The notes under the pieces: generated by a model
Seen by the model: the letters and a program-made list of their open reading frames with translations, nothing else
Databases searched by the model: none
Told to the model about the DNA's origin: nothing
Part shown: positions 1 to 64,000 of the stretch, piece by piece
Layout: each line of letters opens with the position of its first letter
Numbering within the stretch: the first letter of the stretch is position 1
Assembly: GCA_030696315.1 (NCBI GenBank)
Contig: JAUYSM010000062.1
Coordinates: forward strand, 1 to 64,000
Reading direction: 5' to 3'
Origin: Pseudohongiella sp.
GTDB taxonomy: Bacteria > Pseudomonadota > Gammaproteobacteria > Pseudomonadales > Pseudohongiellaceae
DNA: 64,000 nt
Made by a program: the position numbers and the translations under genes

Positions 1-87
1 CCCCTGCGGGCTTCGCGCTGACGCGCTCGTTTTAACTTGCTGCGCAAGTTATCGAACTCTAACGTTCAAATCTCTCTCCGCCGCTGG
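1..87 (+). repeat. tRNA-tail-like palindromic segment
   Basis: This non-coding stretch contains a perfect 7-bp hairpin (AACTTGC 34-40 with GCAAGTT 44-50) and a GCGC/GCGC hairpin at 15-26. They are followed at about 64-85 by GTTCAAATCTCTCTCCGCC, which resembles the T-loop and 3' acceptor end of a class II tRNA. The neighbouring tRNA-Ser on the other strand ends in a closely related sequence, GTTCGAATCTCTCTCC. The segment therefore looks like a tRNA 3'-end fragment facing the real tRNA, either a dispersed tRNA-tail repeat or an old integration scar. The window starts here, so its left limit is unknown. Confidence 0.4.
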
Positions 88-144
88 GCTGCGGTTGTTA
101 TTTACGGGTGAGAGATGGGCATTGCAGGTAGTAGATTCTAAAAG

Positions 145-234
145 TGGCGGAGGGAGAGAGATTCGAACTCTCGAAGGACTTTCATCCTCGCCGGTTTTCA
201 AGACCGGTGCAATCAACCGCTCTGCCATCCCTCC
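145..234 (-). tRNA. serT: tRNA-Ser(UGA)
   Basis: Read on the minus strand, this 90-nt gene has a GGAGGGA/TCCCTCC acceptor stem, a G discriminator base and an encoded CCA. The anticodon stem CCGGT/ACCGG encloses the loop CTTGAAA, giving anticodon TGA. A long variable arm and a GTTCGAATC T-loop identify a class II serine tRNA reading UCA-type codons. The divergent neighbour is yccA, the same pairing as serT-yccA in E. coli as I recall it. Confidence 0.95.
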
Positions 235-252
235 GCAGCGCGCGAAGCCGGC

Positions 253-280
253 ATGTTACTACAATTTATTTATCAGTCAA
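253..280 (-). promoter_or_regulatory. Putative sigma-70 promoter of tRNA-Ser
   Basis: On the minus strand a TTGACT -35 box (275-280) and a TAACAT -10 box (253-258) are separated by 16 bp. A GC-rich stretch (about 239-252) lies between the -10 box and the tRNA, as is typical for stringently controlled stable-RNA promoters. This was found by eye only. Confidence 0.5.
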
Positions 281-336
281 CTGACTTTTTTGCCGGAGAG
301 CTGTTTGCGATGGCATTTGCCGGAAACCGAAAATCG

Positions 337-364
337 TTGATTTTGGTACTTTCATCCGTATGAT
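337..364 (+). promoter_or_regulatory. Putative sigma-70 promoter of yccA
   Basis: TTGATT (337-342) and TATGAT (359-364) are separated by 16 bp, about 120 bp before the yccA start codon. The rest of the 235-487 intergenic stretch shows no ORF or obvious structure. The match is by eye. Confidence 0.4.
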
Positions 365-487
365 GAGGCCGTGAAAGAGAAAAGCCACTTTGCCGATCTT
401 TTACACTGAGATTCCGACGGTTTGATCCGTTATCTCGGGCACTGTGAATCAAGGAATGTTTTTGTTGTTTAACCGGAGGTTTATTGT

Positions 488-1156
488 ATGAGTCAGTATC
501 AACTTGAGTCCACCCACACCCGCGAATCGTCGCTGGCGGTGAACAAGGTTCTTAAAAACACCTATTTACTGTTGGGGCTGACCCTGGCATTCAGTGCCAT
601 GACAGCTGCGTTTGCCATGGCGTCCAACGCTGCGCCAGTAAACATCTGGGTCATGCTGATCGGTTTTTACGGTCTGCTGTTCCTGACGCATAAAATGGCC
701 AATAGCGCCTGGGGTCTGCTGTGTGTATTTGCACTGACCGGATTCATGGGTTACACCCTGGGGCCAATCCTTGGGTATTACATGGCCTCCGCCAATGGGT
801 CGCAGCTGGTGATGACTGCGTTGGGCGGCACTGCGTTCATATTCTTCGGACTCTCGGCTTACGCCCTGATTTCAAAGAAGGATTTTTCATTCCTGAGCGG
901 CTTTATGATGGCCGGCTTTCTGGTCATTCTGGCGGCGGTAGTTGCTAATATTTTCCTGCAGATCCCTGCCCTGCAACTGGCACTGTCCGCAGCGTTTATG
1001 CTGTTCTCAAGTGCTGCGATTCTGATGCAGACCGGTGCCATCATTAACGGTGGTGAGCGTAACTACATCCTGGCCACCGTGACGCTGTATGTTTCGCTGT
1101 ACAACATTTTTATCAGCCTGCTGAACCTGTTAACCGCGTTTGGCGGCGAAGAATAA
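488..1156 (+). CDS. yccA: Bax inhibitor-1/YccA family inner membrane protein
   Basis: This 222-residue protein is almost entirely hydrophobic, with about seven membrane segments starting near residue 24, the layout of the BI-1/YccA family. E. coli YccA is an inner-membrane protein that interacts with and can inhibit the FtsH protease when SecY is jammed; the same role here is inferred. An AACCGGAGG ribosome-binding site precedes the ATG. The gene stands alone, with its own promoter-like sequence and a strong terminator, between tRNA-Ser and the tus cluster, matching the yccA-tusE neighbourhood in enterobacteria. Confidence 0.9.
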   Translation: MSQYQLESTHTRESSLAVNKVLKNTYLLLGLTLAFSAMTAAFAMASNAAPVNIWVMLIGFYGLLFLTHKMANSAWGLLCVFALTGFMGYTLGPILGYYMASANGSQLVMTALGGTAFIFFGLSAYALISKKDFSFLSGFMMAGFLVILAAVVANIFLQIPALQLALSAAFMLFSSAAILMQTGAIINGGERNYILATVTLYVSLYNIFISLLNLLTAFGGEE

Positions 1157-1182
1157 TTCAGCGATTGATCGATGTTGTTCAC

Positions 1183-1209
1183 AAAAGCCCCGGCCTGTCC
1201 GGGGCTTTT
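1183..1209 (+). terminator. Rho-independent terminator of yccA
   Basis: AAAAGCCCCGG (1183-1193) pairs perfectly with CCGGGGCTTTT (1199-1209) around a five-base loop, and the hairpin runs into TTTTTGTTTTT. It lies about 26 bp after the yccA stop codon. Confidence 0.92.
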
Positions 1210-1297
1210 TGTTTTTAGCGTCAGCCTTGCGGCATAATGGTTGCCCAACAAACCAGCGGACAAGAATCGCTGGGGTCTAAGTGATAGGCAAATTCTC

Positions 1298-1690
1298 ATG
1301 ATTATCAGTGTGATGGTGACAGGATCTCCGGTTTCGCAGCAGTCTGCGCAAACGGCTTTGTCTTTTTGTCAGGCGGCGTTGTCGGCCGGGCACCAGATTT
1401 ACCGGGTATTCTTTTATGAAGATGCTGTACAACTTGGCAGTGCACTTAATGTTGCACCACAAGATGAGCGCAATTTAAACGCGGCTTGGTCTGAATTTAT
1501 CAAACAATATCAACTGGATGCAGTGATTTGTGTCGCCTCGGCGCTCAAACGCGGCATTCTGAATGACAGTGAAGCAAGCCGTTATCAGAAACCGGCAGCA
1601 AATCTGGCTGAAGGCTTTGACATATCCGGTCTCGGTCAATGGGTGGATGCCTGTTTAAATTCCGACCGTGTGGTGAGCTTTGGAGCATAG
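1298..1690 (+). CDS. tusD: Sulfurtransferase complex subunit TusD
   Basis: TusD is the DsrE-like subunit of the TusBCD hexamer, which takes persulfide sulfur from TusA and passes it to TusE for 2-thiolation of tRNA wobble uridine. The 130-residue product carries the conserved Cys in ICVASALKRG at residue 78, the position of the active Cys78 of E. coli TusD as I recall it. The ATG at 1298 gives an N-terminus (MIISVMVTG) that aligns with the family; an in-frame TTG at 1241 would add 19 residues with no match. It is the first gene of tusDCBE, with only four bases before tusC. Confidence 0.9.
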   Translation: MIISVMVTGSPVSQQSAQTALSFCQAALSAGHQIYRVFFYEDAVQLGSALNVAPQDERNLNAAWSEFIKQYQLDAVICVASALKRGILNDSEASRYQKPAANLAEGFDISGLGQWVDACLNSDRVVSFGA

Positions 1691-1694
1691 TTGC

Positions 1695-2051
1695 ATGAAA
1701 ACACTGACGTTTCTGTCGAGACATGCACCTTTTGGCACGAGCAATGCCAAAGCCTGTCTGGATATGGTGCTGGCATCAGCCGTGTTTGAGCAACAGGTGA
1801 ACTACATCTTTATGGATGAAGGTGTCTGGCAACTGGTACGCGGACACGAACCTGCGGGTATCCATGCAAAAAACACCATGGCCGCCCTGCAAGCGCTCGA
1901 ATTGTATGGCGTGGAAAATATCTTTGCGCTTGAAGAATCGCTGACTGAACGCAATCTCACGCTTGCGCACTTACAGATTCCCGTGCGCCTGTGCACCCGT
2001 GCCGAGTTGAGTTCACTGATTAAAACCTCTGATGTGGTGACTGCCTTATGA
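1695..2051 (+). CDS. tusC: Sulfurtransferase complex subunit TusC
   Basis: This 118-residue DsrF/TusC-type protein is the second subunit of the TusBCD complex. The start MKTLTFLSRHAPFG and the segments FMDEGVWQL and LYGVENIFALEESL are typical of the family. TusC has no catalytic cysteine role and is thought to be structural. The ATG at 1695 was preferred over an in-frame GTG 15 bp upstream because it lies just after the tusD stop. Its last four bases overlap the tusB start (ATGA), so the two genes are probably translationally coupled. Confidence 0.9.
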   Translation: MKTLTFLSRHAPFGTSNAKACLDMVLASAVFEQQVNYIFMDEGVWQLVRGHEPAGIHAKNTMAALQALELYGVENIFALEESLTERNLTLAHLQIPVRLCTRAELSSLIKTSDVVTAL

Positions 2052-2350
2052 GCACTTTACATATTGTGTCGTCATCACCTTTTGATTCAAATGCCTTTAG
2101 TTCAGCCTTGAAAACAGCTTCACAAGGCGATGCTATCCTGTTGATTGAAAACGGTGTTTACGCGGCAGTTGATGCGTTACAGATCGATAACTTGATGTCT
2201 GGAGCCATGCCCGATATAACGCACTACGTGCTGACGGAGGATGTTGATGCGCGTGCGTTGCCGCGCCTGAGAAACAACATTGCCAAGGTGGATTACGCCG
2301 GGTTTGTGGCACTGGTATGTCAACATCACAACAGTGTCAGCTGGAACTGA
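2048..2350 (+). CDS. tusB: Sulfurtransferase complex subunit TusB
   Basis: This 100-residue DsrH/TusB protein is the third subunit of the sulfur-relay heterohexamer. It has the usual length and pattern: MSTLHIVSSSPF at the N-terminus, an ILLIENGVYA strand, and a C-terminus ending in SVSW. It overlaps tusC by four bases and is followed two bases later by tusE, so all four genes form one compact operon. The protein family is divergent, and the context makes the assignment firm. Confidence 0.88.
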   Translation: MSTLHIVSSSPFDSNAFSSALKTASQGDAILLIENGVYAAVDALQIDNLMSGAMPDITHYVLTEDVDARALPRLRNNIAKVDYAGFVALVCQHHNSVSWN

Positions 2351-2352
2351 CA

Positions 2353-2709
2353 ATGAGCGAGTCTGCGGCCAATTGTATGCTGCTATTGCCAGACCACAGG
2401 CAGATTGCGGTTGATCAGGATGGTTTTTTGCAGGCCTTGGCAGACTGGGACCTGGATGTTGCTCATGCGCTGGCGCGTGCTGAGAACATCGAACTGACAG
2501 ACGCGCATTGGGAAATTATCACGCTGGTTCAGCGCTTTTATCAACAAACCGGGCTATCACCGGCAACGCGGGCTTTGGTCAGACTCGTCGCACTACAAGC
2601 CGGGCCAGATAAAGGTAAAAGCATCTATCTGATGAAACTCTTTGGAGGTAAACCCGCTCTGAGTATCAGTCGCATCGCGGGGCTGCCCCGCCCTGCCAAT
2701 TGCTTTTGA
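2353..2709 (+). CDS. tusE: TusE/DsrC-type sulfur-carrier protein
   Basis: TusE accepts persulfide from TusBCD and presents it to MnmA. The 118-residue product has the DsrC/TusE signature: a helical core (HWEIITLVQRFYQQTG) and a flexible C-terminal arm, GLPRPANCF, whose penultimate residue is the sulfur-carrying cysteine. The second Cys of sulfite-reducing DsrC proteins is absent, which points to the tRNA pathway rather than dissimilatory sulfur metabolism. The ATG at 2353 sits two bases after tusB; an earlier ATG at 2317 would overlap tusB by 34 bases and add residues not seen in the family. mnmA lies in this window at 23984. Confidence 0.9.
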   Translation: MSESAANCMLLLPDHRQIAVDQDGFLQALADWDLDVAHALARAENIELTDAHWEIITLVQRFYQQTGLSPATRALVRLVALQAGPDKGKSIYLMKLFGGKPALSISRIAGLPRPANCF

Positions 2710-2798
2710 ACCTTTTCTTCTGAAGCGGAGCTTTCTGCTATGATGCCGGGCTTGTGGCACGTAACACACAATCACTTAAGACAGGGCAATTTCAGGCA

Positions 2799-3905
2799 AT
2801 GAATCCAGCAGACAGCGTACTGGCGATTAACAACGATCTTCCCATCCGCACCGACAAACCCGTGCATAGCGGCAAAGTCCGCTCGGTGTACTGGTTAAGC
2901 GCAGCGGACAGTGCGCGTCTGATCAAAGAACACAACTATCCTGTTCTACCCGACGCCCCGCTTGCCATCATGGTGATCAGCGATCGTCTGTCTGCGTTTG
3001 ACTGTGTCTGGCATGCGGAAGGTGGCATGGCGGGTGTGCCGGGCAAAGGTGCGGCACTGAATGCGATTGCCAGCCACTGGTTCAAATTATTTAAACAACA
3101 CGGTTTGGCAGACAGTCATATTCTGGACATCCCCCATCCATTTGTATGGATTGTGCAAAAAGCACGACCGGTGATGATTGAAGCGATTTGCCGACAATAC
3201 ATTACGGGATCCATGTGGCGCGCATACAGTAAAGGTGAGCGCAATTTTTGTGGCATTGAGTTGCCTGATGGACTGACAAAAGATCAACGTCTGCCAGAAC
3301 TGCTGATGACGCCTTCCACCAAGGGGATTTTAAAAGGCATCCCGGGCGTGCCCGAGGCTGATGACGTCAACATCACCCGCCAGGATATTCTGACTAACTA
3401 CGCGGCATTTAACTTCAGCTCAGCAACTGATGTTGATCTCTATGAAAAACTGCTCAGCGACGGTTTTGCGGTGATCAGTCAGGCGTTGGCTGCCATTGAT
3501 CAGGTTTTTGTAGATACCAAATTTGAATTTGGTTATGTGCGCGACCAGCAGGGTGTGGAAAAACTGATTTATATGGACGAAGTGGGTACTCCCGATTCCT
3601 CGCGTATTTGGGATGGAGCAGCTTACCGCCAGGGTAATATTGTTGAACAATCCAAAGAAGCTTTCCGGCAGTTCTTGCTGAATCACTTCCCGGACCCGGA
3701 TATCCTGCTGAATAAGGATCGAATGCCTGAACGTATTGCACTGGCGCGCGACAATGCCTTGCCGCTGCATGCCATGATGCAGGTCTCTGAAACCTATCTC
3801 GGTATGGCTGAGAAAATTACTGGGCAGCGCATTTATCTGCCGGAAAATCCAAAGGCCGAGATTGTGGAGATTCTGCGTTCGCGATATGGTCTCATCGACG
3901 GATAA
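2799..3905 (+). CDS. purC: SAICAR synthase (phosphoribosylaminoimidazole-succinocarboxamide synthase)
   Basis: PurC joins aspartate to CAIR with ATP in the eighth step of IMP synthesis. The 368-residue product is the long form found in some gammaproteobacteria and eukaryotes, rather than the 237-residue E. coli form. Visible family motifs are the N-terminal KVRSVYWL loop, [23 protein letters not shown] and [14 protein letters not shown]. The ATG at 2799 leads directly to the conserved N-terminus; an upstream in-frame GTG at 2754 would add 15 unmatched residues. It is not beside dapA-bamC, the location I recall in other gammaproteobacteria, so the tus-purC linkage is lineage-specific. Confidence 0.93.
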
Positions 3906-3939
3906 TACGCTCATCAACCACACGTCTTACGGAGATAAC

Positions 3940-4527
3940 TTGAGCAAACGCGCGACAGAGATTGCAGACGAAATTCGTAGGCTGGAGCGGGAGTTGCGAC
4001 AGGAAATTCAGCGTATTCGAATTGATAGTTTTGAAATTCGTGAAAAAACTATCCAGTTCAAACAAGAGGTTTTATTACATCATCGCAAGCAAGTATTAAG
4101 TCTGTTTACGTATATTCGCCGTGCAAAACTCAAACATATCGTCAGCTTGCCGATCATATGGCTGTGTCTTTTACCCGCTGTAGTGATGGATGTGGTGGTG
4201 TGTTTTTATCAGTTTACCTGCTTTCCCCTGTATGGCATCCCTAAAGTCAGGCGCGCTGATCATGTCATTTTTGACCGTCGACATTTGCGCTACCTGAACG
4301 TGATTGAAAAACTTAACTGCCTTTATTGCAGTTACTTTAATGGCGTTGTGTCGTTCGCCAGAGAAGTGGGGGCCCGAACTGAGCAATATTGGTGTCCCAT
4401 TAAACATGCGGCGCAATTAAAAAGTATTCATAGCCGTTACCATACCTTTGTGGACTTTGGTGACAGTGATCAATATCGCGCGAAGTTGCCGGATATCCGC
4501 AAGGATTTCAGTGATATCAAAGACTAA
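3940..4527 (+). CDS. Conserved membrane protein of unknown function with CxxC
   Basis: Function unknown. The 195-residue product has a charged helical N-terminus likely to form a coiled coil (residues 1-50), a hydrophobic hairpin or long membrane segment (about 67-97), then a cysteine-bearing domain with C127-x2-C130 (NCLYCSYFNG) and C152 (EQYWCPIKHA). The pattern NCLYCSY...EQYWCPIKHA recurs, as I recall, in uncharacterised proteins of several proteobacteria. The spacing would suit metal binding or redox chemistry, which is inference. Translation probably begins at TTG 3940, six bases after ACGGAG; the reading frame runs open upstream into purC. The RIO kinase follows 33 bases later. Confidence 0.7.
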   Translation: MSKRATEIADEIRRLERELRQEIQRIRIDSFEIREKTIQFKQEVLLHHRKQVLSLFTYIRRAKLKHIVSLPIIWLCLLPAVVMDVVVCFYQFTCFPLYGIPKVRRADHVIFDRRHLRYLNVIEKLNCLYCSYFNGVVSFAREVGARTEQYWCPIKHAAQLKSIHSRYHTFVDFGDSDQYRAKLPDIRKDFSDIKD

Positions 4528-4560
4528 TAAACATGCTGACAGGAGTCCCGTAACAGCAAT

Positions 4561-5421
4561 ATGAAAACACCATCCCGTTTGCAGCCACTGGAAGATGACG
4601 GCCTGATCGACGAAGTCATCAGCCAGTTGATGAGTGGCAAAGAGGCACAGGTTTATATCGTGCGTTGTGGCGACAAACTGCGCTGCGCCAAAATTTACAA
4701 AGAAGCCAACAAGCGTAGTTTTAAACAGGCAGCTACCTATCAGGAAGGCCGGCAGGTGCGTAACAGCCGTGATGCTCGTGCCATGGGCAAAAAAAGTCGT
4801 TATGGTCAGCGCGGTCATGAAGAAGCCTGGTTGAATGCAGAAGTCGATGCCCTGCGCCGCCTGCACAATGCGGGTGTGCGTGTGCCACAGACACATGGGT
4901 TTGTGGATGGTGTGTTGTTGATGGACATGATCACGGACGCTGACGGTGATGTAGCGCCGCGTCTGAACGATGTGCAAATGTCTGCTGAGGATGCGGTGCG
5001 TTTCCACGCCAGTGTTATGCAGGACGTTGTCAAAATGTTGTGCGCCGGTTTGATTCATGGTGATTTGTCAGAGTTCAACGTGTTAATGGCCGCTGACGGT
5101 CCGGTGATTATCGATCTGCCGCAAGCGGTGAACGCTGCCGGTAACAACAGCGCTGCAGCGATGTTGATTCGGGATGTGGAAAACATGACACGGTACTTTG
5201 GTCGATTTGCGCCAGAGTTGCGTGGCACGTTTTATGGTCCGGAAATCTGGGATCTGTACCAGCGTGGTGCCCTGCGCCCGGGTGTGGCCTTGACCGGCAA
5301 ATTTGAGCGTCGTGCCGAAAATGCCAATATCGATGAAATTATGGCTGTCATCGAAGACGCACGCGCGGAAGCTGAAGAAGCCGAGCAACGTCGACTGGCT
5401 GCCGAAAGTCCGGATGATTAA
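4561..5421 (+). CDS. RIO1-family serine protein kinase
   Basis: This 286-residue protein has the hallmarks of the atypical RIO kinase fold: a lysine in the ATP-binding region (CAKIYKE), the catalytic loop HGDLSEFNVLM and the metal-binding IIDLPQAV, where DLP replaces the DFG of ordinary kinases. Eukaryotic Rio1 acts in small-subunit ribosome maturation; the bacterial homologues, including a Pseudomonas relative, have no settled role. The C-terminus (about 250-286) is rich in Glu and Ala and probably helical. It sits between the CxxC membrane protein and the MATE exporter, with short spacers suggesting co-transcription. Confidence 0.88.
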   Translation: MKTPSRLQPLEDDGLIDEVISQLMSGKEAQVYIVRCGDKLRCAKIYKEANKRSFKQAATYQEGRQVRNSRDARAMGKKSRYGQRGHEEAWLNAEVDALRRLHNAGVRVPQTHGFVDGVLLMDMITDADGDVAPRLNDVQMSAEDAVRFHASVMQDVVKMLCAGLIHGDLSEFNVLMAADGPVIIDLPQAVNAAGNNSAAAMLIRDVENMTRYFGRFAPELRGTFYGPEIWDLYQRGALRPGVALTGKFERRAENANIDEIMAVIEDARAEAEEAEQRRLAAESPDD

Positions 5422-5444
5422 AATCCGTTAAGGATTTAACCCTA

Positions 5445-6782
5445 GTGACACTTCGCTACCGCGATATTCTGCAAAAGGCGTGGCCAGTTGTGCTGGCCAA
5501 CGCCTCTGTCCCCCTGCTCGGCCTTTCTGATACCGCAGTGATCGGCAATCTGGGAACGCTCAGCGACCTGGGTGCAATTGCTTTTGGATCAGTCATTTTC
5601 AGTTTTGTGTACTGGGGTTTTGGCTTTTTGCGCATGGGCACCACAGGCTTTGTGGCGCAGGCCGTGGGTGCGCGCGATGAAACTGAAGTGCGTGCGGCAT
5701 TTATGCGCGCGTTGATCATGGCGGTGTTGATCGGTGTGCTGCTGATTCTGATTCAGTCCGCCATATCCAGTGTGTCACTGAGTTTGTTACAAGGCAGCGA
5801 TGCTGTTGAAACCATCACCCGCGATTATATTGCCACGCGCATCTGGGGTGCACCGGCTGCCTTGGTGTTGTTCGCCATCAGTGGTTGTCTGATTGGCCTG
5901 GGCATGAACAAAACCCTGCTGATGGTGCAGCTGGTGTTAAATGGTTTAAACATCCTGCTCGATATTGTGTTTGCGGGTGTCTGGGGCATGGGCGCGCATG
6001 GAATCGCTTTGGGCACCGCTGTCGCCGAGTGGACTACGGTGTTGTTTGGACTGTGGTTGCTTTATCGTGCGCTGTCACAGCGCCTGAAAGCTTCTGCAGC
6101 AACAAACGAGGTGTTGTTTATCCCTGTGGCACGCCTGCGAGATAAAACACGCTGGCGCCAGACGCTCACCGCCAATGGCGACATCATGATCCGCACCTTA
6201 CTGCTGGTGGCCAGTTTTGCCTGGTTTGTCCGGCAAAGTGCTCAATTTGGTGATGATGTGCTGGCGGCCAATCATATCCTGCTGCAGCTGATTTCATTTT
6301 CCGCGTTTTTTCTGGATGCGTTTGCGTATGTCGCAGAAGCACTGGTGGGTGAAGCCGCTGGTGCAAAGGATGTGGCTGCCTTTGACGCCGCAGTGCGCAA
6401 AACCACTGAGCTTTCCGGTGTGTGTGCGCTTGGGCTGGCAGCGGTGATTGTGTTTGCGGGTAACAGCCTTGTGCCGCTGATCAGCCAACATGAATCAGTC
6501 ATCGCCGCTGCTGCAACGTCCTTACCCTTTGCTGCAATGTACGTTGCGCTGGCCTTTGCGGCATTTCAGCTTGACGGCATTTTTATTGGCACCACCCGTA
6601 CCCGGGAGATGCGCAATGCCTCTGTAGTGTCAGCGCTGGTGTTTTTTATGCTGAGTCTGGTGCTGATGCTGCAATGGCAACTGGCAGGATTGTGGCTGGC
6701 ATTTATTGGTTTTGTGATTTTGCGTGCGATCTGTCTGGTTTGGTATTTTCCGGCGCTGCGGCGCAGCATTGCACTTTCATAA
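5445..6782 (+). CDS. MATE-family multidrug/metabolite exporter (DinF-like)
   Basis: This 445-residue protein has about 12 hydrophobic segments and two homologous halves, the MATE fold, and is closest to the DinF branch (LANASVPLLGLSDTAVIG at the start, GFLRMGTTGFVAQAVGA in the first half). It probably exports cationic drugs or metabolites in exchange for Na+ or H+; the substrate cannot be told. Translation starts at GTG 5445, seven bases after a TAAGGA site. It converges on cysG with a 12-bp gap and no visible terminator. Confidence 0.88.
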   Translation: MTLRYRDILQKAWPVVLANASVPLLGLSDTAVIGNLGTLSDLGAIAFGSVIFSFVYWGFGFLRMGTTGFVAQAVGARDETEVRAAFMRALIMAVLIGVLLILIQSAISSVSLSLLQGSDAVETITRDYIATRIWGAPAALVLFAISGCLIGLGMNKTLLMVQLVLNGLNILLDIVFAGVWGMGAHGIALGTAVAEWTTVLFGLWLLYRALSQRLKASAATNEVLFIPVARLRDKTRWRQTLTANGDIMIRTLLLVASFAWFVRQSAQFGDDVLAANHILLQLISFSAFFLDAFAYVAEALVGEAAGAKDVAAFDAAVRKTTELSGVCALGLAAVIVFAGNSLVPLISQHESVIAAAATSLPFAAMYVALAFAAFQLDGIFIGTTRTREMRNASVVSALVFFMLSLVLMLQWQLAGLWLAFIGFVILRAICLVWYFPALRRSIALS

Positions 6783-6794
6783 CACTGAAGAACA

Positions 6795-8192
6795 CTACTT
6801 GCCAGGGTTAAACCACGCCAGTTCGGTCTGCAGCTTGACGACTTTTCCCACAATAATTATCGCCGGCGCTTTGATATCTGCTTGTTTGACGATGTCAGCA
6901 ATGGATGCGAGTGTGCCGGTCACCACGCGTTGTCTGGGTGTCGTGCCCTGCTCCACCACGGCAACTGGCATACTTGCGCTCATGCCGTGTTTTTGCAGTT
7001 GCTCACAGATCACCGCCAAAGTAATCAGGCCCATATAAATCACCAGCGTCTGATCCTCTTTGACCAGCACGGGCCAATCCAGATCAGGCAGATCATTTTT
7101 CATATGGCCAGTGACAAAACGCACCGACTGCGAATAATCCCGATGTGTGAGCGGAATGCCGGCATAACAGGCACAACCTGATGCAGCGGTGATCCCTGGT
7201 ACGACCTGAAAGGGAATGCCAGCGGACGCCAGTCTGTCGATTTCTTCGCCGCCGCGCCCGAAAATAAACGGATCACCGCCTTTGAGGCGTAAAACTTTGC
7301 GGCCTTCTTGTGCCAGGCGCACCAGCATATCGTTGATTTCTTCCTGCGGAACAGGATGATGTTTGGCTTCTTTGCCAACAAAAATGCGCTCAGCATCGGG
7401 GCGCACTTTACTCATGATCTCATCGGATACCAGGCGATCAAACAGCACCACATCGGCGGCGTACATCAGGCGCAGTGCTTTAAGTGTCAGCAGATCCGGA
7501 TCGCCGGGGCCGGCCCCCACCAGATACACTTCACCCTGAACTGGCGCCTGCTCTGATTCCGTCAGCGCTTTTTCAAACAGAACCATGGCATCCTGTTCGC
7601 GGCCGTTAAGCACCATTTCTGGCATGGGGCCGGATAACAGCTTTTCCCAGAAGCGGGTGCGATGACTGAAACTTTTTACACTGCTTTTGACGCGATCACG
7701 CAGACTGCCCAATAAACTGGCGAGTCGCCCATAAGCCGCTGGCAACAGAATTTCGATTTTTTCTTTGAGCTGGCGCGTCAGCACCGGTGAGCTACCGCCG
7801 GTTGAAATGGCAATCACCACCGGCGAGCGGTCCACAATCGCCGGCACAATAAAACTGCACAGCTCAGTCTGGTCGACCACGTTGACAGGGATTTGTTGTG
7901 CTTTGGCGAGCGCGGATACATGGCGGTTGACGGCATCGTTGTCGGTCGCGGCAATCACCAGCACGGCACTATTGATGTCGGTATCTTCAAAAGCACGTTG
8001 GTGAATTTCACCGCCGTGCTCGTTGATGATGGCCTGCACTTCATCCCTGATCAGTGGCGCCACCACCACAATATACGCACCGGTACGAGCCAATAACGCC
8101 GCTTTACGGCTGGCTACTTCACCCGCTCCCACCAGCACACAACGCTGGCCGCGCACATTCATAAAGACTGGCAAATAATCCATTTTATTCAA
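6795..8192 (-). CDS. cysG: Siroheme synthase (trifunctional CysG)
   Basis: CysG turns uroporphyrinogen III into siroheme, the cofactor of sulfite and nitrite reductases. The N-terminal half (residues 1-200) is the NAD-dependent precorrin-2 dehydrogenase/ferrochelatase, with a Rossmann motif at [13 protein letters not shown]. The C-terminal half (about 216-460) is the SAM-dependent uroporphyrinogen methyltransferase, with [15 protein letters not shown] and [15 protein letters not shown]. At 465 residues it is full length. It lies 27 bases after serS on the same strand. It fits the other assimilatory sulfur genes here, cysH, cysB and cysM. Confidence 0.95.
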
Positions 8193-8219
8193 TCTCTTAT
8201 AAAGCGTGTTTAAATGGCT

Positions 8220-9542
<1,323 letters not shown>

Positions 9543-9574
9543 TTAACGGGTAGGCTAAAGTCAGGTGGCGGATT

Positions 9575-9976
9575 TTACGCCAGAGCGCGCGTCAGTGCCA
9601 TGCCAAGCCACGTTGCCAGTAGACAAAACACCACACTGCTCAGCATATACAGGAGTGCTTGCAAGATCAGTCCGCGCTCAACCAGTAATAAAGTATCCAG
9701 CGAGTAGGTAGAAAAGGTCGTAAATGCACCCAAGAACCCTACCATTAACAGCGCTCTGAGCTCGGTATTGACCGGCAATCGTTCCACCAACAGCACGTAC
9801 AGGATACCAATCATCAAAGAGCCGCTGACGTTGACCACCCAGGTGCCGACGGGTAATCCGCTGAATACTCCGTTGCTGGTGTTATTCCACGCATGCACCA
9901 CATTCACAGAGGCATGACGTGCCAGCGCACCGGCGGCGCCACCGGCAGCGATGGCAGCAATAGACCATGCAGACAT
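9575..9976 (-). CDS. crcB: Fluoride exporter CrcB/Fluc
   Basis: This 133-residue protein has four membrane segments and the Fluc family motifs GGAAGALARH, NVSGSLMIG and FTTFSTYSLD. Family members form dual-topology dimers that let fluoride leave the cell. The ATG at 9976 begins one base after the rarA stop and uses a GAGGAG site inside the end of rarA, so translation is probably coupled. No fluoride riboswitch is visible, as expected for a gene inside an operon. Confidence 0.93.
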   Translation of the reverse strand: MSAWSIAAIAAGGAAGALARHASVNVVHAWNNTSNGVFSGLPVGTWVVNVSGSLMIGILYVLLVERLPVNTELRALLMVGFLGAFTTFSTYSLDTLLLVERGLILQALLYMLSSVVFCLLATWLGMALTRALA

Positions 9977-9977
9977 G

Positions 9978-11387
9978 CTAGCTCTCCTCATCCGTGATGC
10001 GGGTTTTACGGTTATCGCCAGCATAGCGCTTCACTGCGCTCAATCTGTCCTGTTCACGCAACCACTGTAATTTTTCACCAATCTTGATTTCCAGACCATT
10101 TTTGACCGGGAAATAATACTGCGTGTCTTTGATTTCAGGCGGGAAATAATTTTCACCCGCTGCATACGCGCCGGGCTCATCATGAGCATAACGATACTCA
10201 GCACCATGCCCAAGCTCTTTGTTCAGGCGCGTGGGCGCATTGCGTAAGTGCACAGGCACGTCATAACCGGGTTGTTTGCTGATATCAGCTCTGACTTGAT
10301 TGAAGGCCATATACACTGCATTACTTTTTGGTGCGCAGGCCAGGTATAACACCGCCTGTGCCAGTGTCAACTCGCCTTCGGGTTTGCCAAGTCGCGTGAG
10401 GGCATCCCAGGCTGACATGCAGATTTGCAGGGCGCGTGGATCGGCATTGCCAATATCTTCGCTGGCCATTCGCACCAAGCGGCGCGCAACGTACAAAGGG
10501 TCACACCCGCCATCGAGCATCCGCATCATCCAATATAGGGCGGCGTCCGGTGATGAGCCGCGCACCGCTTTGTGCAGGGCTGAAATCTGTTCATAAAATA
10601 AATCTCCGCCTTTATCAAAGCGGCGCACACTGCCCTGCAAAGCCTGGTCAAGAACATCAGCGCTGATTTCGTCTCCGTCATTCACCAGATCGCCGGCGAT
10701 CTCCAGCAGGTTGAGCGCCTTGCGGGCATCGCCGTCAGTGGCTGCTGCCAGTCTTTGAAGATTGGCGTGCTCTATATGCAGTGCACGTTGACCCAAACCG
10801 CGCTGACTGTCCTGCAAGGCCTGCTGCATCAGTTGCACAATCTCGGCATCACTCAGACTCTGCAGGACATAAACACGTGCGCGCGACAACAAGGCGTTGT
10901 TGAGCTCAAAGGACGGGTTTTCAGTGGTGGCACCAATAAACACAATGGTGCCCTCCTCGATGTGCGGCAGAAAAGCATCCTGCTGGCTTTTATTAAACCG
11001 GTGCACTTCGTCCACAAACAGCAGACTGGCCTGCCCTGTCATCTGCTGATGTTCTTTAGCCAGGTCAATAGCCGCGCGGATTTCTTTGACGCCGGATAAC
11101 ACCGCAGACAGGCTGTCGTAACGCGCATCACACAGGCGTGCCACCAACCGCGCCAGACTGGTTTTACCGGTACCGGGCGGCCCCCATAAAATCATTGAAT
11201 GCAGTTGGCCGCGCCTTAACGCTTCCCCTAAGGGTTTGCCTTTTGCCAGTAGATGGTTTTGGCCAATGTATTCATCCAGATTACGAGGACGCATACGTGA
11301 AGCCAAGGGTTGCGCCCGGTTATCTGCCACTCCGGCGTCTGCATCCGCAGGGGCAGCGCTCAGAATGTCAAAGCCCGACTGTTTCAC
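9978..11387 (-). CDS. rarA: Replication-associated recombination protein RarA (MgsA)
   Basis: RarA is an AAA+ ATPase acting at stalled replication forks, related to clamp-loader subunits and to eukaryotic WRNIP1. The 469-residue product has Walker [10 protein letters not shown] (69-77), Walker [12 protein letters not shown], sensor 1 [12 protein letters not shown] and the C-terminal tetramerisation domain. It overlaps the end of lolA by 20 bases, and crcB follows after one base, so it is the middle gene of a tightly packed operon with ftsK and lolA upstream. Confidence 0.95.
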
Positions 11388-12090
11388 GTTTGTCTACGAT
11401 GTCGAGAAAGTCATCGTCCGGAGTTTCAAACACAAACAGCGAGGAATCAAGCGCTATATTGACCTCACGGTTGTTGAACTCCCAGAAGGTGCGCTGGCCG
11501 TTGGTGTTGATCAGCAGGATGGAGACCAGTTCATTTTGCTCAAAATACAGAGAAACCTGTTCATACAGACTGGCCGGATCTTTTGGGTACAACAGAAACT
11601 CCCAGTCACTTGTGTTGACCGGAATGGCGCTGACGCTGTACTCCTCAACAATTGCGGCGGTGTTGCCACTGAGCAACTGGGCAGCAAGCTCTGATCGGCT
11701 GGCATCCCAGTTTTCAATGCTGAGTTGCAGCAAATCGGGCTGGTAGTTCCACAGCGTATCACCGTCAGTGACGATCAGTTCCGGAAACGGATTCAGGGTT
11801 TCCCAGTAAAACCCGTGTGGGCGTTTGAGCATAAACAGGATTTCACTTTCTTCCAGCACGCCGCCGGTGTTTTCAACAATCAGTTGGCGCACGTCGGACC
11901 GGAAGGTTTGCAGATTTGCCAGCAGCGCATGGAGCTGGTCTTCTGCACTCAGCGCTGGTTGCTCAGCCTGGGCCTCGGATGCCACATCAGGGGCTACGCT
12001 TGGAATCTGAGCGCTGGCAGAGCCAGAAAACAAGATCAATATATAGAGACCAGCCATCAAGCGGCGGGGTAATTTTGAAAAATGAGCCAT
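11368..12090 (-). CDS. lolA: Outer-membrane lipoprotein carrier protein LolA
   Basis: LolA ferries lipoproteins across the periplasm from the LolCDE transporter to LolB. The 240-residue product has a signal peptide ending near SGSASA-Q and then the LolA domain ([26 protein letters not shown]). The start at 12090 gives a normal signal peptide; an ATG four codons upstream is also possible. About 30 residues between the signal peptide and the domain form an acidic/Ala-rich linker, slightly longer than usual. Gene order ftsK-lolA-rarA is conserved in gammaproteobacteria. Confidence 0.92.
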
Positions 12091-12144
12091 TACGTTCAAC
12101 ACAGAGACTTCCCCGGCAGGTGCACCGCCGTAATTTACCTGCTA

Positions 12145-14475
12145 CTAGCGAGGTGGTGCGGGTGCCAGCACTTCGCGACTGCCATTGCTGCCCATTTCAG
12201 ATACCACACCGGCCGCTTCCATAGATTCAATCATACGCGCTGCCCGGTTGTATCCGATACGCAATTTACGCTGAACAGCAGAGATTGAGGCTTTACGCGA
12301 TTCGGTTACAAACGCTACTGCTTCATCATAAAGCGCATCGTCCTCTTCACCTTCGCCATCACCACCGCCCATGCTACCCATGTTCATTTCACGCTCTTCC
12401 ACACCTTGCGTAATCTCGTCGATATAAACCGGTTCACCGCGTGATTTCCAGTCGGCAACAACGCGGTGCACTTCCTCATCACTGACAAAGGCACCGTGTA
12501 CACGTTTAGCCAGACCACCGCCCGGAGGCAGGAACAACATGTCACCGTGGCCCAGTAGCTGCTCGGCACCGCCCTCTCCCAGAATTGTTCGCGAGTCAAC
12601 TTTGGATTGCACCATAAAAGACAGACGTGTCGGGATATTGGCCTTGATGAGGCCCGTCAAAACATCCACGGAGGGGCGTTGGGTGGCAAGAATCAAATGG
12701 ATACCAGCGGCGCGCGCTTTTTGGGCGATGCGGGCAATCAGTTCTTCAACTTTTTTCCCGACAACCATCATCATGTCGGCCAGTTCGTCGACGATCACTA
12801 CAATAGTAGGCAGTGGCTCCAAGGCCGGTGCTGTTTGGTCATCTTGCAAAATCATGGGATCGGGGCGCCAGATGGGATCAAAAATTGGTGTGCCTTCTTT
12901 GATGGCGTCTTCGACTTTCTTGTTAAAGCCCGCGAGGTTGCGGACACCAAGCGCGGACATCAGTTTGTAACGGCGTTCCATCTCTGCAACCGACCAGCGT
13001 AAGGCATTGGCCGCATCTTTCATGTCAGTTACAACCGGTGTTAACAGGTGCGGAATGCCATCATAGACAGACAGTTCCAGCATCTTGGGGTCAATCATGA
13101 TCATGCGCACATCTTTGGGCGATGATTTGTACAACAGGCTCAGAATCATGGCATTGATACCCACAGATTTGCCAGAGCCGGTGGTGCCTGCTACCAATAG
13201 ATGAGGCATTTTTGCCAGATCAACAACAACGGGCTTGCCTACAATATCGTGGCCCAGGGCCATGCTGACCGGGGATTGCGCCTTGTCAAATTCCTGTGAC
13301 GACAATACCTCGCTAAACAGAATAATTTCGCGGTGCTCGTTAGGGATTTCTATACCAATCACGGTTTTACCGGGGATCACTTCGACCACACGAACACTGA
13401 TCACCGCGAGCGAGCGTGCCAGATCTTTGGCGAGCCCGGTCACACGGCTGGCTTTGACGCCGGGTGCCGGCTGTACTTCAAATCGGGTAATCACCGGCCC
13501 GGGATGCACCGCAGTGACTTCTATATCAATGCCGAAGTCTTGCAGTTTCAATTCCAGCAGGCGCGACATGGCCTCCAGCGAGTCTGTTGAATAACCCTTG
13601 AAAGGCGTTTGTTTTTTCTCGTCCAGCAGGCTGATCGCCGGCAATTCGCCAGGCACGTCGACTTTGAACAATTTGCCCTGACGCTCTTTTTCAACCCTGG
13701 GGCTGCGTTCAGCAGGTGGTGCTAACACGGGTTCGATGCGGGGTGGCGTTCGCTTTTTGTCTTTTTCAATACGCACATCCATGGCGCGTTTGCGTTTTTC
13801 CAGACCTTCCCTGACCTTGTCGGATTCTTCGCGCTTTTCCTGCCACGCCCGCCAGTGTTCTTTTGCGAGACTGTAGGCGTGTAAGGTCCAATAACCGGTT
13901 TTATCGACGACCAATATCCAGGAGATTTCAAAACAAACAGTCAGGCCAAACAAAAATAACGCCAGAAAAATCAATGTGCTTCCCAGCACGGCAAAGACCG
14001 GCACGCTGGCATTTGCCATGGCATTGCCAATCCAGCCGCCTGCAGGCCAGGTAAAATCTGCAGGCATGGCGAAATGCAAGGTCGCCAGCGTGCAGGCGCC
14101 AACGGCTAACAAGGTAATGCCGACAGTGCGAATGGCCAGCATGCGCCAGGACAGTGTGCGTTCAGACTCTTGTTGTCTGAACAGTGAAAATATGCGAAAC
14201 CCCAGTGCAATCGGGAAAATGTAAGCAAAGTACCCAAACATGTGCAGCAGTACGTCAGCGGTCCATGCCCCCATTTTGCCGACCGCGTTTTCGACCTGGG
14301 TTCCCGATCCTGTGGTAGTGAACCCCGGGTCAGCAGGCGAGTAACTCATCAGCGAGATAAGCAGAACAAGCCCCACAAGGAAGGCAATAATGATCGAGCC
14401 TTCGCGTGCGATGCGTTGTGAAAGACCCGTTAATCTTTCATCCTGCTCGGTTTTTCTTTTGGAGGCATTTTTCAA
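12145..14475 (-). CDS. ftsK: DNA translocase FtsK/SpoIIIE
   Basis: FtsK is anchored at the division septum and pumps DNA to resolve chromosome dimers. The 776-residue product has four membrane segments in the first 190 residues, a short charged linker, then the RecA-like motor with Walker [16 protein letters not shown] and Walker [16 protein letters not shown], and the winged-helix gamma domain near the C-terminus ([24 protein letters not shown]) that reads KOPS sequences. The linker is far shorter than in the 1329-residue E. coli protein but normal for Pseudomonas relatives. It starts the ftsK-lolA-rarA-crcB operon, divergent from trxB. Confidence 0.96.
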
Positions 14476-14642
14476 AATTTATCAGTCGCCTGCGTAGTCT
14501 AGTTAATTCCATTTCACGTTTTGGTGGCGCCATCATAATCAATTTTTATGGACAGCGGAACCCGCGCTTGCCTTGGCTGAGCAGCATATCACAGAGAATC
14601 TGTTGTGAACCCGCTTGATAAAGACAAGCACGCCACCATTGA

Positions 14643-15638
<996 letters not shown>

Positions 15639-15644
15639 GTTGTG

Positions 15645-16382
15645 ATGCCTGCACCCTTTTGGCTGAAAAGTGATTCAATCGAGTTTCCGGATGTCAGTTT
15701 GGCGGCGGAAGATCCGCCGGGCTTGCTGGCAGTGGGTGGTGATCTCAGCCCTGAGCGACTGCTGGCGGCTTACGCTCGGGGGATCTTTCCGTGGTTCACA
15801 CGACAGTCTCCCATGTTGTGGTGGAGTCCCGATCCGCGCATGGTGATGCGGCCTGCTGATGTTCATGTGTCTGCCAGCATGCGAAAGTTGATACGCCAAC
15901 AGAAATTCAGTAACTCGCCGCTGAAAGTCAGTATGGATACCGCTTTTTCGGACGTGATACGCCTGTGTGCAGAGTTACGGGAACAGCAGGATGGTACGTG
16001 GATTACCCCGGAAATGCAGGCTGCCTATCAGACCTTGTTTGAGTTGGGCCATGCCCATTCCATTGAAGTACGTCAGGAAGGCAAGTTGATTGGTGGGCTG
16101 TATGGCGTGAGTCAGGGCGGGCTGTTTTTTGGTGAGTCCATGTTCAGTATGGCGCCGAATGTCTCGAAACTGGCTTTTATTGCACTGGCGCTGCAATTGC
16201 AACGCTGGGGCTATCAGTTGATTGACTGTCAGTTGCCCACTGATCATCTCGCCAGTCTTGGGGCGTCGCCGATGTCTCGTGCTGACTTTGTGTCCGAACT
16301 TGCAGCGGTCGATGCTCAGCAAGGGCGCTCAGGTAGATGGACTTTTGAGGAAGACGTGTTTGCCTCGTTGTTTTTGTCATAA
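15645..16382 (+). CDS. aat: Leucyl/phenylalanyl-tRNA-protein transferase
   Basis: Aat adds Leu or Phe to the N-terminus of proteins beginning with Lys or Arg, creating a primary N-degron for ClpS. The 245-residue product shows the family segments GLLAVGGDLSPERLL, YARGIFPWF, WWSPDPRMV and the catalytic GLYGVSQGGLFFGESMFS. The ATG at 15645 follows trxB by six bases. The delivery partners ClpS and ClpA are encoded just downstream on the other strand. No arginyl/leucyl transferase gene (ate/bpt), which I recall between aat and infA in Pseudomonas, is present. Confidence 0.95.
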   Translation: MPAPFWLKSDSIEFPDVSLAAEDPPGLLAVGGDLSPERLLAAYARGIFPWFTRQSPMLWWSPDPRMVMRPADVHVSASMRKLIRQQKFSNSPLKVSMDTAFSDVIRLCAELREQQDGTWITPEMQAAYQTLFELGHAHSIEVRQEGKLIGGLYGVSQGGLFFGESMFSMAPNVSKLAFIALALQLQRWGYQLIDCQLPTDHLASLGASPMSRADFVSELAAVDAQQGRSGRWTFEEDVFASLFLS

Positions 16383-16490
16383 ACATACCCGAATTGGCCT
16401 AATTCACCACCTGATGTCGCTGCCCTTTGCCAATCCCTGATAATTCAGGCAAAATGCGCGCTCAATTTTCGCAGTGGGATACTCTGTTTA

Positions 16491-16709
16491 ATGTCCAAAG
16501 AAGACCAGATTGAAATGGATGGCGAAGTGGTTGATACCCTTCCCAATACCATGTTCCGGGTAAAACTGGAAAACGGCCATATCGTGACCGCTCATATTTC
16601 CGGCAAAATGCGTAAGAATTACATTCGTATTCTGACGGGTGACATGGTCAAGGTAGAGCTGACGCCGTATGACCTGACTAAAGGTCGAATCACCTACCGC
16701 GCTCGATAA
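16491..16709 (+). CDS. infA: Translation initiation factor IF-1
   Basis: This 72-residue protein is a typical IF-1, a single OB-fold ([56 protein letters not shown]). It binds the ribosomal A site during initiation. Length and sequence are almost invariant in gammaproteobacteria. It has a 108-bp leader after aat and converges on clpA with a 28-bp gap. Confidence 0.97.
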
Positions 16710-16737
16710 GCGCGGCAGGCCAGTGCCCGAGTCCGGC

Positions 16738-19029
16738 TCAGCTCAATGCTGAGCTCATTTCTTTGCCCTCAGATTTTTTCTGTTTGCTGCGAATCTCCAG
16801 TTTGACCTCGTCATTCACAATCGAGACCAGCACATCCCCGCCATCACTCAGACTGCCAAACAGGATTTCTTCTGCCAGTGCTTTTTTGAGCTTTTCCTGT
16901 ATGAGTCGCGCCATCGGTCTGGCGCCCATCAACGGGCTATAGCCGTGCTCTGCAAACCAATCACGTGCAGAGTCATCAACAATCAAGGTAACTTTTTTGT
17001 TGTCCAGTTGTACCTGTAACTCCACCAGGAACTTGTCAACCACCGTTCTGATCGTCTCCGGGCCCAGTGGTCCAAACTGCACAATAGCGTCAAGGCGGTT
17101 GCGGAATTCCGGACTGAAACTGCGCTTGATCACTTCCATGCCATCACTGCTGTGATCCTGATGTGTAAATCCAATGCTGGCGCGTGACATTTCCTGAGCA
17201 CCGGCATTGGTGGTCATGATCAGAATGACATTGCGGAAATCGGCTTTGCGGCCATTGTTGTCAGTAAGCGCGCCATGATCCATCACCTGCAACAACAGGT
17301 TAAAGACATCAGGGTGGGCTTTTTCGATTTCATCCAACAGCAGTACACAGTGAGGGTGTTTGCTGACTGCTTCGGTCAGTAAGCCACCTTGGTCAAATCC
17401 AACGTAACCGGGCGGCGCGCCAATCAATCGCGATACCGTGTGTCGTTCCATATATTCAGACATATCAAAGCGTAACAGTTCAATGCCCATGATACGCGCC
17501 AACTGGCGGCTGACCTCGGTTTTGCCGACACCAGTGGGACCAGAGAACAAATAGGAACCGATGGGTTTGTCCGGATTGCCCAGGCCAGCACGTGACAATT
17601 TGATGGCCGTTGCCAATGAACTAATGGCTTCATCCTGCCCAAACACAACCATCTTGAGATTGCTCTCAAGTGAGCGCAGGGACTGCACATCTGAGGTGGT
17701 GACATGTTGTGGTGGAATGCGTGCAATGGCCGCTACCACCCTCTCCACGTCTGACGCTTGAATCAGTTTCTTGCGTTTGCTTTCCGGTTGCAGCCGCTGC
17801 CAGGCGCCGGCCTCATCAATCACATCGATGGCTTTGTCGGGCATATAACGATCATTGATGTATTTGCCTGCCAGCTCAGATGCAGCGCGCAGTGCGCTGT
17901 CGCTGTAACGCAGTTCGTGATGCTCTTCAAAACGCGATTTCAGACCTTTAAGAATTTTGTAGGTGGTTTCGACATCAGGTTCTTCCACATCAATTTTCTG
18001 GAAGCGTCGCGACAAGGCACGATCCTTTTCAAAAATGCCCCGATACTCCTGATAGGTTGTTGAGCCGACACAGCGTAGTTCACCCGTGGTCAGAATGGGT
18101 TTCAGCAGATTAGAAGCGTCCATCACTCCGCCGGAGGCTGCACCGGCACCAATAATGGTGTGGATCTCATCAATAAACAAAATGGATTTAGGATTCTTCT
18201 TGAGTTCGCCGAGCAGATTTTTGAAGCGCTTTTCAAAATCGCCACGGTATTTGGTGCCGGCCAGCAAGGCGCCAAGATCCAGTGAATAAATGATGTTGTC
18301 CTTGAGCACGTCGGGCACTTGCTGTTCTTCGATCAGCCGCGCGAGGCCTTCAATCACTGCGGTTTTGCCCACCCCTGATTCCCCTGTCAGCAAGGGGTTA
18401 TTTTTTCGGCGACGGCACAAGACCTGAATTACGCGTAGCACTTCTTTCTCGCGGCCAATCAGTGGATCGATCTTGCCTTGTCGGGCGAGTTCATTGAGAT
18501 TGGTTGCATAACTTTCCAAGGCGCTGGCGACAGGTGGATTTTCGTCTTCACGATTTTCCTGCGCGGCGTTATCCGGACGGGCGTCATTACCAATTTGCCG
18601 GCTGATGCCATGGCTGATGTAGTTCACGATATCCAGACGAGCGATATCCTGTTGGCTGAGCAGGTATACCGCCTGGCTTTCCTGCTCACTGAAAATAGCA
18701 ACCAACACATTCGCGCCAGTTACTTCCTGGCGTCCGGATGATTGCACATGAAAAACGGCGCGCTGCAAAACGCGCTGAAAGCCGAGTGTCGGCTGGGTAT
18801 CCCGATCAGTTTCCTGCGCGGGTACTTTGGGAGTGGTTGCATCGATGTAATCGGTCAAACCAACGCGCAGGCGATCAGGATCGGCACCGCAATTGATCAA
18901 TACATCAAGCGCGACATTATTGTCGAGAAGCGCCAACAACAAGTGCTCAACAGTCATGTATTCATGACGTTTTTCCCTGGCGGTGTTAAACGCTGAACTC
19001 AGCGTCAATTCCAGATCACGGCTCAGCAT
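16738..19029 (-). CDS. clpA: ATP-dependent Clp protease ATP-binding subunit ClpA
   Basis: ClpA is the hexameric unfoldase that feeds substrates, including N-degron proteins brought by ClpS, into ClpP. The 763-residue product has the ClpN double repeat (1-145), AAA module 1 with Walker [10 protein letters not shown], and AAA module 2 with GPTGVGKTE, pore loop GYVGFDQGG and the IGF-type ClpP-docking loop in ASIGFTHQ. The ATG at 19029 follows AGGAGG; the reading frame is open for 23 codons further upstream, but those residues match nothing expected. It lies 104 bp downstream of clpS. Confidence 0.96.
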
Positions 19030-19133
19030 AAGACAACCCTCCTCACGGTTTGCAGTGACGCCACTATCAGCGCACTGCATAAGGTACTGCATGGTCACTA
19101 CATTAGCGCATTATTAGCGCATTGGGGCGCAGA

Positions 19134-19484
19134 TCATGTATCTATTTCAAGATCACACAACAACGGTTGTTGGTTCTCTCTGGAAAACTCATTGACCTGA
19201 TTGACTTTGGTCTCTGCAACATCACGACTGTATACACCACAGACTGCCCTGCCCTCGGTATGCACTTTCAGCATCACGCGCGTTGCAGTTTCCACACTCA
19301 AGTGGAAAAACTTTATCAATACGCCCACCACAAACTCCATGGGCGTGTAGTCATCATTCATTAACACAACTTTGTACATAGGCGGCTTGGCCAACTGGGG
19401 TCGAGTCAGTTCAGCGGCCACGCCTCTGCCGTCATCGGGGTGTTGGCCAGGTGCGCCTGGTGTATGTAAATGGATCTCATGCAT
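19134..19484 (-). CDS. clpS: ClpS, N-degron adaptor of ClpAP
   Basis: ClpS recognises N-terminal Leu, Phe, Tyr and Trp and hands the protein to ClpA. The product is about 116 residues, with a disordered N-terminal tail and the core motifs [17 protein letters not shown] and [20 protein letters not shown], which hold the ligand pocket. The start is uncertain; ATG 19484 gives a normal length, while upstream ATGs at 19499 and 19559 would extend the tail. Order clpS-clpA with divergent cspD is conserved. Confidence 0.92.
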
Positions 19485-19761
19485 GTTCAATTTACCCGTC
19501 ATGACGGTAGTGGTACCCCATACTAGATCGGACAGCTTATCCGTTTCTTTCAGTAACATATTGGTGCTAATGCCTTTTCTTCAAGTGAACAATTTCAGTT
19601 TTTTAGTCTAATGCCTTATTACAGAGTGTTGCAAACAGACAAAAATGGTGAATAATACCGAGCCAAAGGGACAGAAATACCAGTTAAGGACTAACACTCA
19701 GGGTCAATAGGCCCAGCGTGTAACAATTAAAATAAAACTATACGTGCAATGGAGTAATACG

Positions 19762-19980
19762 ATGGCTACGGGACAAGTAAAGTGGTTCAACAATGCCAAA
19801 GGTTTTGGTTTTATCCTTCCTGATGACGGTGGCGGCGACTTGTTTGCGCACTATTCTGCCATCGGAATGGATGGATACAAAACTTTGAAGGCTGGACAAC
19901 CAGTCACGTTTGAAACTATCGAGGGCCCTAAGGGCTTACATGCAACAAACATAAAGACCTCGGGTCAACCGCAAGCCTGA
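19762..19980 (+). CDS. cspD: Cold-shock-domain protein, CspD-like
   Basis: This 72-residue protein is a single cold-shock domain with RNP1 (KGFGFILPD) and an RNP2-like segment (DLFAHYSAI). Its position, divergent from clpS, is that of cspD, whose E. coli product binds single-stranded DNA and inhibits replication in stationary phase; the same role here is inferred from position and sequence type. GGAG lies seven bases before ATG 19762. The 277-bp region between clpS and cspD is AT-rich but shows no clear promoter. Confidence 0.9.
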   Translation: MATGQVKWFNNAKGFGFILPDDGGGDLFAHYSAIGMDGYKTLKAGQPVTFETIEGPKGLHATNIKTSGQPQA

Positions 19981-19984
19981 CAAT

Positions 19985-20017
19985 ACGGCGGGGGTTCTGA
20001 ACCAGGGCTCCCGCCGT
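19985..20017. terminator. Bidirectional hairpin between cspD and icd
   Basis: ACGGCGGG (19985-19992) pairs with CCCGCCGT (20010-20017), and an inner palindrome GGTTCTGAACC fills most of the loop. It lies between the convergent cspD and icd stops and overlaps the last base of icd. There is no U-tract on either side, so intrinsic termination is uncertain. Confidence 0.4.
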
Positions 20018-21273
20018 TATGCCATACCCGCGATCACATCATCTCCAAATGCTGAGCAAGTCCGCAAGGTGGCACCTGTCATCAAGCGCTCGAAGTCGTA
20101 CGTGACTGTTTTTGCGGCAATGGCTTTGTTCATCCCCTTCAGTATCAGTTCGGCGGCCTCATTCCAGCCAAGATGCCTTAACATCATTTCGGCGGATAGT
20201 ATCAGAGAGCCCGGGTTTACTTTGTTTTGGCCAGCATACCTGGGTGCAGTCCCGTGGGTCGCTTCGAACAGGGCTGCGTTCAGGCCAATGTTTGCGCCGG
20301 GCGCGATACCCATGCCACCAACCTGCGCGGCCAGTGCGTCCGACAGATAATCGCCATTCAGGTTCAAAGTTGCAATCACTGAGTATTCTTCGGGTCGCAG
20401 TAAAATCTGCTGTAGCATGGCATCGGCCATCATGTCTTTGATGATAATGGGTTTACCGCTGATCGGATTTAAAAACGTCAGCCCGGTGCTGCCAGGCAAG
20501 GGTTGAGCACCAAACTCCTGTTGAGCGAGTTCATAACCCCACGCTTTAAAGGCGCCTTCGGTGAACTTCATGATATTGCCTTTGTGGACCAGTGTCAGCG
20601 ATGAGCGATCCTGATCGATGGTGTAGCGAATCGCTGCCCGAATCAGCCGCTTTGATCCTTCTTCCGATACTGGTTTGATGCCGATCCCGCAATGTTCGGG
20701 AAACCGGATTTTGTTAACGCCCATGTCAGTTTGTAAAAAATCGATCACTTTACGTGCTTCGTAAGACCCCGCCCGCCATTCGATGCCGGCATAAATATCT
20801 TCCGAGTTCTCTCTGAAAATCACCATGTCAGTCTTTTCGGGCTGGCGCAGGGGTGATGGCACGCCCTCAAACCATTTGACCGGGCGCAGACAGATATACA
20901 GATCAAGTTCCTGCCGCAGTGCAACATTCAACGATCGGAATCCCCCACCCACGGGCGTTGTCAGTGGACCTTTGATGCTGACCACAAATTCCTTTAAAGC
21001 CGTTAATGTCTCAGCGGGAAACCAATCCCCATTGTGAATATCAGCGGCTTTTTCACCGGCATAAACTTCCATCCATTTGAGTGCGCGCGACTCGCCATAA
21101 CAAGAATGCACGGCCGCATTGACGACCTTGATCATGACGGGTGTGATGTCGACACCGATACCATCACCTTCAATAAATGGAATAATCGGATAATTCGGCA
21201 CATTGAGCGTGCCATCGGCATTGACGGTAATTCTGGCACCATCCGGTGGTACCTGCACATGGTGGTATCCCAT
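20017..21273 (-). CDS. icd: NADP-dependent isocitrate dehydrogenase
   Basis: Icd oxidises isocitrate to 2-oxoglutarate in the TCA cycle. The 418-residue product is the homodimeric E. coli type. The segment [21 protein letters not shown] contains the substrate serine (the phosphorylation site in E. coli), and later motifs are [14 protein letters not shown] and [19 protein letters not shown]. The ATG at 21273 follows GGAG by six bases; the frame is open 46 codons upstream but without family similarity. The divergent neighbour rluE is the same as in E. coli. Confidence 0.95.
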
Positions 21274-21385
21274 AACACGCTCCACACAGGCGTTGATTTT
21301 GATCACAGGCGGCGAGTATAACACTGCAGCTTTACCACAACATCCGTCGCTTAAGGCGCTGTTCGAATCGGTTATACTGCCCGCC

Positions 21386-21979
21386 ATGCCGAATCTGATT
21401 CTTTTTAACAAACCGTTTGATGTGCTGTCGCAATTTACGGGTGCCGAGACCCGTCAAACACTGACGCATTTTATTGATGCACCTGGTTTTTACCCAGCCG
21501 GGCGATTAGACAAGGATTCAGAGGGTCTGTTGTTATTGACCGATTGTGGAGAGACTCAGGCCAGAATCAGTCATCCCTCATTCAAAATGCCAAAAACCTA
21601 TTGGGCGCAGGTAGAAGGCATCATCAGCGAAGACGCCTTGCAGCAATTACGGTTGGGTGTGCTGCTTAATGACGGCCCTACCCGCCCTGCTATTGCTCGC
21701 AAGCTTGAGTCACCAGAGGTCTGGGATCGATTCCCTCCGATACGTGTCCGAAAAAATATCCCGGACAGCTGGCTTGGGTTAACCATCACAGAAGGCCGTA
21801 ATCGCCAGGTGCGGCGCATGACGGCAGCGGTGGGGTTCCCCACATTACGGCTTATCCGTCACAGTATCGGGGATTGGACCGTGGAAGGATTGTCGCCCGG
21901 GCAGTGGCGTATGATCACGCTGCCCGATCTGTGGTGGCGAAATGGCACTAAATCAGCACATCCAATTTCACGTCGTTAA
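21386..21979 (+). CDS. rluE: 23S rRNA pseudouridine synthase RluE
   Basis: RluE belongs to the RsuA/RluB/E/F family and makes pseudouridine 2457 of 23S rRNA. The 197-residue product has the catalytic [14 protein letters not shown] motif, whose Asp is the nucleophile, and the C-terminal [21 protein letters not shown]. It lacks an S4 domain, which agrees with RluE. The ATG at 21386 begins the conserved [15 protein letters not shown]; the frame is open upstream across the icd promoter region. Its stop codon overlaps that of the convergent moaE. Confidence 0.92.
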
Positions 21980-22473
21980 TCGGGAGCAGACCAGCGTGCG
22001 GCAGCGCGGTAGTCAGATTCGCGACTGGCCACCCACTCGCTTTTTGCACCGGCTACCTGCTTTTTCCAGAACGGCGCTGAGGTTTTAAGGTAGTCCATGA
22101 TGAACTCGGCTGATTCAAATGCGGCGGAGCGATGAGCGCTACTGGTGACCACGAGTACGATTTGTTCAGCGGGAGACAGCGTCCCAACCCGGTGAATGAT
22201 GCGTATTGCATGCAAAGGCCAACGACCTGTCGCCTGAGTGGCAATGTCCATTAATGCGTGCTCGGTCATGCCCGGGTAATGCTCTAGTGTTAAAGTCTGT
22301 TGTGCTGCGGTTTGTTCGTGCCCTGCCAATACGTCACGCACCAGTCCGCAGAAACAAACGATTGCACCGGGGTTCGCGGATTGTTGTCTGGCCTGCGTAT
22401 ATTCCGCGGCCACATCGAAGTCATCAGTTTGTACGCTGATGTGAATATGGGTTTGCAGTGTGCTTTCACTCAT
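21976..22473 (-). CDS. moaE: Molybdopterin synthase catalytic subunit MoaE
   Basis: MoaE carries out the sulfur transfer that converts cyclic pyranopterin monophosphate to molybdopterin, using thiocarboxylated MoaD. The 165-residue product has the family core ([53 protein letters not shown]) and the catalytic lysines in FWKKQ. ATG 22473 follows AAAGG and avoids a run of poor upstream codons. It is the last gene of a moaCDE operon; moaA and moaB are not in this window. Confidence 0.94.
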
Positions 22474-22516
22474 CACAGATACCTTTTCTTGACTGCTTGA
22501 CCTCAACTGCTAGTCC

Positions 22517-22768
22517 TCAACCACCGGTCATTGGCGGGAAAAATGCCACTTCTTCGTCGCCGTGCAGGATGGCCGAGCGGTCAGCGACGCGCTGGTTGAC
22601 CGCAATCAACACTTGGGTGTTGTCATCCAGCATCATCCAATGCTGTCCACGCAGGGCCAAATGCTGCGTCAGTTCAGCAACCGTGCTGACGCCCTCGGGC
22701 AGCGGCAGCTGCTCGGACGATTGGCCCAGAGCCTCTCGAATGCTTGCAAAATACTGGATGGTCAACAT
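22517..22768 (-). CDS. moaD: Molybdopterin synthase sulfur-carrier subunit MoaD
   Basis: MoaD is the ubiquitin-like sulfur carrier whose C-terminal glycine is adenylated and thiocarboxylated. The 83-residue product has the beta-grasp pattern and ends in FFPPMTGG, the essential Gly-Gly tail. Its start overlaps the end of moaC by seven bases, indicating translational coupling, and moaE follows 43 bases later. Confidence 0.94.
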
Positions 22769-23250
22769 GCTGAGGTGTTCTCACGGTAGTGACCGGATTT
22801 GCCACCGGATTTTTCCAAAACGCGAATGTTGCTGATCACCATGCCTCGGTCTACCGCTTTGCACATGTCATAAATAGTCAGAGCGGCCACCGAGGCAGCT
22901 GTCAGGGCTTCCATTTCAACACCAGTTTTGCCATCGACTGCGCAGATTGCGGTGATCATGACCCGATGCCTGACTGCATCCATTTCAAAGTCCACAGTTA
23001 CCTTGGTCAGCATCAATGGGTGGCATAAAGGGATCAGATCGGAACACTTTTTGGCAGCCTGAATACCTGCAATTCTGGCAACAGCCAGTACATCGCCTTT
23101 TTTGTGTGCGCCGTCTGTAATCAAACGAAATGTCTCGGGCAGCATATGCACTTCAGCGGCTGCCGTCGCGACACGCGCGGTGATTGCCTTATCACCGATA
23201 TCAACCATGCGGGCGCTGCCCCGTTCATCCAGATGTGTCAATTGCGACAT
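22762..23250 (-). CDS. moaC: Cyclic pyranopterin monophosphate synthase MoaC
   Basis: MoaC works with MoaA to form cyclic pyranopterin monophosphate, the first step of molybdenum cofactor synthesis. The 162-residue product has the conserved [19 protein letters not shown] and LIPLCHPL motifs, the catalytic [16 protein letters not shown] region and the C-terminal MCKAVDRGM. The start at ATG 23250 gives [18 protein letters not shown], as in relatives. It heads the moaCDE operon, which interrupts an otherwise conserved rluE-nudJ-mnmA block. Confidence 0.95.
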
Positions 23251-23357
23251 GCAGACTCCTGCTTTTTGGTTTGCTTGGCCTTTCGGCATCTCTCTTGCGC
23301 CGCATTATGACTGTAATTCTGGACGAAGTGGAGGCGCTGACGGTCGATTTCCGGTAA

Positions 23358-23426
23358 ACTGCGTCCCGTTACAGATTAAGTGCAACGCAGTCAGGCAGCC
23401 CCGCACTGTGCCGCCATGCCTCACTG
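23358..23426 (+). promoter_or_regulatory. Candidate structured RNA leader of nudJ with two exclusive pairings
   Basis: ACTGCGT (23358-23364) pairs perfectly with ACGCAGT (23385-23391). The CAGT at 23388-23391 can instead join AGGCA (23393-23397) to pair with TGCCT (23417-23421) and ACTG (23423-23426), with one C-C mismatch. The second helix ends at the GGAG (23426-23429) that precedes the nudJ ATG. The alternative folds are visible; any switching is inference. Confidence 0.35.
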
Positions 23427-23442
23427 GAGATGACGCTCAACA

Positions 23443-23931
23443 ATGACTTGGTACCCTCATAAAACAGTTGCTGTGGTGGTAGAGCAACTGCCGCTGGGCG
23501 ATGCGCTGAATAGTGCAGCTTCACCTGCACTACCGCGCCGCTTCCTGATGGTTGAGGAAATCGTGCAAGGTCAGCAGGTGTTCAACCAGCCAGCGGGTCA
23601 TCTTGACCCTGGTGAAACGCTGCTCCAGGCGGCTGTACGCGAAGCCTTGGAGGAAACAGCCTGGCATGTGGAGCTGAGCGCGTTTCTGGGTTTGTATCAG
23701 TATATTTCGCCGGAAAACAACGAGTGTTATATCCGCAGTTGTTTTATTGCCAAGGCACTGCACTTTGACGAAAGCAGAGCGCTTGATAAAGACATTGTTG
23801 CCGCGCACTGGATGACATTGGACGAGATCATTGCTCGCAAAGCACAGCTGCGCAGTCCGGTTGTATTGGCGGTGCTGGAAGATTACTGCAAGGGTCAACA
23901 TTTCCCGTTGGACGTAATCAAAACGCTTTAA
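23443..23931 (+). CDS. nudJ: Nudix phosphohydrolase NudJ
   Basis: This 162-residue protein carries a complete Nudix box at about residues 52-74 ([20 protein letters not shown]). NudJ hydrolyses thiamine pyrophosphate precursors and nucleoside tri- and diphosphates in E. coli. The assignment rests on the motif, the length, and the position directly upstream of mnmA-hflD-purB, as in E. coli. Its ATG lies inside a GC-rich leader with strong hairpin potential. mnmA follows after a 52-bp gap. Confidence 0.9.
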
Positions 23932-23983
23932 ATTGCTGATACTGGCCAGACAAGAATATTTTTCCCGGACCGACAAGCCTGAC

Positions 23984-25093
23984 ATGACCAAAACACCAGA
24001 AAATACCCGAGTAATCGTAGGCATGTCCGGTGGCGTCGACTCGTCTGTTGCCGCGCTGTTGCTCATGCAGCAAGGGTATCAGGTGGAAGGTCTGTTCATG
24101 AAAAACTGGGAAGAAGACGACGACACTGAATACTGCACCGCTAAAGCTGATCTGGCCGATGCCCAATCTGTCTGTGATCGTCTGGGCATCAAACTGCACA
24201 CGGCCAATTTTGCAGCGGAGTACTGGGATGGGGTGTTCGAGCATTTTCTTAATGAATACAAGGCAGGACGCACGCCTAATCCGGATATCCTGTGCAACCG
24301 GGAAATTAAATTCAAGGCGTTTCTGGAATATGCGCTGGCGCTGGGTGCCGATTATATTGCCACGGGTCACTATGTCAGACGCGAGCAACGCGAGGGCCAC
24401 ACCTACCTGCTAAAAGGCCTCGATCCCAACAAGGATCAGAGTTATTTTTTATGTGCGGTAAACGAAGCCTGTTTGCAACAGAGCCTGTTTCCGGTGGGGG
24501 ATCTTGAAAAGACGGCCGTGCGTGCGCTTGCCAGTGCGGCAGGATTGGCGACTTCAAGCAAAAAGGACAGCACCGGTATCTGTTTTATCGGGGAGCGCAA
24601 ATTCAAGGATTTCCTGCAACAGTATCTGCCTGCCCAGCCTGGCGACATTGAATCGGTTGATGGCGAACATCTGGGCCGCCATCAAGGGCTGATGTACCAC
24701 ACGTATGGCCAGCGACAAGGACTGGGGATTGGCGGTTTACGCAATCATTCTGAAGATCCCTGGTATGTAGTCGGCAAAGATCTGGTAAAAAATGTCTTGG
24801 TCGTGGCACAAGGTAATGACCACCCTGCCCTGTTTTCACATGGATTGATCGCCAGTCAGGTGGCGTGGATAAAGGAACAGGCACCGACCTTACCCATGGC
24901 ATGTACTGCAAAAATTCGTTATCGACAGCAGGATCAAGCCTGTGAAGTCAGTTTGGTTAAGCCTGAGCGTCCTGATCAGGTTGCTGTGCATTTTAATGTC
25001 GCACAACGCGCGGTAACGCCGGGACAGGCGATTGTGTTTTATCAGGGAGATGTTTGCCTGGGAGGAGGAGTCATTGAGCATTATGTCCGTTGA
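23984..25093 (+). CDS. mnmA: tRNA-specific 2-thiouridylase MnmA
   Basis: MnmA installs the 2-thio group at wobble U34 of Lys, Glu and Gln tRNAs, using ATP and sulfur delivered by TusE. The 369-residue product has the PP-loop GMSGGVDSS (13-21), the first catalytic cysteine in [12 protein letters not shown] and the second in [12 protein letters not shown]. The ATG at 23984 leads straight into the PP-loop domain, and an open frame 17 codons upstream has no counterpart. The TusDCBE relay that supplies it is about 21 kb upstream. Its end overlaps hflD by 11 bases. Confidence 0.96.
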
Positions 25094-25745
25094 ATTTTCA
25101 GATTGGGAATATCGCAATATTGCACTGGCGGTTGTCACGCAATGCGCCGTGTTGGTCCATGAACTAGCGAGTAAAGGTCGTGCATCCAGCGAGCGTATGC
25201 ATGCCTGCCTGACGCCAGTCTATCAGCTGGATGCAGACTCTGTTGCGAGTCTTTACCCGCGGCCTTCAGACTTTAGTGAAGGTATGCAAGTGCTGCAGAA
25301 TAGCTTTGATAGCAAGGGCTTGCGAGAACACGCTGAAGTAGTTCGTTACTTGCTGGGGATGCTGGTGTTGCAACAACATCTCAATCGGACACCGGCAATG
25401 ATGTCTGAAATCGCTGCCCGTCTTCGTGATTTTGGGCCCGAGTACACCAGTGGTCTGGGTGATCCGGAACTATTGCTTAAGGCCGATTGCAGTCGACTGG
25501 CGCGACTTTATCAGGACACCATCAGTCGTTTGAGTTTCAGAATTCATGTGGCGGGCAATCCTGAACATCTTCGTAACCAGGAAGTGGCAGAGCAGATTAG
25601 GGCATTGCTGTTAGCGGGTATACGCTCGGCAGTACTTTGGCACCAACTGGGTGGTCGACGATGGCATTTATTTGTCTACAAAAAACGCATCCGCGACACC
25701 TTGAGTGACATTCGACGCAAATTGATCAGCGTCAGCTCACATTAA
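25083..25745 (+). CDS. hflD: HflD, lysogenization regulator homologue
   Basis: This 220-residue, mostly helical protein belongs to the HflD/YcfC family; E. coli HflD is membrane-associated and binds the phage lambda CII activator. Its function for the cell is unclear. The family pattern is visible in the N-terminal [18 protein letters not shown] and in [12 protein letters not shown]. The identity is strengthened by its place between mnmA and purB. The ATG at 25083 lies within the end of mnmA, after GGAGGAG. Confidence 0.9.
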
Positions 25746-25767
25746 TCATTCGCTTTCAGACATCTAA

Positions 25768-27153
<1,386 letters not shown>

Positions 27154-27205
27154 TTTCTTACTCATTTTTTAACGCCCTATTTTTGTGTCACAAGAGGACC
27201 TGTCA

Positions 27206-28441
27206 GTGCTGGATTCCGTATTACCTGAAGATTTTGATGCACACGTTTTTCTGAGAGATTACTGGCAGAAAAAGCCCTTGCTGATTCGTGCTGGCAGCGT
27301 GTCCTTTCTGGATTTGATTGAACCAGAGGAGCTGGCAGGCCTTGCTTGTGAGGAAGGCGTCGAGTCCAGACTTGTTCAAGTGAATGAGGCACTCGATACC
27401 TGGACACTGCGACAGGGGCCCTTTACCGAGGAAGATTTTTTAAGTTTGCCAGAGTCACATTACAGTCTGTTGGTGCAGGCCGTTGACCAGTGGGTAGATG
27501 ATGTTGCGGCACTGCTGAGCGACTTCGCATTTATTCCCTCGTGGCGTATCGATGATGTCATGATTAGTTATGCCACTGATCAAGGTAACGTCGGCCCGCA
27601 CTTTGATTATTATGATGTGTTTCTGATTCAAGGCATGGGACAAAAGCGCTGGCAGATTGGGGACCTGTGTAACAGTATGACCGAACGCAGTGATAACAGT
27701 GGATTGCGTTTGTTGAAAAATTTTGTGGCACGCGAGGAATGGATCGTAAACCCCGGCGATATCCTTTATGTACCCCCGGGCTTTGCTCACTACGGTGTGG
27801 CTATTGGCAACAGCATGACCTACTCGGTCGGGTTTCGTGCGCCTGCAGTCGCTGATATTTTGAGTGGTGTATTGGATGATGCGCTGGATGGTTTGACAGA
27901 AGACCAGCGTTACACCGATGTGTGTGCGCGATTGCCGGTGCACCCAGGCGAAATTACTGCCGACGTTGTGCAACACTTGCAGGATGTCATCCGGGCGCAG
28001 ATGCTTGACCCCCAGCGTATCAGGCAATGGTTTGGCCGCACGATGACAACGCCCAAGTATCCTTTGCAGGACCATGAGACTGGCGAAGACTCGCATGTGC
28101 ACAATGAAGATTGTGACCACGATCATGATGCTGATGACCATGAACACATCGTGATAAACAACGCCACAGACTTGAAAGTTGCCATATCAAAGGGGGCCGG
28201 AGTCTATAAAGTACCTGGTGCGCGCATTGCTTATGCAATGGCGGATGGAAACGTCGAGTGTTATGCCGATGGCGAGTGCCATGTCTGTGATTTGCGGCTG
28301 TTAACGCTGTTGCAAGCCTTGGCCACGTCTGGGAAAGTGGATGAAATCGATCGTGCCGTTATTGAAGCCGCGATCGAAGATGCTGAGGCGCTGGCTTTGA
28401 TTATGACGCTGTACGAAGGCGGCAGTCTGGTAATTGGCTGA
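27206..28441 (+). CDS. roxA: Ribosomal protein uL16 arginine hydroxylase (RoxA/YcfD)
   Basis: This is a JmjC-type Fe(II)/2-oxoglutarate oxygenase, the family that hydroxylates an arginine of ribosomal protein L16. The metal ligands are H132 and D134 (VGPHFDYYD) and H195 (GFAHYGV), and the DYWQKKPLLIR segment is the usual start. GTG 27206 follows AGAGG by eight bases; GTG 27185 is the alternative. At 411 residues it exceeds the 373 of E. coli YcfD, mainly because of an extremely His/Asp/Glu-rich insertion at about residues 288-316, between the cupin domain and the C-terminal winged helix. It lies 52 bp after purB. Confidence 0.9.
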   Translation: MLDSVLPEDFDAHVFLRDYWQKKPLLIRAGSVSFLDLIEPEELAGLACEEGVESRLVQVNEALDTWTLRQGPFTEEDFLSLPESHYSLLVQAVDQWVDDVAALLSDFAFIPSWRIDDVMISYATDQGNVGPHFDYYDVFLIQGMGQKRWQIGDLCNSMTERSDNSGLRLLKNFVAREEWIVNPGDILYVPPGFAHYGVAIGNSMTYSVGFRAPAVADILSGVLDDALDGLTEDQRYTDVCARLPVHPGEITADVVQHLQDVIRAQMLDPQRIRQWFGRTMTTPKYPLQDHETGEDSHVHNEDCDHDHDADDHEHIVINNATDLKVAISKGAGVYKVPGARIAYAMADGNVECYADGECHVCDLRLLTLLQALATSGKVDEIDRAVIEAAIEDAEALALIMTLYEGGSLVIG

Positions 28442-28483
28442 AGATGGCTGAAAGTGGCTGAAGATGGGTGAATCAGGTGAATC

Positions 28484-29281
28484 ATGTTGCATAGGTTTAG
28501 GACCGTCTGTTTGATAATCGCCACGAGCAGAATAAGACATCAGCTGTTGCTGATTTCGTATTGTGTTTGGGCGTTGATATTCGCGGCTGTCGGCAGCAGT
28601 GCTGCCGCGCAATCTGAATCTGCAGGCTCGGTCGCGGCTACCAACGAACGCGCGGCTATCGAGATCATTACGGTCGAAAACAGAGATCCAGCCTTTGTGC
28701 GCGCGGCCATCCGACCCATTCTGGATCCGCGCGGCAGCATTTCACAAGTCGATAACAAATTGATTGTGGCGACCACTGCAAGTAATTTGCAGCAAATCAA
28801 AACCTTGATTGAGCAGACCGATCTGCCTGCCCGCCGCCTGGTGGTCAGCGTGGATTTTGACCATGGCAGTTCAAGCATGGTTTCAGGCTCGACAAGTCTT
28901 GCAACCCAACAAAGTGTGCAGGCTGTTGAAGGTGATACGGTTGCGTTTGTACAAGCGCCGGATTCTGCCTCAGTTCCCCAGTTGACCGTCAAAGCATCGA
29001 TACAGTCAAACCTGGCAGATACCGAAATTGTGATCAGTAATGTGCCCGGTTTTACCGGTTTGCATCGCATACAGCTGAGTCTGGGCGAGTGGTATGTCAT
29101 CAACCCTGAAGAATCTCCGGAAGAGGTGATTGAGTCTATGTTAGATGGCGCTTCGGCAGAAATTCCCGGGCAGCCCGCTGACGACTTGTTGCTGTCTCAG
29201 TTTGTGACACAGGTTCCGCCGGTTGTTAATCAACCTGTGCGCCAGGCGCCAATTGCTGTTCGGGTGGACGTGCTGCCCTGA
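28484..29281 (+). CDS. Exported protein with a secretin N-domain-like fold
   Basis: No gene name is known to me. The 265-residue product has a signal peptide after a basic N-terminus (hydrophobic core about 22-38, probable cleavage after SSAAA), then one domain (about 55-120) resembling the NolW/secretin-N repeat: ENRDPAFVRAAIRPILDP, a VDNKLIVATT strand and NLQQIKTLIEQTDLPARRLVV. No secretin pore domain follows. The C-terminal half is probably a beta-rich domain with low similarity to anything I recognise. Its stop overlaps the start of pabB (TGATG), so the two are co-translated, though no functional link is obvious. Confidence 0.65.
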   Translation: MLHRFRTVCLIIATSRIRHQLLLISYCVWALIFAAVGSSAAAQSESAGSVAATNERAAIEIITVENRDPAFVRAAIRPILDPRGSISQVDNKLIVATTASNLQQIKTLIEQTDLPARRLVVSVDFDHGSSSMVSGSTSLATQQSVQAVEGDTVAFVQAPDSASVPQLTVKASIQSNLADTEIVISNVPGFTGLHRIQLSLGEWYVINPEESPEEVIESMLDGASAEIPGQPADDLLLSQFVTQVPPVVNQPVRQAPIAVRVDVLP

Positions 29282-30711
29282 TGTACCCTCTTTTTTTGCA
29301 GGTTTTGCCATACCAGCGCGATAGCAAGTTGCTTATGAACTTACTGTCTCCATTCGCCGGTTGCATCTGTCTGGAAAGTGGGTTGACCAACCAGCTGGAA
29401 GCGCGCTACGACATTCTGACTGCCCTGCCCTCCGTACAGCAGCGCGTAATGGCCGAACCTGGCAAGCGGGCGGAGGCATTCAAACTTGCTCAATCCTTGA
29501 TCGATCACTACCGTCCGGATCACGCTGGTATAAAAGAGCTGGAAGCGCTCAGGCATCTGCCATTCTGCGGTGGATTGATGGGCTTTTTTGGTTATGAAGC
29601 CGCCAGCATCAGCCCTCATGCCCTGCCCCACTACGCATCGTCTGTCCCTGTTGCGGATGCCTCGCAGTTGGCGCAAATTCCGATCGCTGTGTTTGGTTTG
29701 TATGATTGGGCGATTGTGGTTGATCATCAACAGGCGCGTTCAGAGCTGTTTATTCTGCCGCAGTGCCCGCCGGACATTCGTCAGCAGGTACTTGATGTGA
29801 CCACGGAATACATCTCCTTGACCGTGTCAGCATCGTCTAACACGGTGTCGTTTAACCAGGACAGTTGCACGGGATTGCTTGAAAGCTTTAAGCCCATGAT
29901 TGACAAGGCGCGGTATGCGCAGTCGTTTGATCGCTTAAAAAACTGGATACTGGCGGGAGACTGCTACCAGGCTAACCTCGCTATTCCCTTTTCTGCGCCG
30001 TTTCAAGGCAGTGCATTCAGTATCTACGGTATTCTGCGAGAACAAAGCCAAAGCCCGTTCTCAGCGTTTATTGATGCGGGTGATTTTCAGATTTTGAGTG
30101 TTTCACCCGAGCGGTTCTTGTCGGTAAATGACGGTCGCGTGTTTACCCAGCCCATCAAAGGTACCCGTAAACGACTTGCTGACCCAGACGAGGACAGCGC
30201 TGTGCAGCAGGCGCTGCTCAGCAGTGAAAAGGATAAAGCGGAAAATCTGATGATTGTGGATCTGTTGCGCAACGATCTCGGGCGTGTATGTGTTACCGGG
30301 TCGGTTAAAACGGAGTCGCTGTTCAAGCTGCACAGCTTTACACATGTGCATCATTTGATCAGCACCATCAGTGCTCAACTGCCAGCAGACAGCAGCCCAC
30401 TGGCATTGCTGGAGAGCTGCTTCCCCGGTGGTTCAATCACCGGCGCGCCAAAAATTCGTGCCATGCAGATTATTGCGGAACTCGAGCAGGCGCCCCGAAC
30501 TGTCTATTGCGGCAGTATTTTTTATTGCGATTACTTTGATCGCATGGACAGCAGTATTTTGATCCGAACACTTCTGAGTACCCGGCAACAACTGTTTTGT
30601 TGGGGCGGCAGTGGCGTGGTGGCAGATTCAGTGATGGCGGAGGAATATCAGGAATGTCTTGATAAAGTTTCCGCACTCATGAATCTGCCAATTGCAGACC
30701 AATGTGCATGA
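29281..30711 (+). CDS. pabB: Aminodeoxychorismate synthase component I
   Basis: PabB converts chorismate to aminodeoxychorismate for folate, using ammonia from PabA. The 476-residue product has the chorismate-binding domain with PIKGTRKR (the PabB version; anthranilate synthase has PIAGT), KDKAENLMIVDLLRNDLGRV and FPGGSITGAPKIRAM. The PIKGT lysine is the covalent catalytic residue of PabB. It is encoded away from pabA and pabC. It overlaps the upstream secretin-N-like gene by one base. Confidence 0.93.
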   Translation: MYPLFLQVLPYQRDSKLLMNLLSPFAGCICLESGLTNQLEARYDILTALPSVQQRVMAEPGKRAEAFKLAQSLIDHYRPDHAGIKELEALRHLPFCGGLMGFFGYEAASISPHALPHYASSVPVADASQLAQIPIAVFGLYDWAIVVDHQQARSELFILPQCPPDIRQQVLDVTTEYISLTVSASSNTVSFNQDSCTGLLESFKPMIDKARYAQSFDRLKNWILAGDCYQANLAIPFSAPFQGSAFSIYGILREQSQSPFSAFIDAGDFQILSVSPERFLSVNDGRVFTQPIKGTRKRLADPDEDSAVQQALLSSEKDKAENLMIVDLLRNDLGRVCVTGSVKTESLFKLHSFTHVHHLISTISAQLPADSSPLALLESCFPGGSITGAPKIRAMQIIAELEQAPRTVYCGSIFYCDYFDRMDSSILIRTLLSTRQQLFCWGGSGVVADSVMAEEYQECLDKVSALMNLPIADQCA

Positions 30712-30738
30712 TTCACAGAGGTGAGGACACGCACGCTG

Positions 30739-31356
30739 TCAGAAAGTAAGCGCGCGATTGCTGGCCTTCAGAAATTCACGTTTAAGGTCGTCGTATTCAT
30801 GCACGGCCGGGAATTGTGGGAACTCGCGGATCACGTTGTCAGGTGCGCGGAACAGAATGCCTGCCTCTGCCTCTGCAAGCATGGTGGTGTCGTTATACGA
30901 ATCGCCCGCCGCAATACAACGATAATTCAGACTGTGAAAGGCTTTCACGGACTGACGTTTGGGGTCTTTTTGACGCAGGTGGTAGTTCACAATCATACCT
31001 TTTTCATCTGATTCAAGACGGTGACAGAGTAAGGTTGGGAATCCCAGTTGGCGCATTAACGGCTGCGCAAACTCGTAGTAGGTATCGGACAGAATAACCA
31101 CCTGAAAGCGCTCGCGAAGCCAGTCCACAAACTCACGTGCACCCGGCATGGGCGCCATGCCAGCGATCACCTGCTGAATATCCGGAAGCCCCAGACCATG
31201 GTCGCGCAGAATACGCAGACGTTGCTGCATGAGTACGTCGTAATCCGGGATGTCACGTGTTGTGGCCCGCAGTTCCTTAATTCCGGTGCGCTCGGAAAAA
31301 TCTATCCAGATTTCCGGCACCAATACCCCTTCAAGATCAAGACAGGCAATTTCCAC
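30739..31356 (-). CDS. thrH: Phosphoserine/homoserine phosphotransferase ThrH
   Basis: ThrH is a HAD-superfamily enzyme with phosphoserine phosphatase activity that can also transfer the phosphate to homoserine. The 205-residue product begins ACLDLEGVLVPEIW, where the nucleophile motif is DLEG instead of the usual DxDG, a ThrH trait. It also has VILSDTYYEF (motif II) and AAGDSYNDTTML (motif IV). It is divergent from cysH, as near PA1757 in P. aeruginosa from memory. The 177-bp intergenic region shows no clear operator. Confidence 0.93.
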   Translation of the reverse strand: MEIACLDLEGVLVPEIWIDFSERTGIKELRATTRDIPDYDVLMQQRLRILRDHGLGLPDIQQVIAGMAPMPGAREFVDWLRERFQVVILSDTYYEFAQPLMRQLGFPTLLCHRLESDEKGMIVNYHLRQKDPKRQSVKAFHSLNYRCIAAGDSYNDTTMLAEAEAGILFRAPDNVIREFPQFPAVHEYDDLKREFLKASNRALTF

Positions 31357-31533
31357 GCGATATCCCCTCAGGATTAACAGAATTCATCAAAGCCGCGATT
31401 TTATAGTGCCAATGCGATGCTTGCCAGTCTGAACCACACTGATTGAGCAACTGTTGATGGTTTCCCTGTTCGCCGCTGACCGGTCGCTTGTTGTAACATG
31501 GCGTAGTCACGGAACAGGAGCCCGGAAATCACC

Positions 31534-32250
31534 ATGATCAATGCCAACAACATCACTGACATTAATGAAAAGTTCCAGTCTATGGAGCCGCGTGCCATTC
31601 TTGCGGAAGTGTTTTCAGTCTTCCCAAGTGCTGTGGTTTCATTCAGTGGTGCCGAAGATGTTGCACTGGTCGTGATGGCGAAAAAGCTCAATCCCGATGT
31701 GCGTGTTTTCACATTGGATACCGGTCGTTTGCACCCGGAAACCTACCGTTTTATTGAAGAAGTTCGTAAAAAATACAGTCTGGATATTGAGTTTATGTAT
31801 CCTGACAGCCTCGCCGTTCAGTCCCTCACCCGCGAGAAAGGTCTGTTCAGTTTTTACCAGGACGGCCATGAGCAGTGCTGTGCAATTCGTAAAACAGAGC
31901 CTTTACGCCGCAAACTTGCCACTGAGCAGGCCTGGATAACCGGTCAACGCAGGGATCAAAGCCCCACCCGTACAAACGTCCCTGTCGCACAAATCGATAG
32001 TACTTTTGCAGCACCCGGGCGCAGTTTGTTGAAATTTAATCCGTTTGCAAACTGGCGCTCAAAAGACGTGTGGGACTATATACGGATGTTTGATCTGCCC
32101 TACAACGCCCTGCATGATCGTGGGTTTGTCAGTATCGGCTGTGAACCGTGCACCAAGGCGATTGGTCCAAATCAGCATGAGCGCGAGGGTCGATGGTGGT
32201 GGGAAGAGGCCACTGCCAAAGAGTGTGGCCTTCACAAACTGCCGGATTGA
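31534..32250 (+). CDS. cysH: Assimilatory adenylyl-sulfate (APS) reductase
   Basis: CysH reduces activated sulfate to sulfite with electrons from thioredoxin. This 238-residue protein carries C115-C116 and C203-x2-C206, the four cysteines that bind a [4Fe-4S] cluster and mark APS rather than PAPS reductases, plus the catalytic ECGLH at residues 230-234. The PP-loop-like [11 protein letters not shown] and the [11 protein letters not shown] segment bind the nucleotide. The type predicts that sulfate activation stops at APS, so no CysC step should be needed. thrH lies divergently upstream and cysB convergently downstream. Confidence 0.95.
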
Positions 32251-32275
32251 TCTGACTCATCGTTTTCGGGTGGTC

Positions 32276-33250
32276 TTATCGGCTGGGTAAGACCACATCT
32301 GCAAACAAAGCATCAACCTCGCTCTGAGACTGACAGGCCAACACTTTTTCCACGGTATCGCGATCGAGGTGGTCGGCAAACATATGGATGAAGTCAAGCA
32401 TATAGGCCCGTAACAGGCTGCCTTTACGAAACCCGATACGCGTAATACTGTCTTCAAATAAGTGGCTGGCATCGATAGCAACCAGGTCAGAGTCTTTCTC
32501 TGCATCATAGGCCATGTGCGCCACAATACCGACACCAAGACCCAGCCTTACATAGGTTTTGATGACGTCGGCATCCGCGGCGGTAAACACAACTTTAGGG
32601 TGTAAACCCAGTTTTTCAAACGCATCATCCAGTCTTGCGCGGCCAGTAAAACCGGGTACATAGGTCACCAGCGGATAATGTGCGAGTTCTTCCAGCGTGA
32701 CACTTGCCTGTGTGGCCAGTACGTGATCTTTGGGTACCAGAACGGCTCTGTTCCATCGATAACACGGCATCATCATCAAGTCACTGAACAACTCCATGGC
32801 TTCAGTGGCAATGGCAAAATCAGCGGTGCCCTTTGCTGCAATTTCAGCAATCTGATAAGGCGTGCCCTGATGCAGCTGCAAAGAAACATTGGGATAAGCA
32901 TCGATAAAGCGTCGCACGATCGGAGGTAAAACATATCGGCTTTGAGTGTGTGTTGTTGCAATGGCCAGACTGCCGGCGCGCTCATCACTGAAGTCGGCAG
33001 CCAGTTTCATCAAGTTCTCGGACTGCTGTAATACAATCATTGCCTGTTCAATAATTGCTTTACCCGCAGGCGTCATGCCACTGATATGTTTGCCATTTCT
33101 GACAAAGATGCCGATGCCGAGTTCGGCTTCCAGGGCCAGAATCTGTTTGCTCACACCCGATTGTGAGGTATGCAGGCGCAGGGAGGCTGCTGATACATTA
33201 AGCCCTTGGTTAGCGACTTCGCAAATGTAGCGTAGTTGTTGCAATTTCAT
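32276..33250 (-). CDS. cysB: LysR-type regulator CysB
   Basis: CysB activates sulfate-assimilation genes in response to acetylserine. The 324-residue product begins MKLQQLRYICEVANQGLNVSAAS, the CysB/Cbl N-terminus, followed by the winged helix and a two-lobed effector domain with IATTHTQSRYVLPPIV and LGLGVGIVAHMAYD. Its convergent neighbour is cysH, a likely target. Cbl or another CysB-like paralogue is a possible alternative, but the position beside cysH favours CysB. Confidence 0.92.
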   Translation of the reverse strand: MKLQQLRYICEVANQGLNVSAASLRLHTSQSGVSKQILALEAELGIGIFVRNGKHISGMTPAGKAIIEQAMIVLQQSENLMKLAADFSDERAGSLAIATTHTQSRYVLPPIVRRFIDAYPNVSLQLHQGTPYQIAEIAAKGTADFAIATEAMELFSDLMMMPCYRWNRAVLVPKDHVLATQASVTLEELAHYPLVTYVPGFTGRARLDDAFEKLGLHPKVVFTAADADVIKTYVRLGLGVGIVAHMAYDAEKDSDLVAIDASHLFEDSITRIGFRKGSLLRAYMLDFIHMFADHLDRDTVEKVLACQSQSEVDALFADVVLPSR

Positions 33251-33289
33251 GAAGTATGGTGCCTGTCATAATGCGCTTGCGCGAAAAAA

Positions 33290-34243
33290 CTATGTTTGCT
33301 GGGTAGGGCCAGGTATCACTGCTGGCTCATTGGCGACGCCATGCGGAACATGTCCCGTTGCGACATGTTGGCGCGCCGAGTCACAATGACCCTGTTGGTC
33401 GTCAAAAAATACATCGGCTTCATACGCTTTCAGAAAAATACCCTTCTCCATACCGCCCAGAAACAACGATTCATCAATGCGAATGTTCCATGCACGCAGC
33501 GTACGGACTACGCGTTCATGGGCTGGCGCCGAACGCGCAGTTACCAGACAGGTCCGAATGGGGGACTCACCCGGCGCAAAGGCCAGCTGCAGTTGTTGCA
33601 GCGCAGCCAGAAACGGCTTGAACGGGCCGCCAGACAAGGGCTGATTGGCCGACAATTTTTCATTGCGTGCAAAAGCTTCCAGCCCTTGGGTTTTATAAAT
33701 TCTCTCAGATTCATCTGAAAACAACACGGCATCACCATCAAACGCAAATCTGAGGGCATCGTCTCGCCCGGTATTGCCGGCAGATGGCAGAATGGTTGCG
33801 GCAGCAACACCCTGCTCCAGGGCCTGTCTGACATCCGAGCCATCTAAAGACAAAAACAGATGGCTGTTAAACGCAGAAATATATCGGTAAGGACTGCTGC
33901 CGCCTGAAAACGCGGCACGTGTAATCCCCAGCTTGTAGTGCTCAATGGAATTGAAAACGCGCAAACCGGTGTCTGCGCTGTTTCTGGACAGCAGAATGAC
34001 CTCAACACGTGGTGCAGCCAGCATGACATTCAGGTGTAGAAGTTTTTTTACCAGATTAAATGCCCCGCCGGGTTGTAGCGGCTCATTCTCATGGGCGATC
34101 TGGTACTTTTGATAAGCATCAAGCCCCTGTTCTTCAAAAATCTGATGGCTTTCAGTCAGATCAAACAAAGCCCGTGACGAAATGGCAATCACCAATTTAC
34201 TGTTGGGTTGTGGTGCCAGGTTTGTGGGCTTGGTTTCTGACAT
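33290..34243 (-). CDS. 5'-nucleotidase (cytosolic NT5C1-like family)
   Basis: This 317-residue protein belongs to the 5'-nucleotidase family PF06189, related to animal cytosolic nucleotidase I. Signs of it are the N-terminal VIAISSRALFDL, the repeated long motif with NSADTGLRVFNSI, FSGGSSPYRYI and the C-terminal EADVFFDDQQGHCD. It probably dephosphorylates nucleoside monophosphates in the cytoplasm; substrate preference cannot be read. ATG 34243 lies nine bases after AGGA; the ATG three codons upstream directly abuts that site. It lies 39 bp from the start of cysB. Confidence 0.88.
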   Translation of the reverse strand: MSETKPTNLAPQPNSKLVIAISSRALFDLTESHQIFEEQGLDAYQKYQIAHENEPLQPGGAFNLVKKLLHLNVMLAAPRVEVILLSRNSADTGLRVFNSIEHYKLGITRAAFSGGSSPYRYISAFNSHLFLSLDGSDVRQALEQGVAAATILPSAGNTGRDDALRFAFDGDAVLFSDESERIYKTQGLEAFARNEKLSANQPLSGGPFKPFLAALQQLQLAFAPGESPIRTCLVTARSAPAHERVVRTLRAWNIRIDESLFLGGMEKGIFLKAYEADVFFDDQQGHCDSARQHVATGHVPHGVANEPAVIPGPTQQT

Positions 34244-34359
34244 GGTGGACATTCCTGTAAGCTGGCGATCAGCTAAAACACACGAGTAAAATGCGATGCC
34301 GATGCCAAGACAAATCTGTTACGGTGGCTTCTGACAAGGAATTCTCTTCAGGTAAATCG

Positions 34360-35487
34360 ATGAACAGTAAAGATACAACAAATATCAAACCTGAAATAGC
34401 ACTGGTGTTATCGGGTGGTGGTGCCAGAGCAGCCTATCAGGTCGGTGCATTGCGCGGCATTGCGAGTGTATTGCCCAAAGATATCTGTAACCCCTTTCAG
34501 ATTATTTCCGGTACCTCTGCAGGCGCCATGAATGCGGTAGGGCTGGCGACACATGCGCATAAAATGCGCACGGGCGTTAAGATGCTGGAGTATGTCTGGC
34601 GCAATATCAGCAGTGACAAAATTTACCGGCTTGATTCTGCGGGCTTGGTCAGCAGCGCCTCAAACTGGGTGTTTTCTTTTCTGGCCAATCGCAAAGCGCG
34701 GACACCGGCCTCATTGCTCGATAACAGTCCCCTGGATAACTTGCTGCATGAGATTCTGCGACTGGAGCGGATCAATGAAAATATGCAGGCTGGTTATCTG
34801 GATAGCCTGGTCGTGACGGCATCCGGCTATACCAGCGGCGAATCAGTTTCATTTTTTCAAAGCAGCAAGCCGGTTGAAAACTGGCAGCGATCACATCGGG
34901 TGGGTATTCGTACCGAGTTACGACATCGGCATTTGCTGGCATCGTCTGCAATCCCAACGCTGTTTCCAGCAGTGAAAATCAATCGAGAGTTTTTTGGAGA
35001 TGGTGCTATCAGGCAACTGGCGCCCCTGAGCCCTGCCATTCATATGGGGGCAAACAAAATATTGGCTATCGGTGTCAGTGGCAGCCGGACACGCCGCCCG
35101 GCAAAAGGTGATCAGGTGGCTCAACCTTCCTTGTCGCAGATAGTTGGACACGTGTTAAACAGTGCATTTGTGGATACGCTGGAGAGTGACATGGCGGTAC
35201 TGCGGCGATACAACGCGCTGATTCCCTTGTGTTCAAAACAGACGGCGTTGGACGTCAGGCCGATAGAACTGTTGGAAATCACACCGAGTCTCGACCTTAA
35301 CCGTATAGCTGAGGATTATTACCAAACCCTGCCAAGGTCTATCCGGCTGTTTATCAGAGACACCAATTCAAGCTCGATTGCCAGTTTATTGATGTTTGAG
35401 AAGGAGTACTGCGAGGCACTCATGGATCTGGGCATCGCCGATGCGTTGGCAAAACGGGAGCAGATCCAAGAGTTTTTCCTGCGTTAA
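34360..35487 (+). CDS. Patatin-like phospholipase
   Basis: This 375-residue protein has a full patatin catalytic set: oxyanion loop GGGARAAYQ (19-27), nucleophile elbow GTSAG with Ser53, and the dyad aspartate in DGA (214-216). It has no signal peptide, so it is probably a cytoplasmic or membrane-peripheral acyl hydrolase. The C-terminal 150 residues form the extension typical of DUF3336-free bacterial patatins. The ATG at 34360 is chosen because the 23 in-frame codons upstream are poorly coding. It stands alone and converges on the porin gene with an 11-bp gap. Confidence 0.88.
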   Translation: MNSKDTTNIKPEIALVLSGGGARAAYQVGALRGIASVLPKDICNPFQIISGTSAGAMNAVGLATHAHKMRTGVKMLEYVWRNISSDKIYRLDSAGLVSSASNWVFSFLANRKARTPASLLDNSPLDNLLHEILRLERINENMQAGYLDSLVVTASGYTSGESVSFFQSSKPVENWQRSHRVGIRTELRHRHLLASSAIPTLFPAVKINREFFGDGAIRQLAPLSPAIHMGANKILAIGVSGSRTRRPAKGDQVAQPSLSQIVGHVLNSAFVDTLESDMAVLRRYNALIPLCSKQTALDVRPIELLEITPSLDLNRIAEDYYQTLPRSIRLFIRDTNSSSIASLLMFEKEYCEALMDLGIADALAKREQIQEFFLR

Positions 35488-35498
35488 ATCACGTCAGA

Positions 35499-36248
35499 TC
35501 AGAACGAGTAGCTGAATCCAACTACCAGCTTATCTTCCTGATCAGTGCCATTACGGTCTTTGCCACCGATGATGTAGGTCGTAAAGAATTCAGCTGGCAA
35601 TTCAGCGATGCCTTTGCTCAGCGTGATGTCCAGGCTTCTGAACGCGCCGCTTTCAGCAGTTGCAGGAATGAATTTGCCTTTGTCTTCGTAGGTTGCATAG
35701 CTGGCGGTAACGCCAAGACCGAAACCTTCGCCAAGATCAAAGCTGGTGCCAAAAGTGAAGAACATGTCGCCTTGGTTTGACCAGGTTGCATCTTCTGCCA
35801 TGTACTTCATGCCAAAATCCAGACCACCAAAGCTCAAGCCCAGGTAGGGTTCCATTACGCTTGCACCGCTGTCATCCATGTACCAGTAGTACAGTGCACC
35901 AAAGTCATATGACAGGCCGCCGCTTTCGCCTGAGTATCCTGCGTAGAAGTTGTTCTCAACGGTGGTGCTGAGATCAGGAGTCCCGTAGCTCAGGTTTGAT
36001 GCCCACCAGCCAGAGTACCAGCCGCTTTCTGTGCTGGTCAGGTCGAATCCGGCCTGCACTGCTGCACCATCGTTCTCCGGTGTATTGGTAATGCCACGGA
36101 ATACGTAGCCTGATACCACACCGACGTTGCCGGCAATTTCCAATTCAGCATGGGCCGGTTTTACTGCGAAGATGCTTGCTGCTGCCATAAGGGCTGTGCC
36201 ACCGAGTACGGCCAGTTTGCTTTTCGCTGCAACGTTGATTACCTGCAT
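35499..36248 (-). CDS. TorF-family putative outer-membrane porin
   Basis: This 249-residue protein has a signal peptide ending at VKPAHA-E and a mature region of alternating beta strands rich in Gly, Tyr and Trp. The opening IAGNVGVVSGYVFRGI is typical of the Gcw_chp/TorF family (PF09694), and the C-terminus ends in a strand with terminal Phe (VVGFSYSF), as outer-membrane proteins do. Function is not established; family members are often linked to nutrient limitation. ATG 36248 follows AGGAG by eight bases. Transcription is probably from the sigma-54-type promoter at 36347-36362. Confidence 0.88.
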   Translation of the reverse strand: MQVINVAAKSKLAVLGGTALMAAASIFAVKPAHAELEIAGNVGVVSGYVFRGITNTPENDGAAVQAGFDLTSTESGWYSGWWASNLSYGTPDLSTTVENNFYAGYSGESGGLSYDFGALYYWYMDDSGASVMEPYLGLSFGGLDFGMKYMAEDATWSNQGDMFFTFGTSFDLGEGFGLGVTASYATYEDKGKFIPATAESGAFRSLDITLSKGIAELPAEFFTTYIIGGKDRNGTDQEDKLVVGFSYSF

Positions 36249-36346
36249 AGTGTTCACTCCTGATTCACTGTTTAGTGCTTGATAGTAAGTTCTTTCTTGT
36301 TGGGTCCGAATCGTGTTTGCAATTCGCCCGGACTTACTTTCTAAGG

Positions 36347-36362
36347 AGCAATACCTGTGCCA
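36347..36362 (-). promoter_or_regulatory. Sigma-54 (RpoN) type promoter of the TorF porin
   Basis: On the minus strand TGGCAC (36357-36362), five bases, then TTGCT (36347-36351) match the RpoN consensus TGGCAC-N5-TTGCW exactly, with the GG and GC dinucleotides 12 bp apart. It lies about 100 bp before the porin start codon. An IHF-like sequence (TATCAA, 36373-36378) and an NtrC-like half-site (TGCACCA, 36437-36443) lie upstream; both are weak. Confidence 0.7.
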
Positions 36363-36503
36363 ACATACAAAATATCAATATTTACAATAATATAGCTATC
36401 CTACCCAAAACCTGCCTAAAACCTGACGCTCTATTCTGGTGCATAAAAAGCCGGGTATGCGCTGGAATGAAGCCTGTGGGTGAGCAAAATGACCAATAGC
36501 CAT

Positions 36504-36527
36504 ACGTAGTCTCTGGCGAGACTACGT
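36504..36527. repeat. 10-bp inverted repeat downstream of the TerB/DUF533 gene
   Basis: ACGTAGTCTC (36504-36513) pairs perfectly with GAGACTACGT (36518-36527) around TGGC, flanked by GCCAT/ATGGC (36499-36503, 36531-36535). It lies 30 bp beyond the stop codon of the minus-strand gene and may end its transcript, but no U-tract follows. Confidence 0.4.
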
Positions 36528-36557
36528 TGAATGGCGTATTCATGAATCAGGTAAGGG

Positions 36558-37271
36558 TCAGGCGTCAACGATCTGGTGATCGAGGTGAGCAGTAAGCTCT
36601 GCCGGGAGATTCAGACGGTGTGCAAGCACTTCGATGTAAGCTCGCTCTGCCGGGTGGTCGATATCAATCGCCAGACGTGAGACCAGGTAAACTTCGGAAG
36701 CCTGCTCAATACCCTGAACCGAGGAAACCAGAGCGTCTACATCGACAGGTTTGCGTAAGGCATCAAAAACAAACGCCTTGCTTTCGGCATCCAGTGACAT
36801 CTTTTCAACTTGCTCAAAAATCACAGTCTGCTCTTTATTATCGATATGACTATCTGCTTTTGCTGCGTAGATCATGGCGGTAATCAAGGTCAGTGAAAAA
36901 TTCTGGCCTGAGGCGGTATTGGCGGGAGGCGGCAGAAAGCGCGGGTCGACGTGCTGCATGTCATCCACCGTGGCGATGGGTGCGGATTGCACTTGTTTGC
37001 CTTGTTGCCAGTTCTGGTAAGCCTTAAAAGCCAGCGCGCCGGCAGCTGCTGCGCCACCATAACCGATGACACCGCCAGCCATTTTTCGCATCTTTTTGCT
37101 GCCAATCAGTAGCCCTAACACACCACCCAGCGCCGCGCCTTTGCCAAAACCGCCACCCATCATGCCGCCCAGCGGGCTGCTGTTAAATGCGTTGTTCTGC
37201 TCAGTCATGCCTTGCTGCGGGTTTTGGCGACCGGAACCCAGAAATTGCTCAAACAGTTTGTTTGCATCCAT
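36558..37271 (-). CDS. TerB-like DUF533 protein (YebE type)
   Basis: This 237-residue protein has a Gly-rich N-terminal part (GGMMGGGFGKGAALGGVLGLLIG), a hydrophobic Gly/Ala segment around 66-85, and a C-terminal TerB-like helical domain (about 120-235) containing MIYAAKADSHIDNKEQ, the acidic metal-binding signature of the family. Relatives include the inner-membrane protein YebE of E. coli; the role is unknown despite the tellurite-resistance name. The gene is monocistronic, 59 bp after dbpA on the same strand. Confidence 0.85.
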   Translation of the reverse strand: MDANKLFEQFLGSGRQNPQQGMTEQNNAFNSSPLGGMMGGGFGKGAALGGVLGLLIGSKKMRKMAGGVIGYGGAAAAGALAFKAYQNWQQGKQVQSAPIATVDDMQHVDPRFLPPPANTASGQNFSLTLITAMIYAAKADSHIDNKEQTVIFEQVEKMSLDAESKAFVFDALRKPVDVDALVSSVQGIEQASEVYLVSRLAIDIDHPAERAYIEVLAHRLNLPAELTAHLDHQIVDA

Positions 37272-37330
37272 TGTTTATCCTCATGGTTGTCCGTGGAAAA
37301 AGATGTCTGTCTCTCTGAGGGCGCAAGAGC

Positions 37331-38710
37331 TCAAAGAGCGCGAACACGTGCAGTTTTACCTTTTATTTTGCCTTTGCTCAGTATCTGTTTTGCCAGTTCT
37401 GCCTTTTGCCGATTAATTGCCACATAGGCGGCCTGGTGGGTAATGCGTATATTCCCCACATCAGATCTATCCAGCTCGCCGGTGCCTGTTAAGGCTCCTA
37501 ACACGTCGGTGGGACGGATTTTGTCACGTTTGCCGCCATCAATGATCAAAGTAGCCATACTTGCCGGCGGTGGCGACTGTTTCAACACTGATGCCGGTGG
37601 CAGCGCGGATAAGGCTTGGTCAGTACCTTTTTCGAACGAAGTGAATGTGCATGCCCTGCCCTTCGCGCCGGCACGTCCTGTGCGCCCGATCCGATGGGTA
37701 TGGGTTTCACGATCGCGCGCTTCATGATAATTGACCACCAGATCGAGGCCAATAATATCAAGACCGCGTGCGGCAACATCCGTGGCTACCAGCACGCGTG
37801 CGCTACCATTGCTGAAGCGGATAAACGCCTGGTCGCGTTCACGCTGGTCCATTTCGCCATGTAATGCCAGCGCAGAAAAACCGGTGCGTGACAGTCGCTG
37901 ACACACCTCATCAACGTCGTTGCGAGTTGTGCAAAAAACCAAGGCATTGTCGGGTTTAAAATGCAGCAAAATTCGCTTTAAAGCATCGAGTCTTGATTCG
38001 TCGTCGCCGGTCAGATAAGTCAGTTCATCAATATCCGGTGCAGTTTCAGACTCTTGAAGCTGTGCGTAAACCGGCTCCAGTAATATTTTGTCAGACAAGT
38101 AGCGGATTTCAGGTGAGTAGGTAGCACTGAAAAACAGGATTTGTGGTCTGCCCGCTGAGCCTGATTGTGCTGATTTCTGGATAGTCAGTTCCGCCAGGAC
38201 ATTTTCAACAGAAGGCAAAAATCCCATATCAAGCATACGATCCGCTTCATCCAGAACCAGACAATTGATGTTGGCCAGTTCCAGCGATTTACGTTGTAAG
38301 TGGTCTTCGATGCGTCCGGGCGTGCCAACGATGATGTGCGCGCCGTGACTCAAGGAATCGGCCTGCACTGCAATTGGGCGGCCCCCACACAGGCTCAGCA
38401 CTTTGACATTGGGCATCAGTCTGGCAAGACGGCGTATTTCTTCAGCTACCTGATCAGCCAGTTCGCGCGTAGGGCACAAAATCAAGGCTTGTGGCTTGAA
38501 CAATGTAGCGTCCAGTTTTTGCAGAATCCCAAGGCCAAATGCGGCAGTCTTGCCAGAGCCTGTTTTTCCTTGCGCCATCACGTCGCGCCCCGCCAGTACG
38601 GCTGGCAGGCTGAGTTGTTGAACCGGTGTCATCTGGGTAAAAGCCAGCGCCGCGAGGTTCTGCAGCAGTGCGGGATGTAATTGCAGTTGTGAAAAATCAG
38701 TGTCTGACAT
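37331..38710 (-). CDS. dbpA: ATP-dependent RNA helicase DbpA
   Basis: DbpA is a DEAD-box helicase that binds hairpin 92 of 23S rRNA and helps large-subunit assembly. The 459-residue product has the Q motif (FTQMTPVQQLSLP), motif I AQGKTGSGKTAAF, motif II VLDEADRML, SAT, and motif VI HRIGRTGRAG. The C-terminal 75 residues (from MATLIIDGGKRDKI) form the RNA-recognition domain that sets DbpA apart from RhlE and RhlB. Confidence 0.95.
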   Translation of the reverse strand: MSDTDFSQLQLHPALLQNLAALAFTQMTPVQQLSLPAVLAGRDVMAQGKTGSGKTAAFGLGILQKLDATLFKPQALILCPTRELADQVAEEIRRLARLMPNVKVLSLCGGRPIAVQADSLSHGAHIIVGTPGRIEDHLQRKSLELANINCLVLDEADRMLDMGFLPSVENVLAELTIQKSAQSGSAGRPQILFFSATYSPEIRYLSDKILLEPVYAQLQESETAPDIDELTYLTGDDESRLDALKRILLHFKPDNALVFCTTRNDVDEVCQRLSRTGFSALALHGEMDQRERDQAFIRFSNGSARVLVATDVAARGLDIIGLDLVVNYHEARDRETHTHRIGRTGRAGAKGRACTFTSFEKGTDQALSALPPASVLKQSPPPASMATLIIDGGKRDKIRPTDVLGALTGTGELDRSDVGNIRITHQAAYVAINRQKAELAKQILSKGKIKGKTARVRAL

Positions 38711-38847
38711 ATCTATTTCCAGAAGAGCACAGCGATGAAGAAATTGCGGGTGAGCAGTGTATCACTTGAAGAGGCTTCGATGGCGGGTTCCCCTTGCTTG
38801 ATGAAAGACCTACAATACCCGCAGTCCCTGATATAGAGAGCTGATTG

Positions 38848-39627
38848 ATGTCTGTAAGCATAAAAACCCCGGAAGATATCGAGAAAATGCGCGTAGCCGG
38901 TCGTCTGGCTGGCGAAGTACTCGAAATGATTGAGCCCTTTGTTCAAGTGGGTATCAGCACCGGTGAATTAGACCGGATCTGTCACGATTATATTGTCAAC
39001 GTACAGAACGCGATCCCGGCCCCGCTCAACTACAATGGGTTTCCCAAGTCAATTTGCACGTCGCTCAACCATGTGGTTTGCCACGGTATCCCCAGCGACA
39101 GCAAGATCTTGAAAAGTGGTGATATTCTCAATATTGACATTACCGTGATAAAAGATGGTTTTCACGGTGACACCAGCAAGATGTTTATGCTGGGCGATGT
39201 TGCACCCCATGCAAAACGACTGATCAAGGTCACTCAGGAATGCCTGTACAAAGCCATTGAAATTGTGAAACCCGGAATCCGCCTTGGCGATATTGGCCAT
39301 GTTATCCAGACCCATGCCGAGGCTAACAATTATTCAGTGGTTCGAGAGTACTGTGGGCACGGTATAGGACGTATTTTCCACGAGGACCCTCAGGTATTAC
39401 ATTATGGTAAACCTGATACTGGCACGCTGGTGCTTGAAGGAATGACCTTCACCATTGAACCCATGATCAATCTGGGTGAACGACATACCAAGTTATCCAA
39501 AACAGATGGCTGGACAGTCACTACACGTGATCGACGTCTGTCTGCGCAGTGGGAGCATACACTGGCGGTTACCGCCACCGGCTGCGAAGTACTGACGCGT
39601 CGCAAAGAAGAAGAGTTGTTTAAGTAA
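38848..39627 (+). CDS. map: Methionine aminopeptidase, type I
   Basis: Map removes the initiator methionine from nascent proteins. The 259-residue product has the pita-bread fold's five metal ligands, visible in DILNIDITVIKDGFHGDTSKMF (two Asp), YCGHGIGRIFHEDP (His), FTIEPMI (Glu) and SAQWEHTLAV (Glu). It lacks the N-terminal SH3-binding extension of eukaryotic forms. ATG 38848 is used; the codon before it is also a possible start. Order map-glnD-dapD is common in Pseudomonas relatives; rpsB is not next to it. Confidence 0.95.
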   Translation: MSVSIKTPEDIEKMRVAGRLAGEVLEMIEPFVQVGISTGELDRICHDYIVNVQNAIPAPLNYNGFPKSICTSLNHVVCHGIPSDSKILKSGDILNIDITVIKDGFHGDTSKMFMLGDVAPHAKRLIKVTQECLYKAIEIVKPGIRLGDIGHVIQTHAEANNYSVVREYCGHGIGRIFHEDPQVLHYGKPDTGTLVLEGMTFTIEPMINLGERHTKLSKTDGWTVTTRDRRLSAQWEHTLAVTATGCEVLTRRKEEELFK

Positions 39628-39738
39628 TTGTCTACTGCTTGAAAATCGAACTGTCCAGATCTCCTGCTTTTTAGCTTACAAATCTATTTATGCCCGTCAT
39701 TCGATGTGGACGGGCGATAGACGTCGAGGGTGTGCACG

Positions 39739-42480
39739 ATGAGTGTTGATTTATCGATTGCCGTAACAGATAACCCGAATATTCATGTCAGCCATCCGGG
39801 ATGGGCGGATCACACACTGTTTGATACCTTGACCTTTGATCAGAAACTAGGCTCGGGTATGCCCACGGTTACCTTGTTCAAGGACGTGTTAGCGCAGACC
39901 CAGCAGGAACTGGATCGACGTTATCGCGCAGGAGCTGAAATCAGTAACCTGGTCTGTGGTCGGGCATGGTTTATGGATGAATTACTGCGTCGAGCCTGGC
40001 GTTTGTTTGACTGGAAAAACAGTGAACATCTCAGTTTACTGGCGGTGGGTGGTTATGGGCGTGGAGAATTGCACCCGCATTCAGATATCGATCTGTTGTT
40101 ATTGATGCGGGGTGACCAGTCCGCAATAAACCGGGAAGCATTAAGCAAATTTTTTACCTTTCTGTGGGATATCAACCTCGAGATAGGTCAGAGTGTGCGC
40201 ACCATAGTGCAGTGTCGCGAAGAGGCTGTGAAAGACATCACCGTCGCGACCAGTCTGATGGAGTCCAGAACGATTGTGGGCCCCGCTGCCAACCCGGAAT
40301 CCTTGCGCCTGGAAATGATTGCGTTAACACAGGATGCCAGCGTGTGGCCTGCTCGAGAGTTTTTTACCGCCAAACGCGACGAGCAGATTGCACGGCACAA
40401 TAAGTATTACGACATTGATTATGCACTAGAACCCAATGTGAAAACTTCGCCGGGAGGTCTGCGTGATATCCAGACGATTGGCTGGATCGCCAAGCGCCAC
40501 TATGACGCCGATAACCTGGCAGATCTTGTTGCACTTGGATTTTTGTTACCTTCTGAATATGAGCAGCTTTATAAAGGCGAACAATTGCTATGGAAGCTGC
40601 GTTACGGTTTGCATTTGCTCGCGGGTCGCAAAGAAGATCGCTTGTTGTTTGACAAGCAGCGCGATCTGGCCGCGATGTTTGGTTTTCAGGATGATAACAA
40701 GAGTCTTGCGGTCGAAAAGTTGATGCAAGAGTATTACCGAGCGGTAGCGACCCTTCGCGCTTTAAACGACGTGTTGCTGCAACACTTTGATGAAGCAATT
40801 CTCAGAGCGGGCGAAAAGGTAGAGATCACTCGAATCAACAACCGCTTCCAGATTCGCAATAATTATATTGAAGTCACAGACAGCGGCATTTTTAAACGGT
40901 TTCCATTTGCGTTGATGGAAGTTTTTGTGTTGATGGCACAAAACCCGGAAATCAAAGGCGTGCGTGCGGCAACGATTCGATTGATCCATGAGTATCGCAC
41001 ACTCATTGATAACAAATTCCGGGTGGATATCAGGAATACCACGCTGTTTATGGAGTTGTTGCGCTCCCCCAATGACCTGACTACTCAGCTCAGACGTATG
41101 GCCCGCTATGGCATTCTGGGGCGCTACTTGCCTGAGTTTGGCGCCATAACCGGCAAGATGCAGCATGACCTGTTTCATATTTACACAGTCGATGCGCATA
41201 CCTTGCAGGTGGTTGAGAATATGCGACGCTTCCGTTTGCCGGAGGCCAAAGATCTGTATCCCATTGCAGCACATATCATCACAAAACTGCCCAAAGTTGA
41301 GCTGCTTTATATCGCTGGCCTGTATCACGATATCGCCAAAGGTCGCGGTGGGGATCACTCAACACTCGGTATGGAGGATGCGACCGCGTTTTGCCAGCGC
41401 CATCACCTGAGTGCGTGGGATACAAAACTGGTGTGCTGGCTGATTGGAAAACATCTGTTGATGTCGATGACAGCGCAACGCAAAGACATTTCGGATCCTG
41501 AAGTCATTCAAGACTTTGCCGTGCAGGTTGGTGACAAGCTGCATCTGGATTATTTATACGCGCTGACGGTTGCTGATATCAATGCAACCAACCCTACCTT
41601 GTGGAATGCCTGGCGCGCGTCTTTGCTGCGACAATTGTATTTGAGTACAAAAAAGGCACTGCGCAGAGGCCTCGAAAATCCGATTGATCGACAGGATCGG
41701 ATCAAGGACAAACAAGAAAGCGCCTTGCTGAAATTACGCGATAAAGGTTTGTCGGACGCCGAGATTCAAAGCATCTGGGAGAATACCGATGATGAATACT
41801 TTGTGCGTGAATCGGCCGCTAATATTGTCTGGCACACGGAGTCGATAGCCCGGCACAAGCAGCAACATGGTGCAGAGGAGACTCTGATTCTGGTTCAGGA
41901 TACCGCAGACTCTCTGGCTGACGGTGCTACCCACATTTTTATTTATACCGTCAACCGCCGCCATCTGTTTGCTAGCAGCGCGGCAGCCATGGAGCAGCTG
42001 GGACTGAACATTCAGGATGCGCGAATTTTTACTTCCAGCAAAAACTTTTGCATGAACACCTACTCTGTGCTGGAAATGGATGGCACGGCGATTGGCGATA
42101 ATCCTCAACGCGTCAGCCAGATTAAAAAGCTGTTGTGTGAGTATCTGGCCGAGCCGTCAGCTCATCTGCGTGTTTCCAGAAAACGACGTTCCCGAAAACT
42201 GCAGCATTTTGGTCAGCAAGTTGAAACCGCCGTGATCAACAAAGGGGGGCAGCCGTGGTCAACACTGGAGGTCAACTGCATCGATAAACCGGGCATTCTT
42301 GCCGCCATAGGAAAGGTATTCGCAGAGCAGGAAATACAATTGCTGAACGCCCGTATTGCCACGCTTGGCGAGCGTGTTGAGGATTTGTTTTTTATTGCAG
42401 ATGCCAATGATCAGCCTGTTTCTGATCCATTGGCCATCGAAAAACTGCAAAAGGCTTTGCAGCTGGAACTGGAAGCCTGA
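39739..42480 (+). CDS. glnD: PII uridylyltransferase/uridylyl-removing enzyme
   Basis: GlnD senses glutamine and modifies PII proteins, setting nitrogen control through NtrBC. The 913-residue product has the nucleotidyltransferase motif GGYGRGELHPHSDID with D116 and D118, a central helical region, the HD hydrolase domain with YHDIAKGRGGDHS, and two C-terminal ACT domains (the last begins LEVNCIDKPGILAAIGKVF). All catalytic residues look intact. ATG 39739 lies 10 bases after GAGG. Its presence fits the sigma-54-type promoter seen upstream of the TorF porin. Confidence 0.96.
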   Translation: MSVDLSIAVTDNPNIHVSHPGWADHTLFDTLTFDQKLGSGMPTVTLFKDVLAQTQQELDRRYRAGAEISNLVCGRAWFMDELLRRAWRLFDWKNSEHLSLLAVGGYGRGELHPHSDIDLLLLMRGDQSAINREALSKFFTFLWDINLEIGQSVRTIVQCREEAVKDITVATSLMESRTIVGPAANPESLRLEMIALTQDASVWPAREFFTAKRDEQIARHNKYYDIDYALEPNVKTSPGGLRDIQTIGWIAKRHYDADNLADLVALGFLLPSEYEQLYKGEQLLWKLRYGLHLLAGRKEDRLLFDKQRDLAAMFGFQDDNKSLAVEKLMQEYYRAVATLRALNDVLLQHFDEAILRAGEKVEITRINNRFQIRNNYIEVTDSGIFKRFPFALMEVFVLMAQNPEIKGVRAATIRLIHEYRTLIDNKFRVDIRNTTLFMELLRSPNDLTTQLRRMARYGILGRYLPEFGAITGKMQHDLFHIYTVDAHTLQVVENMRRFRLPEAKDLYPIAAHIITKLPKVELLYIAGLYHDIAKGRGGDHSTLGMEDATAFCQRHHLSAWDTKLVCWLIGKHLLMSMTAQRKDISDPEVIQDFAVQVGDKLHLDYLYALTVADINATNPTLWNAWRASLLRQLYLSTKKALRRGLENPIDRQDRIKDKQESALLKLRDKGLSDAEIQSIWENTDDEYFVRESAANIVWHTESIARHKQQHGAEETLILVQDTADSLADGATHIFIYTVNRRHLFASSAAAMEQLGLNIQDARIFTSSKNFCMNTYSVLEMDGTAIGDNPQRVSQIKKLLCEYLAEPSAHLRVSRKRRSRKLQHFGQQVETAVINKGGQPWSTLEVNCIDKPGILAAIGKVFAEQEIQLLNARIATLGERVEDLFFIADANDQPVSDPLAIEKLQKALQLELEA

Positions 42481-42555
42481 CACTGATAAGTCAGCAGTCT
42501 TGGTACTGACTGTATGCAATGATTTTATAGAGAACGGATAAACAAGGATTCAAGT

Positions 42556-43587
42556 ATGAATAACAGCAATTTCCACAGTTTTGGGCTGGGTCTGGCGACA
42601 CTGGATTCACAAGGCAAAATCATTGAAGCCTATTTTCCTGAGCCAGTTGTCAATCCCGCGCCAGAGATGGTTCTTGCCTTGAGCGCACATTGCGGATACC
42701 AAGCAGGCAATTCTGATATCAAGTTGTCCTCAGCCCAGCGTTCAAGCATTTCAGAGGACCCCGCCATTGCGATGAGTGATTTGCTGCGCGATACATTAAG
42801 AACGACGCATTCAACGGTTGTTGCGATGTTCCTCGCGGAAAACAGTGCTCCTTCAAGTGTTGCTGAAGTGTATCTCAAGCTGCACCTGCTCTCTCACCGA
42901 CTGTGTAAGCCCCATTCACTGAATCTGCAGGGTGCTTTTGGCATACTCAGAAACATTGCATGGACCAATCAGGGCGCGATCGCTGTGGAAGAGCTTTCTG
43001 CCAGACAACTGCAGGCACGTAGCAAAGGTGAAATGCTCGATGTGATGTCCGTTGATAAATTTCCGAAGATGGTTAATTACGTTGTCCCCTCAGGTGTCAG
43101 AATTGCGGACACCGCGCGCGTGAGATTGGGCGCGTATGTGGGTGAAGGCACCACAGTAATGCACGAAGGATTTATCAATTTTAATGCCGGGACTGAAGGT
43201 TCCGCGATGGTGGAGGGACGAATTTCCGCGGGTGTTGTTGTGGGCGAAGGCAGTGATCTTGGCGGAGGTTGCTCAACAATGGGTACCTTGTCAGGCGGTG
43301 GCACGGCCATAATTTCTGTTGGGCGCGATTGCCTGGTAGGCGCCAATGCTGGTATCGGAATCGCACTGGGTGACCGCTGCATCGTTGAAGCTGGTCTCTA
43401 TGTTACGGGTGGCACGATTGTCAGCGTCCTGGATCATGAAGGAAATCTTGTCCAGCACATCAAGGCGCGCGATTTATCTGGACGCAGTGATCTGTTATTC
43501 CGTCGAAACTCGCAAACCGGGGCAGTGGAATGTAAAACCAATAAAACCAGTATTGCACTGAATGAAGAGTTGCACAGTCATAACTGA
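42556..43587 (+). CDS. dapD: Tetrahydrodipicolinate N-succinyltransferase
   Basis: DapD succinylates tetrahydrodipicolinate in lysine and diaminopimelate synthesis. The 343-residue product is the long Pseudomonas type. It has an N-terminal helical domain (1-165) and a left-handed beta-helix of hexapeptide repeats (about 170-290; [32 protein letters not shown]). It is followed 32 bp later by dapE, which acts later in the same pathway. Confidence 0.95.
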
Positions 43588-43619
43588 GATCAACCCGCTA
43601 TTGGAGGCAGGCTTTAAAC

Positions 43620-44792
43620 ATGTCACACAAAATTAACACCGAGCAGCTTTCTGCAACGGCAGCACTGGCTGTGCAGATGATGCGTATTCCATCCGTGACG
43701 CCTGACGATAAAGGCTGCAATCAAATCATGATCGATCGCCTGTCTGCTCTCGGATTTAGCGTTGAGGCCATGCGATTTGGTAATGTGAATAATTTTTGGG
43801 CCAGATATGGGCAAAGCGGTCCGGTTCTCTGTTTTGCGGGCCATACCGACGTGGTTCCTTCCGGGCCTGAGGAAAAGTGGTTATCCCCGCCATTTGAACC
43901 TGCGATTCGTGATGCGCATTTGTTTGGTCGTGGCGCGGCTGATATGAAAGGCAGTCTTGCAGCCATGATCACAGCATGTGAAGCCGTCTTGGCCGAAACT
44001 CAGTTGAATGACGATGAGCTGTCGGGCTCGCTGGCATTTCTGATCACAGCTGATGAAGAAGGTGCGGCCATACATGGTACTCGTGAAGTCATCAGCACAC
44101 TCGAACAACGCAATGAAAAGATTACCTGGTGTGTAGTTGGAGAGCCCAGCAGTACCAACAAGCTTGGTGATGTGGTCAAAGTGGGGCGGCGCGGCTCCTT
44201 ACACGGCGTTTTGACTGTTCACGGTGTTCAGGGTCATATTGCTTACCCGCATCTTGCCCGTAATCCCATCCATCAGGCAATGCTGCCATTAAACGAACTG
44301 TGTCAGGAAGTCTGGGATCATGGTAATGATGTGTTTCCACCAACCAGTTTCCAGATTTCCAATATACATGCCGGCACCGGTGTCGATAATGTCATTCCGG
44401 GCACTTTACAAGCGGTATTCAATTTTCGGTTTTCGACAGAGCTTAATGAATCGACCATCAGGCAACGTACAGAAGCCATTCTCGATAAATATGAACTGGA
44501 ATATACCGTGGATTGGAAGTTGTCAGGATTACCCTTTCTGACCCGTAACGAAGATTTGATTAGCGCTGTCCGCGATAGTATTCATGATGTCACTGGCCTT
44601 ACTACCATGCCATCGACGACGGGCGGTACCTCAGATGGTCGCTTTATTGCACCTACCGGTGCGCAAGTTGTTGAGCTTGGTCCGTGTAATGCCAGTATTC
44701 ACAAAATTGATGAAAATGTGCGTTTAACAGACCTTGATCAGCTCAGTCTGATCTATCAGGGCATTATCAGGCGTTTGCTTTTGCCTGCATAA
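43620..44792 (+). CDS. dapE: Succinyl-diaminopimelate desuccinylase
   Basis: DapE removes the succinyl group to give LL-diaminopimelate. The 390-residue di-zinc hydrolase has metal-ligand and catalytic motifs [26 protein letters not shown] and [11 protein letters not shown], and a C-terminal [10 protein letters not shown]. The N-terminus is about 12 residues longer than in E. coli DapE. Its last 37 bases overlap the convergent rsmJ. Confidence 0.95.
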
Positions 44793-45493
44793 ATATCAAA
44801 ACGACTGGTTTTTCCCGTGATTGCAGCAGAGGGTTTTATGTTTTCCAGAGGTAAGGCTCTGGCTGGTCGCTTTACAACAACTTTGTGTGCCAATGACAGT
44901 GCCAGGGGCAACAGATTATGCCCCAAAGCCTCCTCTCCATGCAGTTGTTGTAACAGGTAACGATTTTTTTTCACTCTGGCACTTTTATCACGATCTGGAA
45001 ACATGGGATCAAGATAAATTACGTGTGCTTCTGGAAGCGTCGGTAATACATCCAGACTGCTGCCCGGTGGGCAAAGGTACAATCTGCTTAAAGCTTCGCG
45101 GGTTAGTTTTTGGGCAGTTGTTTCTGGTATCGGAAGTAGAAGTGCTCTTTGTATACCATCTGACAGCACTGCATGGATCAAAGGTGATTGTTCAATCATC
45201 GTCACATGCCAGCCTGCACAGGCCAGAATAAAGGCATCCAGACCAAGGCCTGCAGTCGCGTCTATCAAATGGCTTTCTGGTTTTAAAAGCTGAATTTGCG
45301 AGAAAAGTGGATGCGGTGAAGAAGTGTGTGGTCGTTGTCCCATCGCTTTGACAACAGCTTCTCCTGATAATGCTTTTGAGATTCGATGCTGTATGGCAGG
45401 GTCTGCAAAGTCCACGCAAAGTACACCTGCTTCAGGCTCTGCAGGCAAGCCCAGACAGAGTCGGTCATTGTGACGGAAAAGTTCGGCAGTCAT
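44756..45493 (-). CDS. rsmJ: 16S rRNA (guanine1516-N2)-methyltransferase RsmJ
   Basis: RsmJ methylates G1516 of 16S rRNA. The 245-residue product has an N-terminal domain, the SAM-binding [17 protein letters not shown] and the catalytic [20 protein letters not shown], which is diagnostic for the family. ATG 45493 lies eight bases after AGAGG; an in-frame GTG three codons upstream abuts that site. It overlaps the tail of dapE on the other strand by 37 bases and lies 29 bases downstream of tsaB. Confidence 0.93.
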
Positions 45494-45522
45494 GCTATCC
45501 ACCTCTGCGCCATCGTCAAACT

Positions 45523-46284
45523 CTATACCGTTTTGTACTGCATGTCGTCGTTCAAATAGACTGGCGTTGCTGCCTCAGGATTTATAGCCAGGCCCTTATA
45601 AAAGCTCTTTATTGCAAGGTCGGCCAGCAACAAAGCATTACATTCGGGGGCAATCAATATTTCATCAAACATCGATTGAAAATCTACCAGCAAATCGTGA
45701 GCCCACCCCTGCCCTGCGCCAATCCAGATTGACGGTATGGGTTGTTCTGCTCTCGATAACATAAAGTCTTTAAATACATTTTTAAGCGATTCTGCGTCGA
45801 GAATCTGATCGCGTTGTTCGGCTATCGGCGTTAAGGCGCTGTCAAATGAATAAACGGCAAAGTAAAACTCGGATTCGCGTGCGTGCACACACACGGTGAT
45901 AAAGATGCGTTGATCCGTATTGTTGTATTCGGATTTTGCCAGACTGTCATACGCCATAATTGCAAGCGACGAGATACAGACAACAGGACAGCTTGTTCCA
46001 AATGCCAGGCCTTGAGTTACTGCTGCACCGATTCGCAGACCGGTAAAAGACCCGGGGCCATTGATCATTGCAATGACATTGATTGACGCCATTGACTGCT
46101 GGTGCTTGTGAAGCAAAGACTGGACTAGTGGTAAAACATCATCAGCATGTTTACGCGGGCGTTTGCTGTAGCACACATCGCGAATAGCAGTTGTTGTCAG
46201 CGCAACTGAGCATTCATCAAAGGCAGTATCTATTGCAAGTACTGCGAGTTGTTGAATGTTTGATGTTGAAGAGGTTTCTGGCAC
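45523..46284 (-). CDS. tsaB: tRNA threonylcarbamoyladenosine synthesis protein TsaB
   Basis: TsaB is the non-catalytic ASKHA-fold partner of TsaD and TsaE in making t6A37 on tRNAs reading ANN codons. The 253-residue product has the N-terminal VLAIDTAFDECSVAL and the conserved INGPGSFTGLRIGAAVTQGLA. It ends near an unusually divergent C-terminal half. GTG 46284 preceded by GGAAAA is taken as the start, giving a 13-residue tail before the ASKHA strand; the true start may lie a few codons downstream. Confidence 0.9.
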   Translation of the reverse strand: MPETSSTSNIQQLAVLAIDTAFDECSVALTTTAIRDVCYSKRPRKHADDVLPLVQSLLHKHQQSMASINVIAMINGPGSFTGLRIGAAVTQGLAFGTSCPVVCISSLAIMAYDSLAKSEYNNTDQRIFITVCVHARESEFYFAVYSFDSALTPIAEQRDQILDAESLKNVFKDFMLSRAEQPIPSIWIGAGQGWAHDLLVDFQSMFDEILIAPECNALLLADLAIKSFYKGLAINPEAATPVYLNDDMQYKTV

Positions 46285-46372
46285 TAAGTTTTCCTATATC
46301 TGTATAGGAATCGGACGTTGGGGAACGAGTTCCTGCCAATGAGAAAAGAGTGGTGATATCAAGCGAGTAAGC

Positions 46373-46418
46373 CTTGCATACATCACATCTGCCAAACGCA
46401 CGATGTGATGTATGCAAG
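46373..46418. repeat. Perfect 17-bp inverted repeat after the histone-like gene
   Basis: CTTGCATACATCACATC (46373-46389) and GATGTGATGTATGCAAG (46402-46418) are exact reverse complements around a 12-base loop. The repeat starts nine bases past the stop codon of the histone-like gene and about 90 bp before tsaB on the same strand. No U-tract follows, so it may be a transcript-end hairpin processed by another route, or an operator. Confidence 0.7.
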
Positions 46419-46426
46419 ATGACAGA

Positions 46427-47593
46427 TCAATCTTGCGTTGGAGCAGGTACTACCGGTGCCGCAGGAGCTGCTGTCGCTGGAACACTGGCTGCAGCAACAG
46501 ATTTCTTCGCGGCGCGTTTGACCGGCGCTTTAGGAGCGGCAGGCTTGGCTGCTGCGGGTGCTTTTTTAGCAACCACAGGTTTAGCTGCTACGGCCTTTTT
46601 GGCCGCGACTGGTTTTTTGGCAGCAACTGGTTTTTTAGCAACTACCGGCTTTTGAGCAGCGGGCGTAGATTTAACAGCAGCTTTTTTTGCAACTGGAGTT
46701 GCTTTGGCTGTTGCTTTAGCTGGTGCTGCTTTTTTGGCAACTGCTTTTACCGGCTTTGCAGGTTTGGCGGAAGCTTTTTTAGCAACAGGCGCAGCAGCTT
46801 TGGCTACTTTGACGACTGCTGGTTTGGAAACTGCTTTAGGTGCCGCTGCGGGCTTGGCAGGTTTGATCTTGGCTTTAGCTTTAGCGATTTTTGCTTTGAG
46901 TGCTGCTTTCTTAGCGGCGGCTTTATCACGCGTTGCTTTCAGTTTGGCTGCAGCTTTAGCTTTGGCAGCTGCTTTTTTTGCAGCTGTTTTTTCGCGAATA
47001 GCCAAGGCTTTTGCGATTGATTTAGCTTTAGCAGCAGCTTTTTTGGCTGAAGCTTTGGCTTTCAAAGCTGCTTTTTTTGCTGCTGCTTTTTCTTTGGTTT
47101 TTTGCTTCTTGATTCTGGCAGCTTCTTTTGCTGCGTCAGCTTTTTTACGTTTTTTCATGAACTGGGCAGCAAACGCTTTTACGGCCTTGTCGAGATCAGC
47201 TTCTGCTTTTGCCGCAATTTGAGCTTTGCGAGCTTCAGCTGCTTGCTTGCGGGCTTCTACAGCCGCCTTGGCTTTTGCAGAATCAGTAATCGATTTAACT
47301 TGGGATTTTGCAGACTTCAGTTTGTCATTGATGGCAGTCAAATTTCCGGCTGCTTTCTTAGCGGCAGTTTCAGCGCTCAGCAATGCTTTTTTACCAGCAG
47401 CTGTAGTGCTTTTTGCTGCTTTAGTAGCTGCGGCTTTGGCTTTTGCTTCTGCTGCTTCCAATTTCTTTTTGCCAGCAGCAAGTTCTTTTTCAACTTTCGC
47501 CAGAGAGGCTTCTGCTTTTGCCAAGGCAGCGTCTTTCAGTTTTTTTACTGCTGACACGGCAGATGTTTTCTTTTTCGCTTTAACTTTGGCCAT
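46427..47593 (-). CDS. Histone H1/AlgP-like Ala/Lys-rich protein
   Basis: This 388-residue protein is built mostly of Ala, Lys, Val and Pro. Residues 1-150 are predicted coiled coil (alternating KKLEAAEAKAKAAATKAAK heptads). Residues 150-245 are AKAKAAAKK-type basic repeats. From 245 on there are degenerate KPAA and AKKPVA units, ending in a short Pro/Ala tail. This resembles P. aeruginosa AlgP and bacterial H1-like proteins, which bind DNA non-specifically. A nucleoid role is inferred from composition. The skewed sequence makes the repeat number likely to vary among strains. GGAGAG precedes the ATG. Confidence 0.85.
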   Translation of the reverse strand: MAKVKAKKKTSAVSAVKKLKDAALAKAEASLAKVEKELAAGKKKLEAAEAKAKAAATKAAKSTTAAGKKALLSAETAAKKAAGNLTAINDKLKSAKSQVKSITDSAKAKAAVEARKQAAEARKAQIAAKAEADLDKAVKAFAAQFMKKRKKADAAKEAARIKKQKTKEKAAAKKAALKAKASAKKAAAKAKSIAKALAIREKTAAKKAAAKAKAAAKLKATRDKAAAKKAALKAKIAKAKAKIKPAKPAAAPKAVSKPAVVKVAKAAAPVAKKASAKPAKPVKAVAKKAAPAKATAKATPVAKKAAVKSTPAAQKPVVAKKPVAAKKPVAAKKAVAAKPVVAKKAPAAAKPAAPKAPVKRAAKKSVAAASVPATAAPAAPVVPAPTQD

Positions 47594-47718
47594 ACAATTA
47601 TCTCTCCATTACTGTGGAAAAAAACCACCATCATCACTGAACGCGAATTAACCCACGTTTGAGCCGCACGATAACACAAAAAAATATGACCATACAGTGA
47701 TATGGATTAAATAAAAGT

Positions 47719-48369
47719 CTATTTGCTAAGTACTTGAGCCAATCGTGATCGAATTTCCTGCACGCTGTCCTGGCCATCGATACTGACTACTTGAACACTC
47801 GCTCCCGATTTTTGGAGAACTTCGTAGAAATTTACCAAGGGTTTTGTCTGTTCGTGATAAACAGCAAGTCGTTTGCGAACGGTTGTTTCTTTGTCGTCAT
47901 CACGCTGAATCAGTGCTTCACCCGTTGCATCATCGATACCTTCGATCATCGGAGGGTTGTGCTTGATATGGTAAATGCGGCCAGAGCCAGGATGAACTCT
48001 GCGACCACTTAAACGATTTACAATTTCTTCATCGTCTACGCGAATTTCAATAACCCGGTCTATATTGATCCCAGCATCGACCATGGCCTGTGCCTGAGGA
48101 ATAGTGCGCGGAAATCCATCCAGTAAAAAACCATTCTCACAATCTGACTGCTTGATACGCTCGCTAACCAGAGCAATAATAATTTCATCAGTCACAAGTC
48201 CCCCACTGCTCATGACTCCGGCGACCAGTTTGCCTAATTCTGTGCCAGCCTTGACGGCTGCGCGCAGCATGTCACCAGTTGAAATCTGCGGGATACCCAA
48301 TTCGGAAGTGATAAATTGTGCCTGAGTTCCTTTACCGGCACCCGGGGCTCCCAATAAGATGATTCGCAT
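47719..48369 (-). CDS. adk: Adenylate kinase
   Basis: Adk interconverts AMP, ADP and ATP. The 216-residue product is the long form with a LID domain. It has the P-loop [11 protein letters not shown] (7-17), the AMP-binding STGDMLR and [11 protein letters not shown], and the LID region [11 protein letters not shown], which lacks the zinc-binding cysteines of Gram-positive enzymes. It lies 33 bases after mazG and is followed by the histone-like gene. Confidence 0.96.
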
Positions 48370-48402
48370 ATCTTCTCCAGTCTTCAGTTTTTCAAAAATA
48401 AA

Positions 48403-49236
48403 TTAGTTTTCCAGATGTTTTGCTTCTTGCCACCACTGCTCAAGTACGTCGCTATTGCAGTCGGTCAGCGTTGTATCTTTTTTGGCAGCAGCCTGTTCAA
48501 TAAATTTAAATCGTGATTCAAATCGTTTGTTTGCATCGCGTAAACTTGCATCGGCATCAAGACCCAGATGTCGGGCCAGATTGACGCAGGTAAACAGAAT
48601 GTCGCCCAGTTCATGCTGCTGATCTAGGGTACTGCCTGCTGCGACAGCTTGTTTCAATTCCATTACTTCCTCGTCAAGTTTGGCAATGACACCAGATAAG
48701 TCTGCCCAGTCAAAACCTACTGACGCCGCACGTTTTTGCAACTTCGCCGCCCTGTCTAAGGCTGGCATGGCCGATGCGACATCGTCCAGAACACTGACTT
48801 GTCGTCCCTGTCCTTCACGAATACGCTCCGCATTTTTTATCTTTTCCCAGTTACGCTCTACTTCCTGGGCAGTCAATAAAGTCGGTTGCCCAAAACTGTC
48901 CAGTGTGCCATCCGGAAAAATATGAGGGTGGCGGACTAACAACTTTTTAGTTATCGCGTCGGCGACATCCTTTAAATCAAATAAACCCTGTTCTTGGGCA
49001 ATGCGGGCGTAAAATACCACCTGGAACAGTAAATCCCCAAGTTCATCGCAGATTTTTTCTGGATTTCCTTGTTCTATCGCATCGATTACTTCGTAAACCT
49101 CCTCCAGCGTGTGTCGGGTTAACGAAGTAAGGGTCTGTTTTCTATCCCATGCGCAACCATGTTCTGGATCTCTCAGATTCTCCATCAATGTTACAAGAGC
49201 AGAGATGGCATCCGCCTGTGTCTGGCTGCTTTGCAT
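48403..49236 (-). CDS. mazG: Nucleoside triphosphate pyrophosphohydrolase MazG
   Basis: MazG hydrolyses (d)NTPs to monophosphates, and in E. coli it lowers (p)ppGpp. The 277-residue product has two MazG domains. The N-terminal one has CAWDRKQTLTSLTRHTLEE and the GDLLFQVVFYARI helix; the C-terminal one has LDEEVMELKQA and HELGDILFTCVNLARHLG. The Glu/Asp magnesium ligands are present in both. It begins one base after the relA stop, so the two are coupled, which fits the link with ppGpp. Confidence 0.94.
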   Translation of the reverse strand: MQSSQTQADAISALVTLMENLRDPEHGCAWDRKQTLTSLTRHTLEEVYEVIDAIEQGNPEKICDELGDLLFQVVFYARIAQEQGLFDLKDVADAITKKLLVRHPHIFPDGTLDSFGQPTLLTAQEVERNWEKIKNAERIREGQGRQVSVLDDVASAMPALDRAAKLQKRAASVGFDWADLSGVIAKLDEEVMELKQAVAAGSTLDQQHELGDILFTCVNLARHLGLDADASLRDANKRFESRFKFIEQAAAKKDTTLTDCNSDVLEQWWQEAKHLEN

Positions 49237-49237
49237 A

Positions 49238-51268
49238 TTATTGATCCTCCAGGCGAGTTGCCTCGATCACACTATCCAGATCATTCAGGTGGTCCAGCGC
49301 TCGCGCCAGCCGTGTGAATGAATCAGCTTCTATTTCCAGTTGCATATAGGCGGTTGCAGCCTGTTTGTTGCTGCGAGTATTGATCGCAAGTACATAAATC
49401 CCTTCTGCTGCAAGAATGGCAGAAACGTCACGCAACAGTCCTGCGCGGTCATGAGCAAGAATACCCAGATGAATGCTGCGCGTCTGTTCTCCACTATTTT
49501 CCGAGTGCATCCCTGCAAAAAGATCAGCAGGTACAAGATCTGCACTCAGTAATCTGACGACATCGATGACTTCATCGACGGCAATCGCACCCGTCCCAAC
49601 CGAGACAAACAAGCCGTCAACATTTTTACAACCCAGTTTTTTAGCAATGTCTTCATACGGAATATGGCGGATAGCAAGGCGTTTAAATTCAGTTTCAAGC
49701 CATTCTTTTCCGTATTCGAGATTCTGATCCTTGTCCTGTAATTTAAACCATTGCACCAGTTTGGCGCGCGATCTGGGTGTGTTTGCATACCCCAGATGTG
49801 GTTTGAGCCAATCTCTGACGGGGGAGTTCAACGGGCTGGACAACACCTCTACCCTGTCACCAGTTTTGAGACGATAGTTCAGCGCGACCACTTTATCGTT
49901 CACGCGCGCACCGGAGCAATGGTGCCCGACTTCCGTATGGACGTAGTAGGCAAAATCCAGCGGTGTTGCACCAGCCATCAGATCAACCACGTGCCCCTCA
50001 GGTGTAAACACATATATTCTGTCGTCAGCGCGGGCATCACTGCGCAATTGTTCTGCAAGTCCACCCACCATACCCATTTCGTCGTGCCATGCCAGCACTT
50101 GACGCAACCATTCAATTTTTTCTTCAAAACCATCTTTATAATTTGGATCTACGATGCCTTCCTTGTAACGCCAATGTGCGCAGACCCCCAGTTCAGCGTC
50201 GTCGTCCATTGCATATGTCCGGATCTGAATCTCAAAGACTTTATTATGGGGGCCAATGACAGCGGTATGCAGTGACTGATAGCCATTCTCTTTTGGATTG
50301 GCAATGTAGTCATCAAATTCGTTGGGAATCACGCGCCAGATGTTATGGACTATGCCCAGCGCTGCATAGCAGTCACGTACATCAGGAACCAGTACCCTGA
50401 CGGCTCTTATGTCAAAGATCTGACTGAAATCGAGCTGTTTGCGCTGCATTTTTCGCCAGATACTGTAAATGCTCTTTGCTCGACCATTAATTTCAGCGTC
50501 GATGCCTGCCCGATTAAATTGCCTTCTGAGCTCTTCTGTCACTTCAGTGATGAAGCGCTCCCGGTCAACCCGACGTTCGTCAATCAAACTGGCAATGCGT
50601 TTGTAGTTTTCAGGCTGCAGATATCGGAATGAAAGGTCTTCGAGCTCCCATTTCAGTTGCCCGATACCTAATCGATGCGCCAGCGGCGCATAAATATCAA
50701 ATACTTCCCGGGCAACCCGGCGGCGCTTTTCTTCGTTGGCATTTTTTACAGAGCGTATGGCGCATGTTCGTTCAGCAAGTTTGATCAGCGCAACGCGGAC
50801 ATCATCCACCATGGCAAGCAGCATCTTGCGGACGTTCTCAATCTGATCCTGACTCTGGCCCAGAACACGGGTTTTGCTGGTGTCGGTCTCGTTGATAGCG
50901 GCCATGCGTAACACGCCTTCAAGCAGGCGTGCAATGTTTTCTCCAAACTCGAGTTTGACCTGATCAAGGGAGAGTCTTGATTCACGCACCGGGCGATATA
51001 AAACGGCTACGACAATGGCTTCGCTGTCCAGATGCAGTTGAGCAAGGATCTCGGCCATTTCGAGTCCTGTCCGGTAGCTGCTGATACCAGGTGACCAGGC
51101 ATTGTGGGCTGCGACTGTCTGTTGCTCGACCTGCCAGCTCAGGTCGCAGGCTTTGCGCAATTCGTCGTGCTTCGATAGTCCTACATAGGTTTCAAGACGG
51201 TTCAGCCATTGTTCGAAGTTGACGCTGCCATCGGGATTAAACGAGTATTCTTCGCGAACCTGAACCAT
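49238..51268 (-). CDS. relA: RelA-type (p)ppGpp synthetase lacking the zinc-finger domain
   Basis: RelA makes (p)ppGpp on ribosomes stalled with uncharged tRNA. The 676-residue product has a degenerate HD domain (VLYRPVRES replaces the catalytic HD, so no hydrolase), the synthetase domain with YQSLHTAVIGP and DDDAELGVCAHWRYKEG (about 240-380), the TGS domain (about 415-478), a helical domain (about 480-570) and a C-terminal ACT/RRM domain (598-676). The conserved-cysteine/zinc-finger domain normally lying between the last two is missing; only about 25 linker residues remain and no CC motif is seen. E. coli RelA has 744 residues. mazG follows by one base. Confidence 0.93.
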   Translation of the reverse strand: MVQVREEYSFNPDGSVNFEQWLNRLETYVGLSKHDELRKACDLSWQVEQQTVAAHNAWSPGISSYRTGLEMAEILAQLHLDSEAIVVAVLYRPVRESRLSLDQVKLEFGENIARLLEGVLRMAAINETDTSKTRVLGQSQDQIENVRKMLLAMVDDVRVALIKLAERTCAIRSVKNANEEKRRRVAREVFDIYAPLAHRLGIGQLKWELEDLSFRYLQPENYKRIASLIDERRVDRERFITEVTEELRRQFNRAGIDAEINGRAKSIYSIWRKMQRKQLDFSQIFDIRAVRVLVPDVRDCYAALGIVHNIWRVIPNEFDDYIANPKENGYQSLHTAVIGPHNKVFEIQIRTYAMDDDAELGVCAHWRYKEGIVDPNYKDGFEEKIEWLRQVLAWHDEMGMVGGLAEQLRSDARADDRIYVFTPEGHVVDLMAGATPLDFAYYVHTEVGHHCSGARVNDKVVALNYRLKTGDRVEVLSSPLNSPVRDWLKPHLGYANTPRSRAKLVQWFKLQDKDQNLEYGKEWLETEFKRLAIRHIPYEDIAKKLGCKNVDGLFVSVGTGAIAVDEVIDVVRLLSADLVPADLFAGMHSENSGEQTRSIHLGILAHDRAGLLRDVSAILAAEGIYVLAINTRSNKQAATAYMQLEIEADSFTRLARALDHLNDLDSVIEATRLEDQ

Positions 51269-51280
51269 AAAAATTCCTGA

Positions 51281-52663
51281 TTATTTGACCCGTTCGAAGC
51301 GTGCCATGGATTCAACGTGTCCAGTGTGTGGGAACATGTCCATAACACCCGCATGAGTCAATCGGTATCCTTGTTTTGACAGTTCAGCGGCATCTCTTGC
51401 CAGCGTGGACGGATTACATGAGACGTACACGATCACCTCAGGTAGCAATTCACGGATTTTTGAGACCAGTTCTATGGCGCCGGAGCGAGGTGGGTCTAGC
51501 AGCAATTTGGTGTAGCTGGCAGTTGCCCACCTGGAGCTGTCAAAGTCGGTGAACAAATCTGCAGCAAAAAACCGGGTGTTCGACAATTGATTGCGCGCGG
51601 CATTCGCTGCGGCACGTTCAACCATTTCTTCGCTGCCTTCAACGCCAGTCACCGAAGCGCAGCGTCTGGCCATAGGCAAACTGAAGTTACCCAGCCCGCA
51701 AAACAGATCGAGTACTTTGTCGTCTTGCTGCAAGTCGAGCAATTGTATTGCTTGCGTAATCATCCGGCGGTTGATATCGGCGTTGACCTGAGTAAAGTCG
51801 CCTGGGAAAAAAGATATACAGATATCACCGGTCTCGTCAGGCAAAAAATACTGAAGTTGATCATCGGCAGATTCTGGCCAGAATCGCGAGACAGTATTCG
51901 GTCCACCTGATTGTAAAAACCATTCGATATTGTGTTCATCAGCAAAATTGCGCAGTTTTTGCTTGTCTGCATCAGATAATGGGGCCAGATGCCTCAGTGT
52001 CATGGTGACGCGCAGTACCGTGTCAAGCAACTCGGTTGGCACACTGGAGCGCTCACCAACGGCAACTTCAATTTGTGGGACATCGCGGCAGCCTTCCAGC
52101 GTCAGCATCAACGCGCGCAAGGATTTGATGAGATTTCCAACAGGTGGCACCAAGGTGGTGCACCGTGTCATATCGGTAATAAATGTGCTGGCCTTTTCAC
52201 GAAATCCCACCAGTACATCAGATTTTTTATGAACATACCTGACCGCAAGCCGTGCTTTTCTTCGATAGGACTGTAATACAGATGTCATGGCTGGAATAAC
52301 ATTAAAGTCGACAATGCCAGCGGTATGTTTGAGATGATCAAACAGCACCTGCTGTTTGAGTGCGATCTGGCCTTCCAGTTTAAGATGTTGCAGCAGACAG
52401 CCACCGCATATGGATGCAGCCTCGCAAGGTGGCTGCACACGATCTTCAGATGCATGGATGACCTCCGCCAATTTCAATTCATCAAATTGACTGCGGCGCG
52501 ATGTGAATGTGGCCGTGACAGTTTCACCGGTCAGGGCTCCGTCAACAAATGCAATTTTGCCGTCAATTCTGGCGACCCCTCGCCCTTCGTGACTCATGCG
52601 TTCTATGGTCAATGTTTCCGGTTGCGTAGGCAGGCTCTGACGGCGGCGCCGATTGTTGCTCAT
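51281..52663 (-). CDS. rlmD: 23S rRNA (uracil1939-C5)-methyltransferase RlmD
   Basis: RlmD methylates U1939 of 23S rRNA. The 460-residue product has an N-terminal TRAM domain (about 15-70), an iron-sulfur cluster site with cysteines in PPCEAASICGGC and a fourth in DMTRCTTL, the SAM-binding KVLDLFCGLGNFSLPMA, and the catalytic cysteine in YVSCNPSTLARD. It lies directly upstream of relA with a 12-bp gap, the order I recall for Pseudomonas. Confidence 0.95.
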   Translation of the reverse strand: MSNNRRRRQSLPTQPETLTIERMSHEGRGVARIDGKIAFVDGALTGETVTATFTSRRSQFDELKLAEVIHASEDRVQPPCEAASICGGCLLQHLKLEGQIALKQQVLFDHLKHTAGIVDFNVIPAMTSVLQSYRRKARLAVRYVHKKSDVLVGFREKASTFITDMTRCTTLVPPVGNLIKSLRALMLTLEGCRDVPQIEVAVGERSSVPTELLDTVLRVTMTLRHLAPLSDADKQKLRNFADEHNIEWFLQSGGPNTVSRFWPESADDQLQYFLPDETGDICISFFPGDFTQVNADINRRMITQAIQLLDLQQDDKVLDLFCGLGNFSLPMARRCASVTGVEGSEEMVERAAANAARNQLSNTRFFAADLFTDFDSSRWATASYTKLLLDPPRSGAIELVSKIRELLPEVIVYVSCNPSTLARDAAELSKQGYRLTHAGVMDMFPHTGHVESMARFERVK

Positions 52664-52692
52664 ATTCTGGTCTCTGAATCTTATTTCGGCTG

Positions 52693-53580
52693 TCAGGAAA
52701 ACACGCCAGTTGAAAGGTAACGATCGCCGCGATCACAAATAATCGCAACGATGACTGCGTTCTCAATTTCTTTGCTGAGTTGGAGCGCCCCAAATACTGA
52801 GCCACCAGATGACACACCACAAAAAATACCTTCTTGCGTCGCTAATGCTCGCATGGTTGTTTCAGCATCACTCTGGTGCACATCAATGATCCGATCGACG
52901 CGTTCGGCTTGAAAAATTTTGGGCAGATACTCTTTGGGCCAGCGCCGGATACCCGGGATTTTTGATCCATCCTGAGGCTGCAATCCTACAATTTGAATTA
53001 ATGGGTTCTGCTCTTTCAAGTAGCGTGATACGCCCATGATGGTCCCGGTGGTTCCCATGGATGCCACAAAGTGCGTCACTTGCCCGTGTGTATCGCGCCA
53101 GACCTCAGGGCCAGTCATCCTATAGTGCGCATCCGGATTGTCAGGATTGGCAAACTGATCAAGAATTTTGCCTTTACCTTGTTTTGCCATGTTTTCCGCC
53201 AGGTCACGAGCGCCTTCCATACCGTCCTTGTCGCTGACCAGAATAAGTTGCGCACCGTAGGCTGCCATCGACGCTTTGCGTTCGGCAGACATGCTCTCCG
53301 GCATGATCAGGATCATGCGGTATCCACGAATCGCGGCTACCATGGCCAACGCTATGCCTGTGTTGCCGCTGGTTGCCTCAATCAGGGTGTCACCTGGTTT
53401 GATTGCACCACGCAATTCGGCTTGCATAATCATGTTATAGGCCGGGCGATCTTTTACCGAACCTGCTGGATTGTTTCCTTCAAGCTTTACAAGAATGGTG
53501 TTGCTGGTAACGCCTGGAAGCCTTTGCAATCTGACAAGTGGTGTATTTCCGACAAACGTATCAATGGTGGGATATGACAT
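52693..53580 (-). CDS. cysM: Cysteine synthase B
   Basis: CysM makes cysteine, or S-sulfocysteine from thiosulfate, using O-acetylserine. The 295-residue PLP enzyme has the lysine motif in NPAGSVKDRPAYNMI, the phosphate-binding EATSGNTGIALAM and the C-terminal EGIFCGVSSGGSVFGAL. Its length and the GNNPAGSVKDRPA motif favour CysM over CysK. It fits the cysteine-pathway genes cysH, cysB and cysG in this window. Confidence 0.93.
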   Translation of the reverse strand: MSYPTIDTFVGNTPLVRLQRLPGVTSNTILVKLEGNNPAGSVKDRPAYNMIMQAELRGAIKPGDTLIEATSGNTGIALAMVAAIRGYRMILIMPESMSAERKASMAAYGAQLILVSDKDGMEGARDLAENMAKQGKGKILDQFANPDNPDAHYRMTGPEVWRDTHGQVTHFVASMGTTGTIMGVSRYLKEQNPLIQIVGLQPQDGSKIPGIRRWPKEYLPKIFQAERVDRIIDVHQSDAETTMRALATQEGIFCGVSSGGSVFGALQLSKEIENAVIVAIICDRGDRYLSTGVFS

Positions 53581-53660
53581 GATGACCGTCTTGGCTATTG
53601 AAGTACTTATGACTGACTACCCGGATAGTGCTCGGCCAGCCCCGCTGAAAACGCTGGATT

Positions 53661-54437
53661 TTACCTGTTATCCTTGTCTGGGGGTAGGCTAAAGACGGGT
53701 GCTGAACCTGGTGAGATAAACAATTGGCGACTGTTTAAGGGTTTTACGCCCAAAAGTGGTCGAAGCGCCTGTCGCATAAATCGTTTGGCAGTGGACAACA
53801 GTTGTTTGTCGAAAGTGTGTGTGGTGTCGGATATCAGCAAGCATTTCATCTCAATGATCTGCTGTCCGGTAAATTGGTCTGGTTTTTGGTTTTCCCGAAC
53901 TTCATCACAGCGTGACAGCCCGGTCTGAGGGTCAAACAGATAGATTTCGTCATGCTGAATGGGCGCACCGCTGCCAGCATCGTATGATAAGTCTGGCCCA
54001 TAACCCAGTTCGAACAATAGCCGGTACTCAAATCGACGTAATGCACATTCGATAAGTGTGTTGTTAAGCAGTGCGACCAGACTGCTCTGGTATAGGCGAT
54101 AAATCTCGGGGTGTGACTGACCGGGTTGCAGCAATCTGGTCAAAATTTCGTTTATGTACAAAACCGAAAAAAGTCGCTCGCCATGTAACTGAAACACGGG
54201 TGCCGCCGCTTCAACTGCGGTCAAGGTCTGCAGTTCTCCCCGGCCGCTGGTGGATACAAGCAAGGGTTGCAGTGCTTGAAGCAAGGCACGCCGGTTCGAT
54301 TTTTTACCACGCACTCCTCGGGCAACAACGCGCAGTAAACCATAATCAAGCGTTAGAAAATCAACAAGCAAACTGGTATCACGATACTCTCGTGTGTGCA
54401 GCACATAAGCCGGTTGTAATTCAATGTTCCGACTCAC
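53661..54437 (-). CDS. recO: DNA repair protein RecO
   Basis: RecO anneals single strands and, with RecR, loads RecA in the RecF pathway. The 258-residue product has the N-terminal OB-fold (PAYVLHTREYRDTSLLVDFLT, LRVVARGVRGKKS) and a helical C-terminal domain. The zinc cysteines of Gram-positive RecO are not evident. Order rnc-era-recO is conserved; pdxJ, the usual next gene, is absent and cysM follows 80 bp on. Confidence 0.93.
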   Translation of the reverse strand: MSRNIELQPAYVLHTREYRDTSLLVDFLTLDYGLLRVVARGVRGKKSNRRALLQALQPLLVSTSGRGELQTLTAVEAAAPVFQLHGERLFSVLYINEILTRLLQPGQSHPEIYRLYQSSLVALLNNTLIECALRRFEYRLLFELGYGPDLSYDAGSGAPIQHDEIYLFDPQTGLSRCDEVRENQKPDQFTGQQIIEMKCLLISDTTHTFDKQLLSTAKRFMRQALRPLLGVKPLNSRQLFISPGSAPVFSLPPDKDNR

Positions 54438-54462
54438 CTGACACCTCGTCAGCCACTAGTGT

Positions 54463-55353
54463 TCAGGATAGACTTTGCAGCGCTCTTTCATCGTCTGCCC
54501 AGCCAGATTTAACTTTTACCCACAAATTAAGCATAACTTTACTATCAAATGCGATTTCCATATCCAGGCGCGCTGCTTTACCAATAGTTTTCAGGCGCTC
54601 ACCTTCGTGCCCGATAATAATCTGTTTTTGCCCTGGTTTGTCTACCAGTATCAGTCCATGTATATGGATAACGTGGCCTTCAACAGAGAACTTTTCAATT
54701 TCTACGTTAACTTCGTAAGGCAATTCGTCGCCCAGTTGGCGAGTGATTTTTTCGCGAATCAATTCAGCAGCCAGAAATTTAGAACTTCGGTCAGTGATCT
54801 GATCCTCCGGAAACATAAACGGACCTTCCGGCAAATATTTGGCAACACAAGTTTGCACTGTGTCCAGGTTATGCCCAGACAATACCGCTATGGGTATCAC
54901 CTCAGCAAAATTACGTTTGCTTGCGATTTTCTGGATGTGAGGCAATAAGCGTTCACGATTTTCAATCTGATCGCATTTGTTGATCAGCAGCAGCACTGGC
55001 ACACTCAGTTTTTCCATGGCTTGTAGTACCATTTCATCTTCTTCATTAAAGACCAGGCGTTCTACCACAAAAAGGACAACATCAACGTCTTTGAGCACTT
55101 CAGCAACCGTTGCATTCATGACCCTGTTCAGCGCACGTTTTTGATCTTTATGCAGACCAGGGGTGTCTACATAGACAAACTGCACGTCTCCCTCTGTTTT
55201 AATGCCGGTAATCCTGTGTCTTGTGGTCTGAGGCTTGCGCGAGGTAATGCTGATCTTTTGCTCAAGAAGGTGATTGAGCAAGGTAGACTTTCCTACATTG
55301 GGGCGGCCGACAATTGCAATAAATCCGCATCGTGTTGTTTTGGTGTCACTCAT
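54463..55353 (-). CDS. era: GTPase Era
   Basis: Era binds 16S rRNA near its 3' end and takes part in small-subunit maturation. The 296-residue product has G1 GRPNVGKST (16-24), G3 DTPGLH and G4 NKCD motifs, and a C-terminal KH domain with [17 protein letters not shown]. It lies 18 bases after rnc, whose product also processes rRNA. Confidence 0.97.
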
Positions 55354-55371
55354 AATCGTTTGCTCTCAGCA

Positions 55372-56085
55372 TTAATCTGTTGGTTTGCCTGGCAGGATAT
55401 CAAGGATGTGCAATGCCTGCTGTGCAGCTTGTTGTTCTGCTTCGCGACGCGATCTGCCCTGCCCTGTGACCGCTCTTTTCAGCAGCGGTATAAAACAGGA
55501 AACAACAAACTCCTGTTGATGTTCATCACCACGAATATCGGTTACTTCATACAACGGCAGACTCAGTGCGCGCCCTTGCATAATCTCCTGCAGTCGCGTT
55601 TTGGCGTCCTTGCTGTTGATTAGCTGTTGCTCACAGCCTGGTGCAAGTTGACTGGCAAACAATTTATAAATACAGGCTCTGCAAGCATCAATGCCACCAT
55701 CAAGAAATAGTGCGCCGAGTATTGCCTCAAGTGCATCACATAAAATGGAATCGCGTGCTTGCCCTCCACTCTTTTGTTCACCTAGCCCCAAAACAATAAT
55801 CGTCCCTAAATTCAGTTGGCGGGCTATTGCAGCAAGACTGCTGCGATTCACCAGCGACGCGCGGACCTGGCTCAGCTCGCCTTCGGGGGACTCAGGGAAA
55901 CGCTGAAAAAGAATCTCAGCCATTATCAGGCCAAGTGCTGCATCGCCCAAAAACTCCAAACGTTGATTGTGGTTGCGAGCCGCACTTCTGTGCGTCAATG
56001 CCAAAGTCAGCAGCTCTTTATTTTTAAACGTGTAATCCAGCGCCGTCTGCAGTATTTCGAGCGCATTGTGCGTGTTGGAGTTCAT
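55372..56085 (-). CDS. rnc: Ribonuclease III
   Basis: RNase III cuts double-stranded RNA in rRNA and mRNA processing. The 237-residue product has the signature RLEFLGDAALGL with the catalytic Glu/Asp, the second acidic cluster in DALEAILGALFLDGG, and a C-terminal dsRNA-binding domain (DAKTRLQEIMQ, GQGRSRREAEQQAAQQAL). Its start overlaps the end of the upstream DUF4845 gene by four bases. Confidence 0.96.
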   Translation of the reverse strand: MNSNTHNALEILQTALDYTFKNKELLTLALTHRSAARNHNQRLEFLGDAALGLIMAEILFQRFPESPEGELSQVRASLVNRSSLAAIARQLNLGTIIVLGLGEQKSGGQARDSILCDALEAILGALFLDGGIDACRACIYKLFASQLAPGCEQQLINSKDAKTRLQEIMQGRALSLPLYEVTDIRGDEHQQEFVVSCFIPLLKRAVTGQGRSRREAEQQAAQQALHILDILPGKPTD

Positions 56086-56441
56086 GGCAATGTCTCATCA
56101 AAATGCAGTGTGGCTATGCGACTATCAAGCAACATTAACTCATAAGAGTACAAGATGCGTATTCGTGTGATGTTGTTTTGACGACTGACAACAATCTGTT
56201 CAGCATTCAGGGTGTTTATTCCTTGTAGTCTTAGTCTCGCAATCACATCCTGTTTCACCTGCAAGGCGGAACGAGTATGTAAATCGGGTTCTATGACTGT
56301 GAGGCGCAATGTCTGGAGTATGTAAAAATGCTCCAGATATGCCTCAAAGACTCTTGATGTACCGATAGTCAGTGGCAGCATAAGTGCCGCAACCAAGGTG
56401 ATCTTTACCCAGTTGCGCAGTGCGTTACGAGACTTGGACAT
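56082..56441 (-). CDS. DUF4845 membrane-anchored protein
   Basis: This 119-residue protein has one membrane segment (about 13-33), then a short periplasmic alpha/beta domain. It corresponds to the small DUF4845 gene that lies between lepB and rnc in Pseudomonas; its function is unknown. ATG 56441 gives a basic N-terminus before the membrane segment; an ATG 12 codons upstream is less likely. It overlaps rnc by four bases, so the two are coupled. Confidence 0.8.
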   Translation of the reverse strand: MSKSRNALRNWVKITLVAALMLPLTIGTSRVFEAYLEHFYILQTLRLTVIEPDLHTRSALQVKQDVIARLRLQGINTLNAEQIVVSRQNNITRIRILYSYELMLLDSRIATLHFDETLP

Positions 56442-56518
56442 TGTTCTGTGTTGTCGACTGCCAGCCGGGTGTTGCACATCACCTCCGCGGCGCCCAAACA
56501 GAATTTAAGTCGTTTTCG

Positions 56519-57292
56519 TTAATAGATGCGTTGATTACGACCAAAGGATGGCAGGTTGAATCCCGGTTCTTTGTGCATCCATACCGCTATTGCCTTGCCC
56601 ACAATATTTTCTTCCGGTACTGGCCCCCAGACTCTACTGTCTGCGCTGTTGTCGCGATTGTCACCCATCATAAAGTAGTGTCCGGGGGGGACAATCCAAC
56701 TGGTGCGTGATGAGCCGCGCGTGTCACTGCTGACAATTTGAGTTTGATGGTTACTTACGCCGAGCTGTTCGTTAAACAGAATTCCAGAGCGCATGCCAGA
56801 TCCGGTTTCAATCATAATTTCGTCAACGATATCGACTTCGAGCTGTTCTCCATTGATGCGCAGAATCTTGTTTTCATATTCAATGCGATCACCAGGCAAG
56901 CCCACCACGCGCTTGATAAAGTAGCGTGGATCATGTGGAGGAATAAACACCATGACTTCGCCACGTTGAGGCGAATTGTTTTCCATGATCTTGGTACCTA
57001 CTACGGGTAACCGTAGACCATAGTGGTATTTGTTAACCAGGATAAAATCACCAACTTCCAGCGTGGGTATCATCGAACCTGAAGGTATCTGGAAAGGTTC
57101 GATGACAAAGGAGCGTAGCATCAGAACAATAAACAGCACCGGGAAAAATGACTTGGCATATTCAACAAGAATAGGTTCTTCAGTGGCGCCAGCCTTATTA
57201 CGAGCTTTTGCGAACAAGAAATGGTCGATCAGCCAGATTACGCCGCAAATTGTGACAAGAACGACCAACACTAAAGAAAAATCGATATCCAT
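56519..57292 (-). CDS. lepB: Signal peptidase I
   Basis: LepB cleaves signal peptides on the periplasmic face of the inner membrane. The 257-residue product has two N-terminal membrane segments (about 5-25 and 46-63), the catalytic Ser73 in IPSGSMIPT, and Lys127 in FIKRVVGLPGD. GDNRDNSADSRVWG forms the C-terminal box. Its start overlaps the lepA stop by one base, the usual lepA-lepB arrangement. A seven-base C tract encodes part of VPPGHYFMMGD. Confidence 0.96.
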   Translation of the reverse strand: MDIDFSLVLVVLVTICGVIWLIDHFLFAKARNKAGATEEPILVEYAKSFFPVLFIVLMLRSFVIEPFQIPSGSMIPTLEVGDFILVNKYHYGLRLPVVGTKIMENNSPQRGEVMVFIPPHDPRYFIKRVVGLPGDRIEYENKILRINGEQLEVDIVDEIMIETGSGMRSGILFNEQLGVSNHQTQIVSSDTRGSSRTSWIVPPGHYFMMGDNRDNSADSRVWGPVPEENIVGKAIAVWMHKEPGFNLPSFGRNQRIY

Positions 57293-59091
57293 CAGCTGTC
57301 TACCTTAAGCACTGCCAGGAATGCTTCCTGTGGAACTTCAACATTACCCACCTGCTTCATGCGTTTTTTACCAGCTTTCTGTTTTTCCAACAGCTTTTTC
57401 TTACGGCTGACATCGCCGCCATAACACTTCGCAATTACGTTTTTGCGTAATGCCTTGACTGTCGAGCGCGCCACAATCTGACCACCGATCGCCGCCTGAA
57501 TCGCGACATCAAACATTTGACGCGGAATCAGTTCTTTCATTTTTTCGACTAAAACGCGACCTTTGTGGTGTGCCTGATCACGATGCACAATCAACGCCAA
57601 AGCATCAACCCGCTCAGAGTTGATCAAGACATCCAGCCTGACAAGGCTCGCCGTCTGAAACCGTATAAAATGATAGTCCAATGAGGCGTATCCGCGACTT
57701 GCAGATTTAAGTTTGTCAAAAAAGTCCATTACCACTTCAGCCATGGGGAGTTCGTAAGACAAGGAAACCTGGCTGCCAATAAACTGCATGTCGCGTTGTA
57801 CACCGCGCCGAGCGGTACAAAGGGTGATGATGTTGCCAAGATGCTCATGGGGCGTGAGGATATTTGCAATTACAATAGGTTCCCGTGTTTCTACAATCGA
57901 AGCAACGGGTGGTAATGCTGATGGACTCTCTACGCGCACAACCTCGTTGTTGCGCAACACCACTTCGTAAACCACCGTAGGCGCAGTGGTAATGAGGTTG
58001 ATGTCGTACTCGCGTTCAAGGCGTTCCTGCACGATTTCCATGTGCAACATGCCGAGGAAGCCACAGCGGAAACCAAAACCAAGGGCATCAGAACTTTCGG
58101 GTTCGTAAAATAACGATGCGTCGTTCAGAGTCAGTTTCTCAAGTGCATCTCGAAATTCTTCGAAGTCATCTGCCGACACTGGGTACAGGCCAGCATAGAC
58201 CTGTGGCTGTATACGTCGAAAGCCTTCCAGCGCTGGCGTGTCGGGCGTAGAAGACAAGGTGATAGTGTCGCCAACGGGCGCCCCTTGAATATCCTTGATG
58301 CCAGCAATGATATAACCCACCTCTCCTGCCTGCAGCAAAGGAAGGTCATTTCGTTTAGGGTTAAAAAATCCAACATGGTCAACCAGATGGGCTTTGCCAA
58401 TGCTCTTGGCGATAATTTTATCGCCGACTTTGAGTGTGCCCTGCATCACCCGTACAAGCGAGACCACCCCAAGGTAGTTGTCAAACCAGGAATCAATAAT
58501 CAGGGCTTGCAGAGGCGCGCTGCGATCGCCAGCAGGCGGCGGTATCAAACGAATGATTTCTTCCAGGATTTCAACGATGCCCATGCCGGTTTTGGCACTG
58601 GCACTGACGGCTGAGGACGCATCAATGCCGATGATTTCCTCAATCTCCATACGCACTTTATCTGGATCAGCCTGAGGCAAGTCCATTTTGTTAAGTACTG
58701 GAATAACTTCGAGACCTTGCTCAATCGCGGTATAACAGGTTGCAACCGATTGAGCTTCAACACCCTGCCCGGCATCAACAACCAATAACGCGCCTTCACA
58801 TGCTGCCAGCGAGCGAGATACTTCGTATGAAAAGTCAACGTGCCCGGGAGTATCGATAAAATTCAGCTGATAACGATGGCCGTCTTTTGAGTCGTAAAAC
58901 AAGGTTACACTCTGGGCTTTTATCGTGATGCCGCGTTCCTTTTCAATATCAAGGGAATCAAGCACTTGCTCACCCATTTCACGGTCGCTGAGGCCGCCGC
59001 AATGTTGAATGAAGCGATCGGCAAGCGTGGACTTGCCGTGATCAATATGCGCGATGATGGAAAAATTACGAATACGGCTTAAATCAGTCAC
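57292..59091 (-). CDS. lepA: Translation elongation factor 4 (LepA)
   Basis: LepA is a ribosome-bound GTPase similar to EF-G, thought to act in initiation or back-translocation. The 599-residue product has G1 [10 protein letters not shown]3 [12 protein letters not shown] and G4 NKMDLPQAD motifs. It ends in the LepA-specific domain ([20 protein letters not shown]). It forms an operon with lepB downstream. Confidence 0.97.
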
Positions 59092-59149
59092 TTAACAGGA
59101 TCACCAATCAATCGAGAGGCCGCAAGTCTACATGATCTGGCTTGCACTG

Positions 59150-60580
59150 TCAGCGCAATTCAAGCACCAGCGTAGTTCCTCTTCCATCTCTTACTACCCT
59201 GATTGGAACAAAACCTTGAGCAGGCAGCTCTTCAATTACCCGGTTAAAATCATCGACGTTTTGTATCGCTTGATGGTTGAGTGACACAATGACATCTCCA
59301 CTGGCTAAACCTGCAGCGCGCGCCGGTCCATCGCGAAGTTGATCAATGATAACGCCACCATTGCTCAGAGCTGGAGAGGATGACCGCATGTCTGCATCAA
59401 TATTTTGTACAGTCAGTGCAAGGCTGTTTCCGCGCGGAGTAGCTGGGCGTGTGTCTGTCGCGGCTTGATCGGCGCCAGGTAGCGAACCGACCACCACAGG
59501 CAATCGAATCATGTTTCCGTCTCTCAGGACATTCAATTCCGCAGAGGTGCCTGGGCGAACCTGGCCGACATAAAACGGAAGCTGTGAGGATTGCTCTATC
59601 TGGATGCCATTAAACGCAAGAATTATGTCGTTGTTTAAAACGCCTGCCTGCTCTGCCGGGCTTCCGGGTTGAACTTCATCCACAAAGGCCCCTCTTGGTC
59701 TATCGAGATTAAATGCCTGAGCAAGTGCATTATCGACATCTTTGATTAAAACCCCCAGCAGACCCCTGCTGACAGCACCTGATTCTCTTAATTGCTCTAC
59801 AACATTCAATGCCATGTTACTGGGGATGGCAAATGAAATGCCGTTGGAGCCGCCTGTGCTGCTGAGTATCTGAGAGTTAATCCCGATGACTTCGCCGTCC
59901 AGATTAAATAACGGCCCACCCGAGTTACCTTGATTGATGGCAACGTCAGTCTGGATGAACGACACGTAATTGGCGGGACCACGTGATGGCACATTTCTGG
60001 ATTTGGCGCTGACAATACCGGCCGCCGCAGAAAATTCCAGACCAAAGGGTGAGCCTATGGCAAGCACCCACTCGCCGACGCGAACTTTCTCTGAATCGCC
60101 AAACTTGACCGGACGAAGTCCTGATGCCTCGATTTTTATCAAGGCAACATCGGATAATTCGTCGCTGCCAATCACTTGAGCTGGAAACTCTCTTCTGTCA
60201 GTCAGTGTCACCGTGATGCTGTCAGCGTTGGCAACCACATGATGATTGGTGATGATGTAGCCATCGCTGCTCATGATAAATCCAGAACCCACACCGCCTC
60301 TGGGGCGCGTCTGGGCATCGGGGTCGATGGGCAGTCCATCGGGTCTGAGTTGCCGAAGCAGCTCTTCAATGTCTCCTTGCTGCGAGCCGCTGCGCACCGG
60401 CACGCGTTGTACCGTCGTGATGTTGACAATAGTGGCCGCATTGGCTTCAACCAGATCGGCAAAATCCGGTAGGCCACGTTGAGCCTGTGCCGTTGGTGGA
60501 ACAACAAGAAACATTGAGAGGGAAATAAGAACGGCAGCTGCAATCCGCGGTAAGCGCAGCACTGCAGGGATCCAACCCAT
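59150..60580 (-). CDS. mucD: Periplasmic serine protease, DegP/MucD family
   Basis: This Do-family protease degrades misfolded envelope proteins. Counted from ATG 60580, the 476-residue product has a signal peptide (cleavage near TAQAQ), the catalytic triad H114 (TNHHVV), D144 (LSDVALIKI) and S220 (NQGNSGGPLF), and two PDZ domains. The length equals that of P. aeruginosa MucD. A start at ATG 60655 has a better ribosome-binding site (GGGGAA) but adds 25 residues before the signal peptide. It follows rseA, as in the algU-mucABCD cluster, but with mucB and mucC missing. Confidence 0.92.
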   Translation of the reverse strand: MGWIPAVLRLPRIAAAVLISLSMFLVVPPTAQAQRGLPDFADLVEANAATIVNITTVQRVPVRSGSQQGDIEELLRQLRPDGLPIDPDAQTRPRGGVGSGFIMSSDGYIITNHHVVANADSITVTLTDRREFPAQVIGSDELSDVALIKIEASGLRPVKFGDSEKVRVGEWVLAIGSPFGLEFSAAAGIVSAKSRNVPSRGPANYVSFIQTDVAINQGNSGGPLFNLDGEVIGINSQILSSTGGSNGISFAIPSNMALNVVEQLRESGAVSRGLLGVLIKDVDNALAQAFNLDRPRGAFVDEVQPGSPAEQAGVLNNDIILAFNGIQIEQSSQLPFYVGQVRPGTSAELNVLRDGNMIRLPVVVGSLPGADQAATDTRPATPRGNSLALTVQNIDADMRSSSPALSNGGVIIDQLRDGPARAAGLASGDVIVSLNHQAIQNVDDFNRVIEELPAQGFVPIRVVRDGRGTTLVLELR

Positions 60581-60738
60581 GGTTTGAAGATAAATCTTGG
60601 ATTTCAACGTCCTGTTAAAATCAAAATGCAACAGGTCAGTCGATTTGATCAGCATTCTGTGTTCCCCAACTTGGATGACAGAGACAAGTGACAACCTGAT
60701 GAACAGGCTTTCAACTTTTTATGCTGACAAACATACCG

Positions 60739-60760
60739 CGTTGAACGTTCGCATTCAACG
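60739..60760. repeat. Hairpin between rseA and the mucD-like gene
   Basis: CGTTGAA (60739-60745) pairs with TTCAACG (60754-60760) around an eight-base loop. It lies about 45 bp past the rseA stop on the minus strand and could attenuate or end transcription before mucD. There is no U-tract. Confidence 0.3.
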
Positions 60761-60803
60761 GTTGAAAATAATATGAGTTAAACTCCCTGCCACTGGCAGC
60801 TGC

Positions 60804-61493
60804 TCAGGGGTTGGGACGCTCCACTTCTTCGATCAGTTCACGGTCTGATACGGGTCGCAACATCGCGGATTCATCCAGGATGTTAAAGGGTGCAGTCGAA
60901 TCCACTCTGCCAGGAATAGACACGCTTCTTATATAGTCATTCAGCCTTTGCTGTGCTTCTTCATCCACCGCAAGCTGCACATTTTGATGCTCGGTATTGC
61001 TGCCAGTTTCCGCAATTTCGGGTTGGTTTGATGTTGAAGTCATCAGTGATTGCATGCCCACAAACACTGCCAATGCCACTGAGGCCGCAATCGCAAGTCT
61101 CGCCACAGAGCTCTGCCAGGATTTGACAGGTGTCTTATTCGAAGCATGTAGTTCTAGCGCTTTGGTATCGGGCAGTGGTTCCTGTTCAACGGCCACCATA
61201 ATGCGATCGAGCAAACTGTTTGATACACCGGGGCTATTGAGCGCAGAGAAGGCATGCAAATTGAGGGGTTCTGGTTCAAACACAGCACGAGCAAGATTAT
61301 ACCGTTCCCATGTTTCCAGTAATTCCGGAGACTGCGTAATTCTGGTCAATAGGCGGCGTAACTCAAACTCGCTCAGTTCGCCATCCATCAGGGCTGACAA
61401 GGCTTCTTGATCAGTCAGTGATAAATCGCGTTTTGTATCATTGTCCAAATTAGAGTCCACCTGTGCCGATCCGTTCTGATTAACCTGATTCAT
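60804..61493 (-). CDS. rseA: Anti-sigma-E factor RseA/MucA
   Basis: RseA holds RpoE inactive at the inner membrane until regulated proteolysis destroys it. The 229-residue product has the N-terminal anti-sigma domain (about 28-75; LSALMDGELSEFELRRLLTRI), one membrane segment at about 130-151, and a periplasmic tail (152-229). The N-terminus is about 25 residues longer than usual. It lies 150 bp after rpoE. No rseB/mucB gene follows, so the periplasmic protector of RseA is either elsewhere or absent. Confidence 0.9.
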   Translation of the reverse strand: MNQVNQNGSAQVDSNLDNDTKRDLSLTDQEALSALMDGELSEFELRRLLTRITQSPELLETWERYNLARAVFEPEPLNLHAFSALNSPGVSNSLLDRIMVAVEQEPLPDTKALELHASNKTPVKSWQSSVARLAIAASVALAVFVGMQSLMTSTSNQPEIAETGSNTEHQNVQLAVDEEAQQRLNDYIRSVSIPGRVDSTAPFNILDESAMLRPVSDRELIEEVERPNP

Positions 61494-61643
61494 GCATTTG
61501 CCTCATACGGGATACTATTATCCATCACGCAATTTTCGGTCAGTACATACCTCGAACTAACAACAAGCTGAAAACGTCCACACTGCTCAGACCATAATTA
61601 AGGAGTCAAGTTCCCGCGTTGATCAAAAAAGCGTAATCCTTGA

Positions 61644-62225
61644 TCATTTTGGGTTCATGGCCTCTTTCACACACTTATCAATGGCTTCCCGCGCCCGAAA
61701 GATGCGTGAACGTACGGTGCCAACCGGGCAATCCATAATCTCCGTGATGTCCTCGTAACTCAATCCAGAGAACTCTCGCAAGGTAAATGCAGTTCTTAGT
61801 TCCTCAGGTAAGTCATTGATCGCTTTGTTAATAACTCTTTGAAGGTCTTCTCTTTCCATCGTGGCATCAGGCGACTCCACGTCTCGCAATGTACTGGTGT
61901 CATCTATCTGCTCGGCATCATCCATATCGACATCAGTGCTCGGCGGCCGCCTGCCTCGGGATACCAGATAATTTTTGGCAGTGTTGACCGCAATACGATA
62001 GAGCCAGGTATAAAAAGCACTGTCACCTCTGAAACTGGATAAAGCGCGATAGGCTTTCAGGAATGCCTCCTGAGCAACATCTTCCGCTTCATGCGGGTCT
62101 TTGACAAATCGACTGATAAGACCAAGTACTTTGTGCTGATAACGCAACACAAGCAGCGTAAAAGCCCGTGGGTCATTCTGAAGTACGCGCTCAACCAGCT
62201 GATTGTCTGTATCCGTGCTTTTCAT
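61644..62225 (-). CDS. rpoE: RNA polymerase sigma-E factor (RpoE/AlgU)
   Basis: RpoE directs envelope-stress genes. The 193-residue ECF sigma factor has region 2 (YQHKVLGLISRFV, DVAQEAFLKAYRALSSFRGDSAFYTWLYRIAVN) and region 4 (LPEELRTAFTLREFSGLSYEDIAEI-like, ending in GTVRSRIFRAREAI). It is nearly collinear with E. coli RpoE and AlgU. It is divergent from nadB, a conserved arrangement. A sigma-E-like promoter (62281-62307) suggests autoregulation. Confidence 0.96.
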   Translation of the reverse strand: MKSTDTDNQLVERVLQNDPRAFTLLVLRYQHKVLGLISRFVKDPHEAEDVAQEAFLKAYRALSSFRGDSAFYTWLYRIAVNTAKNYLVSRGRRPPSTDVDMDDAEQIDDTSTLRDVESPDATMEREDLQRVINKAINDLPEELRTAFTLREFSGLSYEDITEIMDCPVGTVRSRIFRAREAIDKCVKEAMNPK

Positions 62226-62280
62226 ACAATCTTTACTGACTACCTGTTAATGCGTTTTACAGCGGAGATCTGATAATCAA

Positions 62281-62307
62281 CCAGACCCGAGGATATGCAA
62301 AAGTTAA
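62281..62307 (-). promoter_or_regulatory. Possible sigma-E promoter of rpoE
   Basis: On the minus strand TTAACTT (62301-62307) and TCTGG (62281-62285) are separated by 15 bp, one mismatch each from the RpoE/AlgU pattern GAACTT-N16-TCTGA. It lies about 55 bp before the rpoE start, where autoregulatory promoters of this gene are usually found. Confidence 0.4.
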
Positions 62308-62356
62308 CAGAGTCTATAGAATTCTGCGATCTAGCACCACATGGGATACAAATACC

Positions 62357-63982
62357 TTGTTTGACTTTGACATCCTGATTATTGGCAGTGGTGCAGCCGG
62401 GCTAAGTCTCGCGTTGAAAACTGCTGCGTTTGCAAAAGTGGCCGTGCTGAGTAAAGGCACCTTGAGTCAAGGGGCAACTTACTGGGCACAAGGTGGCATA
62501 GCTGCTGTGCTTGACGAGACTGACAGCATCGATGCACACATAGCAGATACCTTGGATTCAGGTGCAGGTCTTTGCCACGAAGACATGGTCCGCCATATTG
62601 TTGAGCATAGTCAGCAAGCGATTCAGTGGTTGGTCGAACAAGGCGTTCCGTTCACTGTGTTGTCGCCTGAGGAAGCTGGCACCGGCCCTGCTTCCATGCC
62701 TTTAAATCGCGACAATCTTAAGCCCTTGCACCTTACTCAGGAAGGTGGTCATAGTCACCGGCGTATCATTCACGCGACAGACGCAACAGGTCGTGCAGTG
62801 TTTGAAACGCTCAAAAGTCGTGCATTGCAAACAGAAGGTATTACCTTATTTGAAAATAGATTGGCGATTGATCTGATTTCGACTGAGAAGCTCGGTTTGC
62901 CAGGAAAGACCTGTGTGGGTGCCTATGTGTTTAATCCGGAAACCGAAAAGGTTGAAGTGTTCCGCGCAAAGTTTGTGATTCTGGCTAGTGGCGGCGCAAG
63001 CAAAGCCTACTTGTATACCACCAACCCTGACAGTGCGACCGGTGATGGCATTGCCATGGCCTGGCGCGCTGGTTGTCGTGTTGCAAATATGGAATTCAAT
63101 CAATTTCATCCTACCTGCCTTTATCACCCACATGCGCGATCCTTCCTGATCACGGAAGCGTTGCGCGGCGAAGGTGCAACACTTGAATTGCCGGATGGCA
63201 CACGATTTATGCCGGAATTTGATGCGCGTGGAGAGTTGGCGCCGCGTGATATTGTGGCCCGGGCGATAGACCATGAAATGAAACGGCTGGGTTGTGACTG
63301 TGTTTATCTGAATATTTCGCACAAGCCCGCAGAGTTTGTCAAAGAGCACTTTCCAACCATCTATGCCCGCTGTCTTGAATATGGCATCGACATCACGCAA
63401 GACCGCATACCCGTAGTCCCCGCAGCACACTACACCTGTGGTGGCGTCATCGTTGATAAATGTGGCAGGACGGATATCAGCAACCTGTACGCCATTGGCG
63501 AAACCAGTTGCACCGGTTTACATGGGGCCAATCGCATGGCGAGCAACTCCTTGCTCGAGTGTTTTGTGCTGGCATTTGGTGCGGCCGACGATATTTTCTC
63601 TCGGCTCGACAAGGTAGAGCCTGTGCCGGCTGCCATTCCTGGCTGGGACGAAAGCCGGGTTACCCGATCACAAGAGGAAGTAGTGGTGGCTCATAACTGG
63701 GACGAATTGCGCAGAGTCATGTGGGATTTTGTTGGGATTGTGCGCAGTGACAGTCGATTGCTGCGAGCCAGCAAACGGATTGAATTGCTGGAACAGGAAA
63801 TCTCGCATCATTATCGCCACTACCTCATCAGCCGCGACTCTCTGGAGTTGAGAAATCTGGTATTGGTTGCAAAGTTGATTGTTGAATGCGCCCTGCTGCG
63901 CAAAGAGAGTCGCGGTTTACATTTTAACGTGGACTATCCTGATCTGATTGCGACCGCGGAAGATACAATTCTGACACCGTAA
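62357..63982 (+). CDS. nadB: L-aspartate oxidase
   Basis: NadB oxidises L-aspartate to iminoaspartate, the first step of NAD synthesis. The 541-residue flavoprotein has the FAD-binding [16 protein letters not shown] (6-21), [13 protein letters not shown], the active-site QFHPTCLY and the C-terminal helical domain. Translation appears to begin at TTG 62357; an ATG at 62341 is out of frame and its eight-codon frame ends over this TTG. It is divergent from rpoE as in enterobacteria and Pseudomonas. Confidence 0.95.
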
Positions 63983-64000
63983 TCGCAGACGCAGTCCGTC

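Follow-up and report, generated by a model that had tools for sequence, protein, structure and literature searches.

A RelA without the zinc-finger domain in Pseudohongiella and a neighbouring genus

The relA gene in a 64,000-nucleotide stretch of a Pseudohongiella sp. genome (the window) encodes a RelA without the zinc-finger domain (ZFD, also named CC or RIS; the three names denote the same conserved-cysteine domain). The window protein is a ZFD-less variant of RelA, and hence we did not file it as a canonical six-domain long RSH. What appears to be new is a RelA that lacks this domain alone, clade-wide and of single origin; rare long RSHs with domains missing were already known. The explanation that we favour, and to which we give a somewhat better than even chance, is a working, vertically inherited RelA that lost its ZFD once and still responds to the ribosome and tRNA, docking by its ACT domain.

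The features of the locus are collected in Table 1. The window protein is closest to RelA and sits at the relA locus: the gene order rlmD-relA-mazG is that of E. coli K-12, except that mazEF lies between relA and mazG there. The NCBIfam GTP diphosphokinase model scored 664 bits, below its cut-off of 728 bits, and its best stretch covered model positions 1-560. The hydrolase site reads AVLYRPV in the alignment and has lost the HD dipeptide, as in an inactive hydrolase; active RSH hydrolases presumably carry HD at that aligned place. The synthetase domain has the EFDD motif, which we take to be the RelA synthetase signature, and the TGS domain has the CCA-reading histidine equivalent to E. coli H432, found in 20/20 aligned rows. 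The helical (AH) domain was recognized by alignment and in the structural model, with a weak Pfam match below the cut-off, and the C-terminal ACT/RRM domain was recognized both by Pfam and in the model. Between these two, the ZFD of a canonical six-domain long RSH is missing. E. coli RelA (a long RSH of the hS class) shares with the window protein the pseudo-hydrolase, the EFDD synthetase, the TGS with H432, the AH and ACT domains and the place between rlmD and mazG, but it has a ZFD. A length of 676 residues against 744 in E. coli had been given in a preliminary description of this DNA, made from the letters alone, and comparison with the K-12 protein confirmed it.

Table 1. Features of the relA locus in the window
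Feature	Position	Strand	Basis
relA, ZFD-less, 676 aa	49238..51268	-	ORF, Pfam, NCBIfam, E. coli RelA alignment
Pseudo-hydrolase domain, residues 53-202	50663..51112	-	Pfam HD_4; HD dipeptide missing at aligned site
Synthetase core, residues 262-371, EFDD	50156..50485	-	Pfam RelA_SpoT
TGS domain, residues 418-476, E. coli H432 equivalent	49841..50017	-	Pfam TGS
Helical (AH) domain and last helix, residues 490-575	49544..49801	-	Alignment, weak Pfam AH half, model
Flexible linker at missing-ZFD site, residues 576-596	49481..49543	-	pLDDT mostly <50; alignment gap
ACT/RRM domain, residues 597-674	49247..49480	-	Pfam ACT_4 (599-672), model
mazG, directly downstream of relA	48403..49236	-	ORF
rlmD, directly upstream of relA	51281..52663	-	ORF

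The Pfam profile AH_RIS matched below its cut-off and in its AH half only (protein residues 499-571 against profile positions 8-82 of 185). The absence of a Pfam match alone proves nothing, because the AH_RIS match also stops early in the full-length RelA of L044 and L041, both with CC...H...C. The absence of the ZFD rests instead on an alignment gap and on a genome-wide search with a ZFD profile. Against E. coli RelA (PDB 5iqr), window residues 65-571 aligned with E. coli 57-560 and then 598-674 with 666-742, leaving 26 window residues to face 105 E. coli residues between the AH and ACT matches; E. coli C612, C613, R629, H634 and C638 all lie inside this gap. Measured between fixed points, ZFD-less RelA have 52-54 residues here and the others 111-133. 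The ZFD profile, built from 10 rows, matched SpoT once per genome in 11 Pseudohongiella genomes and in G020, which belongs to a different genus of the family (best E 1e-14 or lower). Below E 0.25, nothing other than SpoT was matched in these 12 clade genomes; the controls with full-length RelA, G018 and G024, gave matches to both RelA and SpoT. We could thus reject a move of the ZFD to another gene in the 12 clade genomes searched, where the profile matches SpoT only. The preliminary description had proposed a RelA with synthetase, TGS, helical and ACT/RRM domains but without the conserved-cysteine domain; alignment gap and profile search both uphold this, with no ZFD profile match in the AH-ACT stretch.

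The AlphaFold2 model of the window RelA has confident domains (mean pLDDT 81.7, pTM 0.70). The last AH helix stops at residue 575, residues 578-594 mostly have a pLDDT below 50 and ACT begins at 597, so that the boundary of 573-597 first proposed was right to within a few residues. In the model of the full-length relative L044, a floppy stretch (577-593) is followed by a moderate-confidence ZFD and then by ACT. The loss thus removed about 66 residues close to the borders of the domains, and the linker that remains has a similar length. A fold search ranked the 5iqr RelA first with low TM-scores (0.40), which confirms the family only.

We searched 37 related genomes for RelA. It was found in 14 of the 15 Pseudohongiella genomes, counting the window's own; the exception, G005, is 72% complete. 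It was also found in G020 (90% complete, 7% contamination), whose relA contig carries rlmD, mazG and adk as well. The clade genomes include P. nitratireducens SCS-49, Pseudohongiella sp. O18 and MAGs. All 15 clade RelA (14 from Pseudohongiella plus that of G020) lack the ZFD and align end to end with the window RelA; none of the 14 Pseudohongiella genomes with relA has the full domain. Shared absence in a clade had been named beforehand as support for a lineage trait, and this is the pattern observed. Altogether, 108 loci yielded 96 different sequences, two of which were cut short and hence dropped; 15, all from the clade, have no CC.P and 79 have it (77 RelA, 2 SpoT). Two of the loci, L035 and L044, come from MAG records titled Rhodoferax and Klebsiella pneumoniae; their relA loci group inside the family, and the titles look wrong.

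In a tree of rlmD, mazG and adk (39 rows, 953 columns), all 12 ZFD-less rows group together in a single clade (bootstrap 98, SH-aLRT 95), as do the 13 rows with full-length RelA in another (100/100); the join of the two is weak (63/20). Three of the six outgroup rows of a quick tree were excluded from this final tree for their long branches. The ZFD disappeared a single time, in the ancestor that Pseudohongiella shares with the neighbouring genus. The full-length RelA of the family have the same flanks as the window gene and are 67-69% identical to the window protein (nine of the 13 aligned), but keep CC...H...C.

We did not find a second ZFD-less RelA in samples of the order and the class. 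In the order sample (390 genomes, 389 with a match), only the genus g1 aligned to the query end among the matches listed. The class sample comprised 149 genomes, 106 of them with a match. Frames above 705 aa were assumed complete, bar that of G290. CC.P was present in 14/14 RelA frames read from the two samples (G092 and G290 from the order; G502, G448, G538, G492, G544, G517, G418, G457, G451, G548, G447 and G468 from the class), which were picked as the listed short ones, G290 for its oddly far-running alignment. A further class sample of 369 genomes (cut-off 1e-24) gave 36 with a match; apart from that of the window itself, these alignments (35) reach no further than query residue 137 of 217. 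Three gammaproteobacterial RelA (L152, L153 and L156, from G502, G448 and G544) terminate a short way past the ZFD, apparently without an ACT domain, the reverse of the window case.

None of the 15 clade RelA has an internal stop, and RelA divergence within the genus reaches 27%. Across four Pseudohongiella pairs, dN/dS was 0.003-0.017 in the synthetase, 0-0.019 in TGS, 0.017-0.040 in AH, 0.033-0.20 in ACT and 0.12-0.22 in the linker; these ratios are rough, with dS near or above 1 in several pairs and one domain of one pair not computable. By its substitution pattern, the ZFD-less relA is under purifying selection, and it is kept in working order. On a fixed tree, with rates taken relative to the synthetase, TGS, AH and ACT evolve 1.3-1.5x faster than in the full-length clade, and the pseudo-hydrolase evolves at half the rate that it has there. 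The faster rates of TGS, AH and ACT, read as rate ratios without a significance test, hint at a loosening of these domains and do not demonstrate adaptive evolution.

Several genera of the family have no relA. In 11/11 relA-less genomes examined (L132-L142, from five genera), rlmD lies directly beside mazG. On the rlmD, mazG and adk tree, a minimum of two changes is required to explain the relA-less state; relA has thus been lost on more than one occasion, barring a regain at the same site. SpoT was the only long RSH found in the relA-less genomes; G019, one of these, also shows a weak second match (E 1e-4). CC.P is present in 9/9 SpoT (from five family genomes with RelA and four without). A third RelA_SpoT match in a Pseudohongiella genome (G007:C5:314967-315302; 53 bits, in a 366-aa frame) is a possible small alarmone synthetase.

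The full-length RelA of the family also differ from others at one position of the ZFD. E. coli R629 is described as close to the A-site finger (PMC7058999). All 13 full-length family RelA (L016, L039, L040, L043-L050, L077 and L082) have Asn at this place, with the zinc ligands kept, and the 66 other sequences (2 of them SpoT) have Arg (59), Lys (4), Ser (2) or Leu (1). The Asn in the full-length relatives suggests that the finger contact may have loosened before the ZFD was lost.

These observations bear on a second explanation, which we consider unlikely: amino-acid sensing by RelA would be dispensable in the family, the loss of the ZFD would be an early step of decay, and several related genera would have finished the process. 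The 11 genomes from five genera in which relA is gone from between rlmD and mazG, with two changes or more on the tree, fit this explanation, as do the Asn at R629 in 13/13 full-length RelA and the faster C-terminal domains; the strong purifying selection on all retained domains speaks against it, together with the 0 broken copies among 15 and the retention of RelA across a genus that differs by so much in this protein.

We then consider the ribosome side. Six 23S copies from five Pseudohongiella genomes share one and the same A-site finger tip (E. coli 875-900), the window's genome having given no 23S match; this tip has the E. coli length with one base different, and is the same as in 4/6 other members of the order. 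A matching loss in the ribosome was therefore not seen, the finger tip not being shortened in these five genomes. One 23S copy of G008 (L124, G008:C1:2316517-2319571) spans 3055 bases versus 2894 in the other G008 copy, probably through an insert of ~160 bases. L16, whose residues R50/R51 are those noted in E. coli (PMC4974054), has AARR at 49-52 in all loci read, that is, 7 of 8 (L170 is the unread one). In ACT, the D675 equivalent is kept in 20/20 aligned rows; the E. coli ACT contacts R670 and Q705-Q706 are not kept, nor is R739 in the window protein, and all of these vary in full-length RelA too.

A third explanation, less likely still in our judgement, is a synthetase that acts independently of the ribosome, either at a basal rate or through another partner bound via ACT or TGS. 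ACT can take other partners, as in Caulobacter, where EIIANtr is reported to bind the RRM of Rel (PMC13376610), but only the synthetase is more constrained than TGS with its tRNA-reading histidine, and the ARR motif of L16 and the finger are unchanged. An assembly error or a strain-specific deletion is ruled out because 15/15 clade RelA share the ZFD-less state, and any assembly or sequencing artefact, in favour of which we found nothing, has practically no chance against assemblies that include the single contig of G008 and named isolates and show the same neighbours wherever these are readable. The loss is real and in frame, with the rest of the gene intact, in line with the preliminary description, which had seen no obvious sequencing error.

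In the working, vertically inherited RelA that we favour, (p)ppGpp would still be made when TGS reads the CCA end of an uncharged tRNA on the ribosome, and only two things would hold the protein on the ribosome, more weakly than usual: its ACT domain, at L16 and the A-site finger, and the tRNA. On the ribosome, ACT is described as touching both L16 and the finger, and Linker Helix 2, the last helix of AH, as packing on ACT (PMC4974054). With this helix lying directly against ACT in the E. coli complex, ~21 residues could be sufficient to join AH to ACT without the ZFD, and removal of the RIS need not move ACT. Such a protein would be expected to pre-dock less well on idle ribosomes and to have a raised threshold of activation, and SpoT, with its own ZFD kept, may do the rest.

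The preliminary description had expected the protein to sense stalled ribosomes differently or to have altered autoinhibition; on this, the published work on ZFD mutants points both ways. A relA deletion is fully complemented by E. coli RelA carrying C612G, D637R or C638F when expression is low (PMC6719525). In B. subtilis Rel, ZFD changes do not completely abolish activation and impair ribosome recruitment, and together with RRM deletion they cut activation 5-7 fold; a TGS-histidine mutant fails on minimal medium (PMC7058999). Cys-638 is reported essential for inhibition by the C-terminal half (PMC7669825). For this reason, weaker docking of the ZFD-less RelA, and possibly weaker self-inhibition, is plausible. 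The contact between ZFD and A-site finger is called key to RelA binding and activation in PMC5829649, where finger shortening lowers activation by starved ribosomes 30- and 4-fold and residual RelA function persists with the finger deleted.

We counted in favour of a working, ribosome-responsive RelA the clade-wide absence and single origin, the low dN/dS and lack of stops, the retained H432 and D675, the unshortened finger tip, the confident folding of ACT after a short linker, the packing of the AH helix on ACT, and the mutant data, in which ZFD mutants function in vivo and the TGS-histidine mutant fails (PMC6719525, PMC7058999). Counted against it were the key ZFD-finger contact and the losses on finger shortening (PMC5829649), the recruitment defect and 5-7 fold drop in B. 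subtilis (PMC7058999), the faster TGS, AH and ACT, the ACT contact residues that are not kept, and the loss of relA in related genera.

Long RSHs mostly have six domains; the rare exceptions listed in Atkinson 2011, as far as that source was accessible, are RelA without ACT, SpoT without helical and CC domains, RshC and some RshA (PMC3153485). The SpoT of Haemophilus ducreyi and Actinobacillus pleuropneumoniae likewise has an internal deletion that removes CC and keeps ACT, but it is a SpoT rather than a RelA and the helical domain is gone too (PMC3153485). Francisella and Methylotenera have a natural RelA without one C-terminal domain, but there the missing domain is ACT (PMC3153485). Laboratory truncations of Rel and RelA (without RRM, or without ZFD and RRM) lack the ZFD in the double case, but ACT is missing as well, and we found no ZFD-only construct in the accessible parts of PMC7058999 and PMC6719525. 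In the accessible parts of the open-access literature we found no report of a RelA that lacks the CC domain alone, and in the open-access literature we found none on the stringent response of Pseudohongiella or on ppGpp in OM182.

The clade matters because its RelA is kept under strong selection without a domain whose contact with the finger is called key to binding and activation (PMC5829649). It offers a natural test of the role of the ZFD, in sensing, in pre-docking on idle ribosomes or in self-inhibition, for which close relatives with a complete ZFD, and others without any RelA, can serve as controls. More tentatively, and with the odds in our view somewhat against it, the family may be a natural series in the dismantling of ribosome sensing by RelA, from a weakened finger contact to no zinc finger to no RelA, of which the middle state would be a fully functional sensor of uncharged tRNA, docking by ACT and tRNA alone, without the domain seen as its chief anchor on the ribosome.

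Near adk, the window also encodes a 388-residue, Ala/Lys-rich, histone-H1-like protein (46427-47593, minus strand). Comparable Lys-rich frames come after adk in several loci of the family, L132, L134, L135 and L139 among them.
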